Positions 1-64,000 of a stretch of DNA of 64,000 nucleotides are shown one piece after another. The notes below the pieces were generated by a model. That model was not told the DNA's origin. It worked only from the letters and a program-made list of their open reading frames with translations, and did not search any database. The translations under genes and the position numbers were made by a program. Numbering within the stretch: position 1 is the first letter of the stretch; each line of letters begins with the position of its first letter. Source of the stretch: an uncultured Lachnospiraceae bacterium. GTDB taxonomy: Bacteria; Bacillota; Clostridia; Lachnospirales; Lachnospiraceae. The stretch covers positions 1 to 64,000 of the forward strand of contig CADAHQ010000008.1 in NCBI GenBank assembly GCA_902787715.1, given 5' to 3'.

Positions 1-64
1 GGCCGCAAGTATTTTCCTTCCTGTTTTCACCTTTGTCTCCCCTCATTGTTTCATAATTCCGGGA

Positions 65-2548
65 TTAGTTTTTACCCGGACTCGGCTGCACAATTGTGCT
101 GATACCGAGCATATGCCGTTTAACATACAACAGGTCAACGGCTGTGATGCCGTCATTGCCCTTCACATCCGCAGCCATGGACGCAGCATTACCCAGCTTA
201 CTGATTCCAAGGATGTGCCTCTTGATATACAGAAGGTCCTTTGCGTCGATGCCGCCATCGCCGGTGACATCTCCGTATATGACAATCGGAATCTTGAAGT
301 CATCGGTCTTTAAGCAGAAGCCCGTTCCGACCTTGCCGGACGTAACCGGCGCTCCGCTCAAATCCAAGACTTCCGTCTTAGAGCTGCCCGTCACCGTGAC
401 GTTCGAAAGGAACGTCGCAACTTCGGTTCCGAGCGACACTCCGAGAATCTTCTTGTCGCTGATTTCATACGCCGTTGAAACAATGGATTCCGTCGTCTCT
501 TTGCGGAACACGTGAAGAACGTATCTCTTGACAATGCCGTTTTGGGCCTTCGAATCGATGTTGATTGTATTTTCCCCATAGGCGAGATTCACCTTGCCGG
601 CACCCGTCACTGTCGTGGTGGAGGCAATTGCCTTCGCCGTGATTGTGATGGAGGACGTGCCCGGCCCCACGATCATGTCGTAGGAGAAGGTCTGATAATC
701 GAAATCGGGGGTCATATCCTCATCCGCAACAGACAATTCCTTGAGGAAGCCGTTGGGGTTGCCGTCGCCGATCGGACGCTCGCATTTTTCGGCCGGCATT
801 CCCGTGTACACGGGGATATTGAAGACGAACGGCGTATCCAGAATCGTCGGGTTGCCTTCCGTCAGGTTGTCATAGTACAGGTCCACTTCCTTGCAGGGTG
901 CGAGGACGTTGGTCATGTACTGGTGGCCGTACGTGTTGGTCGTTGTCACGTTGAATCTCTGCAGATACAGCGAATCCTGTCCCGCGGAGACGTAGCCCGC
1001 GCCGAGCTGTACCGCGCCGCCGATGATGGCCTTTTTCCGGGTGTTCCAGGGCCGTTGATCGGACACCTTGTTGCCGTTGATAGTGAATATCGTCTCTTTC
1101 TGCTTTGCAAATTTGATGCCCGCAGATACCGGGTTGGAGCCGTAGGCACCGAAGTTATAATAGTTGTAGTAACCGGAGGAACCGGAGATAATCGAGGACG
1201 TGTGTCCCGGTGTAACGCCCACCTCCTGGAAGATTCTTGCCGCCAGGAAATAAGGGCTGACGCCGGAGGTTACCGCGGCTTCCATCAGAATCTCCGCGTA
1301 GGTAGTTCCCTCAACCGCGCCTTCCATGTGGGAACCCTTCAACATGCTCGTCACGCCTTCGATGGTGTGAAGATTCGGGTCGAAGGACTGCTTTTCAAAC
1401 ATGAAAATCGCTTTTTCGCACAGGAAATTCCGGGGATCCAGGCAGTACGCCACAATCTCCTTCGATGCAGCGTTCCAGTTTCCGCCGTCATAGCGCACGA
1501 ACTCACCGTCGTTTCCGTTGGCATCCATCCAGAGGTAGTTCCCCTGCTCGGTGGATTTCCAGGAGGACGGCGACGACTTGTTGATCAGGCTCTTGCTGGA
1601 AGCATACTCTGCGTACAATGCATCCCCCCAGGCAAGTCCGGTCTTCATGGCCTTGAACACCCAGTTCGGATGCTGCTGGTGCAAAATGGCCAGGGATTCC
1701 CAATAGGACTCGGGGAAGCCTTCGCTCTTCAGATAATCAATATATGCGAGATACTCCGGATCCTCCAAAACGAGGTCGGCGTAGGTCAAAACATAGTCCT
1801 TCAGCACATAGCCGACCAGTCCGGTCTGGCCGCGGAAATCGAAGCGAATCTTGGAATAGCCGCTGCCGCCGCTGTTTTCCTCAAGAATTCGCACCTTCAT
1901 ACCCGGCGTCAGCTGAATGGCATACCCGTTGCTGTCCTTGAGCGGATTGCTCGAGCTGCTCGGACCCTCGCGCACATTCAGATCCTGCGCCACGTTAATG
2001 TACGCAGCCGTGCCTTCCGGCGTCGGTGTGGGCGTCGGGGTCGGCGAGAGCGTCGGTGTGGGTGACATCGTCGGCGTCGGCGAATCGGTCGGTGACGGCG
2101 GCGGTGTTATCGGCGTCGGCGACGGTGTAATCGGTGTCGGCGACGGGGTTATCGGCGTCGGTGACGGCGTAATCGGGGTCGGCGACGGGGTGATTGGCGT
2201 CGGCGACGGGGTTATCGGTGTCGGAGTCGGATCGTCACTCGGCGTCGGCTCCTCGCTGGGTGTCGGCCCTTCGCTGGGCGACAGCTCTCCGCCGGGCGTC
2301 ACTCCGCCCTCGCCGTTACCGTTTCCTTCACCGTTTCCGTTGCCTTCGCCGTTCCCGTTTTCATCACCGGGAGTCTCTCCGCCGGCACCTTCCTCCGGAA
2401 GAATCACCGAGCCGCTGCCGGCGACAGCCACCTTAACGCCCGGGATTCCCGCAGCCGACACTTCCGCGGGGAACGCAAACAAGGCTGCCATCATCACGAT
2501 TGCCAGCCAAATCGCACACCTCCGGTTGTCGGTCAAATTTCGTTTCAT
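65..2548 (-). CDS. Secreted beta-N-acetylglucosaminidase with SH3 and dockerin domains
   Basis: Predicted 827-aa secreted peptidoglycan hydrolase. A signal peptide (about residues 1-33, ending SAAG) is followed by a Gly/Asn/Glu then Pro/Thr/Ser linker (about 45-175) built on the heptad SPTPITP. Then come a bacterial SH3-like domain (about 180-250, with LNVREGPSS), a LytG/LytD-type glucosaminidase domain (about 290-560; [11 protein letters not shown] contains the likely catalytic Glu), a cadherin-like beta-sandwich, and a C-terminal type I dockerin with two Ca-binding half-repeats ([20 protein letters not shown] and [18 protein letters not shown]). It would act outside the cell on the glycan strand. 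The dockerin is unusual for an autolysin and implies a cohesin partner, though duplicated dockerin-like modules also occur without a cellulosome. The start is the ATG at 2548. It stands alone, downstream of dapF. Confidence 0.85.
2098..2226 (-). repeat. 21-bp tandem repeat coding the SPTPITP linker
   Basis: About six near-identical 21-bp units inside the glucosaminidase gene encode SPTPITP heptads, giving an extended, possibly glycosylated linker. Synonymous differences between units suggest expansion by slippage or unequal recombination. Confidence 0.7.
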
Positions 2549-2634
2549 AGCTTTCTTCTGTCCTCTTACCCAATACAGCGCGGCGGATGCCCGTACTATT
2601 CAGGCTGTCCGCAGCGGTGCGGCCCGAAACTTTC

Positions 2635-3486
2635 TCAGGCCTTCTTCGGGGGCCACAGAATCTCGCCCTCGAAAACTGTCACTGCCGGACCGGTCATGAA
2701 AACCGTGTCCGTCTCTTCTTCATATTTGATTCGCAGATCGCCGCCCAGCAGGTGCACAAGCACCTCGGGCTCCGTAAGGCCCAGCCGGTAGCAGGCATAC
2801 GCAGAAGCGCATGCGCCCGTTCCGCAGGCCATGGTCTCGCCGGATCCGCGCTCCCAGACGCGCATGTTAATCTCGCGGCGTCCCAGGACTTCGATGAACT
2901 CCGTGTTCACTCCCTCGGGGAACAACTCGTGGTGCTCAATCAGCATTCCGAGCTCCTTCACCGGAGCAGTTTTCGTGGATGCCACCGGGATAACCGCATG
3001 GGGATTGCCCATGGACACCGCGGTAAATGCAACCTCGGTTCCGCCCACCGCCAGCTTCTTTCCGATGGCCGGCTCCGGCAGGCACAGTGGAATATCCGCA
3101 GGATTCACGGACGGATGTCCCATGTCGACGGTTACTTCATATACTTCGCCGCGGCGAACGCGGAGCGAAAGGTGCTTGACGCCTGAGAGCGTCTCCACGG
3201 TAATCTCGGTCTTGTCGGTCAGCCCCTTGTCGTAGACGAATTTGCCGACACAACGAATGCCGTTGCCGCACATCTTCCCCTGACTGCCGTCGAGATTGTA
3301 CATTTCCATATAGAAATCCGCGATGTCGCTTTTCTTAATCAGAATGATTCCGTCACCGCCGATTCCGGTGTGCCGGTCGCTCATCTGCACTGCCGCAGAC
3401 GCACTGTCCGGCAGCGGTTCCTTCGTGCAATCGAAGTACACGTAATCGTTCCCGCAGCCGTGCATTTTCGTAAAATGCCGCATCAT
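2635..3486 (-). CDS. dapF: Diaminopimelate epimerase
   Basis: 283 aa, normal length for the family. It interconverts LL- and meso-diaminopimelate in the cytosol, supplying lysine and the peptidoglycan cross-linking residue. The N-terminal GCGNDYVYFD, the first catalytic Cys in GKMCGNGIRC and the second in MACGTGACAS are all present, so both acid/base cysteines of the PLP-independent epimerase are intact. The ATG at 3486 sits 8 nt after GGGAGGA. A consensus promoter lies upstream at 3547-3575. It appears monocistronic, ending about 86 bp before the glucosaminidase start. Confidence 0.96.
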   Translation of the reverse strand: MMRHFTKMHGCGNDYVYFDCTKEPLPDSASAAVQMSDRHTGIGGDGIILIKKSDIADFYMEMYNLDGSQGKMCGNGIRCVGKFVYDKGLTDKTEITVETLSGVKHLSLRVRRGEVYEVTVDMGHPSVNPADIPLCLPEPAIGKKLAVGGTEVAFTAVSMGNPHAVIPVASTKTAPVKELGMLIEHHELFPEGVNTEFIEVLGRREINMRVWERGSGETMACGTGACASAYACYRLGLTEPEVLVHLLGGDLRIKYEEETDTVFMTGPAVTVFEGEILWPPKKA

Positions 3487-3546
3487 TTCGGTATTCCTCC
3501 CGCCTCCCTTTCAAAAGGGCACAAAAACTCATATTAAACCATTGTC

Positions 3547-3575
3547 ATTGTAGACCAAGCTTTCAAAAATGTCAA
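3547..3575 (-). promoter_or_regulatory. Sigma-A promoter of dapF
   Basis: Read on the minus strand, TTGACA (3570-3575), a 17-bp spacer and TACAAT (3547-3552), about 60 bp before the dapF start codon. Confidence 0.8.
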
Positions 3576-3635
3576 GATTCGTTGCATTTCCCGCCATTTT
3601 TCAAGGTTCCGCGGGCGCGGAAACCGCGGAAAACA

Positions 3636-3664
3636 TTGACTTTTTGCGTTTCCGCTGGTATACT
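3636..3664 (+). promoter_or_regulatory. Sigma-A promoter of the CBM-like lipoprotein gene
   Basis: TTGACT (3636-3641), 17-bp spacer, TATACT (3659-3664). It leads into the lipoprotein gene at 3737, which has AAGGAGG upstream of its start. Confidence 0.8.
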
Positions 3665-3736
3665 TCATTACAGTATCGTTCCCCGCCGCAGGGCGGGCGA
3701 TAGCAAAAACGATTTATACCAAGGAGGATATGCAAT

Positions 3737-4534
3737 ATGAGAAAGTTTCTTGCACTGTTGTTGACCGTTGTCTGCGTTGTGGGCCTTCTGTCCGCATGCG
3801 GCGATGCCAAGAACAACACGTCCGAACCGACTGCCGCTCCTACGGCTACCAACACTCCGGCTCCGACGAACACTCCTACCCCGTCTCCGACTCCTACTCC
3901 GGACCCGAACACCTTCTTCAAGTGTGACTTCGATTCCAAGCCGATAGGACAGGTTGTGGATGCATATGAATTTGCCGATTCTGTTACCGGCGAGCTCGCT
4001 TACATGCTGTATACCGGCGTCGGCAGCGGCATCGCAGACTGCGCTGCAGGCAAGGGCAAGGACGGCACCGGCGCTTTGGTCGCTACCGGTAGAACCGCTA
4101 CCTGGAACGGTATCGCTTTGAATGTCGGTGAGAAGTATTTCGGCAAGGGCCTCAAGGTCAGCTTCGATGCTTCCGCTGTTTCGCTCAAAGAGGGCGTTAC
4201 CGAGATGCAGATTTCCTGCACCACGAAGTTCCAGGTTGTCAACGCTAAGACCGGAAAGGGCACCACAGTTTATCCCGAGTACAACCGTATCGTTGTAACC
4301 TCGGTTAACGGCGAGTGGGTTCACGGTGAAGGCGTTGTCTTCTTCCCGAGCGACATCTTCTTCAATCCCGATGACGGCGGCACCACACCGCAGATTTACT
4401 TCGAGAGCCCTACCGGAAACGGTAAAGAGGATCTCTACATCGATAACATTGAAATGATCGTTATCGACGGTGTCGGCGATTATGAAGCTTTCCAGAAGTA
4501 CTGGGATGAGCATAAGCCGGCTGAGGAAGAATAA
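3737..4534 (+). CDS. Lipoprotein with carbohydrate-binding-like beta-sandwich
   Basis: 265 aa. A lipoprotein signal ends at LLSAC with the lipidated Cys at residue 21. A Thr/Pro-rich linker (about 28-56) leads to a single all-beta domain that starts CDFDSKPIGQ and ends YIDNIEMIVIDG; these edges resemble jelly-roll carbohydrate-binding modules of the CBM4/9/22 type. No catalytic motif is visible. By inference it is a surface-exposed glycan-binding lipoprotein. Its own promoter precedes it and a terminator hairpin follows at 4557-4580. The next gene has the same plan (lipobox, linker, CBM-like domain), so the two may be related. Function is assigned by architecture only. Confidence 0.7.
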   Translation: MRKFLALLLTVVCVVGLLSACGDAKNNTSEPTAAPTATNTPAPTNTPTPSPTPTPDPNTFFKCDFDSKPIGQVVDAYEFADSVTGELAYMLYTGVGSGIADCAAGKGKDGTGALVATGRTATWNGIALNVGEKYFGKGLKVSFDASAVSLKEGVTEMQISCTTKFQVVNAKTGKGTTVYPEYNRIVVTSVNGEWVHGEGVVFFPSDIFFNPDDGGTTPQIYFESPTGNGKEDLYIDNIEMIVIDGVGDYEAFQKYWDEHKPAEEE

Positions 4535-4556
4535 TTCCGAACTACCCGAACTTGAC

Positions 4557-4580
4557 AGGAGTGGCTTTCGGGCCACTCCT
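4557..4580 (+). terminator. Hairpin terminator/attenuator between the lipoprotein genes
   Basis: AGGAGTGGC and GCCACTCCT pair perfectly around a 6-nt loop and are followed by TTCTTG. The short T run suggests partial termination, letting some transcript reach the next lipoprotein gene. Confidence 0.6.
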
Positions 4581-4600
4581 TTCTTGTCGGAGGAGGATCT

Positions 4601-5728
4601 ATGCAAAAGAAATTCTGTGACATGACGACCCTTCGCATCCCTGCGGATGCGTCGAGCGGACGGACGCCCTGCAAGGTGCTCCTGCCGCTTTTTGTGTTGT
4701 GTCTGGCGGTCTTTTCGCTGTGCGGATGCACGGGCAGTCTCCCGGGCTCAGAAGATATCACGGCGACCGTGACCCCGCAGATTTCTCCCAGCTCCGCGCT
4801 GACACTTACGCCGACTCCCTCCCAGGCGATGACCCCGACGCCGACACAGTCCGCGCGTCCCACGCCTGTGGACATCTCCGGGTTTACAAACGGCGGATGC
4901 AACGCCTGCGCCGTCTGGAACGATGACGATACGCTAAAGTCCGCAGCGGAGGTGAAGGTCGGCTCCATGATCTACGCCAACAATTTCGAGCGCGACCGCG
5001 GAAACCGCCTCGCCTCGGGCAACACCTGCAACGATGTCGAAGTGTATACGACGGACACGGTTGCCTCCTCGGGGCTCTACTCCTACAAGATCACACGGCG
5101 TCTGCAGGATTACCACGGCATGAGCGGCCTCGGCTTCCACCTCGATGAGCGGAACGGCCTCTCCTACGAATCCCTGGTGGGCAAGACCATCCGCATCGAC
5201 TGCCGCATCTACTACGCGGACGAGGGCTTCGGCGTCGCCGACGAGCTCACCTTCGCCCTGTACGACGGCTACCGGACCGAGCGCGTGTACGACTATGTAT
5301 ATGAAAAGGTCAACGGCGGAATTCAGTATGACAAAAAAGGCCGCCCGGTGCGGGAGACGAAGGATGCGTTCCCCCTTGTTGACACGTATCCTGTCCGCGT
5401 CAGACAGTGGACCTCCTGCACATTCTACATTCACATTGATGAGCTCCCGGCCGTGTCGGAGGACGACAAGGACGCAAAGGATCTGAAGGACGGCTTCCTT
5501 CTGCTCGCCACTCTGAATGAGGAGCACAACAGCATCGGCTTGTATTGTTCGTATTATCTCGACGACCTGACCATAACGGTGGTTCCGGACGAGGAAGCCC
5601 CGGTGAAGCATTACCGGAAGCCCGTCCCGCAGAAGCCGGATTACATCTTAAAGGACAACTTCGTGGTCCTCATCCCCGAGAAGGAAGCGGAGGAAACGAC
5701 GTCAGAGGAAACGACACCGGCGGAGTGA
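4601..5728 (+). CDS. Lipoprotein with CBM-like domain
   Basis: 375 aa. After an N-terminal extension, a hydrophobic segment (about 25-40) ends in a lipobox-like LCGC (Cys 43). A Thr/Pro-rich linker (about 55-92) follows, then a beta-rich domain with features of CBM4/9-type modules, including an early SMIYANNFE segment and a late YYLDDLTITVV strand typical of such folds. The tail is Glu/Thr rich. No catalytic residues were recognised. It begins 66 bp after the preceding lipoprotein with GGAGGAGG upstream of the ATG, so they probably share transcription across a weak hairpin. A glycan-binding role is inferred. Confidence 0.68.
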   Translation: MQKKFCDMTTLRIPADASSGRTPCKVLLPLFVLCLAVFSLCGCTGSLPGSEDITATVTPQISPSSALTLTPTPSQAMTPTPTQSARPTPVDISGFTNGGCNACAVWNDDDTLKSAAEVKVGSMIYANNFERDRGNRLASGNTCNDVEVYTTDTVASSGLYSYKITRRLQDYHGMSGLGFHLDERNGLSYESLVGKTIRIDCRIYYADEGFGVADELTFALYDGYRTERVYDYVYEKVNGGIQYDKKGRPVRETKDAFPLVDTYPVRVRQWTSCTFYIHIDELPAVSEDDKDAKDLKDGFLLLATLNEEHNSIGLYCSYYLDDLTITVVPDEEAPVKHYRKPVPQKPDYILKDNFVVLIPEKEAEETTSEETTPAE

Positions 5729-5768
5729 AGCCGGGCGGAAAAGTCAGAAAAACGAATCATCAGATGAC

Positions 5769-5800
5769 ATGGCGGACAACGGTGACCCGTTGCCCGCCAT
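5769..5800 (+). terminator. Terminator of the lipoprotein pair
   Basis: ATGGCGG pairs with CCGCCAT and, inside, CAACGG with CCGTTG, closed by a 4-nt loop and followed by TTTCG. It lies 40 bp after the stop codon. Confidence 0.75.
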
Positions 5801-5880
5801 TTTCGTATCATCAATTCCCATAACTGCAAACAGTGCGCACACGCCGGGAAAGCGCCTCGAACGATTTTTCCCCCCGCAAC

Positions 5881-6066
5881 CACGGCGGACGAAAGGAACC
5901 CTTGCGAAGCATGCGAGAGAGTTCTTGGCAGGTGCGAGGGCGATTAGGCCGCTGCGAGAACGTGTTTGAGCGAAGCGAGTCTCGCAGCAGCGGCCTGATT
6001 ATGAGACCGAAGCAGCTGCCCTAGAACTTACCTAGCGCTTCGAAAGGGTTTATTTCCTCCGCCGTG
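5881..6066. repeat. 186-bp nested foldback element
   Basis: Occupies most of the 450-bp gene-free stretch 5729-6178. Three nested inverted repeats are visible: outer arms 5881-5910 and 6037-6066 (30 nt each, mostly complementary), middle arms about 5920-5935 and 6010-6028, and an inner stem GGCCGCTGCGAGA (5947-5959) with TCTCGCAGCAGCGGCC (5980-5995). No ORF and no transposase. It could be a miniature foldback element, a structured RNA, or both. Confidence 0.7.
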
Positions 6067-6082
6067 GACCCTGGAAACAAAG

Positions 6083-6114
6083 GAACGGCACCGCCGATAT
6101 TGGCAGTGCCGTTC
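6083..6114. terminator. Terminator-like hairpin downstream of acpP
   Basis: GAACGGCAC and GTGCCGTTC enclose a further imperfect GCCGATATTGGC stem. T-rich sequence follows on the plus strand and an A-rich flank gives a weak U tract on the minus strand, so it may serve acpP (stop at 6179) as well as block plus-strand read-through. Confidence 0.6.
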
Positions 6115-6178
6115 GTTCTTTTCTTTGTTTAGTTTCCGGCCAACGCAGGCGCCGGTTTTGTTCCGTTCTTACGGTCGA

Positions 6179-6409
6179 TTACTCGATTCCGTTCGAAGCA
6201 AGAAACTCGATTACGTCTCCCACCGTGCGGATACCGTCAAGGTCTTCCGGCTGAATCTCGATGCCGAACTCGTCCTCCAATGCGGTAACAACCTCATACA
6301 GGTCGAGCGAGTCGATGCGAAGGTCATCGCGGAACGAAGTTTCCTCAGTAACTCCGGTGACATCGATGGAAAGCTGATTCTGCAGGATCTCCAAGATTTT
6401 CTCGAACAT
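6179..6409 (-). CDS. acpP: Acyl carrier protein
   Basis: 76 aa, small and acidic. It carries growing acyl chains in fatty acid synthesis on 4'-phosphopantetheine attached to Ser in the DSLD motif (RIDSLDLYEVV, Ser about 36). Length and the four-helix pattern match typical ACPs. It has AAAAGGAG upstream of the ATG, a consensus promoter at 6461-6489 and a dyad at 6440-6454 between promoter and gene. It stands alone rather than in a fab cluster, so it may be a specialised ACP rather than the housekeeping one. Confidence 0.93.
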   Translation of the reverse strand: MFEKILEILQNQLSIDVTGVTEETSFRDDLRIDSLDLYEVVTALEDEFGIEIQPEDLDGIRTVGDVIEFLASNGIE

Positions 6410-6439
6410 ATGTGTCTCCTTTTGTCGATAAAAAAGCTA

Positions 6440-6454
6440 GGTACGACTCGTACC
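6440..6454. promoter_or_regulatory. Candidate operator, perfect dyad upstream of acpP
   Basis: GGTACGA and TCGTACC are perfect 7-bp arms around one central base, starting 6 bp downstream of the acpP -10 box and so overlapping the expected transcription start. The GGTAC half-sites are reminiscent of lipid regulators such as FapR, but I cannot assign the regulator. Confidence 0.5.
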
Positions 6455-6460
6455 GTTTGC

Positions 6461-6489
6461 ATCATATTCCAGGTACAACATTTTGTCAA
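6461..6489 (-). promoter_or_regulatory. Sigma-A promoter of acpP
   Basis: Minus-strand TTGACA (6484-6489), 17-bp spacer, TATGAT (6461-6466). Confidence 0.8.
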
Positions 6490-6498
6490 CAGGGAATT

Positions 6499-6969
6499 TC
6501 AACCGTGGTCGGGACCGTCGTCCATGTCCGGTCCGTCGTGGTCAAAATCAGGCATATCCGGGATTCCGTCGCCGTCCGCATCCATCATCGGACCGCCCAT
6601 CGGACCGCCCATGATGCCGTAGAACTCCTTGCCGACCACCTTCTTCTCGTTTCGAACCGCCTCCACAAGCTGGGAAATCAGCTGCTTCACCTGCTTCGAG
6701 TGCTTGATGTTCTTAAGCTCAATCATCTTCTGCGTATCCACGCGGCTGAACACCTGCACCGTGCCCGTTCCGAAGATCTTCTGCAAAAACGTCCGGACCA
6801 GGCGGACATCGACGATGCGGTACAGAAGTGTCTCGTCATACGTCGTCTTGAAGAATCCGACGTCCAGATTCAGGTGCTCCTTCGTCACGGAGTACCGGGT
6901 GAAGGAAAACGGAAACCACATCCAATGCTTCCGATCTTTCCAGAGAATTTCTTCCTGTTGCAGTTCCAT
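6499..6969 (-). CDS. PH-domain protein with acidic Asp-Gly tail
   Basis: 156 aa. The first ~115 residues have the pattern of a bacterial PH (bPH2/DUF304-like) domain: a Trp/Phe-rich start, then VTKEHLNLDVGFF and YRIVDVRLVRT strands and a closing helix. No transmembrane helix is obvious. The last ~35 residues are striking: two copies of MGGP followed by DADGDGIPDMPDFDHDGPD, resembling calcium-binding Asp-Gly loops. I chose the ATG at 6969 because AAAGGGG lies 8 nt before it; an upstream in-frame ATG lacks such a site. Function unknown. Confidence 0.72.
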   Translation of the reverse strand: MELQQEEILWKDRKHWMWFPFSFTRYSVTKEHLNLDVGFFKTTYDETLLYRIVDVRLVRTFLQKIFGTGTVQVFSRVDTQKMIELKNIKHSKQVKQLISQLVEAVRNEKKVVGKEFYGIMGGPMGGPMMDADGDGIPDMPDFDHDGPDMDDGPDHG

Positions 6970-7101
6970 AGTGCAAACCCCTTTCATTTTCCGCAAACGA
7001 CGGCCCCACCGATTCCGGTCTCCCGCCGCCTGCTAGATTCATTATATCGTTCCCTCTCGGAAAATACAACCTAAAATATCAATCCTTCCGCAAGCCTCAG
7101 T

Positions 7102-8076
7102 CTAAATCAATCCGGCGCAGCGCAGGATGTACACAATGGCCGTGATGGTGACGGAGGAGAACAGCGTTGTGACAAGCACCGTGGCCGACGCAAGCGGCGC
7201 GTCGTTTCGCATATTCTTCGCCATGATGTAGCAGGCAACCGTCGTGGGAGATGCAAGCATCACCGCAATCGCCACAAGCTGCGCTTCGCGAAATCCCATC
7301 CATACCGCCACGGGCACAAACGCCGCCGGCAGCAGCACAAGCTTCGTGAGGGACGCGGTCAACACCGGCCGCAGTCTTGCAATCGCCTCGTGGTGTTCAA
7401 AGCCTGCGCCAAGCACAAGAAGTGCCAGCGGTGTGGCCATGTTTCCGATGCTCTTTAAGCACGAGAACGGAATCTCCGTCCAGCTTCTGGCCGGCAAATG
7501 CAGCAGCGCCGCGGGTATCGCCAGCACAACCGCCACAATCAAAGGATTCGTAACCACCTCAAACAAAACCCGCCGCACCGGGAAACGCACTTCCGTGCCG
7601 GACTCGGTCGCTTCCTCCGCCGGGCGAGCGCTGATGGCGAGCGCAAGAACGGAGAAAATGTTGTAGAAGGGCACCACCGCCACAATCATAAGGGGCGCGA
7701 AGCCCGCGCTTCCGTAGATATTCTTGACAAATGCAATCCCCAATACCGCCGCGCTTCCACGGAAGGACACCATGGCGTAGGTTCCGATCATGGAGCGGTC
7801 CTTTACAAAAAGCCACGACAGGCCGTAAATCACGCCGAAGGAGACGCAGGCAACCGCGGCGCAGAAGAGGAAGAATTTGAGGTCAAAGCTGTCCTCCCAG
7901 TCCACGGACGCAATCTCCGTAAACAGCATCACCGGCAGCGCCACGCGGAAGACAAGCTTGTCGCCGACTCTGGCAAATTCCTCCGTGAGAAGCCCCTTCT
8001 TTCGCAAAAACCAGCCGATGACAATCACCAGAAATACCGGCAGCGTCGCATTTAAGCTGAAGATGAAATTGTTCAT
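7102..8076 (-). CDS. AEC-family transporter (auxin efflux carrier-like)
   Basis: 324 aa, highly hydrophobic, with about ten predicted membrane helices and an N-terminal FLVIVIGWFLRKKGLL segment typical of the AEC family of Firmicutes. It probably exports or exchanges small organic acids such as malate; the substrate cannot be read from sequence. It starts 21 bp after greA ends, with GGAGG 8 nt before its ATG overlapping the greA stop region, so the two are co-transcribed. This pairing probably has no functional meaning. Confidence 0.85.
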   Translation of the reverse strand: MNNFIFSLNATLPVFLVIVIGWFLRKKGLLTEEFARVGDKLVFRVALPVMLFTEIASVDWEDSFDLKFFLFCAAVACVSFGVIYGLSWLFVKDRSMIGTYAMVSFRGSAAVLGIAFVKNIYGSAGFAPLMIVAVVPFYNIFSVLALAISARPAEEATESGTEVRFPVRRVLFEVVTNPLIVAVVLAIPAALLHLPARSWTEIPFSCLKSIGNMATPLALLVLGAGFEHHEAIARLRPVLTASLTKLVLLPAAFVPVAVWMGFREAQLVAIAVMLASPTTVACYIMAKNMRNDAPLASATVLVTTLFSSVTITAIVYILRCAGLI

Positions 8077-8097
8077 AACCGCTGCCTCCGTTTCCTC

Positions 8098-8601
8098 TTA
8101 GTAGCTGCTGATCTCGTCCTCGGAGTCGTCGGGCGTCTTGTCAATGGAGCGGATCTCCACGTAGTACGTCTCGCCGTTCTCGGTCTCCACCATGCGGCGC
8201 TCACCTACGCGGTGGCCATAAATGGCTTTGCCGATCGGCGACTCGATGCTGATCAGGCGCTTGATCGGGTTGGCGCGAATCGTGGTCACAATGCGGAACG
8301 TAATCTCCCGCCCCGCTTTCTCCGAGTACACAACCACCGAATTGTTCATGGCGACGGCGTCGTCCGAGGCGTTGTCCTCAAACACCCGCGCCGTTAAAAT
8401 CATGCGCTCCAGATAGCGGATCCGGCTCTCATTGCGGGCCTTGTCACGCTTCGCCGCATGATACTCAAAATTCTCGCTCAAATCGCCCTGCGCCCGCGCC
8501 TCCTTCAACGACTGCAAAATCTTCGGCGCAAGCTCATGCCTGCGGTAATCAATCTCCGCCTGTATCTTCTCCAAATCGCTCTTTGTCAAACGATCATTCA
8601 T
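8098..8601 (-). CDS. greA: Transcription elongation factor GreA/GreB family
   Basis: 167 aa, near the usual ~158. It rescues backtracked RNA polymerase by stimulating transcript cleavage. The N-terminal coiled coil carries the tip motif ARAQGDLSENFEYHAAK with the acidic residues needed for cleavage stimulation; the C-terminal FKBP-like domain includes ISIESPIGKAIYGHRVGE. The ATG at 8601 has AAGGAG 7 nt upstream. A slightly divergent N-terminus and an acidic tail (DDSEDEISSY) suggest a GreA paralogue is possible. Confidence 0.92.
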   Translation of the reverse strand: MNDRLTKSDLEKIQAEIDYRRHELAPKILQSLKEARAQGDLSENFEYHAAKRDKARNESRIRYLERMILTARVFEDNASDDAVAMNNSVVVYSEKAGREITFRIVTTIRANPIKRLISIESPIGKAIYGHRVGERRMVETENGETYYVEIRSIDKTPDDSEDEISSY

Positions 8602-8819
8602 GCAACTTCTCCTTCATCTTTCGCCGCGGCGCCTTTTGAACGGCTTCCGCCGCGACCCGGTCTCCGCCGCCGGACTCTCCTCTCATCTTACCCCCTTCGG
8701 GGTGATAACGCAAGACTTTTTGCAACGGTCCCGAGGGCCCTCCGACGGAAAATGCGTCATTCCCCGGGCGGTGCCCGCCCTTTCTCGCAGAAACCCCTGC
8801 CGAAAGGCCCGCTTTTCGC

Positions 8820-8848
8820 TTGCCTCGCGCGCACGCGCGTGGTACAAT
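8820..8848 (+). promoter_or_regulatory. Sigma-A promoter of pepF
   Basis: TTGCCT (8820-8825), 17-bp spacer, TACAAT (8843-8848), 100 bp before the pepF start. The remainder of the 347-bp gap from 8602 is GC rich with no gene; nothing else was identified there. Confidence 0.75.
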
Positions 8849-8948
8849 TGCAGGTGACGGCGCCAAAGCCCGGATTGCCTTTTCTCTGCTCTTCTTTTGT
8901 GCAATCCCCGGACCGCGCCGGAAGACTTAATTTTCGGAGGAATTACCT

Positions 8949-10751
8949 ATGGCAGAACAACAAAAAGAACGCAAGGACATTGCGGAAGAATACCTGTGGG
9001 ATCTGACGTCCCTTTTCGCCGACGATGCGGCTTGGGAGAAGGAGTGTGCGAAGCTCACGGAAGACATCGGTGAGCTTGAGAAGTTCCGCGGAAGACTCGG
9101 CGAGTCGGCGGAGACCGTAGCGGAGGCGTACAAGCTTTTGTACGACCTGAGCGCAAGGCTTGAGGCGATGCACGGCTATGCTTTCCAGCGCCGTACCGAG
9201 GATGCGCGTGTCGCTGCATCCCAGAACATGGTGACCAAGGCGGACTCCGTGTACGTCCGTTTCATGGGCGCCGCTTCGTTCCTGCAGCCTGAGCTTCTCT
9301 CCCTTCCGGACGAGACTCTCGAGGCATACCGCACCTCTGCGGCCCTGGCTCCGTACAAGCATAATTTTGAGGATGCCCTTCGGTCGAAACCCCATACGCT
9401 GAGTGCAGCGGAAGAGGCCATTGTGGCTGCATTTGGCGAGATTCGCGGAGCCGGCGGGGACATCGCCGACATGCTGATGGACGCCGACATGAAATTCGAC
9501 GACATCAAAAACCCCGAGGATCCGGAGCATCCGCTTCCTCTTACCCACGCCAACTACATCTCCTACCAGGAGAGCAAGAACCGCGCCATCCGCAAGGGTG
9601 CCTTTGACAACCTTTACAAGGCCTACGGCGAGCTAAACAACACCTTCGGCGCTACGTACTTAAACACGCTGAAGGAAAGCACCCTGATGGCGAACATGCG
9701 CCACTACGAGTCGGCCCGGGCAGAGTCCCTTTCGGGCTACAACATTCCGGAGTCCGTGTACGACAACCTCGTTTCCACCGTGCACGATTTCCTTCCGGAG
9801 ATGTATCGCTACCTGCGCCTTCGGAAGAAGCTCCTCGGCCTTGACGAGCTTCACTACTACGACATTTACACGCCGATCACCAAGGATCTCTCGGTTTCCT
9901 ACACCTACGACGAGGCGAAGGAGCTGCTCCTTGCAGCGGTGGCTCCTCTCGGTGAAAACTACGTGGAGACCGTAAAAAAGGGCCTTGCTTCCCGCTGGGT
10001 GGACGTATTCCCGAACGCAGGCAAGCGGAGCGGTGCGTACTCCATCGGGTCCAACAAGGAGACCCCTCATATTTCGATGAATTTTACGGGGACCCTCGAT
10101 TCCGTTTCGACCCTCTGCCACGAGATGGGGCACTCGATGCACACCTACTTAACGCACCAGAATCAGCCGCCGCAGTACGATGACTACTCGCTCTTCATCG
10201 CCGAGGTGGCTTCCACGGTCAACGAAAATCTCCTCGTAGAGCATCTTCTCTCGAAGACCGAGGACCCCACGATGCAGCTGTTCCTGATCAATCAGTACCT
10301 GGAGAACTTCCGCGGAACCATTTTCCGCCAGACCATGTTTGCGGAGTTTGAGCAGATTGCGCACAAGCGCGTTCAAAACGGCGAGAGCGCTTCGCCCGAG
10401 GATCTCAACAAGATTTATCTCGACCTGATTAAGCTCTACTTCGGCGACGAGATTGTCATCGACGAGGCCGTAAAATACGAGTGGTCCCGCATCCCGCACT
10501 TCTACCGCCCGTTCTACGTTTACCAGTACGCCACCGGTTACTCCTCGGCGGTTGCTCTTTCGGAGGGCATCCTCAAGGAGGGCGCTCCCGCAGTGAAGCG
10601 CTACCTCGAGTTCCTCTCCTTAGGTGATTCGGTCTATCCGCTGGAGGCTCTCGCCCACGGCGGCGTCGACCTCTCCACTCCGGAGCCCGTCGCCAAGGCC
10701 CTCAGGAAATTCAGCCAGCTGCTGGATCGGGTTGAGGAGTTGACGAAGTAA
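8949..10751 (+). CDS. pepF: Oligoendopeptidase F (M3B metallopeptidase)
   Basis: 600 aa, the usual length. A cytosolic zinc endopeptidase that cuts short peptides. The zinc site HEMGHSMH (HExxH) occurs in LCHEMGHSMHTY at about residues 389-396, and downstream Glu residues in LFIAEVASTVNE complete the M3 signature. The N-terminal oligopeptidase F domain is present. The ATG at 8949 follows GGAGGAATTACCT. Monocistronic, with its own promoter. A long perfect hairpin lies 68 bp after the stop. Confidence 0.95.
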   Translation: MAEQQKERKDIAEEYLWDLTSLFADDAAWEKECAKLTEDIGELEKFRGRLGESAETVAEAYKLLYDLSARLEAMHGYAFQRRTEDARVAASQNMVTKADSVYVRFMGAASFLQPELLSLPDETLEAYRTSAALAPYKHNFEDALRSKPHTLSAAEEAIVAAFGEIRGAGGDIADMLMDADMKFDDIKNPEDPEHPLPLTHANYISYQESKNRAIRKGAFDNLYKAYGELNNTFGATYLNTLKESTLMANMRHYESARAESLSGYNIPESVYDNLVSTVHDFLPEMYRYLRLRKKLLGLDELHYYDIYTPITKDLSVSYTYDEAKELLLAAVAPLGENYVETVKKGLASRWVDVFPNAGKRSGAYSIGSNKETPHISMNFTGTLDSVSTLCHEMGHSMHTYLTHQNQPPQYDDYSLFIAEVASTVNENLLVEHLLSKTEDPTMQLFLINQYLENFRGTIFRQTMFAEFEQIAHKRVQNGESASPEDLNKIYLDLIKLYFGDEIVIDEAVKYEWSRIPHFYRPFYVYQYATGYSSAVALSEGILKEGAPAVKRYLEFLSLGDSVYPLEALAHGGVDLSTPEPVAKALRKFSQLLDRVEELTK

Positions 10752-10819
10752 GGCCCGTTCTATAATCCGCGGGCTTCCCTGAACATATTTCGAGAACCAA
10801 AAGACGCGTCGCGGCAGAT

Positions 10820-10866
10820 GATATGTACCCTCCTTACTGGACAAACCAGTAAGGAGGGTACATATC
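10820..10866. repeat. Perfect 21-bp stem hairpin
   Basis: Perfect inverted repeat with 21-bp arms (10820-10840 and 10846-10866) and a 5-nt loop ACAAA, between pepF and the convergent gene at 10913. It lacks an adjacent T run on either strand, so it is not a standard terminator, though it may stop or stabilise both converging transcripts. Confidence 0.8.
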
Positions 10867-10912
10867 AAAATTGCCGGGCGCTTTTTTGTTCAAAAAATTC
10901 CATGTTGATATT

Positions 10913-11389
10913 TTATCGGTACTTTATACCGGGACGACCGATGATATCCAACGATATTGTGTATTCAATCAGCACCTTGCTATCTGAAACGACCACATTC
11001 AAACCATCAATAATCTTGTTGTCAATCAAAGAAAACAACACCCCCGCATGCTCCTTCTTTTCAAAATATTCGTATTGGCCTGTCATCTCGCTTTCTCCGA
11101 TGCTACCTCTGAAGGGCTTGCATTCTTCGCCCTGCAGATGCTTCCAGCCTTCTTCGAGCAGTTCTTTTTTCAACGTCTGATACTCCTCAGCAGTCATCTC
11201 CAGTCGCTCAACGCGCAAGCTGCCGAAGAAGTCATTATCCTCAGTTATTGTCTCCACGGCATATTTTTCAAACCGCTTGATATGTTTCTTATACTCAAGA
11301 TATGGTTGAACATGCGCCGGTATAACATACACAATACCGAGAACTAGGAAAATTGATAGTATAATGATAATCATTGTTTTTTTCTTCAT
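10913..11389 (-). CDS. Small membrane-anchored protein, candidate immunity partner
   Basis: 158 aa of unknown family. One N-terminal transmembrane helix (about residues 4-24, IIIILSIFLVLGIVYVI) is followed by a charged alpha/beta domain predicted outside the membrane. I chose the ATG at 11389 because GGAGG lies 5 nt upstream; the longer ORF reaching back into the Rhs gene is less likely. It begins 17 bp after the stop of the Rhs-type gene and shares its lower GC content, so it is probably co-transcribed and co-inherited. By analogy with polymorphic toxin loci it could neutralise the Rhs C-terminal domain, but no direct sequence evidence shows this. Confidence 0.65.
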   Translation of the reverse strand: MKKKTMIIIILSIFLVLGIVYVIPAHVQPYLEYKKHIKRFEKYAVETITEDNDFFGSLRVERLEMTAEEYQTLKKELLEEGWKHLQGEECKPFRGSIGESEMTGQYEYFEKKEHAGVLFSLIDNKIIDGLNVVVSDSKVLIEYTISLDIIGRPGIKYR

Positions 11390-11406
11390 GGTAACCTCCA
11401 TCTTTG

Positions 11407-14400
11407 CTAAAAACCGAAATACGAAAGCATCTGAGTAATCGTTCTCTTGGTATATCCCATGGCGTAATAAACACTGCCCCCCAAATAATTCTGTCCATTT
11501 CTTCTTGGCGCATACACCATCCAACCTATCGCGTTTCTTTTGGATCCCGCAGGACACCACCTCCTGAACTCACTATTGGTAATACATAACCCGTAAAACT
11601 CCTTGCCGGTCCCGCCCGGTACAACTGTGCCATCTGCGGCTACAATCAAAGCGCGAGTAACCTTTGTGAACGCCCAAGCAATATTGCTGGTAGCCCAGTC
11701 TTGATGTCCACAATTACATGCATATATGATTAGCACATCAAAGATCCTGTACTTCAAATTTTTGATAGTAGCTATATCCATATCAACTGTCGCATCAGAA
11801 GATCCAACATCTATTGGCGTTCCGTGCATATTAAGACAAACAACGTTTCTTCTCCCCCACTTACTATCATTATTCCAAAATTTAACGAAATCCGACGTCT
11901 CATTCAAAGTCACTTGGTCAGTACGAGTAGTATTCCCATTTCTCCCCAATTTACTATCAATTTGTGAAGTAATCGCTTCCTTACTCCCATCATGCAAAAC
12001 ATCGAAAGTGGAGAAAACTAGATTCAAATATGCGTATTGTCCAAAAGCATCGCAGTATATCACCGGATTATTTCCACAGTACACAAACAGGCTTTCCATA
12101 TCCTCTTCAGAACCGTAAAAGAAGCTTTCGAAATCATCATAGGAGATGAACCGCTTGGTTTGCGGGTCATAATATCTGGACTCCAGATAATAGAAGCCGG
12201 TCTCGTTATCGTAATAGTATCCGCGATAACGAATGGGATTTCTTTTAGCAAGAACCTGGTCGCCGGTGATTCCGGTGATAACACCCCAGAGGTCATACTC
12301 ATAAGTGCAACGCTGATTTCCGTTAGAATCCAGAATACCGACGACATCTCCGAAGAGGTCATAACGGTAGTAGTAACTCTGCCCGTTCCACTCGAAGCCG
12401 ACAAGCTCAAAGTTCCCATCATACGTAAAATACATCGGGTCATCGGACAATTCCGCAATCAAGTCATAGCTTTCATAAATAAATCTGGTAACGGCTCCGT
12501 TTACGTTCTTTTCATCGCGAAGGCCCTTTTGATCGTAACTGTATGACGCCTGTGTAGTTCCAAGGGAAACATCCGCCAGCTTTCCGGCAGCCCAAGTAAA
12601 CATCGCACCGTTATAATAGCTAACCGGCTTTCCAAGTGTATCATAGGAAATCGTTCTGCCATCATAGCTTCTCAACTCATCCGACCATGTATTACTGTAG
12701 GAATAAGTATGAAGTGTTTGCTGTCCATTTGCAGTAGTTTTAACGCTTTTTATATTTCCATAGGTATCATACGCGTATTCATTAATTGTTGTCTCTGAAC
12801 TACCGACTATAGTTGCAGTGTCTTTGATTATATACCCTCTTGCATTAAATTGTATAGCATATGTGTAATCACCGATACGGTATTGTAACGTCCTGGTTTT
12901 AGCATCGGATGAAAGGATTTCTCCCACAACTTCGGATGGAATTGCGGAACCGTCACTTCCGTCAGTCAAAAGGAGAATGTCACCATAGGCATACGCATTA
13001 TCCTGGCAATTCACCTTCTGCGTTTTCGCCAAATCACCGAAGGTATAATTTGCCTGATAAAGCGGAAAAGCATAGGTATAGTGGATAGAATACTCGGTCG
13101 CATCAATGGTTACATAGTTTCCGTAAGCATCATAAGTGAATGACGCATACGGAACTCCGTCTTTTGCCAAAGTCGCCATCAAATCAAGCTCATCATAGGT
13201 CATAGAATAGTTGTGCCGATTTCGAAACTCGACGAGATTCATGGCTTCGTCAACGCAGTATATTTCCGGAATTGTATCAAAAAAATCAACACGACTTCCA
13301 TTTTCCGTTTGCTCAATTTCCTTAATCAACGTATCATTAACAAAATACCGAATATAAGTGTCTGTCTCCGTAATGGTATACTTGTTGTTTCCGACATAAA
13401 GGTTTTTCAGTCGGTCATCTTCGTACTCATAACGGAGGTTTTTCTCGGTTCCATCGGAAAATGACACTTTTATACGGGACACCCGATAGGGGTTATCTAA
13501 TTCCTCATAAAAGTATTGCTTTGTAAAATCCTCTGCCGTGAAGCTTACATCCCGTTGCAGGAGCCGATCATAGCAGGTGGTTCCATATTCATCCCTTAGG
13601 AACTGATAGAAATCAGGATTTGGAAAAGAGTCCGGCGTATCGGGATCGGTTTCCGAAAGCCAAAGTTCAAAGGAATCGGTCACCCCATCAGAATCGGAAT
13701 CCGGTCCAAAAGAAGTGTACCAGATATCGTCTTCAATCTCAAGGGTCACCGGGTCTGCCTTCATGGTGAAGCCAAATGCGTTCGTAAAAACGGCAGCCAA
13801 ATCGGTATACTGGCTCCAGAATTCGGGAATCTCCATTTCCTTAGAAACCCCTGTTTGTATCAACAAAAAGGCGTTGTCACCTTCTCTCCGTCCGTAGATA
13901 TCCATGGTTTCAATCGCGAAATTAGCATAACCATAGAGGATATTTTTCCCCTCCTCTCCGTACAGTGAGAGTTGCGCAATTTTGTCTTTTGCGCCGGTCC
14001 GAACGATGTCGCTGATTGTGTTGTCGGTTTGGTAAGAGCTGGTATAAATAACTATTTTCTTTGCTGTAATTGCATCATTTACAACCGTCTTACTACCGGA
14101 AATTGTAACTGCATTTGCCGCACACACAGCTCCATCCGCAATTAAGTTTGAACAATAGAAATTGACGGACCCATTTGTGGAAACCAAAAACGCTCCTTCC
14201 GCTATGGTTACCTTTGAAGCAGAGATGGTGATATCTCCGATTGCGACAATGGGTTGATTAATCGTTATTTGTGACCCAGAAAGAGAAACCTGACCGGTTA
14301 CATATTTTGCCGAAGTTATAGCAAGCGTAGATCCGGAGAAGGAAATACTATTCTTGATTTCGGTTTCTTCCGAAAGCAGCCCGAGAAGATTGTTTCGAAC

Positions 14401-14601
14401 CTCCGGCAGTGAAAGGCTCAGCGGTGGAGATTCCAAAGCAGACCCATTTACAGAAATCTGATTAGCAAAAAGAACCGCATTATTACCAGATAAATTCACG
14501 CCCTGTTTCTTTCCGCCTTTGCCTGCCTGTGCAATGTTGATATTCACAAAAAGCGAGAATACCATTGCTGTTAACAGAATAATCGAGATTGGTCTTCGCA
14601 T
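11407..14601 (-). CDS. Rhs/YD-repeat secreted protein with caspase-like C-terminal domain
   Basis: 1064 aa. The signal peptide (about 1-26, ending AQA) is followed by a repetitive SGS-rich beta region (about 45-220) resembling polymer-forming or beta-helix proteins, and an Asp-rich Ca-binding-like segment DSDSDGVTDSFELW (about 300). YD repeats run from about 360 to 850 and end in an Rhs core-like stretch (RYRGYYYDNETGFYYLESRY, then RFISYDD and NNPVIYCDAFGQ). The last ~209 residues form a distinct domain in which a hydrophobic strand ends in NMHG (His 926) and a second ends in IIYACNCG (Cys 962). This HG/AC pair is the signature of clan CD (caspase-like) peptidases. The gene looks AT-richer than its surroundings, suggesting transfer. 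A polymorphic toxin role is inferred. Confidence 0.75.
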   Translation of the reverse strand: MRRPISIILLTAMVFSLFVNINIAQAGKGGKKQGVNLSGNNAVLFANQISVNGSALESPPLSLSLPEVRNNLLGLLSEETEIKNSISFSGSTLAITSAKYVTGQVSLSGSQITINQPIVAIGDITISASKVTIAEGAFLVSTNGSVNFYCSNLIADGAVCAANAVTISGSKTVVNDAITAKKIVIYTSSYQTDNTISDIVRTGAKDKIAQLSLYGEEGKNILYGYANFAIETMDIYGRREGDNAFLLIQTGVSKEMEIPEFWSQYTDLAAVFTNAFGFTMKADPVTLEIEDDIWYTSFGPDSDSDGVTDSFELWLSETDPDTPDSFPNPDFYQFLRDEYGTTCYDRLLQRDVSFTAEDFTKQYFYEELDNPYRVSRIKVSFSDGTEKNLRYEYEDDRLKNLYVGNNKYTITETDTYIRYFVNDTLIKEIEQTENGSRVDFFDTIPEIYCVDEAMNLVEFRNRHNYSMTYDELDLMATLAKDGVPYASFTYDAYGNYVTIDATEYSIHYTYAFPLYQANYTFGDLAKTQKVNCQDNAYAYGDILLLTDGSDGSAIPSEVVGEILSSDAKTRTLQYRIGDYTYAIQFNARGYIIKDTATIVGSSETTINEYAYDTYGNIKSVKTTANGQQTLHTYSYSNTWSDELRSYDGRTISYDTLGKPVSYYNGAMFTWAAGKLADVSLGTTQASYSYDQKGLRDEKNVNGAVTRFIYESYDLIAELSDDPMYFTYDGNFELVGFEWNGQSYYYRYDLFGDVVGILDSNGNQRCTYEYDLWGVITGITGDQVLAKRNPIRYRGYYYDNETGFYYLESRYYDPQTKRFISYDDFESFFYGSEEDMESLFVYCGNNPVIYCDAFGQYAYLNLVFSTFDVLHDGSKEAITSQIDSKLGRNGNTTRTDQVTLNETSDFVKFWNNDSKWGRRNVVCLNMHGTPIDVGSSDATVDMDIATIKNLKYRIFDVLIIYACNCGHQDWATSNIAWAFTKVTRALIVAADGTVVPGGTGKEFYGLCITNSEFRRWCPAGSKRNAIGWMVYAPRRNGQNYLGGSVYYAMGYTKRTITQMLSYFGF

Positions 14602-14642
14602 GTTTTAACACCCCCATGTGTTGTAATGTCTTCTGTCTTTCC

Positions 14643-14671
14643 ATCATAGCCACCCAATCACGCAGAAGCAA
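14643..14671 (-). promoter_or_regulatory. Promoter of the Rhs-type gene
   Basis: Minus-strand TTGCTT (14666-14671), 17-bp spacer, TATGAT (14643-14648), 42 bp before the start codon. GGGGG lies 9 nt before the ATG. Confidence 0.65.
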
Positions 14672-14729
14672 CAACATTTGGATGAACGACACATTTTTTT
14701 GATGAACGACATAAAAGCAGCGCTAAAAA

Positions 14730-14763
14730 GGGCGGTATATGCAAAAACTTCGCATATCCGCCC
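14730..14763. terminator. Terminator ending the ABC operon
   Basis: GGGCGG-T-ATATGC pairs with GCATATCCGCCC around an A-rich loop. On the minus strand CTTTTTAG follows it, 17 bp beyond the stop of the 172-aa gene; a T run also follows on the plus strand. Confidence 0.8.
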
Positions 14764-14780
14764 GCTTTTTCCATTCCATA

Positions 14781-15299
14781 TCAGAATATAAACTTCTCGC
14801 CCTCATACTCGGACAGTTGACACCCTTGCGCAAAAAAGCGATAAAACACAACCGCACGCAGAAAATCCATCCGGGACAGCTTCACTTCCTTCCTTCCCGA
14901 CCTGCGCAACTCCTCCCCGTTTTGCCTCCAAACGGTCTTTCTCAGAAAATACCCGGTGCACTTATGGAACGGAATTTCTTTCTGTCCCCATCCGCGGTCA
15001 ACCCACTTCCATCCGGGATAATTGCAACCGTTGAGCGTGAGCTTATCATTCCAGATTTCTTCATTGTGGACCTGGACAATCCATTGTCCGGACGCGCCCG
15101 GAATTCCGTCATCGTACTCGACGCCGAACTCCAGGTCGAACATTTCTTTGATAGAAGGATCCTTCGGATCGAACTCCGTTTTGTATACTCCCGCCACCGT
15201 GTAGACCGACTCGGGCGACAGTTTCTCCGTCGAATACATGTAGAATTTGTCCAAAAACTCATACGCCAGATGCAGGCATCCGTTCTTCTCTAAAAACAT
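14781..15299 (-). CDS. Hypothetical protein, last gene of the ABC importer operon
   Basis: 172 aa, no recognised family. It has no signal peptide or membrane helix, so it is probably cytoplasmic. It is rich in aromatic and charged residues, with several Trp (WKWVDRGWGQ) and scattered Cys. It lies 20 bp after the 291-aa gene and ends at a strong terminator, so both probably belong to the tail of the ABC transporter operon. Repeated use of an IW..KLTL..CNYPGWKW stretch suggests a compact beta fold, but no function can be assigned. Confidence 0.6.
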   Translation of the reverse strand: MFLEKNGCLHLAYEFLDKFYMYSTEKLSPESVYTVAGVYKTEFDPKDPSIKEMFDLEFGVEYDDGIPGASGQWIVQVHNEEIWNDKLTLNGCNYPGWKWVDRGWGQKEIPFHKCTGYFLRKTVWRQNGEELRRSGRKEVKLSRMDFLRAVVFYRFFAQGCQLSEYEGEKFIF

Positions 15300-15319
15300 G
15301 CGACCACCTCACCTTGTGC

Positions 15320-16195
15320 TTATCCCTTTCGGGAACCTTCCTTAAGCTCCTGTTCCGCCAGGTCGAGGACCTTTCTCATCTCCTCTGTAAGGAGTACGAT
15401 GTCGGTAAGCCGTTGTCTTGCGTCACTCTCCGGAAGATTTTCGTAATCAACCCGGAACAACTCCCTCTTGTCGGTCCGACGGTAATTCTTTCCGGTTGCT
15501 CCCTCCAGGCTGTACTCGTGGTCGATTTTGACCGTGAGCCACAATCTTCCCGGCTCTGTCAAAACCTGCCCGTACCCGAAGCGGTCCTCCTCACTCACGT
15601 CATCCTTCAAGGAAAACTCCCGCAACGCCTGCGCGTATCGAAAGCCGTTCTCCGGCTTCTCGATCTCCGCCCGCATTGCCGCTGCGAGTTCCCCGATGGT
15701 GTAGGGGTTATTTTCCGCGACAAATGCCTTCTCCTCCTCGATCATGGCTTCCGTCGGCCACAGTTCATTGACAAGCCTTGTGTGCTCTCTGGTCTCTTCG
15801 CCGGTAAGCCACTCTCGGCGCTCTTCGTTCTCCGCGCCGTACAACTCCAATTCCCAGCGCATCCAGAAAACCGCCTGTTGAAACATACTCATGTAACGGC
15901 TGTGGGCTGCATTTGTCTCCTCGGGGGTATTTCCCGGAAGAGGGATTTCAAAGAAATCAGCCTCCCTCTTGGACACGGTCCCGCCCATGTCGTACTCCAT
16001 CGAATACGAGCCCTTCAGGACAGCCCTTTTGCTGTCATAGTCGCTTCCAATCCACGCTCCCGACGGAAGCATCAGATCCGGATCGAGCATGCGTATCTTT
16101 TCGCCGAAGCCGTACTCTTTGATCCCCGGCATTTCCCGGAAAATCGCCCGAAACGTATCCATGTCCATGAACGATACATTGCTTCCGACTCTCAT
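15320..16195 (-). CDS. Hypothetical protein coupled to the ABC ATPase gene
   Basis: 291 aa, unrecognised. Soluble, acidic and helix-rich; the middle (about 95-200) is dense in Glu/Arg helices, and TVKIDHEYSLEG with FRVDYENLPESDARQRL resembles small beta/alpha modules. It begins 11 bp after the transporter ATPase stop, and the GGAG ribosome site (AAAGGAGCAGCAG then ATG) abuts that stop codon, so translation is likely coupled. Its position suggests a link to the imported peptide or metal, but nothing in the sequence names one. Confidence 0.62.
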   Translation of the reverse strand: MRVGSNVSFMDMDTFRAIFREMPGIKEYGFGEKIRMLDPDLMLPSGAWIGSDYDSKRAVLKGSYSMEYDMGGTVSKREADFFEIPLPGNTPEETNAAHSRYMSMFQQAVFWMRWELELYGAENEERREWLTGEETREHTRLVNELWPTEAMIEEEKAFVAENNPYTIGELAAAMRAEIEKPENGFRYAQALREFSLKDDVSEEDRFGYGQVLTEPGRLWLTVKIDHEYSLEGATGKNYRRTDKRELFRVDYENLPESDARQRLTDIVLLTEEMRKVLDLAEQELKEGSRKG

Positions 16196-16206
16196 CTGCT
16201 GCTCCT

Positions 16207-18744
16207 TTACTTTCTGTTCAGGTAAATCACCCGGTGCGCCATCCGGTTCATCACGGCCTCGTCGTGGGTGATGAAGAGGTAGGTCAGGTTGTAACGGTCG
16301 TGGAAGTCCGCGAGCAGCGCAAGCACCTGCTCCTGGACGGTGGCGTCAAGGGCCGAGACCGGCTCGTCTAAAATGAGGATGTCAGGCTTGCCGAGGATTG
16401 CCATACCGATGGCCACGCGCTGGCGCTGCCCGCCGGAGAGCTCGGTGATTTTGCGGGCCGCATATTCCTCCGAAAGGCCGACAGCCGTGAGCATCTCACG
16501 CACCTCCGAAAGACGCTCCTCCGCGCGGCTTCGGAACAGTTCCTTCAGCTCTCTGCGGCGCTTCTTCCGCTCTGCCGACGGCAGATTCCGGTCATGCCAA
16601 AGCGCCCGCAAAGCCTCGCGGCGCTCCTTGCTCTGGCGGTTGCGAAGCGGTTCCTCCAAAAGCCACCCCACGGTCTTCGCGCGGTTTAAGCTTCCGTAAG
16701 GGTCCTGGAACACCATGCCGATGCGGGCTTTTGTCTCGATGCGCCCCGCCTGCTTGGGAATCAGGCCCGTTAAGCAGCGCGCAAGGGTGGATTTGCCGCT
16801 GCCGCTTCGCCCGATGACGCCTAAGCACTCGCCCTCGCGAAGCTCCATCGAAAAATTCTCCAAAACTTTATTCTCAAATTTCAGCGGATTTCTCCCGCGC
16901 TTTTTTCCGTAATACACATGCAGATGAGTCGCCGACAGAATCACGGGTGCCTCCGCGTCATGATGCATGCGGTCGCGGAAATCCGTTCCCGCAAGCGACT
17001 GCAGAAGCTGCTTTGTCTCCGCGGCTTTCGGCGCCTCGAAGATCTCTTCGACGGTGCCTTCCTCCACAATCTTTCCCTCGTCCATCACCATCACGCGGCT
17101 GCAGATGCGCCGTACCACGGCAAGCTCGTGGGAGATGAACAAAACCGCCATTCCGTGTTTTTTCTGAAGCTCCGACAGGAGCGCCAAAATACCGTCTCTG
17201 GTCTCCGCGTCCAGCGCCGTCGTGGGCTCATCGAGAATCAGCAGGTGCGGCCGAAGCAGCATTGCGATGGCAATCATCACGCGCTGCCGCTGCCCGCCGG
17301 AGAGCTCCTTCGGAACACTTCGCAGAATTCGTTCCGTCTCTGTGAGCTCGACCTCGAGGAGTGCTTCTGTGAGCCGCTTTTTTTGTTCCTCCTTCTCGAG
17401 GCGGATACCGTTGTGCGTGAGCATCTCGAGCATTTGCCGGCCGATCGGCATGGTGGGGTTTAGGGACGTCATCGGCTCCTGGAACACCATCGCCATGGAT
17501 TCGCCGCGCAGAAGCGCAAGCTCTTTTCTGCCGCATGTAAGCACGTTCGTAAAGCCCGTGCCGGAGCGGAGCAAAATCTCGCCCGTCACACCGGCCGTGT
17601 CCGGAAGAAGCCCCATCACCGAGAGTGCGGTCATACTCTTGCCGCTGCCGGATTCGCCGACGATTCCGAGCCGATCGCCCGGGCGGAGCGTAAGATTCAC
17701 ATTTTTTACAACCGTCTGCAGCGTTCCGTCCGCGCGCTCGAAACCGACGGAAAGGTTGCGCACGCACAGCACCGCGTCGTCGGGGATATCCGCGGCGTTT
17801 GCAGAGTTCGCCTCGGGGGCGGATGCATTTGCCGAAGTGTCCGCGGAGTCCGCAGGTGCCGCCGCCTTCGCAGAAGCGGTTCCGTAGCCCGCCGCCGCAA
17901 GCTTTCTGCTGATGCGCGAGCGCAGGCGCGCAGGGCTTCCGGTGTCGCCCTGGTTGCCGGAGTAGGCGTCGCTTAAGAGCGCCACGCCCAGCACCGCGAG
18001 CACCAGAAGAAGGCCTGGGAAGATGACTGTCCACGAAGCGCTCCGGATATAGGACTGGCCTTCCGAGAGCATGCGTCCGAGGCTGGCCTTCGGGGGCTGG
18101 ACGCCGAGTCCTAAGTAGCTCATGCCGGATTCGGCGAGGACAGCGTTATTGAAGCCGACCGCCATCGTCACTAACAAAGTGGCGCGGAGGTTCGGGAGAA
18201 TATGCACAAACAGGATGCGCGCATTGGACGCGCCTAAGAGCTTCGCGTTTACCACGTAGTCGGACTGCAGCTGGGTGCGCACGTCGCTTCGAACCACGCG
18301 GGCGATGCTCGGGACAAAGAGGATGCCGAGGGCAATCACGACATTTTTCTCGGAGGGTCCGAAGATGCCGACGAACACAAGCGCGAGGAGAATGCTCGGA
18401 AATGCCAAAAGACAGTCGTTGATGCGCATCACAACCGCATCGAAGGTTCCGCCGATGTAGCCCGTGAGGGCGCCCACCAGCGTGCCGAAGATGCCGCCGA
18501 TCAACACCGTCATGGCGCCGATCAGCATCGTCGTGAGAGACCCGTGGGCAACGCGCGTGTACACATCGCGCCCGTAGTGGTCAGTGCCGAAGAGATGCTT
18601 AAGAGACGGCCCCAGATTCTTCGCGGCGGAGTCCATCTCGTCCGGGTTGTAGGGCGACAGAAACAAGCCCCCCGCGATCAAGAGAACCGTCAGGAGGAGA
18701 AGCACGCATCCGCAGATGAAATTGAAGGAGTGCTTCCGCTTCAT
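16207..18744 (-). CDS. ABC importer fusion: DppC-like permease plus two ATPase domains
   Basis: 845 aa, a fusion of three proteins that are normally separate in peptide/nickel importers. Residues 1-262 are a DppC/OppC permease with about five or six helices and the coupling motif GASNARILFVHILPN. An Ala-rich linker (about 263-320) joins a DppD-like ATPase (Walker A GESGSGKS at 363-370, LSGGQRQRVMIA, LDEPTTALD). A second, DppF-like ATPase (about 605-845) has GRSGSGKST, LSGGQRQRVAIG and LDEPVSALD. All nucleotide-binding motifs look intact. It lies 12 bp after the DppB-like gene. Fused DppD-DppF ATPases are known; having the permease on the same chain is uncommon. The protein starts at the ATG 18744 after GGAAACGGAAATG-type purine-rich sequence. 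Confidence 0.88.
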   Translation of the reverse strand: MKRKHSFNFICGCVLLLLTVLLIAGGLFLSPYNPDEMDSAAKNLGPSLKHLFGTDHYGRDVYTRVAHGSLTTMLIGAMTVLIGGIFGTLVGALTGYIGGTFDAVVMRINDCLLAFPSILLALVFVGIFGPSEKNVVIALGILFVPSIARVVRSDVRTQLQSDYVVNAKLLGASNARILFVHILPNLRATLLVTMAVGFNNAVLAESGMSYLGLGVQPPKASLGRMLSEGQSYIRSASWTVIFPGLLLVLAVLGVALLSDAYSGNQGDTGSPARLRSRISRKLAAAGYGTASAKAAAPADSADTSANASAPEANSANAADIPDDAVLCVRNLSVGFERADGTLQTVVKNVNLTLRPGDRLGIVGESGSGKSMTALSVMGLLPDTAGVTGEILLRSGTGFTNVLTCGRKELALLRGESMAMVFQEPMTSLNPTMPIGRQMLEMLTHNGIRLEKEEQKKRLTEALLEVELTETERILRSVPKELSGGQRQRVMIAIAMLLRPHLLILDEPTTALDAETRDGILALLSELQKKHGMAVLFISHELAVVRRICSRVMVMDEGKIVEEGTVEEIFEAPKAAETKQLLQSLAGTDFRDRMHHDAEAPVILSATHLHVYYGKKRGRNPLKFENKVLENFSMELREGECLGVIGRSGSGKSTLARCLTGLIPKQAGRIETKARIGMVFQDPYGSLNRAKTVGWLLEEPLRNRQSKERREALRALWHDRNLPSAERKKRRRELKELFRSRAEERLSEVREMLTAVGLSEEYAARKITELSGGQRQRVAIGMAILGKPDILILDEPVSALDATVQEQVLALLADFHDRYNLTYLFITHDEAVMNRMAHRVIYLNRK

Positions 18745-18756
18745 TTCCGTTTCCTT

Positions 18757-19662
18757 TCAATCCGACTCCATGCCGGAATTTACCAGCAATACCACCAGTC
18801 CGATGTACAGGACAATCGCCTGCACGACATTGTAATCGCGGTTCGAAATCGAGCGCACCAAAAGCCGCCCGAGACCGTTCACGCCGAACACCTGCTCCAC
18901 CACGATGCTGCCCGCGATAATCTCCGAGACGATGACACCGATAAAGGTGCGAACGCCCGGCAAGGCATTTGGCAACATGTGAAGCATCAAAACCTTCCCC
19001 TCCGAAAGGCCCTTGCTGCGCGCAGTGCGCACGTAGTCCTTGCTGCGCTCCGTAAGAAGCGCGCTCCGCAAAAACCGCACCGTCATAGCCGCCTTCGGAA
19101 GCGCTATGGCAAGCGCCGGGAAGAAGAGATACGAAAGGCATGCGCCGAGGCCTTCGTCATATGCGACAAATGCACCCGGCGTAAACACTTTAAGCCACAA
19201 CCCGAGGATGACCGAAATCAGCAAGCCCAGGAAAAATGCGGGCACCGCCATCATCGTCTGGTTGACCATCGCCCCCGCGCGGTCCACGGCGGAGCCGGGG
19301 AATCTTGCGTACAAAAGTCCGAGCGGGAAGGCAATCAAAAGAATCATCAAAATCGACATGCCGGCTAGAAGCAACGTGTTTGGCAGCACCTGCCACAAAA
19401 GCTCCGAAACCGGCCGCTTATAGCTCAGCGAATCCCCGAGATTTCCGGTGAAGACACCGCCGAGCCAACGCCCGTAGCGCACGAGGAACGGGTCGTTTAA
19501 TCCGAGCTCCTCCCGAAGCGCTTCCACCGCCTCGGGCGAGGCGTTCATTCCCAGGCGAACCTCCGCCGGGTCGCCCGGCAGCACCTGGAATGCAAAAAAT
19601 GTAACAAAGGAGAGCGCCAGTACCGCGATCAGTACGGCGACGCCTTTTCTGATCCACTTCAT
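18757..19662 (-). CDS. ABC importer permease, DppB/NikB-like
   Basis: 301 aa with about six membrane helices and the family N-terminus (VLIAVLALSFVTFFAFQVLPGDPAE). The cytoplasmic coupling motif is present in SKDYVRTARSKGLSEGKVLMLHMLPNALPG. It is the second transmembrane half of the importer and pairs with the permease part of the fusion protein. GGAGG precedes the ATG. It is separated from the binding-protein gene by 280 bp of hairpin-rich sequence, typical of operons where the binding protein is made in excess. Confidence 0.93.
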   Translation of the reverse strand: MKWIRKGVAVLIAVLALSFVTFFAFQVLPGDPAEVRLGMNASPEAVEALREELGLNDPFLVRYGRWLGGVFTGNLGDSLSYKRPVSELLWQVLPNTLLLAGMSILMILLIAFPLGLLYARFPGSAVDRAGAMVNQTMMAVPAFFLGLLISVILGLWLKVFTPGAFVAYDEGLGACLSYLFFPALAIALPKAAMTVRFLRSALLTERSKDYVRTARSKGLSEGKVLMLHMLPNALPGVRTFIGVIVSEIIAGSIVVEQVFGVNGLGRLLVRSISNRDYNVVQAIVLYIGLVVLLVNSGMESD

Positions 19663-19706
19663 ACCGGTGCCCTCCTTTCTGGGTTTCCCGCATAGATTTT
19701 ACTGTA

Positions 19707-19800
19707 CCTACGGCGCGGCGGTGACTGCGGAGCAGAAAGCCTCACTCGCACGAAAAATGCTCGTTCGACTTTCTCTCCGCATTTCCGCCGCGCCTGTAGG
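19707..19800. repeat. 94-bp intercistronic foldback between binding-protein and permease genes
   Basis: Arms of about 32 nt (19707-19738 and 19769-19800) are nearly complementary, including GGCGCGGCGG with CCGCCGCGCC. A second hairpin, GGAATCGAT with ATCGATTC, lies at about 19841-19880. No T run follows on the minus strand, so this is more likely an mRNA-stabilising or processing structure that raises binding-protein over permease yield. No ORF is seen in the 280-bp gap. Confidence 0.7.
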
Positions 19801-19942
19801 AAGAAAAAAATTCATTCGGGAAAGTAAGATCTGTTTTGAATGCGGAATCGATATTAGAGAATCTTATGAATCGATTCTGCGGGGTTCCAAAGTTTTACAA
19901 AAAACCAACCATGAAAATAATCATAAAGCTGATTCTTGGTAA

Positions 19943-21475
19943 TTATTCTTTAAAATATACCGTGGACATGTCCTGTACGTACACGGGGTAGAAGGTGTAG
20001 CCGTCGAGCTTCTTGTTCACTGCCACCATCAGGGACGGGCTCTGCAGGAAGACAGATGCCGCATCGTCCGAGAGGCACTTCTGAAGCTCGTGGTAAAGCT
20101 CAACCTTCTTCTGCGTATCCGCGGTCGCCATGGCTTCCTTGTATTTGGCGTCGAAGGTGTCGCTCGTGTAGTTCATAAAATTCTTCGCCGACCCGCCGAT
20201 ATAGTACTTCAGAATATCGCTGGGCGCCAACTGCGAATCCAGTCCGACGATGGTGGAAACATGCTTGTGTCCCTTGTACACATCCGAAATCCAGGTCGCC
20301 CACTCAATGAGCTCGATCTTCATGGTGATGCCGACTTTCTTCAGTTGGTTCGCCAAAACCTCCGCGGTCTGCACGTGGTACACATAGTTCGAAGGAACCT
20401 TCACCGTGAAGGTGAAACCGTCCGGATAGCCTGCCTCAGCAAGCAATGCCTTCGCCTTCGCCTCGTCGTGAGGGTAAGCCTCCTCGAGCGTCTTGTCGTA
20501 GTAGAGACCGAAGGATGCGTAAACGCCGCTGCCGATGGCCGTGCCGTAGCCGCCGTTGAGCATCTGAAGAACTTCCTTCTTGTCCACTGCGTAGTTCATA
20601 GCCTTGCGCACGCGAACGTCGTCGAAGGGCTTCTCCGCGTTGTTTAAGAACAGACCCTGAACAAGGCTCATGTCGCCGACTTCAATCTTGAACTGATCCT
20701 TGAGCTGCTCCGCCTGGTCGACGGTCAGGTACGGGAAGATATCGATGTTCCCGGCCTGCAGCTGCAGGAATGCCGCGTCGGTGCTCTCCGAAATGGAGAA
20801 CGTCACCTTCGCCAAATGCGCCTTCGTCCCGTAGTAATCGTCATTTCTCACCATGACCAGTCCGACCATGGGCTTGTAGGACTCAAACTTGAACGGGCCC
20901 GTGCCGATGGGCTTGCTGGCCTGATCCGCATAGTTTTTCGGAATGATATTGCAGGTAAAATACCCGATCAACTCCGTGTTGGGGCTTGCAAGCGTGACCG
21001 TGATCACGTCCTTGCCGTCCGCATCTTTCGAAGCAGTAATGTCGGAAATAACAGAAAAAGCAGGAACCACCTGTACCTCCGGATCGGAAGTCTCCAAGCG
21101 TCCTGCAACTCGATTCAACGAATACACCACATCGTCCGCCGTAACGGTCTCGCCGTTGTGGAACTTCACACCTTCGCGCAACACGAATGTGTACTTTGTC
21201 CCATCTGCCGAGATGTCGTAGCTCGCCGCTACCGCGGGCACCAGATTGCCGTCTTTGTCAGGCTTTACCAAGCCCTCGAAAATGTTGTACAAGACTTCTC
21301 TGGTTCCTGCCGCTACCGCTTTGTGAGGGTCAAGACTGTCCAAATCCTGTGTTATTCCAACTACCACCGCTCCACCTTTCATGTTTTCTTCCGGCTTCTT
21401 CGTACCGCCTTTGCATGCGCAAAGTGCAGTCATCGCGAATACCAGAAGGAGAATGCAAGCAAATGCTTTCTTCAT
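19943..21475 (-). CDS. Peptide/nickel-type ABC substrate-binding lipoprotein
   Basis: 510 aa. A lipoprotein signal ends MTALCAC with the lipidated Cys at about 20. The body has the family 5 extracellular solute-binding pattern: GGAVVVGITQDLDSLDPHKA near the start, FVLREGVKFHNGETVTADDVVYSLNR, and VRKAMNYAVDKKEVLQMLNGGYG. It captures peptides or similar ligands at the cell surface for the fused importer downstream. The start at 21475 has AAGGAG 5 nt upstream and a good promoter. First gene of the operon reaching down to about 14781. Confidence 0.93.
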   Translation of the reverse strand: MKKAFACILLLVFAMTALCACKGGTKKPEENMKGGAVVVGITQDLDSLDPHKAVAAGTREVLYNIFEGLVKPDKDGNLVPAVAASYDISADGTKYTFVLREGVKFHNGETVTADDVVYSLNRVAGRLETSDPEVQVVPAFSVISDITASKDADGKDVITVTLASPNTELIGYFTCNIIPKNYADQASKPIGTGPFKFESYKPMVGLVMVRNDDYYGTKAHLAKVTFSISESTDAAFLQLQAGNIDIFPYLTVDQAEQLKDQFKIEVGDMSLVQGLFLNNAEKPFDDVRVRKAMNYAVDKKEVLQMLNGGYGTAIGSGVYASFGLYYDKTLEEAYPHDEAKAKALLAEAGYPDGFTFTVKVPSNYVYHVQTAEVLANQLKKVGITMKIELIEWATWISDVYKGHKHVSTIVGLDSQLAPSDILKYYIGGSAKNFMNYTSDTFDAKYKEAMATADTQKKVELYHELQKCLSDDAASVFLQSPSLMVAVNKKLDGYTFYPVYVQDMSTVYFKE

Positions 21476-21525
21476 CTTTGCTCCTTCCCCACTTTTCAGT
21501 GGAACTTATGTAATTTTACGCCCCC

Positions 21526-21554
21526 ATATTACACTGCCCGCCCGAAAAATGCAA
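21526..21554 (-). promoter_or_regulatory. Promoter of the ABC importer operon
   Basis: Minus-strand TTGCAT (21549-21554), 17-bp spacer, TAATAT (21526-21531), about 50 bp before the binding-protein gene. Confidence 0.72.
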
Positions 21555-21608
21555 GTGTTTTCCTCTTTTGGGGCGTATTTCCGCGATGAGGTTGAAAAAA
21601 TCTTTGGG

Positions 21609-21995
21609 ACTACGGCCCAGGGAGAAGGGTTTCTTCCCTAGGCCGTAGTTGTACTTGTCTACAGTGTGCTGTTACCTCGTTTTCCCCTTAATTTCAAAAG
21701 CGACTACGGCCTATAAAGCAAGTTTCGGTCGCGAGGCCGTAATTGTACCTGTCTATCCCTTGGGGGCAGCTGCTTAACCTTTTTACTATGCAGGGCTACT
21801 ACGGCCTGAAGTCCACTTTTCTAACGTCAGGCCGTAATCCCTTGATTTCAAACCTTCAAAACAAGGTTTTCCACCGACAAGACAGGTAAAGACTACGGCC
21901 TGAGATGCGATTTTGATCTTCCAGGCCGTAGTCCCTCTCTTTCGAAACCCGAAAACAAGGTATTTTCCACCGGGAAGGGGATTTCTCTTCCCGGT
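21609..21995. repeat. Array of four 41-bp palindromes with 94-95-bp period
   Basis: Fills the 643-bp gap 21476-22118 between divergent genes. Palindromes at 21609-21649, 21703-21743, 21798-21838 and 21892-21932 are each exactly 41 bp: conserved arms ACTACGGCC and GGCCGTA(G/A)T around a variable ~21-bp centre. Spacers are 53-54 bp. The spacers after units 3 and 4 are clearly homologous to each other (both contain AAAACAAGGT then TTTTCCACCG, 94 bp apart); those after units 1 and 2 share TGTAC(C/T)TGTCTA. A separate perfect 9-bp hairpin (21969-21995) ends the array, just before a promoter. Confidence 0.85.
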
Positions 21996-22007
21996 AAAGT
22001 CCGCAGG

Positions 22008-22036
22008 TTGAAAGGGCGTTTGAGTTGTGGTATACT
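22008..22036 (+). promoter_or_regulatory. Promoter of the DUF2927 lipoprotein gene
   Basis: TTGAAA (22008-22013), 17-bp spacer, TATACT (22031-22036), 83 bp before the start codon and 13 bp after the last hairpin of the palindrome array. Confidence 0.78.
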
Positions 22037-22118
22037 TAACAAGTCACGTATTTGTATCTGTTTTGTGCGGGAATTTTGTATTTTTGTTTGAGGAAATATT
22101 ACCGGAGAATACGACGGA

Positions 22119-23021
22119 ATGAAGAGAAGGGTTGAAAAAACGGAATCCTGGCGTTTCCGGGGGGCGGTGCTGGCGGCGGTTCTTCTGCTGGCGGCGGTGC
22201 TGCTTTGCGCCTGCGCGCAGCAGAAGGCGGTACGGCGGCAGGATGTGATTCCGAGCATCCGGGACGATAAGGGAAACCTGCTGAATCCCTCTACCACCGT
22301 CACTGTGACGATTACAAGACGACCGACGACACCTCCGGCGGATGAAAAGAAGGCCACGCCGACCCCAGTTGACGGAGCGACTCCGACAACGGGCGTGCCG
22401 GGGGGATACTCCATCAGTTCCAGAGGCTACAACAAGAAAGAGATTGTCGAATACTTTGATGAGATCGCGATGCGCGCGGAGTACGGAACAAGCGCCAATG
22501 CGGTTCACAAATGGACGACTCCTCTTTTGATTTATATCGACGGCGACCCGAATTCGGAGGACCGCAAGATTCTTGATGATGTATTTTACAAGATGAATTC
22601 CGTGGATGGATTTCCCGGGATTCGGGAAGTGAGCAGCAAGGATGCTTCCAACATCGTCATGTCCTTCGCGGACGACGCCGAATACACGCGGATTACGCCG
22701 AAGGACATCAACGACTTGACGGACGGTTTTGCCACCTGCTGGTTCCAGAATTCGTCCATCATACGGGCGCGCATCGGCATTCGCACCAGCATGCCCCAGC
22801 ATGAGCGCAACTCCGTCATCTGGGAGGAGCTCGTACAATGCACCGGCCTGCAGAACGACTCGTACCGCTACCCGGAGAGTCTGTTCTACCAGGGGTACAA
22901 CGAGGTGCAGGGCCCGAATACGCTCGACTGGCTTCTCTTTGAGGTGCTTTATCACCCGGACATTCAGCCGGGCATGCGCATCGAGGAGGTGTCCACGGTT
23001 CTGGACACCGTGCTTCGATAG
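22119..23021 (+). CDS. DUF2927-type lipoprotein, putative minimal metalloprotease
   Basis: 300 aa. A lipoprotein signal ends LLCAC (lipid Cys about 30), followed by a short Thr/Pro linker. The C-terminal half matches the DUF2927 pattern: IWEELVQCTGLQNDSYRYPESLFYQG then LDWLLFEVLYHPDIQPGM, in which EE-x-x-Q replaces the HExxH of related proteases. Known members are poorly characterised secreted proteins. It would be tethered outside the membrane. The next gene starts 29 bp later, so the two are probably co-transcribed. Confidence 0.75.
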   Translation: MKRRVEKTESWRFRGAVLAAVLLLAAVLLCACAQQKAVRRQDVIPSIRDDKGNLLNPSTTVTVTITRRPTTPPADEKKATPTPVDGATPTTGVPGGYSISSRGYNKKEIVEYFDEIAMRAEYGTSANAVHKWTTPLLIYIDGDPNSEDRKILDDVFYKMNSVDGFPGIREVSSKDASNIVMSFADDAEYTRITPKDINDLTDGFATCWFQNSSIIRARIGIRTSMPQHERNSVIWEELVQCTGLQNDSYRYPESLFYQGYNEVQGPNTLDWLLFEVLYHPDIQPGMRIEEVSTVLDTVLR

Positions 23022-23050
23022 AAAGGAGACCGCGAAGCGCTTCGCTTCGC
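23022..23050 (+). promoter_or_regulatory. Ribosome site separated from start by a palindrome
   Basis: AAAGGAGA directly after the upstream stop is followed by the perfect palindrome GCGAAGCGCTTCGC and then the ATG at 23051, a spacing of about 21 nt. Folding of the palindrome would bring the ribosome site to a workable distance. Confidence 0.5.
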
Positions 23051-23809
23051 ATGGGCAGTATGAATCTCGAAAACAAGACGACGGCTCTGGATGACGACGC
23101 CGCCATTTATCAGCACACCGAGGCGACGGAGACCGCCAAATCCCTCCGTGAAAAGCTCTCGGAGATGACCTTTAAGGAAAAAGTCCGCTATCTTTTGGAT
23201 TATTACGGGCTGAAGGCCCTGATTGTTCTGGCGGTTCTGGTTTTCCTCGGCTACACCCTCTGGGCGATGTTGCGGCCGAAGCCGGAGACAGTGGCGCAGA
23301 TTGCAATCATCGACAACCCGTGGGACACTTCCCTCCTGGACGATTACCAGGAGGAACTCATCGAAAAGCTTAAGCTCGACACAAAGAAGCAGGAGCTTCC
23401 CCTCGGATACTCCTACCGCTCTTCGAACCTTTCGGACGGCACCGCGCTCTCCACATTCCTCTTCGCAAACAACCTGGATATTTTGATTTCCTCGAAGGAT
23501 GAGATCAGCCGGTATGCGGAGAACGGGGTCTTCTATCCTCTTGACGGCAACCTGCCGGAAGACCTTAAGACCGTGATTCCGGAGGAGGATTGCCTCTGGT
23601 GCGCGTACCGCAACGAAAACGGCGACGGTGACGGCGCCGATCACATCTACGCCATCCGCATTGACTCCTCGGCATTTGTGCAGAAAGTTTCGGCCACCGG
23701 CTACACGGCGGCTGACTACTACCTCGGAATCCATCCCTGCAGCGAAGCGCGCCTCGCATGTTGCTTCAACATCCTGCGCATCATCTACGGGCTCCCGCTT
23801 CCGGAGTAA
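23051..23809 (+). CDS. Single-pass membrane protein, unknown family
   Basis: 252 aa. An acidic cytoplasmic N-terminus (about 1-55) contains a helix EMTFKEKVRYLLDYYGLKAL leading into one transmembrane segment (about 56-75), then a soluble extracytoplasmic alpha/beta domain. ILISSKDEISRYAENGVFYPLDG resembles a fragment of periplasmic binding-protein folds, but no family is certain. ATG at 23060 is an alternative start. It follows the DUF2927 gene in the same operon and ends at a strong terminator. Function unknown. Confidence 0.68.
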   Translation: MGSMNLENKTTALDDDAAIYQHTEATETAKSLREKLSEMTFKEKVRYLLDYYGLKALIVLAVLVFLGYTLWAMLRPKPETVAQIAIIDNPWDTSLLDDYQEELIEKLKLDTKKQELPLGYSYRSSNLSDGTALSTFLFANNLDILISSKDEISRYAENGVFYPLDGNLPEDLKTVIPEEDCLWCAYRNENGDGDGADHIYAIRIDSSAFVQKVSATGYTAADYYLGIHPCSEARLACCFNILRIIYGLPLPE

Positions 23810-23854
23810 CGAAGGATTGCCGGACCGATTCCCGGGACAACCTCGATTTCACCT

Positions 23855-23877
23855 GCCCCGCCGCACCCCGGCGGGGC
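23855..23877 (+). terminator. Terminator of the DUF2927 operon
   Basis: GCCCCGCCG pairs with CGGCGGGGC around a 5-nt loop, followed by TTTTCG. Confidence 0.88.
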
Positions 23878-23914
23878 TTTTCGTAAAATTCTTCCCTTTT
23901 TTTGAAAAAAGTAC

Positions 23915-23943
23915 TTGCATTATTTGTTTCCTTGGGGTAGAAT
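23915..23943 (+). promoter_or_regulatory. Promoter of asd
   Basis: TTGCAT (23915-23920), 17-bp spacer, TAGAAT (23938-23943), 87 bp before the start. A small hairpin (ACGGAC with GTCCGT) follows in the leader; no lysine riboswitch is recognisable. Confidence 0.78.
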
Positions 23944-24029
23944 AGCGTCTAATTACGGACAAATGTCCGTGACAGAAATACAAATCGCGACGGAAACGAC
24001 AGAACATTCCGCCGCAATCGGAGGTTTTT

Positions 24030-25130
24030 ATGGCTAAGTTTGTACCTGATAAGAAATTGCGCGTCGGTGTTATCGGTGCTACCGGTATGGTCGGCCAGCG
24101 CTTCATCTCTCTTTTGGAGAACCACCCCTGGTTCAACGTGGTAACCGTTGCTGCTTCGCCCAGAAGTGCGGGCAAGCGCTACGAGGATGCGGTGGGCGAC
24201 CGCTGGAAGATGCCCACGCCCATGCCTGAGGCGGTAAAGGATCTGATCGTCTATGACGCAAGCGAGGTGGAGAAGGTTGCCGCCACGTGTGATTTTGTAT
24301 TTTCCGCAGTGGATCTGAAGAAGGACGAGATCCGCGCCATCGAGGAGGCATATGCCAAGACGGAGACGCCCGTTGTTTCCAACAACAGCGCTCACCGCTG
24401 GACGCCCGACGTTCCCATGGTTGTGCCGGAACTGAATCCCGAGCACTATGAGATTATCCCCGCACAGCGCAAGCGCCTCGGCACGAAGCGCGGCTTCATC
24501 GCGGTTAAGCCCAACTGCTCCATCCAGAGCTACACGCCCATGCTGCACGCCCTCAAGGAGTTCGAGCCCACGGTTGTTGTCGCAACGACCTACCAGGCGA
24601 TCTCCGGCGCCGGCAAGACCTTCAAGGATTGGCCGGAAATGATTGACAACGTCATTCCGTACATCGGCGGCGAGGAGGAGAAGAGCGAGCAGGAGCCTCT
24701 CCGCATCTGGGGCCACATCGAGAACGGCGAGATTGTCAAGGCAAGCTCTCCGATCATCACGACGCAGTGCATCCGCGTGCCCGTTTCCGACGGTCACACC
24801 GCAGCGGTTTTCGTAAACTTTGCAAAGAAGCCCACGAAGGAGCAAATCCTCGAGGCTTGGAAGAATTTTAAGGGGCTTCCGCAGGAGCTTGAGCTTCCCA
24901 GCGCACCGAAGCAGTTCATCACCTACTTCGAGGAGGACAACCGTCCGCAGTGCAAGCTTGACCGCGAGACGGAGAACGGCATGGGCGTTTGCGCAGGCCG
25001 CCTTCGCGAGGACGCTGTCTACGACTGGAAATTCGTAGGCCTCTCCCACAACACCAAGCGCGGCGCAGCCGGCGGCGCAATCCTTTCCGCTGAGCTTCTG
25101 GTAGCACAGGGCTACATCACCGCGAAGTAA
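24030..25130 (+). CDS. asd: Aspartate-semialdehyde dehydrogenase
   Basis: 366 aa. It reduces aspartyl phosphate to aspartate semialdehyde with NADPH, the branch point to lysine/DAP, threonine and methionine. The NADP-binding [10 protein letters not shown] is at the N-terminus; the catalytic Cys lies in VKPNCSIQ and the catalytic His near GHTAAVFV. Length and the SNNSAHRW segment match the archaeal/fungal-like type found in many Clostridia. ATG follows GGAGG with 8 nt spacing. Monocistronic, with its own promoter and terminator. Confidence 0.95.
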
Positions 25131-25167
25131 TCTTCCCACGCAAAGAAAACTTCTACACGCAAAAAAG

Positions 25168-25195
25168 CCCCTGCAGGACGAATCGCCTGCAGGGG
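25168..25195. terminator. Bidirectional terminator between asd and the GDPD gene
   Basis: CCCCTGCAGG and CCTGCAGGGG pair perfectly around 8 nt. A run of six A precedes it and T-rich sequence follows, so it can end both converging transcripts. Confidence 0.88.
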
Positions 25196-25224
25196 TATTT
25201 TGATTGCTTTTTTGAATGCCGTCT

Positions 25225-26217
25225 TTACTTTCTGTACTCGTCAAGCACCTGCTTAAGGAGTTTCGGGTCGTCGGTCATGATGGCGTCGACGCCCTTTTCA
25301 ATCAGCATCCGCATCTCATCCGCATCGTTGATGGTCCAGTACTGAACCGCGATGTTTCTGCGGTGCGCGCGCTTGATGTACGTGTCCCAGGTCAGATTCA
25401 GGGTGATTCCCTTGATATCGTACTCCACCGGAATCTGAAGACACGTAAAATCGACGTCCGCGAACAGATTGACATGGAACAGCTGGGTTACGATGAATTT
25501 GCCGGCGCCTGCGGTGGAACCGCCGCGCATCAGCGTCGGATGCTTCTCGCGCAGATTCTCCTCGATTTCCGGATGGAACGTTCCGATGACGATGCGGTTC
25601 TTGTAATCGGGGAAGCGCTCCGAAAGCGTCTGGTCGATGATGTCCGCAGCCTTGTAACCGACCTCGCCGGGATCCTTAATCTCCACGATGAACAAAAGGT
25701 CTTTGTTCGTCTCGTAAAATTCTTCCATCAACTCATGGAACTCCATAATCTTCAGGCCCAGCTCCTGCTGCTTCTCCTCGGAGAGATCGCGGTAGGGATA
25801 CTCGCCCGTGTCGGGATCCTTGAAGTTGTAGCCCATGTTGTAGGTGCGAAGCTCCGCAAGGGTGTGCTCCGCGATGACAACGTCGGGGTCGCCCTCCTTG
25901 CAGGCCGTCCGGTTGATGGTCTCGTCATGGTTGTACACAAGGTGGCCGTCGCTGGTCATCCAGACGTCGGTCTCGCAAATCTGAATGCCGTACTCGTTCA
26001 CCGCAGCGCGGTAAGCCATCAGCGTATTTTCCGGGTTGCTGACACCGCCGCCGCGGTGCGCCGCAATCATCGGAAGGGCGTCCTCATCCTTCAGGAAAGG
26101 ATTGGTCTCCGCCACCTTCTTCGGCGGAATCACGTTGATCACTACGAAAAATACAACCAACAGCAGCAAAATGCAGCCGAAAATCTTCAATCCTCTGTGC
26201 TTTTTCTTTTCCTTCAT
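25225..26217 (-). CDS. Membrane-anchored glycerophosphodiester phosphodiesterase
   Basis: 330 aa. A Lys-rich N-terminus and one transmembrane helix (about 11-30) anchor a GDPD domain outside the membrane. The catalytic pattern is intact: MIAAHRGGG, NPENTLMAY, ETDVWMTSDGHLVYNHDE. It would hydrolyse glycerophosphodiesters, or possibly teichoic-acid-type polymers, to glycerol 3-phosphate. I chose ATG 26217 because AGGAG lies 8 nt upstream; a longer in-frame ORF lacks a site. Single gene. Confidence 0.92.
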   Translation of the reverse strand: MKEKKKHRGLKIFGCILLLLVVFFVVINVIPPKKVAETNPFLKDEDALPMIAAHRGGGVSNPENTLMAYRAAVNEYGIQICETDVWMTSDGHLVYNHDETINRTACKEGDPDVVIAEHTLAELRTYNMGYNFKDPDTGEYPYRDLSEEKQQELGLKIMEFHELMEEFYETNKDLLFIVEIKDPGEVGYKAADIIDQTLSERFPDYKNRIVIGTFHPEIEENLREKHPTLMRGGSTAGAGKFIVTQLFHVNLFADVDFTCLQIPVEYDIKGITLNLTWDTYIKRAHRRNIAVQYWTINDADEMRMLIEKGVDAIMTDDPKLLKQVLDEYRK

Positions 26218-26335
26218 ACCAACACTCCTGTTTTCATTTGACATCGTCATCAAACATGACTGTTATCATTGTATCAGGTCGCGCGGTTCTGTCAACATTT
26301 TTCGCAGCAAAGGAAAGTTTGCGGCGCAGGAAACA

Positions 26336-27169
26336 CTAAAGAAAAAATCGTCGGATGACAGTTTCAATCTCATTGGTCCCTAATGGATTGGCCGATGTCT
26401 CTTCCGTGATAATCAACTCCTCACCGATAAAGAAACCTTCCCTCGTTAATTCTTTCAATCGCAACACAGCACCTCTCGCATACTCTTTATCATCCATCAT
26501 GCCGCGATGTTCCCAATACAGGACTCTCCTTCTTTTGACATCCAGAACCGTAAAATCAGGATAGACAATTACTCCGCTGCTCAATTGCAACGGACACTCG
26601 TATTTGTACGGGATTCCCTTGTCAGCAAGCGCATTGGCAATATTCAGTTCCGATTTGGACCGGACTCTTTCCTTTCGTTTGGTTTCCCAAAAAGGAAGGT
26701 AATCCGGTATCGCTTTTCCCACATAAGTTTCTTCCATCCATCCCCGAATAAAATCTTCATCCGAAACGTCAACAGGAAGTATCAGTTTTTTCACCTCATC
26801 GGGAAATGCCGAATACGCTTTCCGCACTTGGTTTACGGCATTTTCTGCCTTTTTGAGCAGGATTTGCAGGCCTTGGAGCTCTGTTGTAATGATTTTCAAA
26901 ACCTTTTCATCATAAGCTTTCTGAAGATATTGTTTAATCACAGCCGATTCGGTTTTTCGAATATAACTCCCGGTCCTATCCGAAGCATCCTTGCGCAGAT
27001 AATATTGGACGCCATGCAGCGTCCGGCTTACATGAATCTTCCCCGGCGGCACTTTCTCTAACGCGGCCTCTTTCGATTTCTTGATAAGCAAGAGTTCATT
27101 GAATCGCCTCTTTGCCTCGGAATACAGGCTTGTATAGCTTGTTGTCAGTGTTCTTTTCTGTTTTTTCAT
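26336..27169 (-). CDS. PD-(D/E)XK nuclease-like protein next to a dyad-repeat array
   Basis: 277 aa. The N-terminal ~150 residues are Lys/Arg-rich helices. The C-terminal domain (about 165-277) has the pattern of a restriction-endonuclease fold: SKSELNIANALADKGIPYKYE, then PDFTVLD, then VLYWEHRGMMDDKEY, placing candidate metal ligands at Glu 174, Asp 205 and Glu 220, with His 221 where many members have Lys. Similar C-terminal modules accompany nucleic-acid-handling proteins, but the cellular role is unknown. The gene is more AT-rich than its neighbours, which suggests acquisition. It starts 92 bp from an array of 62-bp dyad repeats, so the array lies upstream in its promoter region. Confidence 0.65.
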   Translation of the reverse strand: MKKQKRTLTTSYTSLYSEAKRRFNELLLIKKSKEAALEKVPPGKIHVSRTLHGVQYYLRKDASDRTGSYIRKTESAVIKQYLQKAYDEKVLKIITTELQGLQILLKKAENAVNQVRKAYSAFPDEVKKLILPVDVSDEDFIRGWMEETYVGKAIPDYLPFWETKRKERVRSKSELNIANALADKGIPYKYECPLQLSSGVIVYPDFTVLDVKRRRVLYWEHRGMMDDKEYARGAVLRLKELTREGFFIGEELIITEETSANPLGTNEIETVIRRFFL

Positions 27170-27261
27170 GATGGACCCCCTTTATAATATACCTTCTTTG
27201 ATTCGCCGCTGCGGCGCGCGCCGCAGCGCACTTGGCCCGCTTTGCCCGCTTGCTTGTTTTT

Positions 27262-27915
27262 ACAGCGGGATTTGAGAAACTGTGATTTCCGCTGTCGTCC
27301 ACGGCCCTCTTGCCCATTTTCATACAGCGGAATTTGAGAAACTGTGATTTCCGCTGTCGTCCATGGCCCTCTTGCCCATTTTCATACAGCGGGATTTGAG
27401 AAACTGCGATTTCCGCTGTCGCCCACGGCCCTCTTGCCCATTTTCATACAGCGGGATTTGGAAAATTGCGATTTCCGCTGTCGCAAATGGCCTACTTGCT
27501 TAGTTTCATACAGCGGGATTTGGAAAATTGCGATTTCCGCTGTCGCAAATGGCCTACTTGCTTAGTTTCATACAGCGGGATTTGAGAAACTGCGATTTCC
27601 GCTGTCGCCCACGGCCCTCTTGCCCATTTTCATACAGCGGGATTTGGAAAATTGTGATTTCCGCTGTCGCAAATGGCCAACTTGCTTAGTTTCATACAGC
27701 GGGATTTGGAAAATTGTGATTTCCGCTGTCGCAAATGGCCTACTTGCTCGATTTCCTACAGCGGGATTTGGAAAATTGCGATTTCCGCTGTCGCGCACGG
27801 CCTACATGCCCTGTTTCATACAGCGGGATTTGGAAAATTGCGATTTCCGCTGTCGCAAATGGTCTACCCACCCATTTTCATACAGCGGAATTTGAGAAAA
27901 GAAGAATTCCGATGC
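27262..27915. repeat. 62-bp tandem dyad-repeat array, ten full units plus a degenerate one
   Basis: Units begin at 27262, 27324, 27386, 27448, 27510, 27572, 27634, 27696, 27758 and 27820, exactly 62 bp apart, with a decayed eleventh at 27882. Each has a 34-bp dyad (ACAGCGG(G/A)ATTTG ... CGATTTCCGCTGT) and a 28-bp intervening segment usually ending TTTCAT. Two linked haplotypes exist: centre GAGAAACTG with intervening CCACGGCCCTCTTGCCCA (units 1-3, 6) and centre GGAAAATTG with CAAATGGCCTACTTGCTTAG (units 4, 5, 7 and variants). The intervening segments are homologous, so this is not a CRISPR array. 62 is not a multiple of three, and reading frames through it are artefacts. Confidence 0.93.
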
Positions 27916-27972
27916 CCCGCAGTGGAGCCAAGCAACGGAGCCCCGCAACGAAGCATCAGGATTCTTCAAAGA
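27899..27972. repeat. Imperfect inverted repeat flanking the array end
   Basis: GAAGAATTCCGATGC near 27899 and GCATCAGGATTCTTC near 27956 pair with one or two mismatches, closing about 40 nt. It lies between the array and the clpB stop (28035); it may help terminate clpB or mark the array boundary. Confidence 0.5.
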
Positions 27973-28034
27973 AAGAAAATAACCAGATAATTACAACGTA
28001 GTAGCATCTCTCCGGCTAAGGCCGTATCGATGCA

Positions 28035-30617
28035 TCACTCCACATACGCCGTGAGGACGCCGTCCACCACATCGATGACGATGGTATCGCCGGCATGGAC
28101 CTGATCCTCGAGGATCATCCGCGCACTCATGGTCTCCGCGTTGGTCTGCAGATAGCGCTTCAGAGGTCTCGCTCCGTAAACCGGATCGTAGGCCTTCTCG
28201 CAGGCGAGGTCGATCGCCGCGTCGGTGAAACGGACACTCACCTGACGCTCATGCAGACGGTCGTTAAGCCGCGCCGTAAGAAGCGTGATGATATTTCGGA
28301 TGTTGTCCTTCGTAAGCGGCTTGAACAGGATGGTCTCGTCGAGACGGTTCAAAAACTCCGGCCGGAAATGCGCCCGCAGATCCCGCATGACCGCATCCTC
28401 CGCCTCAGGCGAAATCGTACCGTCCTCGCGGACGCCGGAGAGAAGATACTCCGAGCCGATGTTGGAGGTCATGATGAGAATCGTGTTCTTGAAGTCCACT
28501 GTGCGGCCCTGGGAGTCGGTGATCCGGCCATCGTCAAGCACCTGCAAAAGCACGTTAAATACATCCGGATGCGCCTTCTCCACCTCGTCGAACAAAACGA
28601 CGCTGTAGGGCTTTCTGCGCACAGCCTCCGTGAGCTGACCGCCCTCGTCGTAGCCCACATATCCGGGCGGCGCTCCGATGAGTCGGGACACGGAATACTT
28701 CTCCATGTACTCACTCATATCGATACGAACCATGTTGGTTTCGTTGTCAAACAAAGCTTCGGCCAATGCCTTCGCAAGTTCGGTCTTGCCGACGCCGGTA
28801 GGTCCCAAGAACAGGAACGAGCCAATCGGGCGGTTCGGGTCCTTGATGCCGGCCTTCGAGCGCATGATGGCCTCGGTCACCCGGGCCACGGCCTCGTCCT
28901 GACCGATGACACGGCGGTGCAGCTCATCCGCCAGATGCAGCGTCTTGTTGCGCTCGCTCTCGTTGAGCTTTGCCACCGGAATGCCCGTCCACTTGGAGAC
29001 AATCTTCGCAATCTCCTCCTCATCCACGGTCTCGTGAACCATGGTATGACCCTTCGCGCGGATGTCCTCCTCCGCAGCGGCAAGCGCCTGCTTAAGCTGC
29101 GGGAGACGCCCGTAGGTAAGCTCCGCCGCCTTGTCCAGGTTGTAGGTGCGCTGCGCATCCGCAATCTGGCGGTTCACATCCTCAATCTCTTCCTTCAACT
29201 TCCGGACGCCCTCCAGCTCCGCCTTCTCGGCGTCCCACTGCGCCTTCGCGGCCTCCCAGTCCTCCCGGGCCTTCGCAAGCTCCTTCTGCAAAGCCTCGAG
29301 ACGCTCGCGACTTAGAGCATCCTCTTCCTTCTTCAGGGCAGCCTCCTCAATCTCCAGCTGCATCATGGAACGCTTCGCCTCATCGAGCTCCGTGGGCATG
29401 GAGTCAAGCTCCGTCTTAATCAGGGCGCAGGCCTCATCCACCAGGTCGATGGCCTTGTCCGGCAGGAACCGGTCGCTGATGTAACGGTTCGAAAGAACCG
29501 CCGCGCTCACCAAAGCGCCGTCGCTGATTTTCACGCCGTGATAAACCTCATAGCGCTCCTTAAGGCCACGCAGGATACTGATGGTGTCCTCCACCGTGGG
29601 CTCGTCCACCATAACCGGCTGGAACCGACGCTCCAAAGCCGCATCCTTCTCCACATACTGCCGGTATTCGTTCAGAGTCGTAGCGCCGATGCAGTGGAGC
29701 TCGCCTCTTGCCAGCATGGGCTTAAGCATGTTGCCGGCATCCATGGCGCCGTCGGTCTTGCCCGCACCCACGATGGTATGCAGCTCATCGATGAAGAGAA
29801 TAATCTTACCTTCGCTGTTCTTCACATCCTCGAGAACCGCCTTTAAGCGCTCCTCGAACTCGCCGCGGTATTTGGCGCCCGCGACCAATGCGCCCATATC
29901 CAGGGCGAAAATACTCTTGTCCTTCAGTCCCTCCGGCACATCCCCCGCGACGATACGCTGGGCAAGGCCCTCCACGACGGCGGTCTTGCCGACGCCGGGC
30001 TCACCGATCAGAACCGGGTTGTTCTTCGTCTTACGGGAAAGAATCCGAACCACGTTGCGGATCTCCGCGTCACGCCCGATGACCGGGTCAAGCTTCTGCT
30101 GCTTTGCGCGCTCCACCAAATCGTAGCCGTATTTGGCGAGGGTGTCGTACGTAGCCTCCGGGTTGTCCGTGGTCACGGCCTTGTTGCCCCGCACCTCCGC
30201 AAGCACCTGCAGGAAACGGTCGCGGTCGATGCCGAAGCTGCGGAACACGCCCGCAAGGTCGCGCCCGCTGTATTTGAGCATGCTTAAGAAGAGATGCTCC
30301 ACGCTCACATAGGCATCCCCCATGGCCTTCGCCTCATCCTCGGCGTACATAAGCGCCTTGTTGAGGTCCTGCGATACAACAAGATTGGCGCCCTGCACCT
30401 TCGGCATGCGCTCAATCAGCCCGCGGACCTGCGCCGTGAAAACTTCCGTGACAATGCCCATCTTCGCGAGCAGTTTCGGGATCAGTCCCTCGCCGTCCGA
30501 GAGCATGGCAAACAGAAGATGCTCCGGCCGCATCTCCGGGTTTCCGTATTCATAACAAACCTTCTCCGCCGCCTGAACGGCTTCCGTCGATTTCTGCGTA
30601 AATTTATTGATGTTCAT
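28035..30617 (-). CDS. clpB: ATP-dependent disaggregase ClpB
   Basis: 860 aa, the normal length. A hexameric AAA+ chaperone that dissolves protein aggregates with DnaK. Clp N-terminal repeats lie at about 1-145, NBD1 carries [13 protein letters not shown], a long coiled-coil M-domain (about 400-525, Lys/Glu/Ala rich) identifies ClpB rather than ClpC, and NBD2 carries [14 protein letters not shown]. No ClpP-binding loop was noted. I chose ATG 30617 because GGGAGGTGAG precedes it; an earlier in-frame start lacks a site. No CIRCE or CtsR box was recognised; an inverted repeat at 30663-30682 lies in the leader. Confidence 0.96.
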
Positions 30618-30662
30618 ACACTCACCTCCCGTGCGCCCTTCCATCCGGCGCTATTCCAAACT

Positions 30663-30682
30663 GCAAATGCGGATGCATTTGC
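30663..30682. promoter_or_regulatory. Inverted repeat in the clpB leader
   Basis: GCAAATGC-GGAT-GCATTTGC, perfect 8-bp arms, lies between the clpB -10 box and its ribosome site. It could be an operator or an mRNA hairpin. It overlaps a copy of the window-wide CGGCAAATGC motif. Confidence 0.5.
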
Positions 30683-30718
30683 CGCACAATTTTGTTGGCT
30701 TGTTCTATTACAACTATA

Positions 30719-30747
30719 ACAATACCACTCTTCTTCGGAAAATGCAA
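30719..30747 (-). promoter_or_regulatory. Promoter of clpB
   Basis: Minus-strand TTGCAT (30742-30747), 17-bp spacer, TATTGT (30719-30724). Confidence 0.65.
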
Positions 30748-30791
30748 GCACTTTTTCAATCAACTTAATAAAATCGTAACAGGTTTGTCAC

Positions 30792-30819
30792 TTGTTTTGT
30801 AACTTTTATTTGTTATGAT
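30792..30819 (+). promoter_or_regulatory. Promoter of the YD-type lipoprotein gene
   Basis: TTGTTT (30792-30797), 16-bp spacer, TATGAT (30814-30819), in the divergent clpB/lipoprotein interval. Confidence 0.6.
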
Positions 30820-30880
30820 AACATAGGAAAATTGAAAACCCGTAATCCATCGGAATTTTTATATAGAGGGGAGATTCAGA

Positions 30881-33061
30881 ATGAAGAATCAAAAGACTCG
30901 TATTCGATATATCGTTTCCGTGCTCTCCGTCGTTTTCGCGATGGCTTTGTCGGGCTGCGGAGACAAAAAGGAATCCAAAGAGGCCGCAACGCCCACCATG
31001 GCCCAACCGACCATAGCCATGGCCGCAACGGACACGCCTGCGCCCACCGCCGAGCCCACCGCAACGCCCACACCCGAGGAGACCCCCGGACCGGAGCCGA
31101 GCGAATCGGTGACGCCCGAGCCGACGGAGCCCGTGATGAGCATCGCGCCCACGGCCTTCCCGCTGCCCACCGAGACGCCTCTTGAGAAGCTTCCCGCTGT
31201 CTCCAAGGACTCCCTTCGCCAGGCAATTGACAAAGAGATCACGACGAACGCCTCTGCTTACGCTTACGAGGAAAAGACAACCTACACAAAGACCGGACGC
31301 TGCGAACTGCTGACTTACTTTCCGAACTCGGCTTCCCGCAACATCACCGGCGATATCAAAGAGGAAGTCTGCTACCGCAACGCCGACATGGAAGCCAAGA
31401 AGCAGGTCTTCCTTCTTGCGGACGGAAAGCAGGTGACGCTCTATACAACGAAGAACGGCTACGCCCTGGATTACCCGGGCGCGAAGCGCGACTACATCCT
31501 GACCTACGCGGAGGACTCCGCCGGCCGCTGCATCTACAGCGCGGAGTACTACTCCCAGTGGCACATCTGCTACCGGTACGATTCCGCCGGAAAGCTCGCT
31601 ACCCTCGCTCGCTATAACGGCGATTCCCTCTACGGATACGAGGAGTACAGCTACGACGCTGCGGGAAAACTCATCTTCATCCGGTACCACGAGACGGACG
31701 GCAGCGTCTACACGGAGACCTTCGTCTACGACGACGCCGGAAACTGCGTGGCATTCATTCCCGCCGGCGGCTTCAACGACGGCAACCGGATTGAATATTC
31801 CTATCAGAAGGATGACCGCGGACGCCTCGGCTCCTGGACCGAACTCCGCCTGGAATCCTCCACCGGCAAAATCGAAAAGACCGTTTATACCGTCAAATAC
31901 TTCACCGACGGCTACGTGCTTGTCTACCGCGACGCGGACAAAGATACGCTTATCGAAGGCGACGTTTTCGTGCCTTCGTCGAAGCTTCGTGACGCCCTCA
32001 ACACTGTCTCCGGACTTTCCTTCCGGAACAGCCTTCTGAGCACGGACGTCCTTCCCGAGTCGGCGGAGATGGACGACTACCGGTATTCGGACTATGATTC
32101 CGAGAGTTTCTTCGGTCTTCCGCACGACTACAAGATCGGCATGCGCCGCGAGTGGTACCGCGGACAGCTTCCGCGGGACATTCTGATTTTCGGCGCGTGG
32201 AACTACAACCCGGGCGACCCGACAACCTCCGGCGTCTGGTACAACTGGTATGAGACCAACAAGGGCGAGCTACTGACGGGCGTTTACTCCCAGGAAGGCA
32301 ACGGCGGCTACACCGAATACCGCTACGACGAGAGCAACCGCCTCGTGCAGGAGGACTACCTCAACTTCACCGAGGACCGCACCGTCACCTACCGCTATGA
32401 CAGCCAGGGGCATCTGGTGGAACGCGAGCGCGAATTTGCCGACACCGATACCATCACCGGCCTCGACATCCACACGAAGACGGTTTACCGCTACACCTAC
32501 AACGAAGGCAACACCTTAGACGGCATGACCGCCGAGGTTGTCTCGGTTCCCGGCAACGAGAAGCTGAGCTCCACCGTTCTCACGGTGTACAAGGACCGCT
32601 CCTCTGCCACAATCTCCTACGGAGATCTCACGCAGTATCTGGGGATGAAAGCCTCGGATCTGATCCGCACTGTCGGAAAGAATTATTCGTACGAGCCCGA
32701 CTACGCAACGGATGTTGCCCTCACCTTCGACGGCAGTGTCATTTTCTACATTCAGGACAGTTCGGACACGCTGAATCCGGACGGAAAAGTCGGCGCGATT
32801 CGCGTCTTCTACTCCTCCGATATCCCCTCCTCCGGGAGGAACCTCGGAAACGGCATTCATTTCGGCATGAAATACTCCGAGATTAAGGCAGTTTTCGGCG
32901 CCGCTCTGGGCACACCTTCCGCCAGCGAACTCGACCCAGGTTCGGAACTGCTTTACGATTCTGCGGTTGTGGGCGGATACTACTACCTCTTCACCTGGGG
33001 ACCCAACGCGGTAGAGAACGACGAACAGCCTGCCGTCGTGTTGATCAAGCAAGAAGGCTGA
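30881..33061 (+). CDS. Large lipoprotein with YD-type repeats
   Basis: 726 aa. The lipobox ALSGC is followed by a Thr/Pro/Glu linker (about 25-105). The body contains repeats of the YD type (YDSAGKLATLARYNGDSLY, YDDAGNCVAFIP, YDSQGHLVERERE) separated by a region without repeats. The last ~120 residues form a separate domain (LGMKASDLIRTVGKNY ... GIHFGMKYSEIKAVFG) with a repeated helix-loop pattern. It is surface-anchored; YD repeats often bind carbohydrate or wrap cargo, but here there is no Rhs core or toxin tail. It is followed 25 bp later by corA, so the two probably share a transcript. Confidence 0.7.
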   Translation: MKNQKTRIRYIVSVLSVVFAMALSGCGDKKESKEAATPTMAQPTIAMAATDTPAPTAEPTATPTPEETPGPEPSESVTPEPTEPVMSIAPTAFPLPTETPLEKLPAVSKDSLRQAIDKEITTNASAYAYEEKTTYTKTGRCELLTYFPNSASRNITGDIKEEVCYRNADMEAKKQVFLLADGKQVTLYTTKNGYALDYPGAKRDYILTYAEDSAGRCIYSAEYYSQWHICYRYDSAGKLATLARYNGDSLYGYEEYSYDAAGKLIFIRYHETDGSVYTETFVYDDAGNCVAFIPAGGFNDGNRIEYSYQKDDRGRLGSWTELRLESSTGKIEKTVYTVKYFTDGYVLVYRDADKDTLIEGDVFVPSSKLRDALNTVSGLSFRNSLLSTDVLPESAEMDDYRYSDYDSESFFGLPHDYKIGMRREWYRGQLPRDILIFGAWNYNPGDPTTSGVWYNWYETNKGELLTGVYSQEGNGGYTEYRYDESNRLVQEDYLNFTEDRTVTYRYDSQGHLVEREREFADTDTITGLDIHTKTVYRYTYNEGNTLDGMTAEVVSVPGNEKLSSTVLTVYKDRSSATISYGDLTQYLGMKASDLIRTVGKNYSYEPDYATDVALTFDGSVIFYIQDSSDTLNPDGKVGAIRVFYSSDIPSSGRNLGNGIHFGMKYSEIKAVFGAALGTPSASELDPGSELLYDSAVVGGYYYLFTWGPNAVENDEQPAVVLIKQEG

Positions 33062-33086
33062 CGAAATCACAGGAGGTTTTCCTTCC

Positions 33087-34004
33087 ATGTACTACCAAAT
33101 CAAAAACACGCTGACGGAGTGCAGCGCAGCGGACATCACCAACCGGAAATTTCCCTATGTCGCCCTCATCTCCTACGAGGAGTTTGAGGAGAAAAAGGAC
33201 CTCTTCGACATGGGTATCGACTTAGACCTCGACGCCGAGCCGGACGACATCACGGACATCCAGGTCAACTACGATTCTCTGACCGGGTGCTTTGCAATCC
33301 CCGATCTCACGAGCATCGAAAGCCCGCCGCACACCTTCGATTTCGCCATCGACGAGCGCGGTATCGTCATCCTCGACGACGACGGTACGGCACAGAAGAT
33401 TCTCGACCGCATTCAGGCCAGCAAGCGCTGGAAGTTCCCCTCCCTGGAGCGCTTTTTGTACGACTTTTTGGAAGGTATCGTCTCGGGCGACCTGATCTCT
33501 CTTGAGCGGTACGAAAAAGAAATGGTCGCCATGGAGGACCGCATCCTTGAGGGCAACCTCGAAGGCGTCATGGAGCGCCTCGTGGACATCCGCAGCGAAC
33601 TTCTCGACCTGCGCACCCACTACGAGCAGCTGATTGACCTCGGGCAGGAGCTCGAGGAGAATGAAAATGCCTTCTTCTCCTCCAAAAACCTCCGTTTCTT
33701 CCGCCTCTTCATCGAGCGGACGTCCCGTCTGCAATCCAACGTTGCCGCGCTTCGCGAGCACACGATGCAGATTCGCGACCTCTACCACTCCCAGCTGGAG
33801 CTTCGGCAGAACCGCAACATGTCCTTCCTCACAATCATCGCCACAATCTTCATGCCGTTAACGCTGATTACCGGCTGGTACGGGATGAATTTTACGCATA
33901 TGCCCGAACTCGACTCGCCCTACGCGTACCCGATTGTCGGGGTTGTGTGCGTAACCATCGTCGTGACGTGTCTCATCATTCTCAAGAAGAAAAAATGGTT
34001 TTGA
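33087..34004 (+). CDS. corA: CorA-type magnesium transporter
   Basis: 305 aa. A pentameric Mg2+ (or Co2+/Zn2+) channel. The C-terminal two-helix pore carries the diagnostic GMN motif in WYGMNFTHMPEL, and the last residues KKKKWF form the basic cytoplasmic tail. The N-terminal cytoplasmic funnel domain and long stalk helix are present at normal length. AGGAGG precedes the ATG. A strong terminator follows at 34017-34036. Confidence 0.95.
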   Translation: MYYQIKNTLTECSAADITNRKFPYVALISYEEFEEKKDLFDMGIDLDLDAEPDDITDIQVNYDSLTGCFAIPDLTSIESPPHTFDFAIDERGIVILDDDGTAQKILDRIQASKRWKFPSLERFLYDFLEGIVSGDLISLERYEKEMVAMEDRILEGNLEGVMERLVDIRSELLDLRTHYEQLIDLGQELEENENAFFSSKNLRFFRLFIERTSRLQSNVAALREHTMQIRDLYHSQLELRQNRNMSFLTIIATIFMPLTLITGWYGMNFTHMPELDSPYAYPIVGVVCVTIVVTCLIILKKKKWF

Positions 34005-34016
34005 CAAAAACCTTCG

Positions 34017-34036
34017 GCGCGGGAGCAATCCCGCGC
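34017..34036 (+). terminator. Terminator after corA
   Basis: GCGCGGGA and TCCCGCGC with a GCAA loop, followed by TTTTTTC. Confidence 0.93.
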
Positions 34037-34251
34037 TTTTTTCTTATTTCGGAAAATGCGTGGAAAACATGTGGATTTTTTTAGGAATTTTTAAATTGTA
34101 TTTTAGGTTCCGGTTTTATGTTAAACCCACAAAGGATTGGCAGCGCACAGAGAACCCTGCCGGCGGGATGATCTGTGCCGACTGAAAAAGGGGGGCTTCA
34201 TCGCCTCAAGTGGAGCGAGTAGGCAAGGGGACAAGCCCGGAAAGGAAAAGA

Positions 34252-35697
34252 ATGAAACGACAGAGAATTTTCCTGATTGTGACGGCCGTCGTGTTGGTCG
34301 GTGCGGTGAGTGGTCTCGTTTTCGCATTGTCGCAAAGAGACAAGGCAGGGAAAGAGAACACAATCGAGAGTGAGAACAAGAATACGATCGAGAACGAGAA
34401 CAAGAGCGAGAGCAAAAGCGAAAGCGAGGGCGAGAATAAAAGCGAAGGCGCGGGCGAGAACAAAAGCGAGGCCGAAATCAAGATCGAGTACGAGCTCCCG
34501 GAGGTGCCGGAGGGCAGCGTTTTAGTATGGCAGCGAACAGCGGAGTACAAGGATTCTGTTCTTGCGGGCGAATACACGTATGATGAGTACGGCCGCTGTG
34601 TGAAGAAAGAGATGTTTGTCTTCGGATATCCCAATGGGTTAAAGGAAACAACAATCGAGTACGATGAAGTGACTCACCAAACGACAGAAACAAGTCTGCA
34701 CGCATATGATGACGGAAGGATTTATCAAAAAGAATGCCGGGTATATTCCGGGAATGGGGACGTAATCAGCTCCTGCGAATGGAGAGTCGAGGAAGACAGG
34801 TTCGTTAAGTCACTTGAGAATTTCTATGAACCTTCTGCTGACGGAAAGCACGAATACATTGCCAATGTCTGGTATTCCGATGGATATGTCGCGCAAGTGG
34901 AGTGGTGGGAATACAGCGAGGACAGGAGGTCGCGATTCTACAGAAAGGCTGACTTAAAAGGTGCGGGGGAAAAATGCACGGACAATGATGACTGGCCGAC
35001 GATACGGGCAGCGGCAGAACGGAACGGAGTCCTTACAACGGTGGAGGAGTATGACGAACAGGGACGAATCGTAGCGAAGTTTGATGTCTGGAACGACGGA
35101 ACACGCGAGCAGATTGTCGGTACTGCGTATTTTGATGACGGATCAATGAAACAAACTGATCGCAGCGCTGATTACAGCGTCATCTACTCAGTTTATCCGA
35201 ATCTGGTATATCCGGTCAGATACTGGAATGCGCAGGGACGCTTGCTGAGTGAAAACTTTGTGCAAGAAGATACAGGGGAGGTGCTCGAATCCATTGAATA
35301 TGAGTATGAGGAATTGCCCTCGGGAGGGTACAGGGAAAACAGGTACAGTACAAGGGAAGGGGTACAACGTAAGCTGACAGGTTTCTGGGAATACGACAAG
35401 AACGACGCGGAGACCAAGACTGTCGAGATTAACGATGATGGTCGGGAAGTAATTACGCATCTCGTGACGTATGATGATCAGGGCCGGGTAATCCGGGAAG
35501 AATGGCCTTCGCTTGGGGATGATGTGATTGAATGGAAGTACGACCAATACGGGAATTGCGTCAAGATAAAAGACCAGACACTTTGGCGCGGAGGAGGAAC
35601 GACAACGGAATACGTATACACCCCGATTGTTCTGGAGAAGGACAAGGTCGCTTACGCCGAGTCATTTTACGATTTGTTCCGAAATCATGAACCCTGA
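34252..35697 (+). CDS. Membrane-anchored protein with KSE-rich linker and YD-like repeats
   Basis: 481 aa. One N-terminal transmembrane helix (about 6-26) is followed by a low-complexity Lys/Ser/Glu/Asn linker (about 33-78, repeats of ENKSE). The rest contains YD-like strand repeats (YDEYGRCVKKEMF, YDEQGRIVAKFD, YDDQGRVIREEW, YDQYGNCVKIKDQ). Repeat spacing resembles the lipoprotein at 30881, but the anchor differs. I chose ATG 34252, with AAGGAAAA upstream, over an upstream GTG. Codon use is more AT-rich than in neighbours. No catalytic domain; function unknown. Confidence 0.68.
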   Translation: MKRQRIFLIVTAVVLVGAVSGLVFALSQRDKAGKENTIESENKNTIENENKSESKSESEGENKSEGAGENKSEAEIKIEYELPEVPEGSVLVWQRTAEYKDSVLAGEYTYDEYGRCVKKEMFVFGYPNGLKETTIEYDEVTHQTTETSLHAYDDGRIYQKECRVYSGNGDVISSCEWRVEEDRFVKSLENFYEPSADGKHEYIANVWYSDGYVAQVEWWEYSEDRRSRFYRKADLKGAGEKCTDNDDWPTIRAAAERNGVLTTVEEYDEQGRIVAKFDVWNDGTREQIVGTAYFDDGSMKQTDRSADYSVIYSVYPNLVYPVRYWNAQGRLLSENFVQEDTGEVLESIEYEYEELPSGGYRENRYSTREGVQRKLTGFWEYDKNDAETKTVEINDDGREVITHLVTYDDQGRVIREEWPSLGDDVIEWKYDQYGNCVKIKDQTLWRGGGTTTEYVYTPIVLEKDKVAYAESFYDLFRNHEP

Positions 35698-35702
35698 TGT
35701 GC

Positions 35703-35737
35703 GGTATAATAACGCAGGAAGATCAACTTTTTTAAAA
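35703..35737 (+). repeat. 35-bp direct repeat with -10 box, copy 1
   Basis: Identical over 35 bp to 37320-37354. It begins GGTATAATAACGC, so it carries a perfect -10 box and the start of a leader, and lies 36 bp before the serpin gene. No convincing -35 box is seen at 17 bp. Confidence 0.85.
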
Positions 35738-35772
35738 ATTTACGAATAAAACAATTAAGGGGGACACTGCGT

Positions 35773-37269
35773 ATGAAGAGTTCTGATGAGCAGACGAATG
35801 ATTCATTCGAGCAAAACAATCCGAACACAAAGGATAACAAGAGAAACCGCGCAGCGGGAATCAAGGTTCTGATTCCCGTGTGCGCAACGTGCTGTGTGGC
35901 TTTGCTTGTGCTTGGCATCTGGAAATCCGGGTTGCTTCGGAGAAATCCGGGATCGAACAACACGGATGGTAAGGCCGGACAAGCGACCGTGACTCCGGGG
36001 GAAACAATCACCACACCCACACCGACCGATACCAACACCACACCGACGCCGACTGTTTCTACCGCCACGCCAACGCCGACACCGACCGAGATTCCGGTGG
36101 AATTGGAGAAAGCACAAGAGCTGACCGCGGGGTCCGCGGGGGAGCCGGCGGATATCAGGAAGATGGACGACACCATGCGCACGGCATACGAGACATTTGC
36201 ATACAAACTGTTCGCGCAGCTTCCAAAGGGCGAGTCGAGGATGATATCCCCATTTTCCGTATATGTGGCGCTCTGCATGCTGGCTAACGGCGCCGACGGA
36301 GAGACACTCGCGCAGTTGGATGAATTGCTCGGCTTGACCGCGGAGGAGCGCAACGCCTACCTGGCCGGGTGGCTTGGGGAACTCGAAGCGTTCCGCGATT
36401 CAAGCGACACCTTGCTCGCAAATGCGAATTCCGTCTGGATTCATGAAGGCATGGAGTCGGATGTGCACAAAGACTTTCTGGACATTTGCGCGCAGTATTC
36501 CAAGGCCGGTTTCTTTTCAGCGCCGATGGATGATTCCACTGTGAGGGACGTCAACGGCTGGGTGAAAGCCAAGACGATGAACATGATTGATCAACTCCTC
36601 AAGGAGTTATCGCCGCTGACCGCCACGATTCTTTTGAATGCAATCACATTCGACGCCAAGTGGCAAGAGGAGTTTGACGATACGCTGACCAGGGACGCTT
36701 CCTTCTATAAAGCGGACGGCACAACCGTGACTGTCGATATGATGGAGGGAGACGTGCCCGACGGGTATTTGGAAAACAGGCTCGCAACCGGTTTTATCAA
36801 GACGTATAAGGGCGGAGCGTTTTCGTACATCGCACTGGTTCCGAAGCGGGATGTCGAAGAAGTAAGCCTTGATCAGCTCCTGGCCTCACTGTCACCGGAG
36901 AGCATTCGTTCACTGATAGACAACAAGTATGACATAACGTGCGATGTTTACATGCCGAAGTATGAGAGTGATTACGGCCTCGATCTCGTCGACGTGTTGA
37001 AAGAGCTCGGTGTGACGGATGTATTTGACGAGAAAGCGGACCTTTCGCGAATGATCGGAGAACCGGAGGATGGCATCATTTTCGTGAGCTCGGTAATCCA
37101 TAAGACGCATATCAGCGTGGATGCGAAGGGAACCCAGGCAGCGGCTTCGACAGCTGTTATCAGCGAATGGAAAAGCGGGCCCCCGTGTGTTATACTTAAT
37201 CGCCCGTTTGTGTATATGATTGTGGATTCCGAAGGATTGCCGATTTTCCTCGGAACATACGAAGGATGA
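35773..37269 (+). CDS. Membrane-anchored serpin
   Basis: 498 aa. A cytoplasmic N-terminus, one transmembrane helix (about 31-50) and a Thr/Pro linker (about 65-112) present a serpin domain (about 125-498) outside the cell. Conserved serpin blocks include SPFSVYVALCMLANGA, NSVWIHEG, LLNAITFDAKW and the C-terminal NRPFVYMIVD. The hinge KGTQAAASTAV matches inhibitory serpins, with small residues before the reactive loop, so it should trap a serine or cysteine protease; the scissile bond is likely in the SEWKSGPP stretch. It may guard surface proteins from host or self proteases. It is bracketed by 35-bp direct repeats. Confidence 0.92.
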   Translation: MKSSDEQTNDSFEQNNPNTKDNKRNRAAGIKVLIPVCATCCVALLVLGIWKSGLLRRNPGSNNTDGKAGQATVTPGETITTPTPTDTNTTPTPTVSTATPTPTPTEIPVELEKAQELTAGSAGEPADIRKMDDTMRTAYETFAYKLFAQLPKGESRMISPFSVYVALCMLANGADGETLAQLDELLGLTAEERNAYLAGWLGELEAFRDSSDTLLANANSVWIHEGMESDVHKDFLDICAQYSKAGFFSAPMDDSTVRDVNGWVKAKTMNMIDQLLKELSPLTATILLNAITFDAKWQEEFDDTLTRDASFYKADGTTVTVDMMEGDVPDGYLENRLATGFIKTYKGGAFSYIALVPKRDVEEVSLDQLLASLSPESIRSLIDNKYDITCDVYMPKYESDYGLDLVDVLKELGVTDVFDEKADLSRMIGEPEDGIIFVSSVIHKTHISVDAKGTQAAASTAVISEWKSGPPCVILNRPFVYMIVDSEGLPIFLGTYEG

Positions 37270-37283
37270 CAAAAGCAGAGATT

Positions 37284-37307
37284 GCGGTCGTAAAATTTTA
37301 CGGCCGC
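37284..37307 (+). terminator. Terminator of the serpin gene
   Basis: GCGGTCGTAAAA pairs with TTTTACGGCCGC (one G-T pair), followed by TTTTTT. Confidence 0.88.
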
Positions 37308-37319
37308 GATTTTTTGCGT

Positions 37320-37354
37320 GGTATAATAACGCAGGAAGATCAACTTTTTTAAAA
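37320..37354 (+). repeat. 35-bp direct repeat with -10 box, copy 2
   Basis: Second copy of the serpin-upstream repeat, 1617 bp further on, now in front of the ECF sigma gene. The two genes thus share a -10 box and early leader. Confidence 0.85.
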
Positions 37355-37449
37355 CTTTTTCGGACATTTTTTTCGGCAAATGCAACCGTCTGCCCTCCTT
37401 TGACGGTCCATAGGGTGTAGGGGAAAGAAAATACTCGGAGGAGGAACCC

Positions 37450-38010
37450 ATGACAGACTCGGAAATCGTAATGTTATACCGAAATCGGGACGAAGAAGCG
37501 CTTCGGGAGACCATGCGGCGGTATCAGCCATACCTGATGAAAACCGCGCTGCAGATTTTGGGGGATGAGCAGGATGCGGAAGAATGTGTGAACGATACGT
37601 ATTACGCCGCATGGAACTCCATTCCCGAACACGACCCGGTCAATCTGCCCGCGTATCTTGCGAAGATTGCCAGGGAAAAAGCGATTGACCGCCTTCGTTA
37701 CCGGCAGCGCCAAAAGAGAATCGGAGCGGAATACGCGGTTTCGTTCGAAGAGTTGGGCGATGTCATCGCCGATACGGACGGGGCGGAATCGGAAGCCGAC
37801 GCTGCAAGACTTTCGGAGGCCATCTCGCGGTTTCTTAAAGATCTGCCGCCGGATGCACGGCATTTGTTCCTCGGAAGATATTTCTACTTTGACTCCCTGA
37901 AGGACACGGCGTCCTACTGCGGAATGAGCGAATCGAAGGCCAAGAGTATGCTCCACCGCACGCGCCGCAAACTCAAGAAGTACCTGAAAAAGGAGGGGTT
38001 TTATGAATAG
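37450..38010 (+). CDS. ECF-type RNA polymerase sigma factor (first)
   Basis: 186 aa. Region 2 (about 20-95: GDEQDAEECVNDTYYAAWNSIP, then REKAIDRLRYRQR) binds core polymerase and melts the -10; region 4 (about 125-180: FYFDSLKDTASYCGMSESKAKSMLHRTRRKLKKYL) is a helix-turn-helix reading the -35. No region 3, as expected for ECF factors. GGAGGAGG precedes the ATG. The stop overlaps the next ORF by 8 nt, so the pair is translationally coupled. Probably held by the downstream membrane protein until an envelope signal arrives. Confidence 0.92.
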   Translation: MTDSEIVMLYRNRDEEALRETMRRYQPYLMKTALQILGDEQDAEECVNDTYYAAWNSIPEHDPVNLPAYLAKIAREKAIDRLRYRQRQKRIGAEYAVSFEELGDVIADTDGAESEADAARLSEAISRFLKDLPPDARHLFLGRYFYFDSLKDTASYCGMSESKAKSMLHRTRRKLKKYLKKEGFYE

Positions 38011-39070
38011 AGAACAATTGCTTAACGCCATAGGGAACGTCGACGAATCGATGATTGACGAGATGGAGCAGCTGCGCAGAAGCGGCAAGGTTGTCACTCT
38101 CCCGTCTCAAACGGAAAATGCATCGCCTGTCGCAAAGAAACGCAGCAGACGCTTTGTGGTCTGCCTGGTTGCCTGCCTTGTGCTGGCCCTGGGCGGCATC
38201 GCCTACGCCGCTGCATCGCTGCTCTCCGGCGGCGACCTTACGGTCCGCGATATGCCGCAGGATGAACTTGACGAAATCATCAACAATATCGGCGGTGTTT
38301 CCATGCGATGGGGAGACGAACCCGCGCCGGCGGACTTCCCGATTCCCGCTGTGGGCGTCAAGATTCAGTACACGGTGCCGCAGGACCTTCGGATTCCGTA
38401 CACAAGCTTCACGGGGGATGTGTTGAACTGTGCGGCTGAATTTGACGAGCATAATTGCTCCTTTTTGGAGGACCCGGATGGTGGAAACTACAGCCATTTC
38501 TCTTTTGACAAAAAGAATCTCCCGTCCGTGGATGCCGGAATGCAGTATATCGGATACGCCGGTCTGAAATTCCCGACCGTATCGCTTCCGCAGGACGATG
38601 TTTCCGTTGAGGTTTACGGAACACGGACCCAGAACGGTGAGACCGTCAATGACGAAATCCGCCGGATTTACCTGATCGCATGTTTCAACAATTCGAATCA
38701 GGAAATCCCCGACGAAACCTACCGCGGAATCTACTATCTTCACACTTCCGCAAGCCTCCGCACCGAGAATTACCCGTGGGGTCCCGAGGACGTAAGTGCC
38801 GTTGATATGAGCGCACTGTTCGCCGAAGGCGCTCAGGTCACCTCCCAGACGGAGGATCGCATCGCCGCGAACCGTGAGTTCCGCGTCGTGACCTTGACCT
38901 ACACCTTCCCGGATGAGCATTCCGACGGGACCACATTGCCCGTTTGCCATCGCTATGTCTTCTGGCAGGAAAACAATGTGGTTTATACCCTGTCGATTCA
39001 TTATTCTCCGGAATCCGTGGCTGTTGCCGACAGCTTAATCTCCGAATGGATGAACGGCTTCGCTGACTGA
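38003..39070 (+). CDS. Membrane protein, likely anti-sigma partner (first)
   Basis: 355 aa. A cytoplasmic N-terminus (about 1-50) begins MNREQLLNAIGNVDESMIDEM and is followed by one membrane helix (about 51-70) and a ~280-aa outer domain of unknown fold. The arrangement, with overlap to an ECF sigma gene, matches Clostridial anti-sigma proteins. The N-terminus resembles that of the second pair (both read INxIGNxDExxI), which supports a shared sigma-binding role. The outer domain differs in sequence from its paralogue, suggesting different signals. Confidence 0.75.
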   Translation: MNREQLLNAIGNVDESMIDEMEQLRRSGKVVTLPSQTENASPVAKKRSRRFVVCLVACLVLALGGIAYAAASLLSGGDLTVRDMPQDELDEIINNIGGVSMRWGDEPAPADFPIPAVGVKIQYTVPQDLRIPYTSFTGDVLNCAAEFDEHNCSFLEDPDGGNYSHFSFDKKNLPSVDAGMQYIGYAGLKFPTVSLPQDDVSVEVYGTRTQNGETVNDEIRRIYLIACFNNSNQEIPDETYRGIYYLHTSASLRTENYPWGPEDVSAVDMSALFAEGAQVTSQTEDRIAANREFRVVTLTYTFPDEHSDGTTLPVCHRYVFWQENNVVYTLSIHYSPESVAVADSLISEWMNGFAD

Positions 39071-39100
39071 CCCTTTAGTCAAGATAATACCAATACCCAA

Positions 39101-39138
39101 ACGACCGTCGGGGCGTGTATATGCGCCCCGGCGGCCGT
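39101..39138 (+). terminator. Terminator of the first sigma/anti-sigma pair
   Basis: ACGACCGTCGGGGCG and CGCCCCGGCGGCCGT pair with few mismatches around 8 nt, followed by TTTTCTT. Confidence 0.88.
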
Positions 39139-39269
39139 TTTCTTATGTTCTTTCGGAAAATCATCTGATAATCTTTCGAAAATCATGGTACAATGTTTGA
39201 GACCGATGCCCGCGAAAACCGTACTTAATGGGTGAAAGCGCTTTCGGAATACGCGAAAGGAGGAACGCC

Positions 39270-39824
39270 ATGGACGACGCGAAGATAATCGAGCTCTGCT
39301 TTGCGCGGAATGAAGAGGCCGTGCGGGCCCTGGAGGAGAAATACGAGGGGCTTGCGAACAGCATCGCTTACAACATCCTGCAAAACCGTGAGGACGCCGA
39401 GGAGTGTGTCAACGACACGTTAAATGCAGTCTGGAACGCGATACCGCCGGCTCAGCCGACGAATCTCACGGCATTTGTCGCGGGGGTTGCACGGAACCAG
39501 TCCCTCAAGCGCCTGTCGCACCTGACAAGCAAGAAGCGAAGCGCCGGCACGCTTGTGCCTCTCGAGGAACTCGCGGAAATTCTTCCGGACGAGCGATTCG
39601 CCCCGGACGCCGACGACGGCGAAGTCAGCCGCCTGATCAGCTCTTTTCTCCGGGCACAAACCGCCGATGTCCGCAATGTCTTCCTCCGCCGCTACTATTT
39701 CTTCGACTCCGTCGCAGAAATCGCAAAGCGCTTTTCCTTCACCGAAAGCAAAGTGAAGAACCTCTTGTTCCGAACCCGGAACAAGCTTAAAGACTATCTG
39801 ACCAAGGAGGGCATCACCATATGA
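39270..39824 (+). CDS. ECF-type RNA polymerase sigma factor (second)
   Basis: 184 aa. Same layout as the first: region 2 with NREDAEECVNDTLNAVWNAIPPAQPTNLTAFVAGVARN and region 4 with RRYYFFDSVAEIAKRFSFTESKVKNLLFRTRNKLKDYL. The two are tandem paralogues. I chose ATG 39270 because GAAAGGAGG lies 6 nt upstream; an earlier in-frame ATG at 39228 has no site. It overlaps the next gene by 4 nt (ATGA). Confidence 0.92.
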   Translation: MDDAKIIELCFARNEEAVRALEEKYEGLANSIAYNILQNREDAEECVNDTLNAVWNAIPPAQPTNLTAFVAGVARNQSLKRLSHLTSKKRSAGTLVPLEELAEILPDERFAPDADDGEVSRLISSFLRAQTADVRNVFLRRYYFFDSVAEIAKRFSFTESKVKNLLFRTRNKLKDYLTKEGITI

Positions 39825-40888
39825 AAGCAAACCGAATCAACAATATTATCGGCAATCTGGACGAAGATCTCATTGCCGAGGCCGCAACGTCGGGAGTGGA
39901 CGCGGCTGAAAAGCTACCGGCTGCAGCATCGTCGGGCGCCGTAAAACCGGCCGCGGGAACGACCGCCGCGGCAAACCCGGCTGCAACACGCCGGCCTGCA
40001 TGGCTCTTCCGTGCTGCCGCTGTCGCCTGCTTCTGCCTTGCCATCGCCGGCATCGCCTGGGCGACCGGCCTTCTCTCGCCGAAAAAGGCCCCGGCGCCGG
40101 GGGACAACGTGGGTTACGACTTCACGAGCATTACCTTGGACACCGTGATAAACTATGTCATTCGCTACTCCCCGGAAACGGAAATCGGCCAATACAAGGC
40201 AACCTACAAGGAAATCGGCCACGGCGCAACGGGCAAAATCGGCGGTACCGCCGCTCTCTTCGGCGTGGATGTTACGTTGGAGGAGCTTGGAAATTACCTC
40301 GGGGAGGCTGCATTTGACGGCGAAGACGGAACCGAATGGTTCCGCCTCAAAGGCCGGCAGGACCTGCAGTATGTCATCAGCCGCAAGGACGGAAGCTACC
40401 ATCTCTGGGAATTCTTCCGCTTCGACCTCGACAAAAAATACCCCTTCGCCGACGTGATGAAATACGTGTACAACCTCAGTTCCGCCGATGACATCAGCGA
40501 GATCGTCGTGAAGCCGTCCCTTCGGGACAACACCACGGCAGGAAAAGAGATTCAGAAACAAATCGGCGTGCACTCGATCACCGACCGCGCAACCATCGAG
40601 CGCTTCTACGGCCTGCTGACGCAGGTTTCCCTCACGGACACCACTGGCATCTTCGACGCCGGTCCCGAGAGTTTCAAAGCCGAGCGCTATCTGGAAATCA
40701 AAACCAAGGACGGCCGAACCATCGACCCTCTGAAGTACGAAGGTATCGGCGGCCGCTTCTTCGAATTCGGCGGCCTCGTGTACAGCCTGCTCGCCGACGC
40801 CGACCGCGCATGGCTCGCGCAGCTGTTCTCCATCAACTACAACCCCGCCGCGCTGCAGCCCACCGCCACCCCGACCCCGATGCCGTAA
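39821..40888 (+). CDS. Membrane protein, likely anti-sigma partner (second)
   Basis: 355 aa, equal in length to the first partner. The cytoplasmic N-terminus (MKANRINNIIGNLDEDLIAEA) resembles it; an Ala-rich stretch leads to one membrane helix (about 62-82), then an outer domain (about 90-350) ending in a Thr/Pro tail (QPTATPTPMP). The ATGA overlap with the sigma gene signals coupling. It probably holds the second sigma factor at the membrane. The outer domain is unlike the first partner's. Confidence 0.75.
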   Translation: MKANRINNIIGNLDEDLIAEAATSGVDAAEKLPAAASSGAVKPAAGTTAAANPAATRRPAWLFRAAAVACFCLAIAGIAWATGLLSPKKAPAPGDNVGYDFTSITLDTVINYVIRYSPETEIGQYKATYKEIGHGATGKIGGTAALFGVDVTLEELGNYLGEAAFDGEDGTEWFRLKGRQDLQYVISRKDGSYHLWEFFRFDLDKKYPFADVMKYVYNLSSADDISEIVVKPSLRDNTTAGKEIQKQIGVHSITDRATIERFYGLLTQVSLTDTTGIFDAGPESFKAERYLEIKTKDGRTIDPLKYEGIGGRFFEFGGLVYSLLADADRAWLAQLFSINYNPAALQPTATPTPMP

Positions 40889-40989
40889 AGGGGCGGACTG
40901 GTGAGCCCTTGGCAGGGATGTCCACCGTGGGAATCTGATAAAGGCTTGGTGGGGGGACCTTGCTGAGAGAAGCTCTTTCTTGCAAGACA

Positions 40990-41027
40990 ACACGGGCGGA
41001 AGCCAGGTTTGTGGCTTCCGCCCGTGT
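40990..41027 (+). terminator. Terminator of the second sigma/anti-sigma pair
   Basis: 16-bp perfect stem (arms 40990-41005 and 41012-41027) followed by TTTTTT. Confidence 0.93.
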
Positions 41028-41076
41028 TTTTTTCGGAGTGCGGCGCGTGGCTTCCCGACCCTTGCCCGGCACAACC

Positions 41077-43308
41077 TCACTCCCCCGTCTTCCCGTACTC
41101 GAACCGCTTGAGTTCGCCGTAGTAGTCGAAGTAGTAGATGCAGCGGGCGTCGTGGTCGAGGGCGACGTAGGTGCCGTTCCACAGAGGCTTGAATGTTTCG
41201 TCCGTCGCTTCGAAGGAGTACTTCTTGCGGGAGTTCTCGGCGCCGGCCACGTAGAATTTCAGGGGGTTGAAGCCGTCGCGAGTCTTGCGCTCCTCATCGG
41301 TAAAGAGGAAGTAGGCAAGTTTGGGCTCGCGGGAGTCGGTCTCGCCCCAGGTCGGGTCGATCAGGTAGCCCTTGCCGTCGATGGTGACATAAACCCAGGC
41401 GTGGGAATCGTCACCGGCGGTGAGGCTGTCTCCGGCGGACTCCTCCACGTCAACGCCGACCTGCAGCAGAAGGTACTGGTAAAGGCAGGCGATCTCGTTG
41501 CAGATGCCGGTCTTTTCGATGAGGGCGCGATAGCCGCCCTGGCGTTCCATCCATTCCGTGCAGTGGGCAAGCATCTCGTAGTCGTAGGTGCAGTATTCCG
41601 TTAAGAACTCGTAGAGAGCGATGCATTTTTCGACGTCGTTGTAGTCGTCGCCGCAGGCGTTGTTGACAATCGTCATAATCTTTTCTTCAAATTCCCGCTG
41701 TTTCTGCATGTACTCTTCCTTCGGGATATTGTAGATGATCTCGCCTTTGCCGTCTTTGAAATCGCCCATGGATGTGAATTCCGAGCCTACCGGGTAGAAG
41801 AAGTGTCCGAGTCTTCCGACGCACCATCCCAGGGTGTCTATGTCGGGGCATTCAAACCAGTCCTCGCCTGCGCGGAGCGCGTCCACGTAGTTGAAAAGGG
41901 CCTGGCGGCGAGCCTCGCCGTGCTCCTCGCGGTAGAATTTCGACATCACGTGGGGCTTGAATTCGTAGTGACCGCCCGCGTTGTTGCGCATGTTCTCCGG
42001 GTGGATGCGCTTTCCGTCCTTCGGTGCCAACTCCGGCTGCTCCGCTACAGCAACAATAAACCGGTCGACAAATTCAATCTCCTGAACAATCTCGCTGAAA
42101 CTTTCCGCGGTCCCGTCGTCCTCTATAGCGTCCGGCGTGATATCGATGCCGAGCATCGATGCTGCCTTGAGCACTTGCGTAAGGCACGCGGTGGGGTCTT
42201 CCGTTTGGAAATCACAGAAGCCCGCGACGGGCGAGGATTTCTCGGGCATCCACAGAAAAACTTCCGTGCTTCCGTCCGCCTTTGCGGCGCAGAAGATGAC
42301 ACCGTCTCCGATGACGCCGTCCGCGCGCAGCTTGAGTTTCTCCGGAAAATCACTCTCCGCAAGGACTTCGGAGACGGTTCTTTTCTCCAAATCATACAGA
42401 CGGTACTCATTGTTTTCGGTTTCATCATCCACGGGAATCGTTCCGCGGCCGCAGAGCTTCGCGCCCCAGAGACACGCCGTCACTTCGCGGAGCCGGCTCT
42501 TGGGGAAGGCGATTCCCTTCCGGGCATCGCTCATCTCATGGAAGTTCCACGTGGCGGGAAGGGAACTGTCCATCATATAATCCCACCCGTACGGATAGCT
42601 GTACCGTGCGGAAATCCCCGTGGTGTCCGTTGCGGACGGCTCCGGTCCGAAGGCTGCTTCGCCGCCGTCCTTCGGGACGTAAAGATATGTGGTATCGCGA
42701 TTGACGGAAGTGGCGGTGAAGCACCATTTGCCGTCCGTGATTCCGAGGCATCTGCCGAGGAAAACCGAATCGTCAAGGGTGTAGGAACGGACCTCGGTCA
42801 GCGTATTGTCGTAGAGGCGGAGCGCATGCGCATCGATGTCCTCCAGAAGAACCGAGCCGTCGGCGAAAAGCATGGTGTAGCCCGTAAGGAACTTAGGCTC
42901 CAGGGTTTTGATCTCGCTGCTGACGAGCGGCTTTGCCAGCACCAGAGAGTTCTTCAGGGAAGTCTCCTGCCCGTCCGTCGAAGGGACAGCCTTCGAAATG
43001 GAGAAAAGCGCGTAGTCGCCGGCAACATCCTCACAGTAACACGACGTTTCCTCAGAAGGCGTCACGATGGGCAGGCGGTACACATTGTCGCGTCCGACCG
43101 TCTCGTAGGCCTGCTTTACAAAGGCGATTGTCGGTGTCGGTGAGGGGGTCGTCGTAGCGGGAACCGTTGTGACGGTGGGTGTGGCCGCATCGCTTCCGTT
43201 TTTCTTTGCTTTGTCCTTGCCGCACGCGGCCAATACGCCGCCGCACAGCAAAAAGAGCAGAAAGACTTTCAACAGTCTTGCTGATATTCGTTTGTTTTTC
43301 GTTTTCAT
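41077..43308 (-). CDS. Lipoprotein with transglutaminase-like domain (paralogue A)
   Basis: 743 aa. The lipobox GVLAAC and a Thr/Pro linker precede a ~300-aa repetitive beta region with a propeller-like strand rhythm (LLEDIDAHALRLYDNTL). A C-terminal transglutaminase-like domain follows with an apparent catalytic triad Cys 603 (GICNEIA), His 636 (DSHAWV) and Asp 651 (LIDPTWG). Such extracellular domains act as peptidases or cross-link formers. I chose ATG 43308, with GAAGGA at a workable distance; the earlier ATG is too close to that site. It lies 21 bp after its paralogue. Confidence 0.82.
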   Translation of the reverse strand: MKTKNKRISARLLKVFLLFLLCGGVLAACGKDKAKKNGSDAATPTVTTVPATTTPSPTPTIAFVKQAYETVGRDNVYRLPIVTPSEETSCYCEDVAGDYALFSISKAVPSTDGQETSLKNSLVLAKPLVSSEIKTLEPKFLTGYTMLFADGSVLLEDIDAHALRLYDNTLTEVRSYTLDDSVFLGRCLGITDGKWCFTATSVNRDTTYLYVPKDGGEAAFGPEPSATDTTGISARYSYPYGWDYMMDSSLPATWNFHEMSDARKGIAFPKSRLREVTACLWGAKLCGRGTIPVDDETENNEYRLYDLEKRTVSEVLAESDFPEKLKLRADGVIGDGVIFCAAKADGSTEVFLWMPEKSSPVAGFCDFQTEDPTACLTQVLKAASMLGIDITPDAIEDDGTAESFSEIVQEIEFVDRFIVAVAEQPELAPKDGKRIHPENMRNNAGGHYEFKPHVMSKFYREEHGEARRQALFNYVDALRAGEDWFECPDIDTLGWCVGRLGHFFYPVGSEFTSMGDFKDGKGEIIYNIPKEEYMQKQREFEEKIMTIVNNACGDDYNDVEKCIALYEFLTEYCTYDYEMLAHCTEWMERQGGYRALIEKTGICNEIACLYQYLLLQVGVDVEESAGDSLTAGDDSHAWVYVTIDGKGYLIDPTWGETDSREPKLAYFLFTDEERKTRDGFNPLKFYVAGAENSRKKYSFEATDETFKPLWNGTYVALDHDARCIYYFDYYGELKRFEYGKTGE

Positions 43309-43329
43309 ACTTCTCATTCCTTCAAATTG

Positions 43330-45726
43330 TTATTTCGTAATATCCCCATAGTGGAAGCTGCACAGCTTCCTGTCCTTGTCAAGATAAATCACGTTCTTGT
43401 TCACGCGGTCCATGCCGATGTAGGTACCGTCCCAGAGCGGCGCAAACGAGGCGTCGGTTGCATTTAACGGGCACGTCTCGCGGGTCAGCTCGTCCGTGCC
43501 GAGCATGACCAGCTTCTCCGTCGGGAAACTGTCGCGTTCCGCGCGCACCGCATCGGTGAAGCAGAAATACTCCAGCGGTGTTTTTCCGCCGCCCGCCAGA
43601 CCCCAGGTCGGGTCCACATGGTAGCCCTTGCCGTCCAGCACAAGAAGGGTCCAGGCGTGGGATTCCTTCGCCTGCTCGTTCCAGCCCTCCGATCGCTCGC
43701 CGCGAACGCCCACCTGTCCGAGGAGATAGTCGTACATGCCGCCGATCTCCCAGCAGATACCGACGCGGTCCATGATGCAGCGGTAGACGGAACCGCGGCT
43801 CCACCACGACGGATCGTCGATGTGGCTGTACAGCTCCCAGTCGTAGCTCCAGTGCTGCGTGATGTACTCATAAAGCCCGAGGGCCTTCTCGAAATCGGTA
43901 TAGTCGTCGCCGATGCTGTCATTTATGATGTCGCAGATGCGCTGCTCAAACTCCTGCATCTTCTGCTTCGCCTCCTCTGTGGAGACGATGTATTTGACGC
44001 GGCCCCTTCCGTCCTTCCAGGTGTCCGTCTCGCGGACGTCGTAATCGGTCTTCATGAAAGCCGTGGAGGCCGGATAGAAGCGGGGCGCAAACAAGCCGAG
44101 GGTCCAGTAGTACTCCATCTTCTCCTTCGCGGTGAACCATTCCTCCCCTGCGCGGACGGTGTCAACCATGCTGAAGAACGCCTCCTTCATGTCGGCGCCG
44201 TAGAAGGTCTCGTTCAGCTCGGAAAATACATACGGATTAAACTCGTAGTGTCCCGGTTCATGGCCGCGGTTGTTTTCCAGGTAGACGGCAACGCCGTTCT
44301 CATCCTTGGGGAAGGCCTCGGGATCTTCCGCGATTCCGCGGGCGACCGTGAGCATGAAATCGATCTTCTGCAGAACTTCAACGAGATTGCCCTTGTCAGG
44401 GAAGGTCTTCTGCTCATGCGGGGTGTAGTCGACTCCGAACACGCTCCTGCATTCCTCGCAGATTTTCTCATAGCACCCCTCGGGCGTCTCCGTCGTAAGG
44501 TCGTGGAACCCGGTGAGAGGCTTCTGCGTCCCTGTTGTGAGGTCCCACAGAAGCAGCTCCTGGTCGTCATTTGTGTTGAAAGACTGGATGACCGCGCACC
44601 GACGGCCCAGAATTCCCACAACGTCAAAGCGGTCGCACTCGGTGATCCCGGCGCTTTCAATCTCGCAGAGAATCGTCTTGCCCGCCAGGTCGTACACACG
44701 GCTTCCGGAAGGCTCTGACCGGGAATAATCCGTGCTGGGCTCGCCCGGAAGATACCCTCTTGCGATGAGAATACTTCCGTCGCGAAGGTCCAGGTCCTCA
44801 TACCGGTAATACTTCGGAAGCATGATCCAGTGCCCGTTCTCGGGAAGGTTGTGAAGATACCAGTTCACACTCGACGAGTGATAGAACATGTTCGCCGCCG
44901 TGGTATAGTAGGCATTGATCATGCCGGTGTCGACATTCCAAAGCTGCTCATCGAAGGTGGTAACCGTGCCGTCAGCCAATCCGACGCAGAGCACCACATC
45001 CGTCGAGAATTCGTCGGGCTCAAACGCACGGAAATACCGGTTTCCGTCATATCCACCGAGGTCCATAAACACGTTGCGGCCCTTGCCGGAATCGTAGATG
45101 GTTGCATTTTCCCCGTAGATGTCCGAGCACGTGAGCGTGCCCTTCTCCTTGTCGCACACCCACATCTGCCCGTCCTTCGTCACCGTGATCAGCGAGAACT
45201 CGCCCGCGCCGGTGTCAAAGGTCTTCGTCTCCGTAAGCGAGGCGTCGTAGACATGAATTCTGCCGCTGGCGCTCTCCTCGATGATGACGGTCCCGTCGGC
45301 AAGCACGTAGAACTCGTGCACCGGGAAGGAAGGCTCCATCCGCACGGTCTCAGCGGAAAATGCAGGCCGCAGCAAAACAATCGTGCCCCACTCCGGGCCC
45401 GGGATGTCTGCGCCGTTCTCCCAGATCTGCAGCGCAACATACTCGCCGCCGTACGCCGTGCTCGTAATCTTCGAACCCGGCGTCAGTTCCTTGACCGAAA
45501 CGCGGTAGACATCGGCTTCCCCGGCTTTCTCGTAGAATTTCCAGGGTTCCGGCGTCGGCGTCGGCGAGGGCGTCGCCGTGTTGGTCGGCGTTACCGTCGC
45601 CGTCGGCTCGTTCGTTTCGTTTTTCCCATCCTTCCCGCAAGCGGTCAGGAATCCAAGGCACAACAATAAGGCCAGCACCAAAATGCTGACCCGCCATTTT
45701 TCGGATCTCATATTCATCTGTCGCAT
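43330..45726 (-). CDS. Lipoprotein with transglutaminase-like domain (paralogue B)
   Basis: 798 aa, same architecture as the downstream gene: lipobox FLTAC, Thr/Pro linker, long beta-rich middle (VLADGTVIIEESASGRIHVYD), then a transglutaminase-like domain with Cys 658 (GICWEIG), His 690 (ESHAWT) and Asp 705 (HVDPTWG). The closing segments of A and B (SFAPLWDGTY, FKPLWNGTY) are clearly homologous, so this is a tandem duplication. The start is uncertain: AAGGAG lies about 28 nt before the ATG with a CGCCC/GGGCG hairpin between, and other in-frame ATGs follow at once. Confidence 0.8.
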   Translation of the reverse strand: MRQMNMRSEKWRVSILVLALLLCLGFLTACGKDGKNETNEPTATVTPTNTATPSPTPTPEPWKFYEKAGEADVYRVSVKELTPGSKITSTAYGGEYVALQIWENGADIPGPEWGTIVLLRPAFSAETVRMEPSFPVHEFYVLADGTVIIEESASGRIHVYDASLTETKTFDTGAGEFSLITVTKDGQMWVCDKEKGTLTCSDIYGENATIYDSGKGRNVFMDLGGYDGNRYFRAFEPDEFSTDVVLCVGLADGTVTTFDEQLWNVDTGMINAYYTTAANMFYHSSSVNWYLHNLPENGHWIMLPKYYRYEDLDLRDGSILIARGYLPGEPSTDYSRSEPSGSRVYDLAGKTILCEIESAGITECDRFDVVGILGRRCAVIQSFNTNDDQELLLWDLTTGTQKPLTGFHDLTTETPEGCYEKICEECRSVFGVDYTPHEQKTFPDKGNLVEVLQKIDFMLTVARGIAEDPEAFPKDENGVAVYLENNRGHEPGHYEFNPYVFSELNETFYGADMKEAFFSMVDTVRAGEEWFTAKEKMEYYWTLGLFAPRFYPASTAFMKTDYDVRETDTWKDGRGRVKYIVSTEEAKQKMQEFEQRICDIINDSIGDDYTDFEKALGLYEYITQHWSYDWELYSHIDDPSWWSRGSVYRCIMDRVGICWEIGGMYDYLLGQVGVRGERSEGWNEQAKESHAWTLLVLDGKGYHVDPTWGLAGGGKTPLEYFCFTDAVRAERDSFPTEKLVMLGTDELTRETCPLNATDASFAPLWDGTYIGMDRVNKNVIYLDKDRKLCSFHYGDITK

Positions 45727-45806
45727 ACTATTTCATCGCCCATCCCGGGCGAAGCTCCTTTTTGGTGAATCACCGTATTCAGTTTCCAATTTCCCCCGAA
45801 ACCCGG

Positions 45807-47129
45807 TTATCTTCCGAGCGCATCCCGGAAGACTTCATACGCACCGTTCTGGTTCCACAATAACCAGCCCGAATAGCCCGCGTCATACGTTGCGCGGATC
45901 TGCTCCCCCAAAGCCTTTGAACCGTACTCGATGTGGCCCTTGAGCCACGTCGCGGTGAAGGCCTGCAGCCACGGCCGAACCTCGGCGCAGCGGCCCTTCG
46001 CCATATTCAGCGAAAGCGCCTGCTTCGAGTCTTTCATGGCATGCAAAACAAGCTCATACGGCTGTGCGTCCGGAATCTTCAGACTGTAGTAGCCGTTGCT
46101 GTAGCTCGAAGGATACACCATCGGACAGATATAGTCAAGATAAAGACACAACTCCGCATAGTTTTGACCGGCCGCAGACGCGTCCGTGTCACTGTTAATA
46201 ATCGTTCCGCCCACATCGGCAGAGACAAACACGCCGAGCGGCTTCAGGTTCTCACACGCATACTTGAGAAATCCCGTGACAGCCTCTTCCTTGTTCTCCC
46301 GCGTAAGATCCTTGCCGTATCGCCCGTTCTTCGCGCCCGCGTCCGTCGGGAACCCGCAGTAGTCGAAATTGATCTCGTCAAATCCCATTTTCGCCGCCTC
46401 GCGCCCCACCTCCGTCAGGAATTCCCACACCTCCGGGAGGAACGGGTTCAGCCAGGTGTAGCCGTTCTTATCCTTCATGGCGGTGCCGTCCGCTAAACGA
46501 ACGCCGTAGGAAGGCGTGCGGCTCACCGTACGGTTGTCGCGGAAGCACACGATGCGTGCGATACAGTAAATGTTGTGGGCCTTAAACTTGGCAAGACTTC
46601 CCGACAGATCGTTCAGGGTGGTCCGGTCCGTGCTCCCCTTCTCGCGCAGAAGCCGGGACGTCACCTTCGCGGTCAGAGACCCGTCGTCCCCCTTGAAGTC
46701 AATCACCACCGCATTGATTCCGGTGCTGTCGGCAAATGCAAGAATCTCGTCCAGCTTCTTGTTAAGCACGTCCGCCGTCAGATAGATGCCCTTGACGTTT
46801 CGCTTGATGCGGGTGTCGTCAAAGTCCTCCATCCAGGTGTTATCCGGCGAAAGATCCGTGGTGTAGCGCTCTGTGTACATGCGGTACGGCGAAGCCAGCT
46901 CCGCCTCCTTGCCCTCCGGGTCCGAAGGCGCCTCGGTAGGGGTCGGCGTCGGCAGCACGATGGTCTTCTTTTCGGTTTTCGCCATGCCGCGGAACGCCGC
47001 AATGCCGGCAAATGCACACAAAACAAGGCAGACCAGCGCGGCAATCACCTGCTTGCGCTTTCTGGCCATGCCGGTTCCCGACCATCGTCTGGCGGTGGAA
47101 GCCTTCGCATATCGATTCCGCTTCTTCAT
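45807..47129 (-). CDS. DUF4015-type putative glycoside hydrolase
   Basis: 440 aa. A basic N-terminus and one membrane helix (about 29-49) are followed by a Thr/Pro stretch and a TIM-barrel domain of the DUF4015 type: RNVKGIYLTADVLN, INAVVIDFKGDDG, IYCIARIVCFRDN, FDEINFDYCGFPTD and YLDYICPMVYPSSY. Acidic residues at the strand ends (DFKGDDG, NFDYCGFP) are candidate catalytic groups. It is predicted to act on cell-surface or environmental glycans. First large gene of a minus-strand cluster with the two transglutaminase-like lipoproteins. Confidence 0.85.
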   Translation of the reverse strand: MKKRNRYAKASTARRWSGTGMARKRKQVIAALVCLVLCAFAGIAAFRGMAKTEKKTIVLPTPTPTEAPSDPEGKEAELASPYRMYTERYTTDLSPDNTWMEDFDDTRIKRNVKGIYLTADVLNKKLDEILAFADSTGINAVVIDFKGDDGSLTAKVTSRLLREKGSTDRTTLNDLSGSLAKFKAHNIYCIARIVCFRDNRTVSRTPSYGVRLADGTAMKDKNGYTWLNPFLPEVWEFLTEVGREAAKMGFDEINFDYCGFPTDAGAKNGRYGKDLTRENKEEAVTGFLKYACENLKPLGVFVSADVGGTIINSDTDASAAGQNYAELCLYLDYICPMVYPSSYSNGYYSLKIPDAQPYELVLHAMKDSKQALSLNMAKGRCAEVRPWLQAFTATWLKGHIEYGSKALGEQIRATYDAGYSGWLLWNQNGAYEVFRDALGR

Positions 47130-47139
47130 ACCGCCTCAC

Positions 47140-47427
47140 TCACTTCGCTTCGTCTTCCGTATCGGTCGCAGCATCATCCTCTGCGATATCCGCAGTCGCA
47201 TCATCGTTGCCGGGTTTCGCCGGTGCCGGCGGATCGTCCCGGTGAATGCGGTTGTAAGATGCCGCCATCAGCCAGCCGAAAATCGGCACGAAAATGATAC
47301 CGACCAGACCGGTCTTAAACAAAGGAAGGCCGGACTCCCCGGAAAAAGCTCCGATAAAGGTCAAAACGATGGACACCAGTACCAAAACCAGTGTAATGCT
47401 GAGCACCACGATAGGAAATTTCTTCAT
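47140..47427 (-). CDS. Small two-helix membrane protein
   Basis: 95 aa. Two hydrophobic segments (about 5-27 and 36-56) are followed by a Pro/Asp/Glu/Ala-rich cytoplasmic tail (DDATADIAEDDAATDTEDEAK). No family recognised. AAAGGA lies 6 nt before the ATG. It ends 10 bp before the DUF4015 gene and is probably its operon partner. Confidence 0.65.
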   Translation of the reverse strand: MKKFPIVVLSITLVLVLVSIVLTFIGAFSGESGLPLFKTGLVGIIFVPIFGWLMAASYNRIHRDDPPAPAKPGNDDATADIAEDDAATDTEDEAK

Positions 47428-47487
47428 GACGCGTCCTTTCTGTCTCGCAATCCGCTCCCGACGCTCCCCGCGCGCGGCAAATACGGA

Positions 47488-47516
47488 TTGTCTTGCCGTT
47501 CGTTCCGTGATACAAT
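47488..47516 (+). promoter_or_regulatory. Promoter of the DUF4250/yigZ genes
   Basis: TTGTCT (47488-47493), 17-bp spacer, TACAAT (47511-47516), 55 bp before the DUF4250 start. Confidence 0.78.
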
Positions 47517-47571
47517 AAGACCGCCGGAGCCGATGACGGCCCGGACGATTCGCAGTATCAAGGAGGTTCCC

Positions 47572-47745
47572 ATGTTACCGCAGGACCCTGCAATGCTTGT
47601 CAGTATTCTCAATCTCAAGCTGCGCGACTATGATGTCACGCTGTCGGATCTCTGCGCCGACTGGGACATTTCCGAGGAGGAACTGGTCTCCCGTCTCGCG
47701 GAGGCCGGCTATGTTTACGACGAAGAACACCGGTGCTTTCGCTAG
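47572..47745 (+). CDS. DUF4250-family small protein
   Basis: 57 aa. Matches the DUF4250 pattern MLPQDPAMLVSILNLKLRDY, then LCADWDISEEELVSRLAEAGYVYD. AAGGAGGTTCCC precedes the ATG. The helix-turn-helix-like C-terminus (ISEEELVSRLAEAGY) suggests nucleic-acid binding, but the family is uncharacterised. It lies 53 bp before yigZ on the same transcript. Confidence 0.85.
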   Translation: MLPQDPAMLVSILNLKLRDYDVTLSDLCADWDISEEELVSRLAEAGYVYDEEHRCFR

Positions 47746-47798
47746 CATTGCGTACAGTTTATCATAAGGCAAAACAACCCTTTTTGTCAAGGAGGACT

Positions 47799-48458
47799 AT
47801 GCAACCACCCATCCGCTATCTCTATTCCGGAGGGCAGGGCGAGATCACGGAAAAGCGTTCCCGATTCATCGCAACCCTGGCTCCGGTCACAACGGAAGAG
47901 GAAGCCGTAAGCTTCATCGAAGCGCAGAAAAAACGCTACTGGGACGCGCGCCACAACTGCACGGCATTTCTGATCGGACCGGCCAATGAGCTGACCCGCT
48001 GCAGCGACGACGGCGAGCCGCCGCACACCGCAGGGCGCCCCATGCTTGACGTGCTTTTACACGAGGAGCTGCACGACGTCTGCGTTGTGGTGACGCGGTA
48101 TTTCGGCGGCATTTTACTCGGCACCGGCGGCCTGACCCGGGCCTACCGCGATGCGGTCACCGCCGGGCTTGCGAACTGCGTCATCGCCACGAGACGACAG
48201 GCCGTGCCTGTCACGGTTCGCACGGACTACAACGGCATCGGAAAGATTCTGTACCGCGTGGCGGAGGCCGGTTATGTCAACGTCTCCACCGACTACGCGG
48301 ACCTGGTAACCGCCGTATGGCTGGTTCCGCAGGAGGAATGCAGCGCATTTCTCGCATCCGTAAACGACGCGACACAGGGAAAGGCGGAGGTTGCATTTGC
48401 CGATCCCGTATGGTATTCCGAGGCAAACGGGAAACTTCTTCTGCCGCCGCTCTCCTGA
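47799..48458 (+). CDS. yigZ: YigZ/IMPACT family protein
   Basis: 219 aa. The UPF0029 N-terminal domain is clear: EKRSRFIATLAPV, YWDARHNCTAFLIG, SDDGEPPHTAGRPML and VVVTRYFGGILLGTGGL. A C-terminal EF-G-like beta domain follows. Bacterial members resemble the eukaryotic translation regulator IMPACT, and a ribosome or RNA role is usually suggested. I chose ATG 47799 because AAGGAGGACT precedes it directly. Confidence 0.93.
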   Translation: MQPPIRYLYSGGQGEITEKRSRFIATLAPVTTEEEAVSFIEAQKKRYWDARHNCTAFLIGPANELTRCSDDGEPPHTAGRPMLDVLLHEELHDVCVVVTRYFGGILLGTGGLTRAYRDAVTAGLANCVIATRRQAVPVTVRTDYNGIGKILYRVAEAGYVNVSTDYADLVTAVWLVPQEECSAFLASVNDATQGKAEVAFADPVWYSEANGKLLLPPLS

Positions 48459-48476
48459 TGCGCGCGGCTTTTTTAT

Positions 48477-48492
48477 GCCCGTTTTTCCGGGC
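48477..48492 (+). terminator. Terminator after yigZ
   Basis: GCCCG and CGGGC around a T-rich loop, followed by TTTTCAC. The stem is short. Confidence 0.55.
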
Positions 48493-48553
48493 TTTTCACA
48501 AATTGTTGCGGAAATTGTTAGGGAATTGTAACACTTCCGTAACCGTTGCTCGG

Positions 48554-48582
48554 TTTACAAGATTTTGCCTCCGTGCTATAAT
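48554..48582 (+). promoter_or_regulatory. Promoter of the class A PBP gene
   Basis: TTTACA (48554-48559), 17-bp spacer, perfect TATAAT (48577-48582). Confidence 0.83.
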
Positions 48583-48628
48583 AAGCGTGCATTGAAACTG
48601 CCGTCCTGTGTCCGCAGGCGGCCAAAAC

Positions 48629-48656
48629 GACCGCTCCTGGGGGAGCGCGGTCTTTC
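48629..48656 (+). promoter_or_regulatory. Leader hairpin before the PBP gene
   Basis: GACCG-CTCC pairs with GGAG-CG-CGGTC across TGGG and is followed by TTTCT, inside the ~90-nt leader. It resembles a weak attenuator; no riboswitch family recognised. Confidence 0.4.
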
Positions 48657-48676
48657 TGAGAAAGGACAGGTAAACC

Positions 48677-51412
48677 ATGAACTACAGTCACTACAGCATA
48701 GTGAAAAAGCAGAAGAAACTGCGGTCGCCGTCACGGCGTATCTTCAGTCTTCTCCGAATCTGGCTGATGCGCATCGGCATCGTGGTGCTTGCCTTCGGTC
48801 TCGTTGCGGGGTGCTTCGGCGCCTACGGCGCGTACAAGGGCATCATCGCTACCTCACCGAGCATCGACAGCATCAGCGTCAACCCCGAGTTGTTCGCTTC
48901 GGTCATCTACTACTCCGACGGTACGCAGATTGTACAGTTGGCAGGCGCGGGAACCAGCCAGCAGTACGCAAAGATTGACGAGATTCCGGAAGGCGTCCGC
49001 AACTGCTTCGTCGCAATGGAGGACGAGCGTTTCTACGACCACAACGGTATCGATATCCGCGGTATCTTCCGAGCTGCATTTTCCGTAGTCAAGGACCGCG
49101 ACCTGAAGTACGGCGCGAGTACCATTACGCAGCAGCTTCTGAAGAACCAGGTATTTTCCGGCGGTAACGAAAAGAGTAAGGTCGACAAGATCATTCGTAA
49201 GGTCCAGGAGCAGTATCTGGCCGTCCGTCTCGAGGACAAGCTCGAGAAGGACACGATTCTCGAATACTACTTAAACACCATCAACTTAGGCAACGGTGCC
49301 TACGGCATCGCCAGCGCCGCAGAGCGGTATTTCGGCAAGAAAGTCAGCGAGCTGACCATCTCCGAGGCTGCGGTCATCGCCCCGGTTGCCTACTCGCCCA
49401 CGCTCCTCAACCCGCTCCGCGACGAAGACCGTAACCGCATCCGTCGCGAGAACTGCCTGAACAACCTCTTAAACGCCGGTTTCTGCAAGCCGGAAGAGTA
49501 TGAGGAGGCGATGGCCGACACCGACGCAGTTTATGAGCGCCTTCGCGACTATGCAGCCACCAACAAGATTGCCGAGAAGGCACAGTTCTCCTACTTCGTG
49601 GACGAGCTGATTACCCAGCTTCTCAACGATCTTCAGGCAAAGGGATACTCCAAGAAGGAAGCGACCTCCCTTCTTTACACCGGCGGTCTGAAGATTTATA
49701 CGACCCAGGATCGTGAGATTCAGGAGATCATGGACGGGTATTTTACGGACGAGTCCAACTTCCCTGCCATGGTCGGCCAGAAGGAAAACGGCACAGGAAA
49801 GGCCGGGTCCTACTACCAGCTGAGCAAGAGCTACGCGCTCTCCATCGTCGGTGCGGACAATGTCACGGCGATGCATTATCACTTAAACGATCTGCTGGAT
49901 TTCTATAAGGACTACAAGGACACCAACAAGGTCTTCTACCATGAGAAGAGCGGTGCCCCCGGCATCAGCATCTACACGACGGACCTTGATACCTTTAAGA
50001 CGTTAATCAACAATTTCGTTGAGGAGAAGAAAGCCCTCTTCGAGGCCCTTCATCCGAACATGAAGTACACCGTGCAGGGCGAGCCCGTATTCACGCTCCA
50101 GCCGCAGTGCGCAATGGTTATCATGGACCAGGCGAACGGCCACGTTGTCGCGCAGTACGGCGGCCGCGGCGAGAAGGTCGGTAACCGAGTCCTGAACCGC
50201 GCAAGCGACGCTTACCGCCAGGCAGGTTCCACCTTCAAGGTTCTCGCTTCGTTCCTTCCGGCACTGGATGCCGCGAACTACACCTTGGCGAGCGTCTTCG
50301 ACGATTATTACTACAAGTATCCGGGCGGCGGAAAGGTCGTTAACAACTGGTACAGCGGCTTCAAGGGACTCTCTACGATCCGCCAGGGTATCTACGACTC
50401 CCGTAACATCGTCGCGTGCCGCTGCTGTCAGGCTGTCGGTGCCACGACCTGTGTCAACTATCTCCTAAGACTCGGTTTCTCGAAGATTGACACGGACCAG
50501 AGCGACGGAAAGTCCGACTACAACGTTGCCATCGCCCTCGGCGGTCTGACCAACGGTATCTCCGTTTTGGAGATGACCGCAGCCTACGCTGCAATCGCCA
50601 ACGGCGGCAAATACAACAAGCCCATCTACTACACGAAGGTTCTTGACCACGAAGACAATGTTTTGCTGGAAAACGTCACCGAGCCCCGTCAGGTAATGAA
50701 GGCGACAACCGCATGGCTTCTCACGGACGCCATGGTTGATACGACGAAAATCGGTACCGGTTCCTCGAGCCGTCTTAAGAAGGTCAAGATCGACGTAGCC
50801 GGCAAGACCGGTACAGCCCACGACAACTACGACCTCTGGTTTGCAGGCTTCACCAAGTACTACACGGCGGCCATCTGGTCCGGATTTGACGAAGGTTTCG
50901 AGCAATCCAACACCATGTACTACCGATACCTGTGGCGAAACGTCATGGACGATGTCCACGTGCTCAAGCAGTGCCAGGAAGGCGTCAAATTCGACCGTCC
51001 TGCCGGCATCACCAGCGCCAAGGTCTGCACCAAGTGCGGCAAGCTCGCCGTGGAAGGCCTCTGCGATCAGTACGAAGGCGACAAATGCGTCCGCAGCGAA
51101 TTCTTTGCCGCAGGCACGGCTCCGCACGAGACCTGCACCTGCCACGTCAAGCTTGCAATCTGCGGCGAGACCGGCGAGCTGGCGACAGACGGATGTACGA
51201 ATATCATTGTCAAAGTGTTCCTGAACAAGGTAGAGACCAAGGAAGCTCTCGAGCACGGCGGTACGGAGGATACAAAGTACATCATGCCGGAGGATAAGAA
51301 TCACCTCTGTTCACTTCACAGCGGTGTTCCCATCGACCCTGAGAAGCCTCTGCCCACCAAGGCACCTACGCCGACACCGACACCCGCCGGCGGCGGCGCG
51401 ACAACGCCGTAA
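48677..51412 (+). CDS. Class A penicillin-binding protein (transglycosylase/transpeptidase)
   Basis: 911 aa. It polymerises and cross-links peptidoglycan outside the membrane. One N-terminal anchor helix (about 36-56) precedes a GT51 transglycosylase domain (EDERFYDHNGIDIRGIFRA, STITQQLLKN) and a transpeptidase domain with SxxK in AGSTFKVLA, SRN in YDSRNIVA and KTG in AGKTGTAHD. The C-terminus has a Cys-rich segment (VCTKCGKLAVEGLCDQYEGD, TCTCHV) and a Thr/Pro tail, as in Lachnospiraceae homologues. GAAAGGACAG precedes the ATG. DUF6472 follows 20 bp later. Confidence 0.96.
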   Translation: MNYSHYSIVKKQKKLRSPSRRIFSLLRIWLMRIGIVVLAFGLVAGCFGAYGAYKGIIATSPSIDSISVNPELFASVIYYSDGTQIVQLAGAGTSQQYAKIDEIPEGVRNCFVAMEDERFYDHNGIDIRGIFRAAFSVVKDRDLKYGASTITQQLLKNQVFSGGNEKSKVDKIIRKVQEQYLAVRLEDKLEKDTILEYYLNTINLGNGAYGIASAAERYFGKKVSELTISEAAVIAPVAYSPTLLNPLRDEDRNRIRRENCLNNLLNAGFCKPEEYEEAMADTDAVYERLRDYAATNKIAEKAQFSYFVDELITQLLNDLQAKGYSKKEATSLLYTGGLKIYTTQDREIQEIMDGYFTDESNFPAMVGQKENGTGKAGSYYQLSKSYALSIVGADNVTAMHYHLNDLLDFYKDYKDTNKVFYHEKSGAPGISIYTTDLDTFKTLINNFVEEKKALFEALHPNMKYTVQGEPVFTLQPQCAMVIMDQANGHVVAQYGGRGEKVGNRVLNRASDAYRQAGSTFKVLASFLPALDAANYTLASVFDDYYYKYPGGGKVVNNWYSGFKGLSTIRQGIYDSRNIVACRCCQAVGATTCVNYLLRLGFSKIDTDQSDGKSDYNVAIALGGLTNGISVLEMTAAYAAIANGGKYNKPIYYTKVLDHEDNVLLENVTEPRQVMKATTAWLLTDAMVDTTKIGTGSSSRLKKVKIDVAGKTGTAHDNYDLWFAGFTKYYTAAIWSGFDEGFEQSNTMYYRYLWRNVMDDVHVLKQCQEGVKFDRPAGITSAKVCTKCGKLAVEGLCDQYEGDKCVRSEFFAAGTAPHETCTCHVKLAICGETGELATDGCTNIIVKVFLNKVETKEALEHGGTEDTKYIMPEDKNHLCSLHSGVPIDPEKPLPTKAPTPTPTPAGGGATTP

Positions 51413-51432
51413 GCGTTTTGGAGACAGCAAGT

Positions 51433-51639
51433 ATGACAGGCAAAAAGAAGCAGGCAAAGCCTGCACCGACCAATTGTGATTATTGCATGTACTACGAGTA
51501 CGACGAGGACTACGAGTGCTACACCTGCGGCAAGGATCTCGACGAGGATGACATGGCGCATTTCTTAAGCGGCCGCTCCTTCGAGTGCCCCTTCTTCCGA
51601 AACGGCAACGAGTACGCCATCGTGAAGAAGCAGATGTAA
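51433..51639 (+). CDS. DUF6472-type small Cys-rich protein
   Basis: 68 aa. Two CxxC-like pairs (NCDYCMYYEYD and YECYTCGKDLDEDDMAHFL) suggest a small zinc-ribbon, ending SFECPFFRNGNEYAIVKKQ. This matches a conserved Lachnospiraceae family of unknown function. I chose the ATG at 51433 (GGAGACAGCAAGT upstream). It is probably co-transcribed with the PBP gene. Confidence 0.83.
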   Translation: MTGKKKQAKPAPTNCDYCMYYEYDEDYECYTCGKDLDEDDMAHFLSGRSFECPFFRNGNEYAIVKKQM

Positions 51640-51686
51640 CCTTCTGATTTGTGCACAGAAATTTCATTCTTTTTTCGGAAATCCTG

Positions 51687-51715
51687 TTGCATTTTTCGCG
51701 GTTCTCTGATACAAT
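51687..51715 (+). promoter_or_regulatory. Orphan sigma-A promoter
   Basis: TTGCAT (51687-51692), 17-bp spacer, TACAAT (51710-51715), pointing into a region with no plus-strand gene until 52452. Confidence 0.72.
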
Positions 51716-51721
51716 ACATGT

Positions 51722-51856
51722 GATATGGTTCGGTAACTTCCGAACCCACCAGCTTACTTTGACGGTTTTCTTTTTCCTCTTTATATTACGCGCAGGGAAC
51801 TGCTACCAAAAAGCTTGAAGGACGAGCTTCTTGGTAGCAGTTCCCTTCTTCTATAC
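51722..51856 (+). ncRNA. Candidate small RNA with two hairpins
   Basis: A transcript from the orphan promoter would begin near 51722, form the hairpin GGTTCGG-TAACTT-CCGAACC (about 51728-51747) and end in the long imperfect hairpin 51795-51845 (arms containing GGGAACTGCTACCAA and TTGGTAGCAGTTCCC) with TTCTTCT after it. No known RNA family was recognised and no ORF fits. Confidence 0.4.
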
Positions 51857-51864
51857 AAAAAATT

Positions 51865-51890
51865 AACCCCCGCACTCACTTGCGGGGGTT
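51865..51890 (-). terminator. Terminator of the small membrane protein gene
   Basis: AACCCCCGC and GCGGGGGTT around 8 nt; on the minus strand AATTTTTTG follows. Confidence 0.9.
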
Positions 51891-51908
51891 CGATGCATCT
51901 TCAGTTTT

Positions 51909-52268
51909 CTATTCTCTCCGCCCGCCGCTTCTGCGCGACCAGTAGCGGAACAGCACGATCAGGATACCGATGGAAATCGCACTCGCCAAGATTACGCCGA
52001 GAGCGTACTTCTCTGCGGCGATGGTCTTCAGCTTGTCCTTGCGCGACGGTGCCTGCGTCAACTCCGGCGTAGGTGTCGCGGTAGGTGTCTCTTCGGTTTC
52101 ATTGTCCGCGAGGATCACCGGGTCCGTCGCAACGGAGCGCACGTAATGCACGGGTCCGCGGCTTTCGCAAGCCCGCATGGAAGAAGCCTCTGCCTTCGAT
52201 GTGCAAAGCAAAAGCAACGCAAACAAAGCGAACAGTGCAAACGCACCAATCATCGTCGCTCTATTCAT
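51909..52268 (-). CDS. Secreted/membrane small protein with C-terminal anchor
   Basis: 119 aa. A signal peptide (about 1-25, GAFALFALFALLLLCTSKAEA) is followed by a short outer region with a Thr/Pro linker and a C-terminal transmembrane helix (about 88-108) with a basic RYWSRRSGGRRE stop-transfer tail. No sortase motif. I chose ATG 52268 (GAGAGATTCC upstream). Unknown family. It sits between the orphan promoter and the glycosyltransferase gene, on the other strand. Confidence 0.62.
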   Translation of the reverse strand: MNRATMIGAFALFALFALLLLCTSKAEASSMRACESRGPVHYVRSVATDPVILADNETEETPTATPTPELTQAPSRKDKLKTIAAEKYALGVILASAISIGILIVLFRYWSRRSGGRRE

Positions 52269-52451
52269 TTGGAATCTCTCTTCTCTTCGATTCTCCGAAT
52301 TCTCTCTCATTCGTACCTCGGGCTCCGCCTGACGGTGTAGCAAGCTACCCAACAGTAGTATTGGTATCCACAATTATAGCACATACTTACAGAAAATGAA
52401 ACTATCTTTTTTCCTTTACAAATTCCCTCAAAAAGGATAAGATAACAGAAG

Positions 52452-54416
52452 ATGCAAAAAGGAGTATTTTCCGGTATGAGAGAGGTCGGAGGACAACGTA
52501 AAAATGCTTCCCGCGTGCGGCTTATCGCGGCGGCAGCTGTCGCACTGGTAATCTACGGTGTGCTGTTCTATATAGTATTCTATGACAAGCTCAGAGGCGC
52601 CGGCGCCTTTTCTTCCATGGTGGCCGACTACCGCAATCTGAACACGTTTCTTGCAAAGCACGGAGGCAAATCCCTCCCTTACGCAGTCTATTTCCTGGGC
52701 GGCCTGGCCCTCGCGGCAATCCTGTACATGACGGTGGTGACCGCGCTGCGCATCCGTTTGCGCATCTCCTTTTTCCTGTATGTGATTTTCTTCGGAATCG
52801 GTCTTCTGTATGTCGTGCAGCCCTCCAAGCTGCTTCTTACAGTGCTCTTTTCGGTTGCACTTCTCTGGGCGCTTCACCTAAGCGACGCGCGGATCCGCTA
52901 TCCCGTTGCCCTTGTAATCGTAGGCCTGTACAGTGCCTTTGTCTCCCACACGGCGCTGGCAATCATCCCGATTTATCTGTTGGCGCGCCTCTGGCAGAAA
53001 AACGACACCGTCGCCATCCGCATCTGCATTGTTGCACTGCTTGTTTTCTGCCTTCTGTACCAGTCCGGTCTGGTTGCAAAGGTGTACGAGCTGCACCCCG
53101 GCGTCACCGAGGAAGCGACCTATCGCCGCCTCTTCCCGGACGAAAACTATATGGGCCACGTCTCCTACTATCTTTTGGATACGTGCTTAACGCTTCTGCG
53201 CATTCTGTTCCCGGTGGAAGTCTTCCGCCGCATACAGCCTTTACTCTGGATCTTCGGCGCAGCGCAGATCGTCACGACGATTTTTATGTTCCGATGGTTC
53301 CGCAGACTCCTCGCTGTCGACTGGTCTGCCCCGGTGCATCGCAATGACCGCCTGCAGGCGGACGTTTTGGCGGTTCTCTTCGCTCTCTACGTAAGCCTTT
53401 GCTTTGCGGCAAAGGAGCCCTCGGAGGTGCTCCGCATGGCATCGGCGTGGTATCCGTTCCTGTTGTTCGGTGCATTTGCCGCAGATCGGACCGTTCGGTA
53501 CCCGGTACAGGACCGCGACCTGTCCGACGCCTGCCCCGTCGTTTTCTTCCACACCGGCGAGAGCGACACCCTGGGCGACGTGCTGCAGCAGGCCGGCAAA
53601 TCCTGCGGCTTCAAAAACGTCGTTCTCCTGGGCGACGAAAGCAACCGCGGCCTGGTTTCGAACTGGGTTGATGCGGAAACCCTCACATCCGACGACCTGA
53701 CCGAGTTCCGCGAGATTTACAAGACCGTCGGCGAAACCGGCGACGAAGAGATGGTTCGCCGGTGCTTTGAGCGGCATTTTCTGCTGTACACGTTCCTGAC
53801 GAACAAGGGGTGCGACCGTTGCTTCCTCTGCGACAGCGACGTGCTTCTGTTCGACGACCTCAGCAAGCTTTCCATGGACGACGTGGATTTCGCCTGCACC
53901 ACCGCGGAAGCCTCCGACTTTTTGAAGGAGCGCGTCTCCCCGCACTGCACCTACTGGACGACGCTTCGTCTCCGCAAATTCCTCGACTTCGTTCTGCGCG
54001 TCTACCGCTCCAACATGCAATGGCTCACCGACGTGTGCCTGAAGCAGGAGGAGGACGGCGGTCGCGCCTTCATCTCGGACTCGGTGCTTGTGGCCGCCTG
54101 GTGCAAGCTCACCGCCCGCTACGACAAAAACTTCCGCTTCAAAAACCTCTGCGAGGTAGCGGACGATACGACCTGGGATTTCGCCCTCTCTTCACCGGAC
54201 AACCTGTCCGCGAACGAGTACGCCTTCCTCACAGGCCAGCATCGGAAAGCCATCACCTTCCGCAAAGATCGCAAGCCATACTTCACCCGAAGCGAAAACG
54301 GCGAGAAAGTCCGCGCCGTGTGCCTACACTGCCGCAACTGCCGCTCCTACATCCCTCTACTCCGCCACGAGCAAACCTGCGGTGTTTTATACCTCCTGGC
54401 GCGGTGGCTGTACTAG
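52452..54416 (+). CDS. Polytopic membrane protein with glycosyltransferase-like C-terminal domain
   Basis: 654 aa. The first ~345 residues hold about eight to ten membrane helices. The soluble C-terminal half (about 350-640) has a GT-A-like pattern: PVVFFHTGESDTLGDVLQQAG, FKNVVLLGD, YTFLTNKGCDRCFLCDSDVLLFDDL with a DxD-type acidic motif, then FACTTAEASDF. This suggests a membrane-bound sugar transferase for surface glycans, but the family is not certain. A later ATG at 52476 (AAGGAG 11 nt before) is an alternative start. The last codons (LLARWLY) lie inside the left arm of a long inverted repeat, so the C-terminus may have been shaped by that element. Confidence 0.72.
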   Translation: MQKGVFSGMREVGGQRKNASRVRLIAAAAVALVIYGVLFYIVFYDKLRGAGAFSSMVADYRNLNTFLAKHGGKSLPYAVYFLGGLALAAILYMTVVTALRIRLRISFFLYVIFFGIGLLYVVQPSKLLLTVLFSVALLWALHLSDARIRYPVALVIVGLYSAFVSHTALAIIPIYLLARLWQKNDTVAIRICIVALLVFCLLYQSGLVAKVYELHPGVTEEATYRRLFPDENYMGHVSYYLLDTCLTLLRILFPVEVFRRIQPLLWIFGAAQIVTTIFMFRWFRRLLAVDWSAPVHRNDRLQADVLAVLFALYVSLCFAAKEPSEVLRMASAWYPFLLFGAFAADRTVRYPVQDRDLSDACPVVFFHTGESDTLGDVLQQAGKSCGFKNVVLLGDESNRGLVSNWVDAETLTSDDLTEFREIYKTVGETGDEEMVRRCFERHFLLYTFLTNKGCDRCFLCDSDVLLFDDLSKLSMDDVDFACTTAEASDFLKERVSPHCTYWTTLRLRKFLDFVLRVYRSNMQWLTDVCLKQEEDGGRAFISDSVLVAAWCKLTARYDKNFRFKNLCEVADDTTWDFALSSPDNLSANEYAFLTGQHRKAITFRKDRKPYFTRSENGEKVRAVCLHCRNCRSYIPLLRHEQTCGVLYLLARWLY

Positions 54417-54786
54417 GATCGGCCGGTCTGCTCGCTTAGGCAGGGAGGGGGAGCATAGCGAAAGAAGCATTGTGACTCATAAAAAACGACGTAACGATAT
54501 CGGCTGTAAAGCCGATAATCGATGCGTCGTATTTTTATGAGGGCTATCTTAGCGCGCGTGAGGACGCGCAGGGCGTTTCGAAGCTGTTTGAGGACACCGT
54601 CGGTATAAGACGCAAAAGCTGTAGGAAATCAAAGAGCGACGGTGGACGAGTTCTGCAGAAACGCCCTCGACTCAGCGGCCGAACAGCACGCTTAGATAGC
54701 CTGCACCTGCGAATTTCGCTATGCTCCCCCTCCCTGCCTTAAAGCGAGCAGACCTACATCTTGTCCGCCACCGCGCCAGGAGGTAT
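54389..54786. repeat. ~400-bp nested foldback between convergent genes
   Basis: Explains the 373-bp gene-free stretch 54417-54789. Outer arms 54389-54408 and 54767-54786 are perfect 20-bp complements; second arms 54425-54463 and 54714-54754 match over ~39 bp with a 2-nt gap; inner arms are GGCTATCTTAGCG (54542-54554) with CGCTTAGATAGCC (54689-54701) and AGGGCGTTT (54570-54578) with AAACGCCCT (54659-54667). A separate hairpin (54476-54541) has CTCATAAAAAACGACG against CGTCGTATTTTTATGAG. No ORF. It could be a miniature foldback element or a structured RNA, and can end both converging transcripts. Confidence 0.8.
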
Positions 54787-54789
54787 GGA

Positions 54790-55311
54790 CTACAGTGCGG
54801 CGAGAATCGGTTCGATGTAGGAAATGTCAGTCCAGTCGCCCCGCTCGTCCTCCCGGACTTCCATAAGGCCCTTCTCCCACGGCTCGTAGTCTTCGGGGTT
54901 CTTTTTGGCAACTACCTTTCGCAGAAGTTTGCAAAGCGTCCTGTCCTTGAAACTCATTTCGCTAAGCGAAAAAGTTCCGCGGCAGTAGAAGCACGGAATT
55001 CCCTCGAGATTTCCCTTAAGGTTGTATTTTACGACTGCGTCAAATGCGCCCTGCTCAAAGGGGGATGCCCCGCAGCAATAAACGAGGATTTTCTTCCCCG
55101 CCAGCTTATCGACGTTTTTCTTCAGGAATGACAGACCGGCAATGCCGGAGGCGTAGACACCGCCGCCGAGAATAATCGTGTCGTATTCCGCAAGTTTCTT
55201 CACGTCCGCCTCGTCCGTTTTGATGCAGGCGAAGCCTGTGCGCTCCGCAATCCATTCGGCGTACTTCTTCGTGGCGCCGTATTTTGATTTGTACAGAATG
55301 ATTCCGCTCAT
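54790..55311 (-). CDS. Flavodoxin-domain protein
   Basis: 173 aa. A flavodoxin fold of the HemG-like type: N-terminal FMN phosphate loop in YKSKYGATKKYAEWIAE, then YDTIILGGGVYASG and KILVYCCGASP. It likely carries FMN and acts in redox chemistry. It lies 15 bp after the MarR gene on the same strand and is the probable target of that regulator. It ends at the edge of the foldback element. Confidence 0.9.
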   Translation of the reverse strand: MSGIILYKSKYGATKKYAEWIAERTGFACIKTDEADVKKLAEYDTIILGGGVYASGIAGLSFLKKNVDKLAGKKILVYCCGASPFEQGAFDAVVKYNLKGNLEGIPCFYCRGTFSLSEMSFKDRTLCKLLRKVVAKKNPEDYEPWEKGLMEVREDERGDWTDISYIEPILAAL

Positions 55312-55326
55312 ATATCTCTCCCTGTT

Positions 55327-55818
55327 CTACTGCCTCTCGCAAGGCTCATACAGCCCGCGGAGATTTTTTTCTATGTTTGTAATTGTCTGAATTGTCGTTT
55401 GTATGTCCGTCTCCGGGATTCCCGCAAACATAGCGCCCATGATACGCACGCTATCGGCGTCATTTGCCGCGCAAAATGCCCTGCACCGGTCCGTGAGCAC
55501 GATTCGCTGCTTCCGCTTGTCCGCGGGGTCCGTTTCAAAGCGTATAAAGTCCTTCTTCTCCAGTTTGAGGAGGATCTGCTTCACGTTCTGGTGGGAACTG
55601 CCGAGAATATCGGAAAGCTCCCGAAGCGTCGGCGCTTCCTTGCACATGTTGATGCAGATTACGGCGAAAAACTGCTTCCAGCTGATCTCCTTCATGGTTG
55701 CGTCCGCCATCGCCTGAAAGCGGTTCTCAAATGCGCTCAGCAGTCCGAGAAGGTAATAACTTGAGGGTATCCCCGTGAAATCAATCTTTTCGCTTTTTAC
55801 AACGTCTTCGACAATCAT
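55327..55818 (-). CDS. MarR-family transcriptional regulator
   Basis: 163 aa. A winged-helix MarR pattern: helix 3-4 LRELSDILGSSHQNVKQILLKLEKKDFIRFETDPADKRK, the last part being the wing. It would bind palindromes as a dimer. I chose ATG 55818 with GGGAGAAAGAGT upstream. Two matching palindromes lie in its own promoter, so autoregulation is likely, and the flavodoxin gene follows in the same operon. Confidence 0.9.
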   Translation of the reverse strand: MIVEDVVKSEKIDFTGIPSSYYLLGLLSAFENRFQAMADATMKEISWKQFFAVICINMCKEAPTLRELSDILGSSHQNVKQILLKLEKKDFIRFETDPADKRKQRIVLTDRCRAFCAANDADSVRIMGAMFAGIPETDIQTTIQTITNIEKNLRGLYEPCERQ

Positions 55819-55837
55819 ACTCTTTCTCCCAAGCAAT

Positions 55838-55877
55838 GGTAATATATTACCGTTTTGTATAATGGTAACATATTACT
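55838..55877. promoter_or_regulatory. MarR operators: two palindromes over the promoter
   Basis: GGTAATATATTACC (55838-55851) is a perfect 14-bp palindrome; GGTAACATATTACT (55864-55877) is a close second copy, 26 bp centre to centre. The second overlaps the -10 box and the first lies just downstream of the start point. Confidence 0.78.
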
Positions 55878-55890
55878 TTTCTTTTGTCAA
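55862..55890 (-). promoter_or_regulatory. Promoter of the MarR-flavodoxin operon
   Basis: Minus-strand TTGACA (55885-55890), 17-bp spacer, TACCAT (55862-55867). Confidence 0.7.
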
Positions 55891-55958
55891 CCTGCTTATA
55901 AAACAAAAACAGATGCCTCTCTTTTGAGACATCTGTTTGAATGGTTTTCTTGTTTTTA

Positions 55959-56597
55959 TCACTTGCCGTTAAGCCGCTGCAGAACCTCGGCATATGCCTT
56001 GGCGGTGCGGATGTCGGGCTCTGCGAAATGATTCCCCGGGTTCCACGTAAGGGTTACGTCCGCGCCCTGCTCCTGCAGGATATCGCGAATCTCGCGAATG
56101 CGCGTGTCGACAGTGGACATGACGGGATTGCGGGTCCGGGCTTCCCGGTCGCCGAGGCTTAAGCTTACCACCGTTCCGCACGGCATCCCGTGTTCCCGCA
56201 GGTATTCCGTTAAGCCCGGAAACCACGCGGACGGCGATGCTGCCGCTACGCCGCGAAATACATCCGTTCGGGTCGCTGCCCACAGCGCAAAAAGGCCCGC
56301 CAGGGAATAGCCGCCGATGATGTACGTTTTGCTCCTGTCCTCACAGAGAGAAAGCACGGCTTTCAGCAGCTCCTCTGCGCCATCGCCGAAGTCTTCCTTC
56401 CCGAAGACCGCCGGCGCTTTCCACGGGGACAAATCGCAATTCCAGCTGTCTACCGCAATCGTTATCAGCCGAAACTCCGCATCCGTGCGCTGCCTGATTT
56501 TGTTGTAATCTCCCTCGATTCCGTCCGGGTCATAATCGCCGATCGGCTCAATCAAAACGTACGGCGCGGAGGGAGGGCCGAACTCCCGAATCGTCAT
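55959..56597 (-). CDS. Alpha/beta-hydrolase (esterase D-like)
   Basis: 212 aa, small for the fold. The nucleophile elbow is GYSLAGLFALWAA (Ser in GxSxxG), the SPSAWFPGL stretch follows as in Esterase D/Fes-type enzymes, and the likely catalytic His is in WNPGNHFAEPD. Cytoplasmic. I chose ATG 56597 (GTGAGG upstream); the longer ORF N-terminus is not hydrophobic enough for a signal peptide. The substrate is unknown. Confidence 0.85.
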   Translation of the reverse strand: MTIREFGPPSAPYVLIEPIGDYDPDGIEGDYNKIRQRTDAEFRLITIAVDSWNCDLSPWKAPAVFGKEDFGDGAEELLKAVLSLCEDRSKTYIIGGYSLAGLFALWAATRTDVFRGVAAASPSAWFPGLTEYLREHGMPCGTVVSLSLGDREARTRNPVMSTVDTRIREIRDILQEQGADVTLTWNPGNHFAEPDIRTAKAYAEVLQRLNGK

Positions 56598-56631
56598 TGA
56601 ATTTGCCTCACAATCGCGCCCTCGCGCCCTC

Positions 56632-56970
56632 TCAGAACATGCCGCCGTTGTACTTCTTCTGTACAACCGCAAGAAGCACTGCGAACAGCACGAAACCCAC
56701 GGCAAACACGCACAGCGAAGCGATTTTCACGGCCATCGCATCCCCGAAGAACAAAATGATTCCGCTTATGGCGAGGGCGCTCGCAAGCACCAGAATAGTC
56801 TTGCCGAAGGCTTTGCCGTAGGCCTTTCGCTCCTCCGGCTTCACCTTCTCCTGGTGATAGCTGATGATCAGATTCGTGTTGCCGCCGTAGATGCTTCCGC
56901 CGATTGCGAAAAACAGCGCGGCAAATACCAACAACAATATCGCTGCTGCTACCATAGTTATACCCCCCAT
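56632..56970 (-). CDS. DUF3784-like small membrane protein
   Basis: 112 aa with three membrane helices. The first loop GGNTNLIISYHQEKVKPEERKAYGKAFGK resembles DUF3784, a Clostridial family of unknown function. The ATG at 56970 has GGAG upstream; another in-frame ATG at 56955 after GGGGGG is also possible. It lies 35 bp before the esterase start, probably the same operon. Confidence 0.7.
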   Translation of the reverse strand: MGGITMVAAAILLLVFAALFFAIGGSIYGGNTNLIISYHQEKVKPEERKAYGKAFGKTILVLASALAISGIILFFGDAMAVKIASLCVFAVGFVLFAVLLAVVQKKYNGGMF

Positions 56971-57000
56971 CAATTCTCCGGTCTTCCGGAGTTCACCCCA

Positions 57001-58449
57001 TTACTGCAGCTGCTGAATGTAGCCGGAGACAGTCTTGTAGTACTCGCCCTCCGGGAAACGCTCCTGATACTCGGTGTACGTGCGAAGCGCCGACGCCTTG
57101 TCGCCGGTCAGCTGGTACGCACGACCCAGAAAATACATATTCTTCTCGTTATCGGCCGACTTCTCGTAGGAGTAGATGAAATACTCAAGAGCGCTGCTGT
57201 AATTTTCGGCATCATACAGCGCACGGCCCTTTTCGTAGAGCTCCGACGAGGTCATGGTCACGGTCAATGCATCCGGATAATCGGCCAGAACGCGGTCGTA
57301 AATCTCCTTGGCGGAAGCATTCTTAAGTTCCTCGTCCGAGACCGCCTTGATTCGCTTCTGCAGGATGAAAAGCTCATCCTTGGTTGCCGAACCCTTGCGG
57401 CGGAGTCGTAAGTAGTACGCCGTCATGTTGAAGACGTTGATACCGCCGGCCTTGTCGCGGAGGTTGAGAAGCTCCGCTTCCTTCGCGTCAATCTCGGTCT
57501 CCTGCAGCTCGATCTTGTTGCGAAGGGACTGGGTTTCGCGCTCCAGGGAATCGATGTCCGAAAGGTACTGCGACATCTGCTCCGCATACTCCGTCTGCGT
57601 CTCTTTAAATTCCTGTTTCATGCCGGTTTTTACGCCGGGCACCACCAAAACATACGTGGCCATAATGCCGAGGAACAGACCGGCAAGGATGGACAGAAGG
57701 ACCTTGTAGTCGATGCGGTCCTGCTCCTCCAAAAACGAGGCAAATCCCTTGCTCCGCAGGGATACCGGCTCGCCGTTCTCCTCGTCCTCCGAAGTCTCCT
57801 CCGTCTCGGAAATCTTCATGCGGCGGTTCTCGCGGTACATCTCGCGAATCGCGCGTAGATACCCCATGGAAACCGTGTTGGTCACATCGATGGCCAGGGT
57901 CTTTTTCAAGCACTCACGGGCCTTGTCCATGCGCCCTGCGCGCATGTAAATGAGGGCGAGCATCTGCCACGCACGGATGAAGTGCGGGTTTAAGCTGACC
58001 GCCTTTTTCAACTGCATCAATGCCAGGTCATCGCCGTCGTGGGCAACCGCGTCCACGGCGCCGTTGTATTTGCGGATCGCAAGATTTAGGTTGTCCAGCT
58101 TCGCCGGGTTTGCATGCAGTATCTCCAGATACCGCACCGCCGGGTTTCCTTCCTCGAGGAAACTCTTGCTGATGATCCACTCCTGAATGGCCGAAACCGG
58201 GTCGCCGGTCTCGTAGTACACAAGGCCGAGCAGGTTTCTGGCATCCACATTTTTCTTGTTAACCTTCAATGCCCGCTTCAGCATTTCAGCCGCGCCGGAC
58301 AAATCTCGGTTGCGCGCACGCTCCAGGCCCCTGTTGTAGAAATAGCAGGAGTACCGCCGGGTGAGACGGTTGACCTCGATGTCGTAGCCGCATTTGACGC
58401 ACACGCCCTTCGTTAGGAGCATGTTTGCGCCACATTTCGGACAAATCAT
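57001..58449 (-). CDS. Zinc-ribbon/TPR membrane protein with coiled coil
   Basis: 482 aa. An N-terminal zinc ribbon (Cys 3, 6, 17, 20: CPKCG ... CVKCG) is followed by TPR helices (about 35-215: LSGAAEMLKRALKVNKKNVDARNLLGLVYY), a single membrane helix (about 252-272), a coiled coil (about 280-330) and another TPR set at the C-terminus (SALEYFIYSYEKSADNEKNMYFLGRAYQL). TPRs thus lie on both sides of the membrane, consistent with a scaffold at the cell envelope. It follows the 47-aa gene by 19 bp. Confidence 0.8.
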   Translation of the reverse strand: MICPKCGANMLLTKGVCVKCGYDIEVNRLTRRYSCYFYNRGLERARNRDLSGAAEMLKRALKVNKKNVDARNLLGLVYYETGDPVSAIQEWIISKSFLEEGNPAVRYLEILHANPAKLDNLNLAIRKYNGAVDAVAHDGDDLALMQLKKAVSLNPHFIRAWQMLALIYMRAGRMDKARECLKKTLAIDVTNTVSMGYLRAIREMYRENRRMKISETEETSEDEENGEPVSLRSKGFASFLEEQDRIDYKVLLSILAGLFLGIMATYVLVVPGVKTGMKQEFKETQTEYAEQMSQYLSDIDSLERETQSLRNKIELQETEIDAKEAELLNLRDKAGGINVFNMTAYYLRLRRKGSATKDELFILQKRIKAVSDEELKNASAKEIYDRVLADYPDALTVTMTSSELYEKGRALYDAENYSSALEYFIYSYEKSADNEKNMYFLGRAYQLTGDKASALRTYTEYQERFPEGEYYKTVSGYIQQLQ

Positions 58450-58468
58450 ACCTACCTCCCGGGGTGTG

Positions 58469-58612
58469 TCACTTCAGTTCCTTGCGCTCCTGCAGGATGC
58501 GCTCGATGACGTCGGCCGCATCGGTGATTTCGCGGCTCAGGACCGCCTCCTCCGCCTCGCTGATTTCCATGTTCGGCGTGTATTTTTTCAACTCTTCATC
58601 AAAATCAATCAT
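58469..58612 (-). CDS. Small acidic protein, operon leader of the TPR protein
   Basis: 47 aa: a short helical, Glu-rich protein (MIDFDEELKKYTPNMEISEA ... DVIERILQERKELK). Too short for typical gene finders in its true frame, but GGAGGACGAT lies right before the ATG and the promoter at 58692-58720 leads into it. It is coupled to the zinc-ribbon/TPR gene. Unknown function. Confidence 0.7.
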   Translation of the reverse strand: MIDFDEELKKYTPNMEISEAEEAVLSREITDAADVIERILQERKELK

Positions 58613-58691
58613 ATCGTCCTCCAAAAACCGTAACCGGCTTTCCTTTCGTGTCCGATAACTCGCGCCGCAGCCCACCTGCGGCAGTACCCAT

Positions 58692-58720
58692 ACTATAGCA
58701 CAGATTCCCGCATTTCTCAA
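58692..58720 (-). promoter_or_regulatory. Promoter of the TPR-protein operon
   Basis: Minus-strand TTGAGA (58715-58720), 17-bp spacer, TATAGT (58692-58697). Confidence 0.75.
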
Positions 58721-58772
58721 TTCTTTCCTTGACTTCTTTCCTTCTCTTCTTTCCTTGACTTCTTTCCTTGAC
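58721..58772. repeat. Four 13-bp direct repeats abutting the -35 box
   Basis: TTCTTTCCTTGAC four times in a row (58721-58733, 58734-58746 with a CTC ending, 58747-58759, 58760-58772). On the minus strand these are GTCAAGGAAAGAA repeats directly upstream of the -35 box, the place for an activator. Confidence 0.85.
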
Positions 58773-58800
58773 AAATCCAGCCCCTGCATTGAAAAAGCCA

Positions 58801-58833
58801 GGGCCGTCGCACTGCCAAACAGTGCGACGGCCC
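58801..58833 (-). terminator. Terminator of the MBG-repeat surface protein gene
   Basis: 14-bp perfect stem GGGCCGTCGCACTG with CAGTGCGACGGCCC around CCAAA; on the minus strand a GGCTTTTTC tract follows. Confidence 0.92.
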
Positions 58834-58866
58834 GTGAATGCGTCGGTGTTGATTTTGTTTTACGGA

Positions 58867-61800
58867 TTACTCCGCGGATTCGCGGCGCTTCTTGGCGGCA
58901 AGAGCAGCGGTGGTGAACGCCGCAAGCAGGAGTGCCGCAAGGAGCGCGATGGGCAGCGTGTCTGCAGTCTTCGGCGAAGGCACATCGCCGCCCGCATTGG
59001 TAATCGTGAGCTTGCCGTCCACGAAGGTCACGGTGTAATTGCCCTGGGTCGCTTCGCCGGACGCCTTAATTGCGTACTCGCCGGCGGTCTCACCCGCAGC
59101 GCGGGCAACGGTAAACGTAAGCTTGTCGCTCCCCACAAGTCCCTCGGTCTCGGTCTCCCAAGCGGGATCGGCCTCGCCGGCCTTCTTGGAAGCATCCTTC
59201 ACGCGAACCGTAGCCGCCTTGGGCTCAATGGTGAACTCGACATCGAGATCTGCGTCACCGAGGTTCGGATTGGTGGCGCGCACCTTGACCTTAACGGTTC
59301 CTGCGTTCGTGAGCGCGGGTGCATTTGCCGACCAGGTGGTGCCGCCGTCGGTGCTGTATTCAATCTTGGTGCCGGCGGTAACGGACGCCTCCACCTCAAG
59401 CGGGTGCTCCTTGCCGTCGTAAACCACGCTCTTAGGCGTAAGGTTCGTAAGCTCCAGGTCGCTTGCCATCACTACCTCGAAGGTTCCTTCGGCAAATGCG
59501 ACCTTGTAATTGCCCTGGATTTCCTCGCCGGTCACAGTGATCTTGTAGGTTCCGACATTCTCGCCTTCCTCTCTGGAAACGGTGAAGCGGATTACGTCCG
59601 AACCGGCCGAAGCCTTGTAATTCGTGGATTTGGCGCTTCTTCCGAAAGGACGAAGAGTTCCAGGCAGGCGAACCGACATATTGACAATCGGCGCGCCGAC
59701 AAATGCTGCCTTAAGCATCTCATCAAGAGATACGGTGTACTCTCCCGGCATATTTTCAATGGTCACCGTCAGATCCGGATCGCCCTTGCCGTAGGTCTTC
59801 ACGATATCGTCGGCCTTGACCGTGATCTCTCTGCGCTCAATCGTGAACTCCCCGCCTTCGTAGGAGACAACGTAATTGCCCTGTACCTCGTCGCCGCCGA
59901 CGCTGATGCCGTATGCTCCGATATTCTCGCCGGTCTCTCTGGTAATCTCGTATGTAAGCTTGTCATCTCCGAAGACACCGGTTGTTTCAGCGGTGAGCTC
60001 GGGATCCTTGTCTCCGTAAACCTTCTTCGTATCCTTCGCAGTCACCTTCGCTTCCGCCGGGTCAATGAGCAACCAGCCGTCGGTCACGATAAATGCAACC
60101 TCAGAGAAGTTGGGATTCTTGTTGACAAATTGGTCTGCGGAAAGACCCATGTCGGTTTTGCCTGCATCCTTCGCGGTTGCAGCTGCATATCCGGTAAACT
60201 TGAAATCATTGAAGGTATAGAGGCCGCTTTCCATCGTAACGGTGAAGCCTTCGACGGTCTGCTCTGTGCCGTCATACACCGTGGTCTTCGTGCCGCCGAC
60301 AATCTTGACAATCACACCGTTATAAGTTCCGATGATAAAGGCGCCGTTTTCAACCTTCACAAGGTAATTGCCCTGATCGGTCTCAGCCGTAACCTCGATG
60401 GTGTATACGCCGGTCTGCTCCTCATGCTCGCAGGACACGACATATCGAATCTTGGAAGCATCCTCACCGTCCGCCAGCCCTTCGACAGTTGCGTCAAATT
60501 CCGGATCCGTGTCACCGTATTGCTTGTTCTTATCGTTTGCGGTGACGGTGACTTCCTTCTGTGCAATCTTCAGAGTCGCCGTGGTTGTTGCGGTGTTCGA
60601 GTAGTTCGGGTTCGTTGCGCGAACGTAAACCGTATAGGTTCCGGCATCGGTCTTTGTCAAAGTGCTGAGGTCCGAAACGTAGGTGCCGTCCTCCGCGAAG
60701 GAGAACGAGTACGACGTCGTCCCGCCTGCCGCATTGCTGATCGGCTGATTTGTTATCGCTTTCGCGGTGCCGTCATACGTATACTCCGAGCCCTCCAGGG
60801 AAACCGTGAGATTCGATGCCCCGGTGACGGTCAGAAGGCCGTTTACGTAGGAAATATCGTAGCAGAATGTGACATCCTCTCCGATTGCGTCGGTAATAAC
60901 CGCGTCCTTAACGACATTGTTGGCCTCCCCGACATCCGTCCGGCTTCCGGTGACGGAAATGGTGTCGATTTTATCCTTGAACGCCAGTCCGCTCGTTTCA
61001 AACCCTTCATCATACAACGGCGTCGCGTCATACATTTTGGTCTTGCTGTTCGCGGTGATTGTCAGCGGTTTTTCCGAGACGGAAAATTCTCCGGTTTCAT
61101 AGGAGATGTGATACTTGCCCTGATCTTCTTCTCCGCTTGCCGTAATGGTGTACTTCCCGACTCTCTCACCGGCATCGCGGGAGACGTTCACAACAAGCGC
61201 GTCCAGATCCTCCTGCGGCAGCTCCTTATCAACCTCCCACTTCAGGCCCGGATCCGCATCTCCGTAAGTTTTGCCGGCATTTGTCGCGGTCACCGTAATC
61301 TTGGTCCGTGCGTCGAAGACCGCAGTGTAGGTGACATCCGTAAGTCCCTCGGGAAGCTCTGCACCCGGGGCGTAAATCGTTCCGTCCTCTGCCTTCCATC
61401 CGGCAAATGTATAAACGTAGGATCCATCCTCGTCCTTCGTCGGCGTTTCCCCTTCGTAAACCGGCGCGGTCCCTACAGGAATCTTCTTTTCGAAAAGTAC
61501 TTCGTCCCCGTTTTTGAACGTTGCTTTATATTTGTCGGTGCTGGAATGAAGCACCGCGACAAAGTCTCTGTGGTATCTGTAATCGGTAGATTGATTGTCT
61601 CCCCAATCATCAGGTCTGTCTGTTCCGAGCCAATAATTTTCGTCCCCATAGTTACCCTCTGCCGTGAAGCGTTTATAAACGCCGAGCTCATAATCCTCGG
61701 GGTCGACAGTGAAGTAATTGTCCGGAATCTCTTCGCCCGCCTCAAACATCGCGGAATCAAAGTAGTAATACGTCTTTTCGCCAATAGTCACGGACAGACC

Positions 61801-62658
61801 GGAGAAATCATACGGTTCAATCAGTCTCGGCCAATTCTCCGCATCCAGGTCTGTCTCTTTATCCGCGAGGTTCGCCAAGGCACCGCAGACGCCGTTTTCC
61901 TGCTTATTTAAGCGATAATAATCTTTTCCCACTTTGAGAAAGTTGTATACGGTCTGATTTCCCGTCGTAATCAGCCAAATCACATAATCCCGGTGGAAGC
62001 TTCTCTTCTCTGTGGGCTCTGTCGAGGGCCAGTTGTGCGGCGTTACCCATCCGCCGCTTCCGCCGAGCTTGTTACCGAAGAACTGGACTCTCTCATGCCC
62101 GTTTTCCATCACCGGAACGAGACGGTAGTATCTGCCGGGGTTCGTGGCGTCCGGCGTAAACTCGGAATACAGCGTGTATTCCCCGTTGAAACTGGGATCT
62201 TTATTATCGACAACCTCGATTGTCTTATCCGGGACATACGCTTCGGGCGGATAGTAGTTTTCGGGCCCGACCGGCCTGTTGTTACCGCTTCCGTACTTTG
62301 TGACGCAGGACGCAAGGTCTCTGTGCGGGTCAGTATCATCTCCCGTAGTTTTCTTCATCCGAATGGTCGTCACCTTCATGCGGTAGAATACGGTGGAATC
62401 CCCTCTTTGCGCAAAATTATACAAGGGGTATTCATAATAGTCGTAGTTTTCACCCTCCTCTTGCTGCCTAGGCTGGGACCAGTTCTCCCAGTCCCATAAG
62501 GTCATCCCGCTTTCCTCGCCATCGTCGGCGGCATTTGCAACGAAACCACCTCTGCGAAACACGCCGAAGAGACCGTCTGCTCCGGAAAATGCTTCTCCCC
62601 CGAACAGCAGGCAGACCGCCAAAACCAAAGACACAATTCTCTTCCAATACTTTCTCAT
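58867..62658 (-). CDS. Cell-wall-anchored surface protein with MBG and InlB-like repeats
   Basis: 1263 aa. A signal peptide (about 1-30) precedes a ~330-aa N-terminal domain and one InlB/Listeria-Bacteroides-type repeat (about 375-445: YKATFKNGDEVLFEKKIPVG ... TYTAVF). Then follow many MBG-type repeats (about 450-1225), each with VTANDKNKQYGDTDPEF-like openings and SYEGGEFTI-like ends. The C-terminus VPSPKTADTLP, a hydrophobic stretch and KKRRESAE form a sorting signal of the (S/N/P)PxT(G/A) type used by sortase B-like enzymes of Clostridia. I chose ATG 62658, with AGGAAG 6 nt upstream. An adhesin role is inferred. Confidence 0.88.
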   Translation of the reverse strand: MRKYWKRIVSLVLAVCLLFGGEAFSGADGLFGVFRRGGFVANAADDGEESGMTLWDWENWSQPRQQEEGENYDYYEYPLYNFAQRGDSTVFYRMKVTTIRMKKTTGDDTDPHRDLASCVTKYGSGNNRPVGPENYYPPEAYVPDKTIEVVDNKDPSFNGEYTLYSEFTPDATNPGRYYRLVPVMENGHERVQFFGNKLGGSGGWVTPHNWPSTEPTEKRSFHRDYVIWLITTGNQTVYNFLKVGKDYYRLNKQENGVCGALANLADKETDLDAENWPRLIEPYDFSGLSVTIGEKTYYYFDSAMFEAGEEIPDNYFTVDPEDYELGVYKRFTAEGNYGDENYWLGTDRPDDWGDNQSTDYRYHRDFVAVLHSSTDKYKATFKNGDEVLFEKKIPVGTAPVYEGETPTKDEDGSYVYTFAGWKAEDGTIYAPGAELPEGLTDVTYTAVFDARTKITVTATNAGKTYGDADPGLKWEVDKELPQEDLDALVVNVSRDAGERVGKYTITASGEEDQGKYHISYETGEFSVSEKPLTITANSKTKMYDATPLYDEGFETSGLAFKDKIDTISVTGSRTDVGEANNVVKDAVITDAIGEDVTFCYDISYVNGLLTVTGASNLTVSLEGSEYTYDGTAKAITNQPISNAAGGTTSYSFSFAEDGTYVSDLSTLTKTDAGTYTVYVRATNPNYSNTATTTATLKIAQKEVTVTANDKNKQYGDTDPEFDATVEGLADGEDASKIRYVVSCEHEEQTGVYTIEVTAETDQGNYLVKVENGAFIIGTYNGVIVKIVGGTKTTVYDGTEQTVEGFTVTMESGLYTFNDFKFTGYAAATAKDAGKTDMGLSADQFVNKNPNFSEVAFIVTDGWLLIDPAEAKVTAKDTKKVYGDKDPELTAETTGVFGDDKLTYEITRETGENIGAYGISVGGDEVQGNYVVSYEGGEFTIERREITVKADDIVKTYGKGDPDLTVTIENMPGEYTVSLDEMLKAAFVGAPIVNMSVRLPGTLRPFGRSAKSTNYKASAGSDVIRFTVSREEGENVGTYKITVTGEEIQGNYKVAFAEGTFEVVMASDLELTNLTPKSVVYDGKEHPLEVEASVTAGTKIEYSTDGGTTWSANAPALTNAGTVKVKVRATNPNLGDADLDVEFTIEPKAATVRVKDASKKAGEADPAWETETEGLVGSDKLTFTVARAAGETAGEYAIKASGEATQGNYTVTFVDGKLTITNAGGDVPSPKTADTLPIALLAALLLAAFTTAALAAKKRRESAE

Positions 62659-62768
62659 AAACATTCTTCCTTTTCACGAACAAAGTCCCGTCGTTTCATT
62701 ACCCCCGCAAAAGCAAGAAGTCCCTCCGTTTTTGCGGCATTTCCCGTGGCGGGCAAATCACACCCTTC

Positions 62769-62797
62769 AGTATAGCACAAAATTCCCAAAATCTCAA
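62769..62797 (-). promoter_or_regulatory. Promoter of the MBG-repeat surface protein gene
   Basis: Minus-strand TTGAGA (62792-62797), 17-bp spacer, TATACT (62769-62774). Confidence 0.75.
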
Positions 62798-62817
62798 ACT
62801 TTCCGGGGCAAAAAAAT

Positions 62818-62858
62818 GAGCCGGTGCCCGGAAAACCCGCCAATCCGGGCATCAGCTC
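62818..62858 (-). terminator. Terminator of the upstream surface protein gene
   Basis: GAGC...TGCCCGGA pairs with TCCGGGCA...GCTC; on the minus strand CATTTTTTTG follows. Confidence 0.83.
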
Positions 62859-62885
62859 TTTTGTTTTTTCAAAAAAATCTTTTTG

Positions 62886-64000
62886 TTATGCTCTTCTTCT
62901 GCGGCCGAACAATACGGCTGCAAGCAGAAGCACCAGTCCTCCGAAGAACACTGCCCACAGCGGCTTTGTCGTATCCGGCACGGCGGTCGGTGCAATCAGT
63001 ACGCCTGTGTTCGTAAACACGATTGTCGCCTCGCTTTCCTTACCGTCCTCATAACCGTTCTTGTACGGCTTGAAGTTCGCATTGTTGGAACGGCCGTAGG
63101 AAATATCCACGGAAAATGCTCTTATTCCTTCATCCGTGCCGTAGGTATCGTCTTCCAGGTTGACAACGGAATCCTCGGGGATTGCGACGCTTGTCTCAAA
63201 CCCGGTCTTTGGCTGTTGCGAAATCCGAAGCGTGAGTTTGTAATCCGAAGCAAACTCTTTGTATGTGTTCTTCGGGCAGTTGATTACGTTCCCGCTCTTA
63301 ACAAGCATTCCTTCCGAATCGAAAACATCGATTACGACGCTGAAGTCGCCGTCGTTGCTCCACCTTGTCATCTTCGTGACGGTGACAACCACGGTGTAGG
63401 CCTGATTGTTCTTAAGCGTTGCCGTCGCGGAGCCCCAGCGGGGATCCGGCGTGCCGATTGTGCTGTTGTTGTTTGTGAATTTGCCGATGGCCTGCTCGTC
63501 GACAACCTCAATCAGGTAATCGAACGATTCGCCGGCCATATCGTTGACCACGCGGTTCTCGACCGTAAACGTGAACACTTGCGGAACGAACTGCATCCAG
63601 GACGTGGTGAGCGTTTGATCGTGCTGAAGTCTCTGCGAGAAATCAAATGTGTTATCCACAATGACGCTGTCATACGGCGCCTTGGTCTCGTCGCGCAGTG
63701 TCGCGGTCGCCGTCGTGTACACCAGCCATTTCAAAAAGCCCCAGTTCGGTGCAGCGCTGTTCTGCGTAGGGTTCGAAGGCTTGGGAAGAAGCTCTCCCTT
63801 TGCCATCAGGTAGTAGACGTGGTTTGTGTCTCCCGCAAGCGTGTAATATGCGTGCAGGGTTCTGCCGGTGACCGGCTCCGGACCGTTCCAGACGTGAACT
63901 CTCTGCGGGTTAACGGTGTATGTGATATCAAACGTCACGGTTACCGCATCACTCCACACTGCGTACAGCACCTGCGTATACGGAGGCGGCATCGTGAAAT
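62886..64000 (-). CDS. Partial cell-wall-anchored surface protein (5' end outside window)
   Basis: At least 368 aa, and the frame is open to the window edge, so the true start lies beyond 64000. The visible N-terminal end, MPPPYTQVLYAVW, looks like the end of an InlB-type repeat. Then come beta-rich surface domains (VTFDITYTVNPQRVHVW, FTFTVENRVVNDMAGESFDY). The C-terminus has VPDTTKPLWAVFFGGLVLLL and a short basic tail RRRRA, an LPxTG-like sorting signal. It is a tandem neighbour of the MBG protein with the same orientation; the two may be co-regulated surface antigens. Confidence 0.82.
   Translation of the reverse strand, partial: FTMPPPYTQVLYAVWSDAVTVTFDITYTVNPQRVHVWNGPEPVTGRTLHAYYTLAGDTNHVYYLMAKGELLPKPSNPTQNSAAPNWGFLKWLVYTTATATLRDETKAPYDSVIVDNTFDFSQRLQHDQTLTTSWMQFVPQVFTFTVENRVVNDMAGESFDYLIEVVDEQAIGKFTNNNSTIGTPDPRWGSATATLKNNQAYTVVVTVTKMTRWSNDGDFSVVIDVFDSEGMLVKSGNVINCPKNTYKEFASDYKLTLRISQQPKTGFETSVAIPEDSVVNLEDDTYGTDEGIRAFSVDISYGRSNNANFKPYKNGYEDGKESEATIVFTNTGVLIAPTAVPDTTKPLWAVFFGGLVLLLAAVLFGRRRRA

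Follow-up and report, generated by a model that had tools for sequence, protein, structure and literature searches.

A family of nuclease-like genes in Lachnospiraceae that appears to be paired with arrays of helically spaced DNA dyads

Centromeres of the F-plasmid sopC/SopB type consist of tandem direct repeats that each contain an inverted repeat and lie next to the gene of their binding protein. Type III toxin-antitoxin systems are defined by a repeat RNA upstream of a toxin with the ToxN fold. The RAYT proteins have the HUH fold, and REPIN elements also adjoin the RAYT gene. According to PMC8049555, the RAYT gene encodes a tyrosine transposase and is resident, vertically inherited and single-copy, and the REPINs are dispersed non-autonomous palindromes that form hairpins in single strands and are commoner in genomes with a RAYT gene.

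The locus described here lies in a stretch of 64,000 nucleotides (the window) from an uncultured Lachnospiraceae bacterium, contig CADAHQ010000008.1. It resembles RAYT/REPIN in its resident vertical gene, in dispersed cognate palindromes that are more numerous where the gene is present, and in having elements beside the gene. By the same description RAYT is a single-copy tyrosine transposase and REPINs are single-strand hairpins, whereas our family has a PD-(D/E)XK fold, has up to 7 paralogues and is accompanied by helically phased dyads in arrays; none of the Pfam matches listed for the protein or the family is a transposase model. The likeness to sopC/SopB is that the tandem repeats each hold an inverted repeat and stand next to the gene of a protein that is here predicted to bind them. 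The nuclease fold and the dispersed arrays are different, and a reading by eye of the 14 commonest neighbour clusters turned up no ParA-like gene. The features of the locus are:

26336..27169, minus strand: 277-aa protein, N-terminal half and PD-(D/E)XK nuclease domain (about aa 160-277), from ORF, alignment and model
26720..27169, minus strand: N-terminal half, aa 1-150, with a helix, three short strands and a long helix, from structure models
27261..27900, no strand: array of ten 62-bp units with arms ACAGCGG...CCGCTGT, from repeat and dyad search
27882..27914, no strand: decayed eleventh dyad with outer arm ATTCCGATG, by eye

The ten exact 62-bp units with 34-bp dyads, and the decayed one after them, had been noticed in the letters alone and were borne out, the ten by the repeat and dyad search and the last by eye. 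The array at 27261-27900 has a period of exactly 62, 10.3 copies and 0% indels; its ten dyads, with arms ACAGCGG/CCGCTGT, start at 27262, 27324 and so on to 27820. It sits about 90 bp upstream of the minus-strand gene. Chance is excluded, as the ten dyads are in register and the pattern read backwards occurs 0 times in the whole genome. The linkers are homologous to each other and not unique spacers, as the earlier note had also remarked, and a CRISPR array was rejected on this ground. By eye, units of haplotype A have the core GAGAAACTG and a linker like CACGGCCCTCTTGCCC, units of haplotype B the core GGAAAATTG and a linker like AAATGGCCTACTTGCT, and the order of units 1-8 is A A A B B A B B. 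The proposal of two coupled, interleaved haplotypes holds for these eight units but fails for units 9-10, which by eye have the B core with different linkers, and the coupling between core and linker is therefore imperfect. The outer arm ATTCCGATG of the decayed dyad is the arm of arrays found beside related nucleases (CATCGG/CCGATG, L065 and L066), which may make it a remnant of an earlier arm. In the far flank of another homologue (L165) there is a distant array of five dyads with the same arm CATCGG and 62-bp spacing, possibly a trace of an older specificity.

A perfect 22-bp GC-rich palindrome was seen by eye between the array and the start codon, at 27207-27228. It was rejected as a common part of these loci, as none was seen by eye at that place in the sister genome G002. 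Short-period tandem repeats are present at 2020-2369 and 34355-34469 of the window, and an Rfam search of 26000-28200 gave no match up to E 1.

The 277-aa protein has no Pfam family above the cut-off, no NCBIfam family and no convincing sequence match in the PDB; scattered Pfam matches, limited to one or two of the 67 members and with E no better than 3.8e-5, were dismissed as chance. The restriction-endonuclease-like C-terminus that had been read from the sequence is supported as a PD-(D/E)XK fold by the structure model and by Foldseek. In the model (pLDDT 92.6) a helix, three short strands and a 46-residue helix are followed by the PD-(D/E)XK domain, and the best matches of this domain are DrdV, R2 endonuclease, Bax1, Can2 and FAN1, which are moderate, with a best E of 2.3e-3 (DrdV). 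Sixteen columns are invariant in all 46 aligned homologues, R170, S171, K172, E174, D205, E220, H221 and nine other positions. In the putative active site E-H takes the place of ExK, so that the usual lysine is missing. Rpn and PDDEXK_2 are families of PD-(D/E)XK transposases, but neither Pfam model matches the protein or its family, and membership was rejected on this ground. In PADLOC, aa 162-275 match the C-terminus of the candidate PDC-S68 (E 3.4e-24). The likeness is restricted to the nuclease domain: the PDC-S68 models span about 1200 residues, and the match covers no more than their C-terminal end. The N-terminal half has no recognisable DNA-binding fold, the best matches being coiled-coil proteins such as prefoldin (E 0.4 or worse). 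From the model and the sequence comparisons we infer that this half is a candidate for the arm-reading and dimerisation part. The stretch 26200-26750, which covers the 3' half of the gene and the sequence that follows, is 97-100% identical to G002, as compared to mostly 85-93% in nearby stretches, which is likely the result of a recent recombination. A faster evolution of the N-terminal half in this pair, suspected from the protein alignment, was dropped because the C-terminal half lies in the near-identical tract and the N-terminal half has diverged like the flanks.

The protein family is multi-copy in Lachnospiraceae, with matches in 22 of 61 related genomes, up to 7 in each, and none in 39. 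One of the 22, G043, has six matches of the C-terminal part only. Across a phylum-wide sample of 398 genomes there are matches in 11: the five that belong to the same family match over the full length, the other six in the C-terminal part only. A set of named homologues extends the protein family to Treponema and Murdochiella. Matches on plasmids (seven records) and viral contigs (eight loci) are all to the C-terminal domain; of three phage records two match this part only and one, short and unannotated, covers about 80% of the query. The recurrent neighbours at 127 loci, named by eye from their translations, are ribosomal L13 and S9 (15 loci each), isoleucyl-tRNA synthetase, ComEC and HolA (six each), and the same neighbours are kept across species in groups of 15, 6 and 6 loci. 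A protein tree was built from 123 members. It appears that the gene is resident and inherited mainly vertically, which holds for many loci if not for every paralogue, and a mobile gene is disfavoured because many orthologues keep their neighbours. The six proteins of G043, which is of the same order, share the nuclease domain only (L108-L113), and a dyad run was seen near one of them.

An array beside the gene is not a peculiarity of the window. We counted as an array a run of at least three dyads with a common six-base arm, and as linked an array within 1.2 kb of the gene. In the first set 27 of 47 homologues had a linked array, as compared to 13 of 2000 random anchors in control regions, which take in the remainder of the window and with it the distant array there; the densities were 29 arrays in 107 kb near the genes, 4 in 175 kb of far flank and 3 in 458 kb of control. 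From the 54 places tabulated for this set seven were left out, the fragment L107 and the C-terminal-only matches L108-L113; it is also without the broken G002 gene L114 and a weak broken match in G012 (contig C96), and the broken L066 was kept. The second set, the best 80 of at least 528 confirmed loci, leans towards the clade of its query L031 and is not fully independent of the first (L216 repeats L077, and L165 possibly overlaps with G002). Here 45 of the 80 named homologues had an array beside them, with 48 arrays in 177 kb near and 6 in 346 kb far. The link between array and gene that the earlier note had suspected is thus strongly supported, and so is the conclusion that the pairing is general, with the window as one case. 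The finder left 20 of the 47 and 35 of the 80 homologues without an array; contig ends cut some flanks and weak arrays were missed, and some genes may truly be without one. In most cases the linked array is directly upstream of the gene, and in L032, L078, L089, L095, L104 and others it is found only downstream.

The spacings between dyads cluster at 53, 62-63, 73-74, 84-85, 94 (few) and 106 bp, and one turn of B-DNA is 10.6 bp. In a Rayleigh test of 117 distinct spacings up to 135 bp, pooled from 78 arrays of which related ones are not independent, nR2 was 54.6 at 10.6 bp with phase -0.3, as compared to a maximum of 12.5 in 2000 draws of a uniform control. When the 51-55 class was left out the best period was 10.9 bp (nR2 29.3, phase -3.0). 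Whole-turn jumps are also found inside single arrays (L092, L095, L167 and L221); the spacings in L167, for instance, are 62, 53.5, 53, 53, 63, 63 and 74.5. In Murdochiella, which belongs to another family, arrays with steps of 42-44 and 84-86 bp, four and eight turns, were observed beside homologues (L221, L222). Spacing by whole turns is well supported, and since these are turns of B-DNA, binding to double-stranded DNA is favoured over binding to RNA.

The earlier note had suggested that the array could be a DNA site of the protein, as operator, substrate or target, or else a source of repeated structured RNAs. The RNAs are disfavoured by the 10.6-bp spacing and by folding, in which the two unit types of the window barely outdo shuffled sequences (z -0.31 and -1.97). 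Across ten units folded as RNA, z ranged from -0.3 to -6.8, strongest in dyads of another family. Outside the arms, in sets of 38 and 26 dyads, a left half pairs as well with the right half of another dyad as with that of its own, except for a covariation at positions 8-10, adjoining the arms (p 0.016 and 0.0005). This weak signal makes a short cruciform or hairpin possible. The DNA site fits the evidence best, given the linkage and the helical spacing, and we read the dyads as half-sites of a predicted dimer that binds double-stranded DNA.

The arms differ between paralogues and between lineages. Beside a paralogue on contig C7 of the same genome, G000, there is an array with arm TACGGCC and spacing 94. 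This dyad occurs 40 times in G000 (reversed control 2), in nine arrays of 3-5 dyads and one single, and the window has such an array far from the gene at 26336:

21611..21930, no strand: distant array of four TACGGCC...GGCCGTA dyads, spacing 94/95/94, from dyad search

Its arm and spacing are those of the array of the C7 paralogue, not those of the gene at 26336. Among 22 genomes of the genus TACGGCC is found 40 times in G000, once in G014 and never in the other 20, G002 included. The sister species differs in this arm genome-wide: G002 has 26 TACCGCY dyads at eight places, one set of them beside the syntenic orthologue of the C7 paralogue, whose protein is 53% identical. The search gave 30 pattern matches, four of which look unrelated (reversed control 2), and the spacing is mostly 94 or 74, with 53 and 83 at one place. 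The ACAGCGG dyad of the window array is found 25 times in G000, 3 times in G002 and 0-4 times elsewhere; as 20 of the 25 are in three arrays, its dispersed set is small. A third arm, TACGGTT, was counted in 12 genomes with other arms, with 0 in nine and 1 in three, and in ten genomes picked for having that arm beside the gene, with 2-114 including the linked array; reversed controls were 0-6. There is a clear surplus only in G456, G463 and G464, of which G463 and G464 are close kin, and the genomes with 2-4 dyads show nothing beyond the linked array. Dispersed dyads cognate to the gene are found in G000, G002, G463 and G464, and the matching of arms between gene and array is well supported in G000 and G002 and less widely elsewhere. 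Identical arrays at unrelated intergenic sites had been named by the earlier note as an argument against the pairing, and this came out half true: the same arms do occur there, but this belongs to the pattern, since genomes in which the linked array has a different arm contain few such dyads or none. A partial Mantel test was run over 68 arrays, leaving out L033. The arm followed the N-terminal half given the C-terminal half (r 0.16, p 0.002) and did not follow the C-terminal half given the N-terminal half (r 0.03, p 0.24), with r small and phylogeny only partly controlled. This suggests that arm similarity tracks the N-terminal half of the protein and not the nuclease half.

The distant arrays also differ in position between the sister species. 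Two could be compared; the five dyads at C8:102703 of G002 have none in the aligned gap of G000, and the array at C7:53874 of G000 has no counterpart in G002. Both species have the gene-linked arrays on C8 and C7/C33. Between arrays of G000, linkers of equal rank have a mean identity of 0.38 (n=110), as compared to 0.30 (n=315) for unequal rank. The best linker pairs, 0.65-0.75 identical, are colinear, in some cases with a shift of one unit, and whole arrays therefore look as if they had been copied from one another long ago. The arms are near 1.0 identical between arrays while the linkers drift, although exact arms were the search criterion for the dyads and make the arms seem more conserved than they are.

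Our best explanation, which we hold to be probable if by no means assured, is a resident, sequence-specific nuclease that binds double-stranded DNA and has dispersed cognate arrays, an organisation like that of RAYT/REPIN built from other parts. In this reading the N-terminal half would recognise a half-site of about 7-10 bp, one dimer would sit on each dyad, and the dimers would stack on one face of the helix along the array, the dyads being spaced by whole turns. For every paralogue there would be a separate half-site with arrays to match: one next to the gene and, in those genomes that were inspected in detail, further ones scattered between genes. The gene would stay put and be inherited mainly vertically, and the arrays would gain copies at new sites, degenerate, and switch arm in step with the protein. 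The binding is strongly suggested; nuclease activity is predicted, and a role of the protein in copying, maintaining or dispersing the arrays is the weaker suggestion.

The rival explanations overlap with this one and with each other. The most serious, which we nevertheless find unlikely, is that the dispersed arrays are chromosomal sites of a host binding platform for organisation, segregation, repair or regulation, where the nuclease fold serves binding or rare cutting, and arms and spacing are kept by host selection and not by copying. The conserved arms among drifting linkers would fit, with the same reservation about the exact-arm search, as would genes that keep their neighbours across species. 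The distant arrays moreover lie between genes and are not confined to one gene orientation, judged from longest-ORF calls of which some may be mistaken; this also disfavours a general role as operator only or terminator only. A platform does not explain why both comparable distant arrays are absent at the counterpart in the sister species, nor a dyad number above one hundred in one genome, up to 7 paralogues per genome, or the 16 invariant columns, E174, D205 and E220 among them, which would be expected in an active nuclease.

Somewhat less likely still is that ordinary insertion elements carry the arrays as passive cargo, and that the nuclease does no more than bind them or exploit them to regulate itself. 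In Candidatus Eisenbergiella pullistercoris (G463) most of the 20 places fetched share a 520-bp element with the terminal inverted repeat (TIR) GTTACTTTTCAYGGG, and direct repeats of 8-9 bp flank three of the six copies with both ends in view. Another transposase may therefore have moved these arrays, which in their short TIR elements resemble MITEs; no autonomous partner was recognised among the listed ends. No such element was seen in G000, however, and no shared TIR was found around nine arrays of G000 and eight of G002, in a test that missed two of four TIR-bearing controls; paired inverted words of at least nine bases surround 3 of the 17, all of them different. The array beside the gene of the G463 type (L167) is not listed as matching any of three reference copies of the element, and in G000, G002 and G463 the distant arrays have the arm of the array beside the resident nuclease, which speaks against cargo.

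A defence nuclease that is parked on chromosomal arrays and freed on invasion is improbable: the C-terminal domain matches that of the PADLOC candidate PDC-S68, but the recurrent neighbours that were recognised are housekeeping genes, and inspection by eye of the 14 commonest neighbour clusters revealed no defence gene. An RNA antitoxin, whose transcribed repeats hold the nuclease as in type III systems, has the least in its favour, since the position upstream of most genes and the good folding of some dyads (z to -6.8) are outweighed by the whole-turn DNA spacing, the downstream-only arrays, the dispersed copies far from any gene copy, the poor folding of the window units and a PD-(D/E)XK fold that differs from ToxN.

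To return to the resident nuclease with its cognate arrays, a stronger form of it can be put forward tentatively. Lachnospiraceae may have a two-part system of a resident nuclease of double-stranded DNA, whose N-terminal half reads an address, and helically phased dyad arrays that are rewritten in concert on a change of address, with the nuclease driving copying or conversion; the address would be lineage-specific and carried by a genome-wide population of arrays, and with this same reserve the system may be previously undescribed. No description of such pairs was found in searches of the open-licence literature, which does not imply an absence from print.

The family occurs in gut bacteria. 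If the explanation is true, it would bring a second, unrelated class of enzyme to the concept, known from RAYT/REPIN, of a resident protein that has its own private set of palindromes in the genome. The arms and the whole-turn spacing predict the DNA that each protein would bind, and that shifts by half a turn would break the binding, predictions that are exact and cheap and make a family without a Pfam or NCBIfam name directly testable. The matched sequences of protein and site would also form a natural series, and thereby material for learning how DNA specificity changes.
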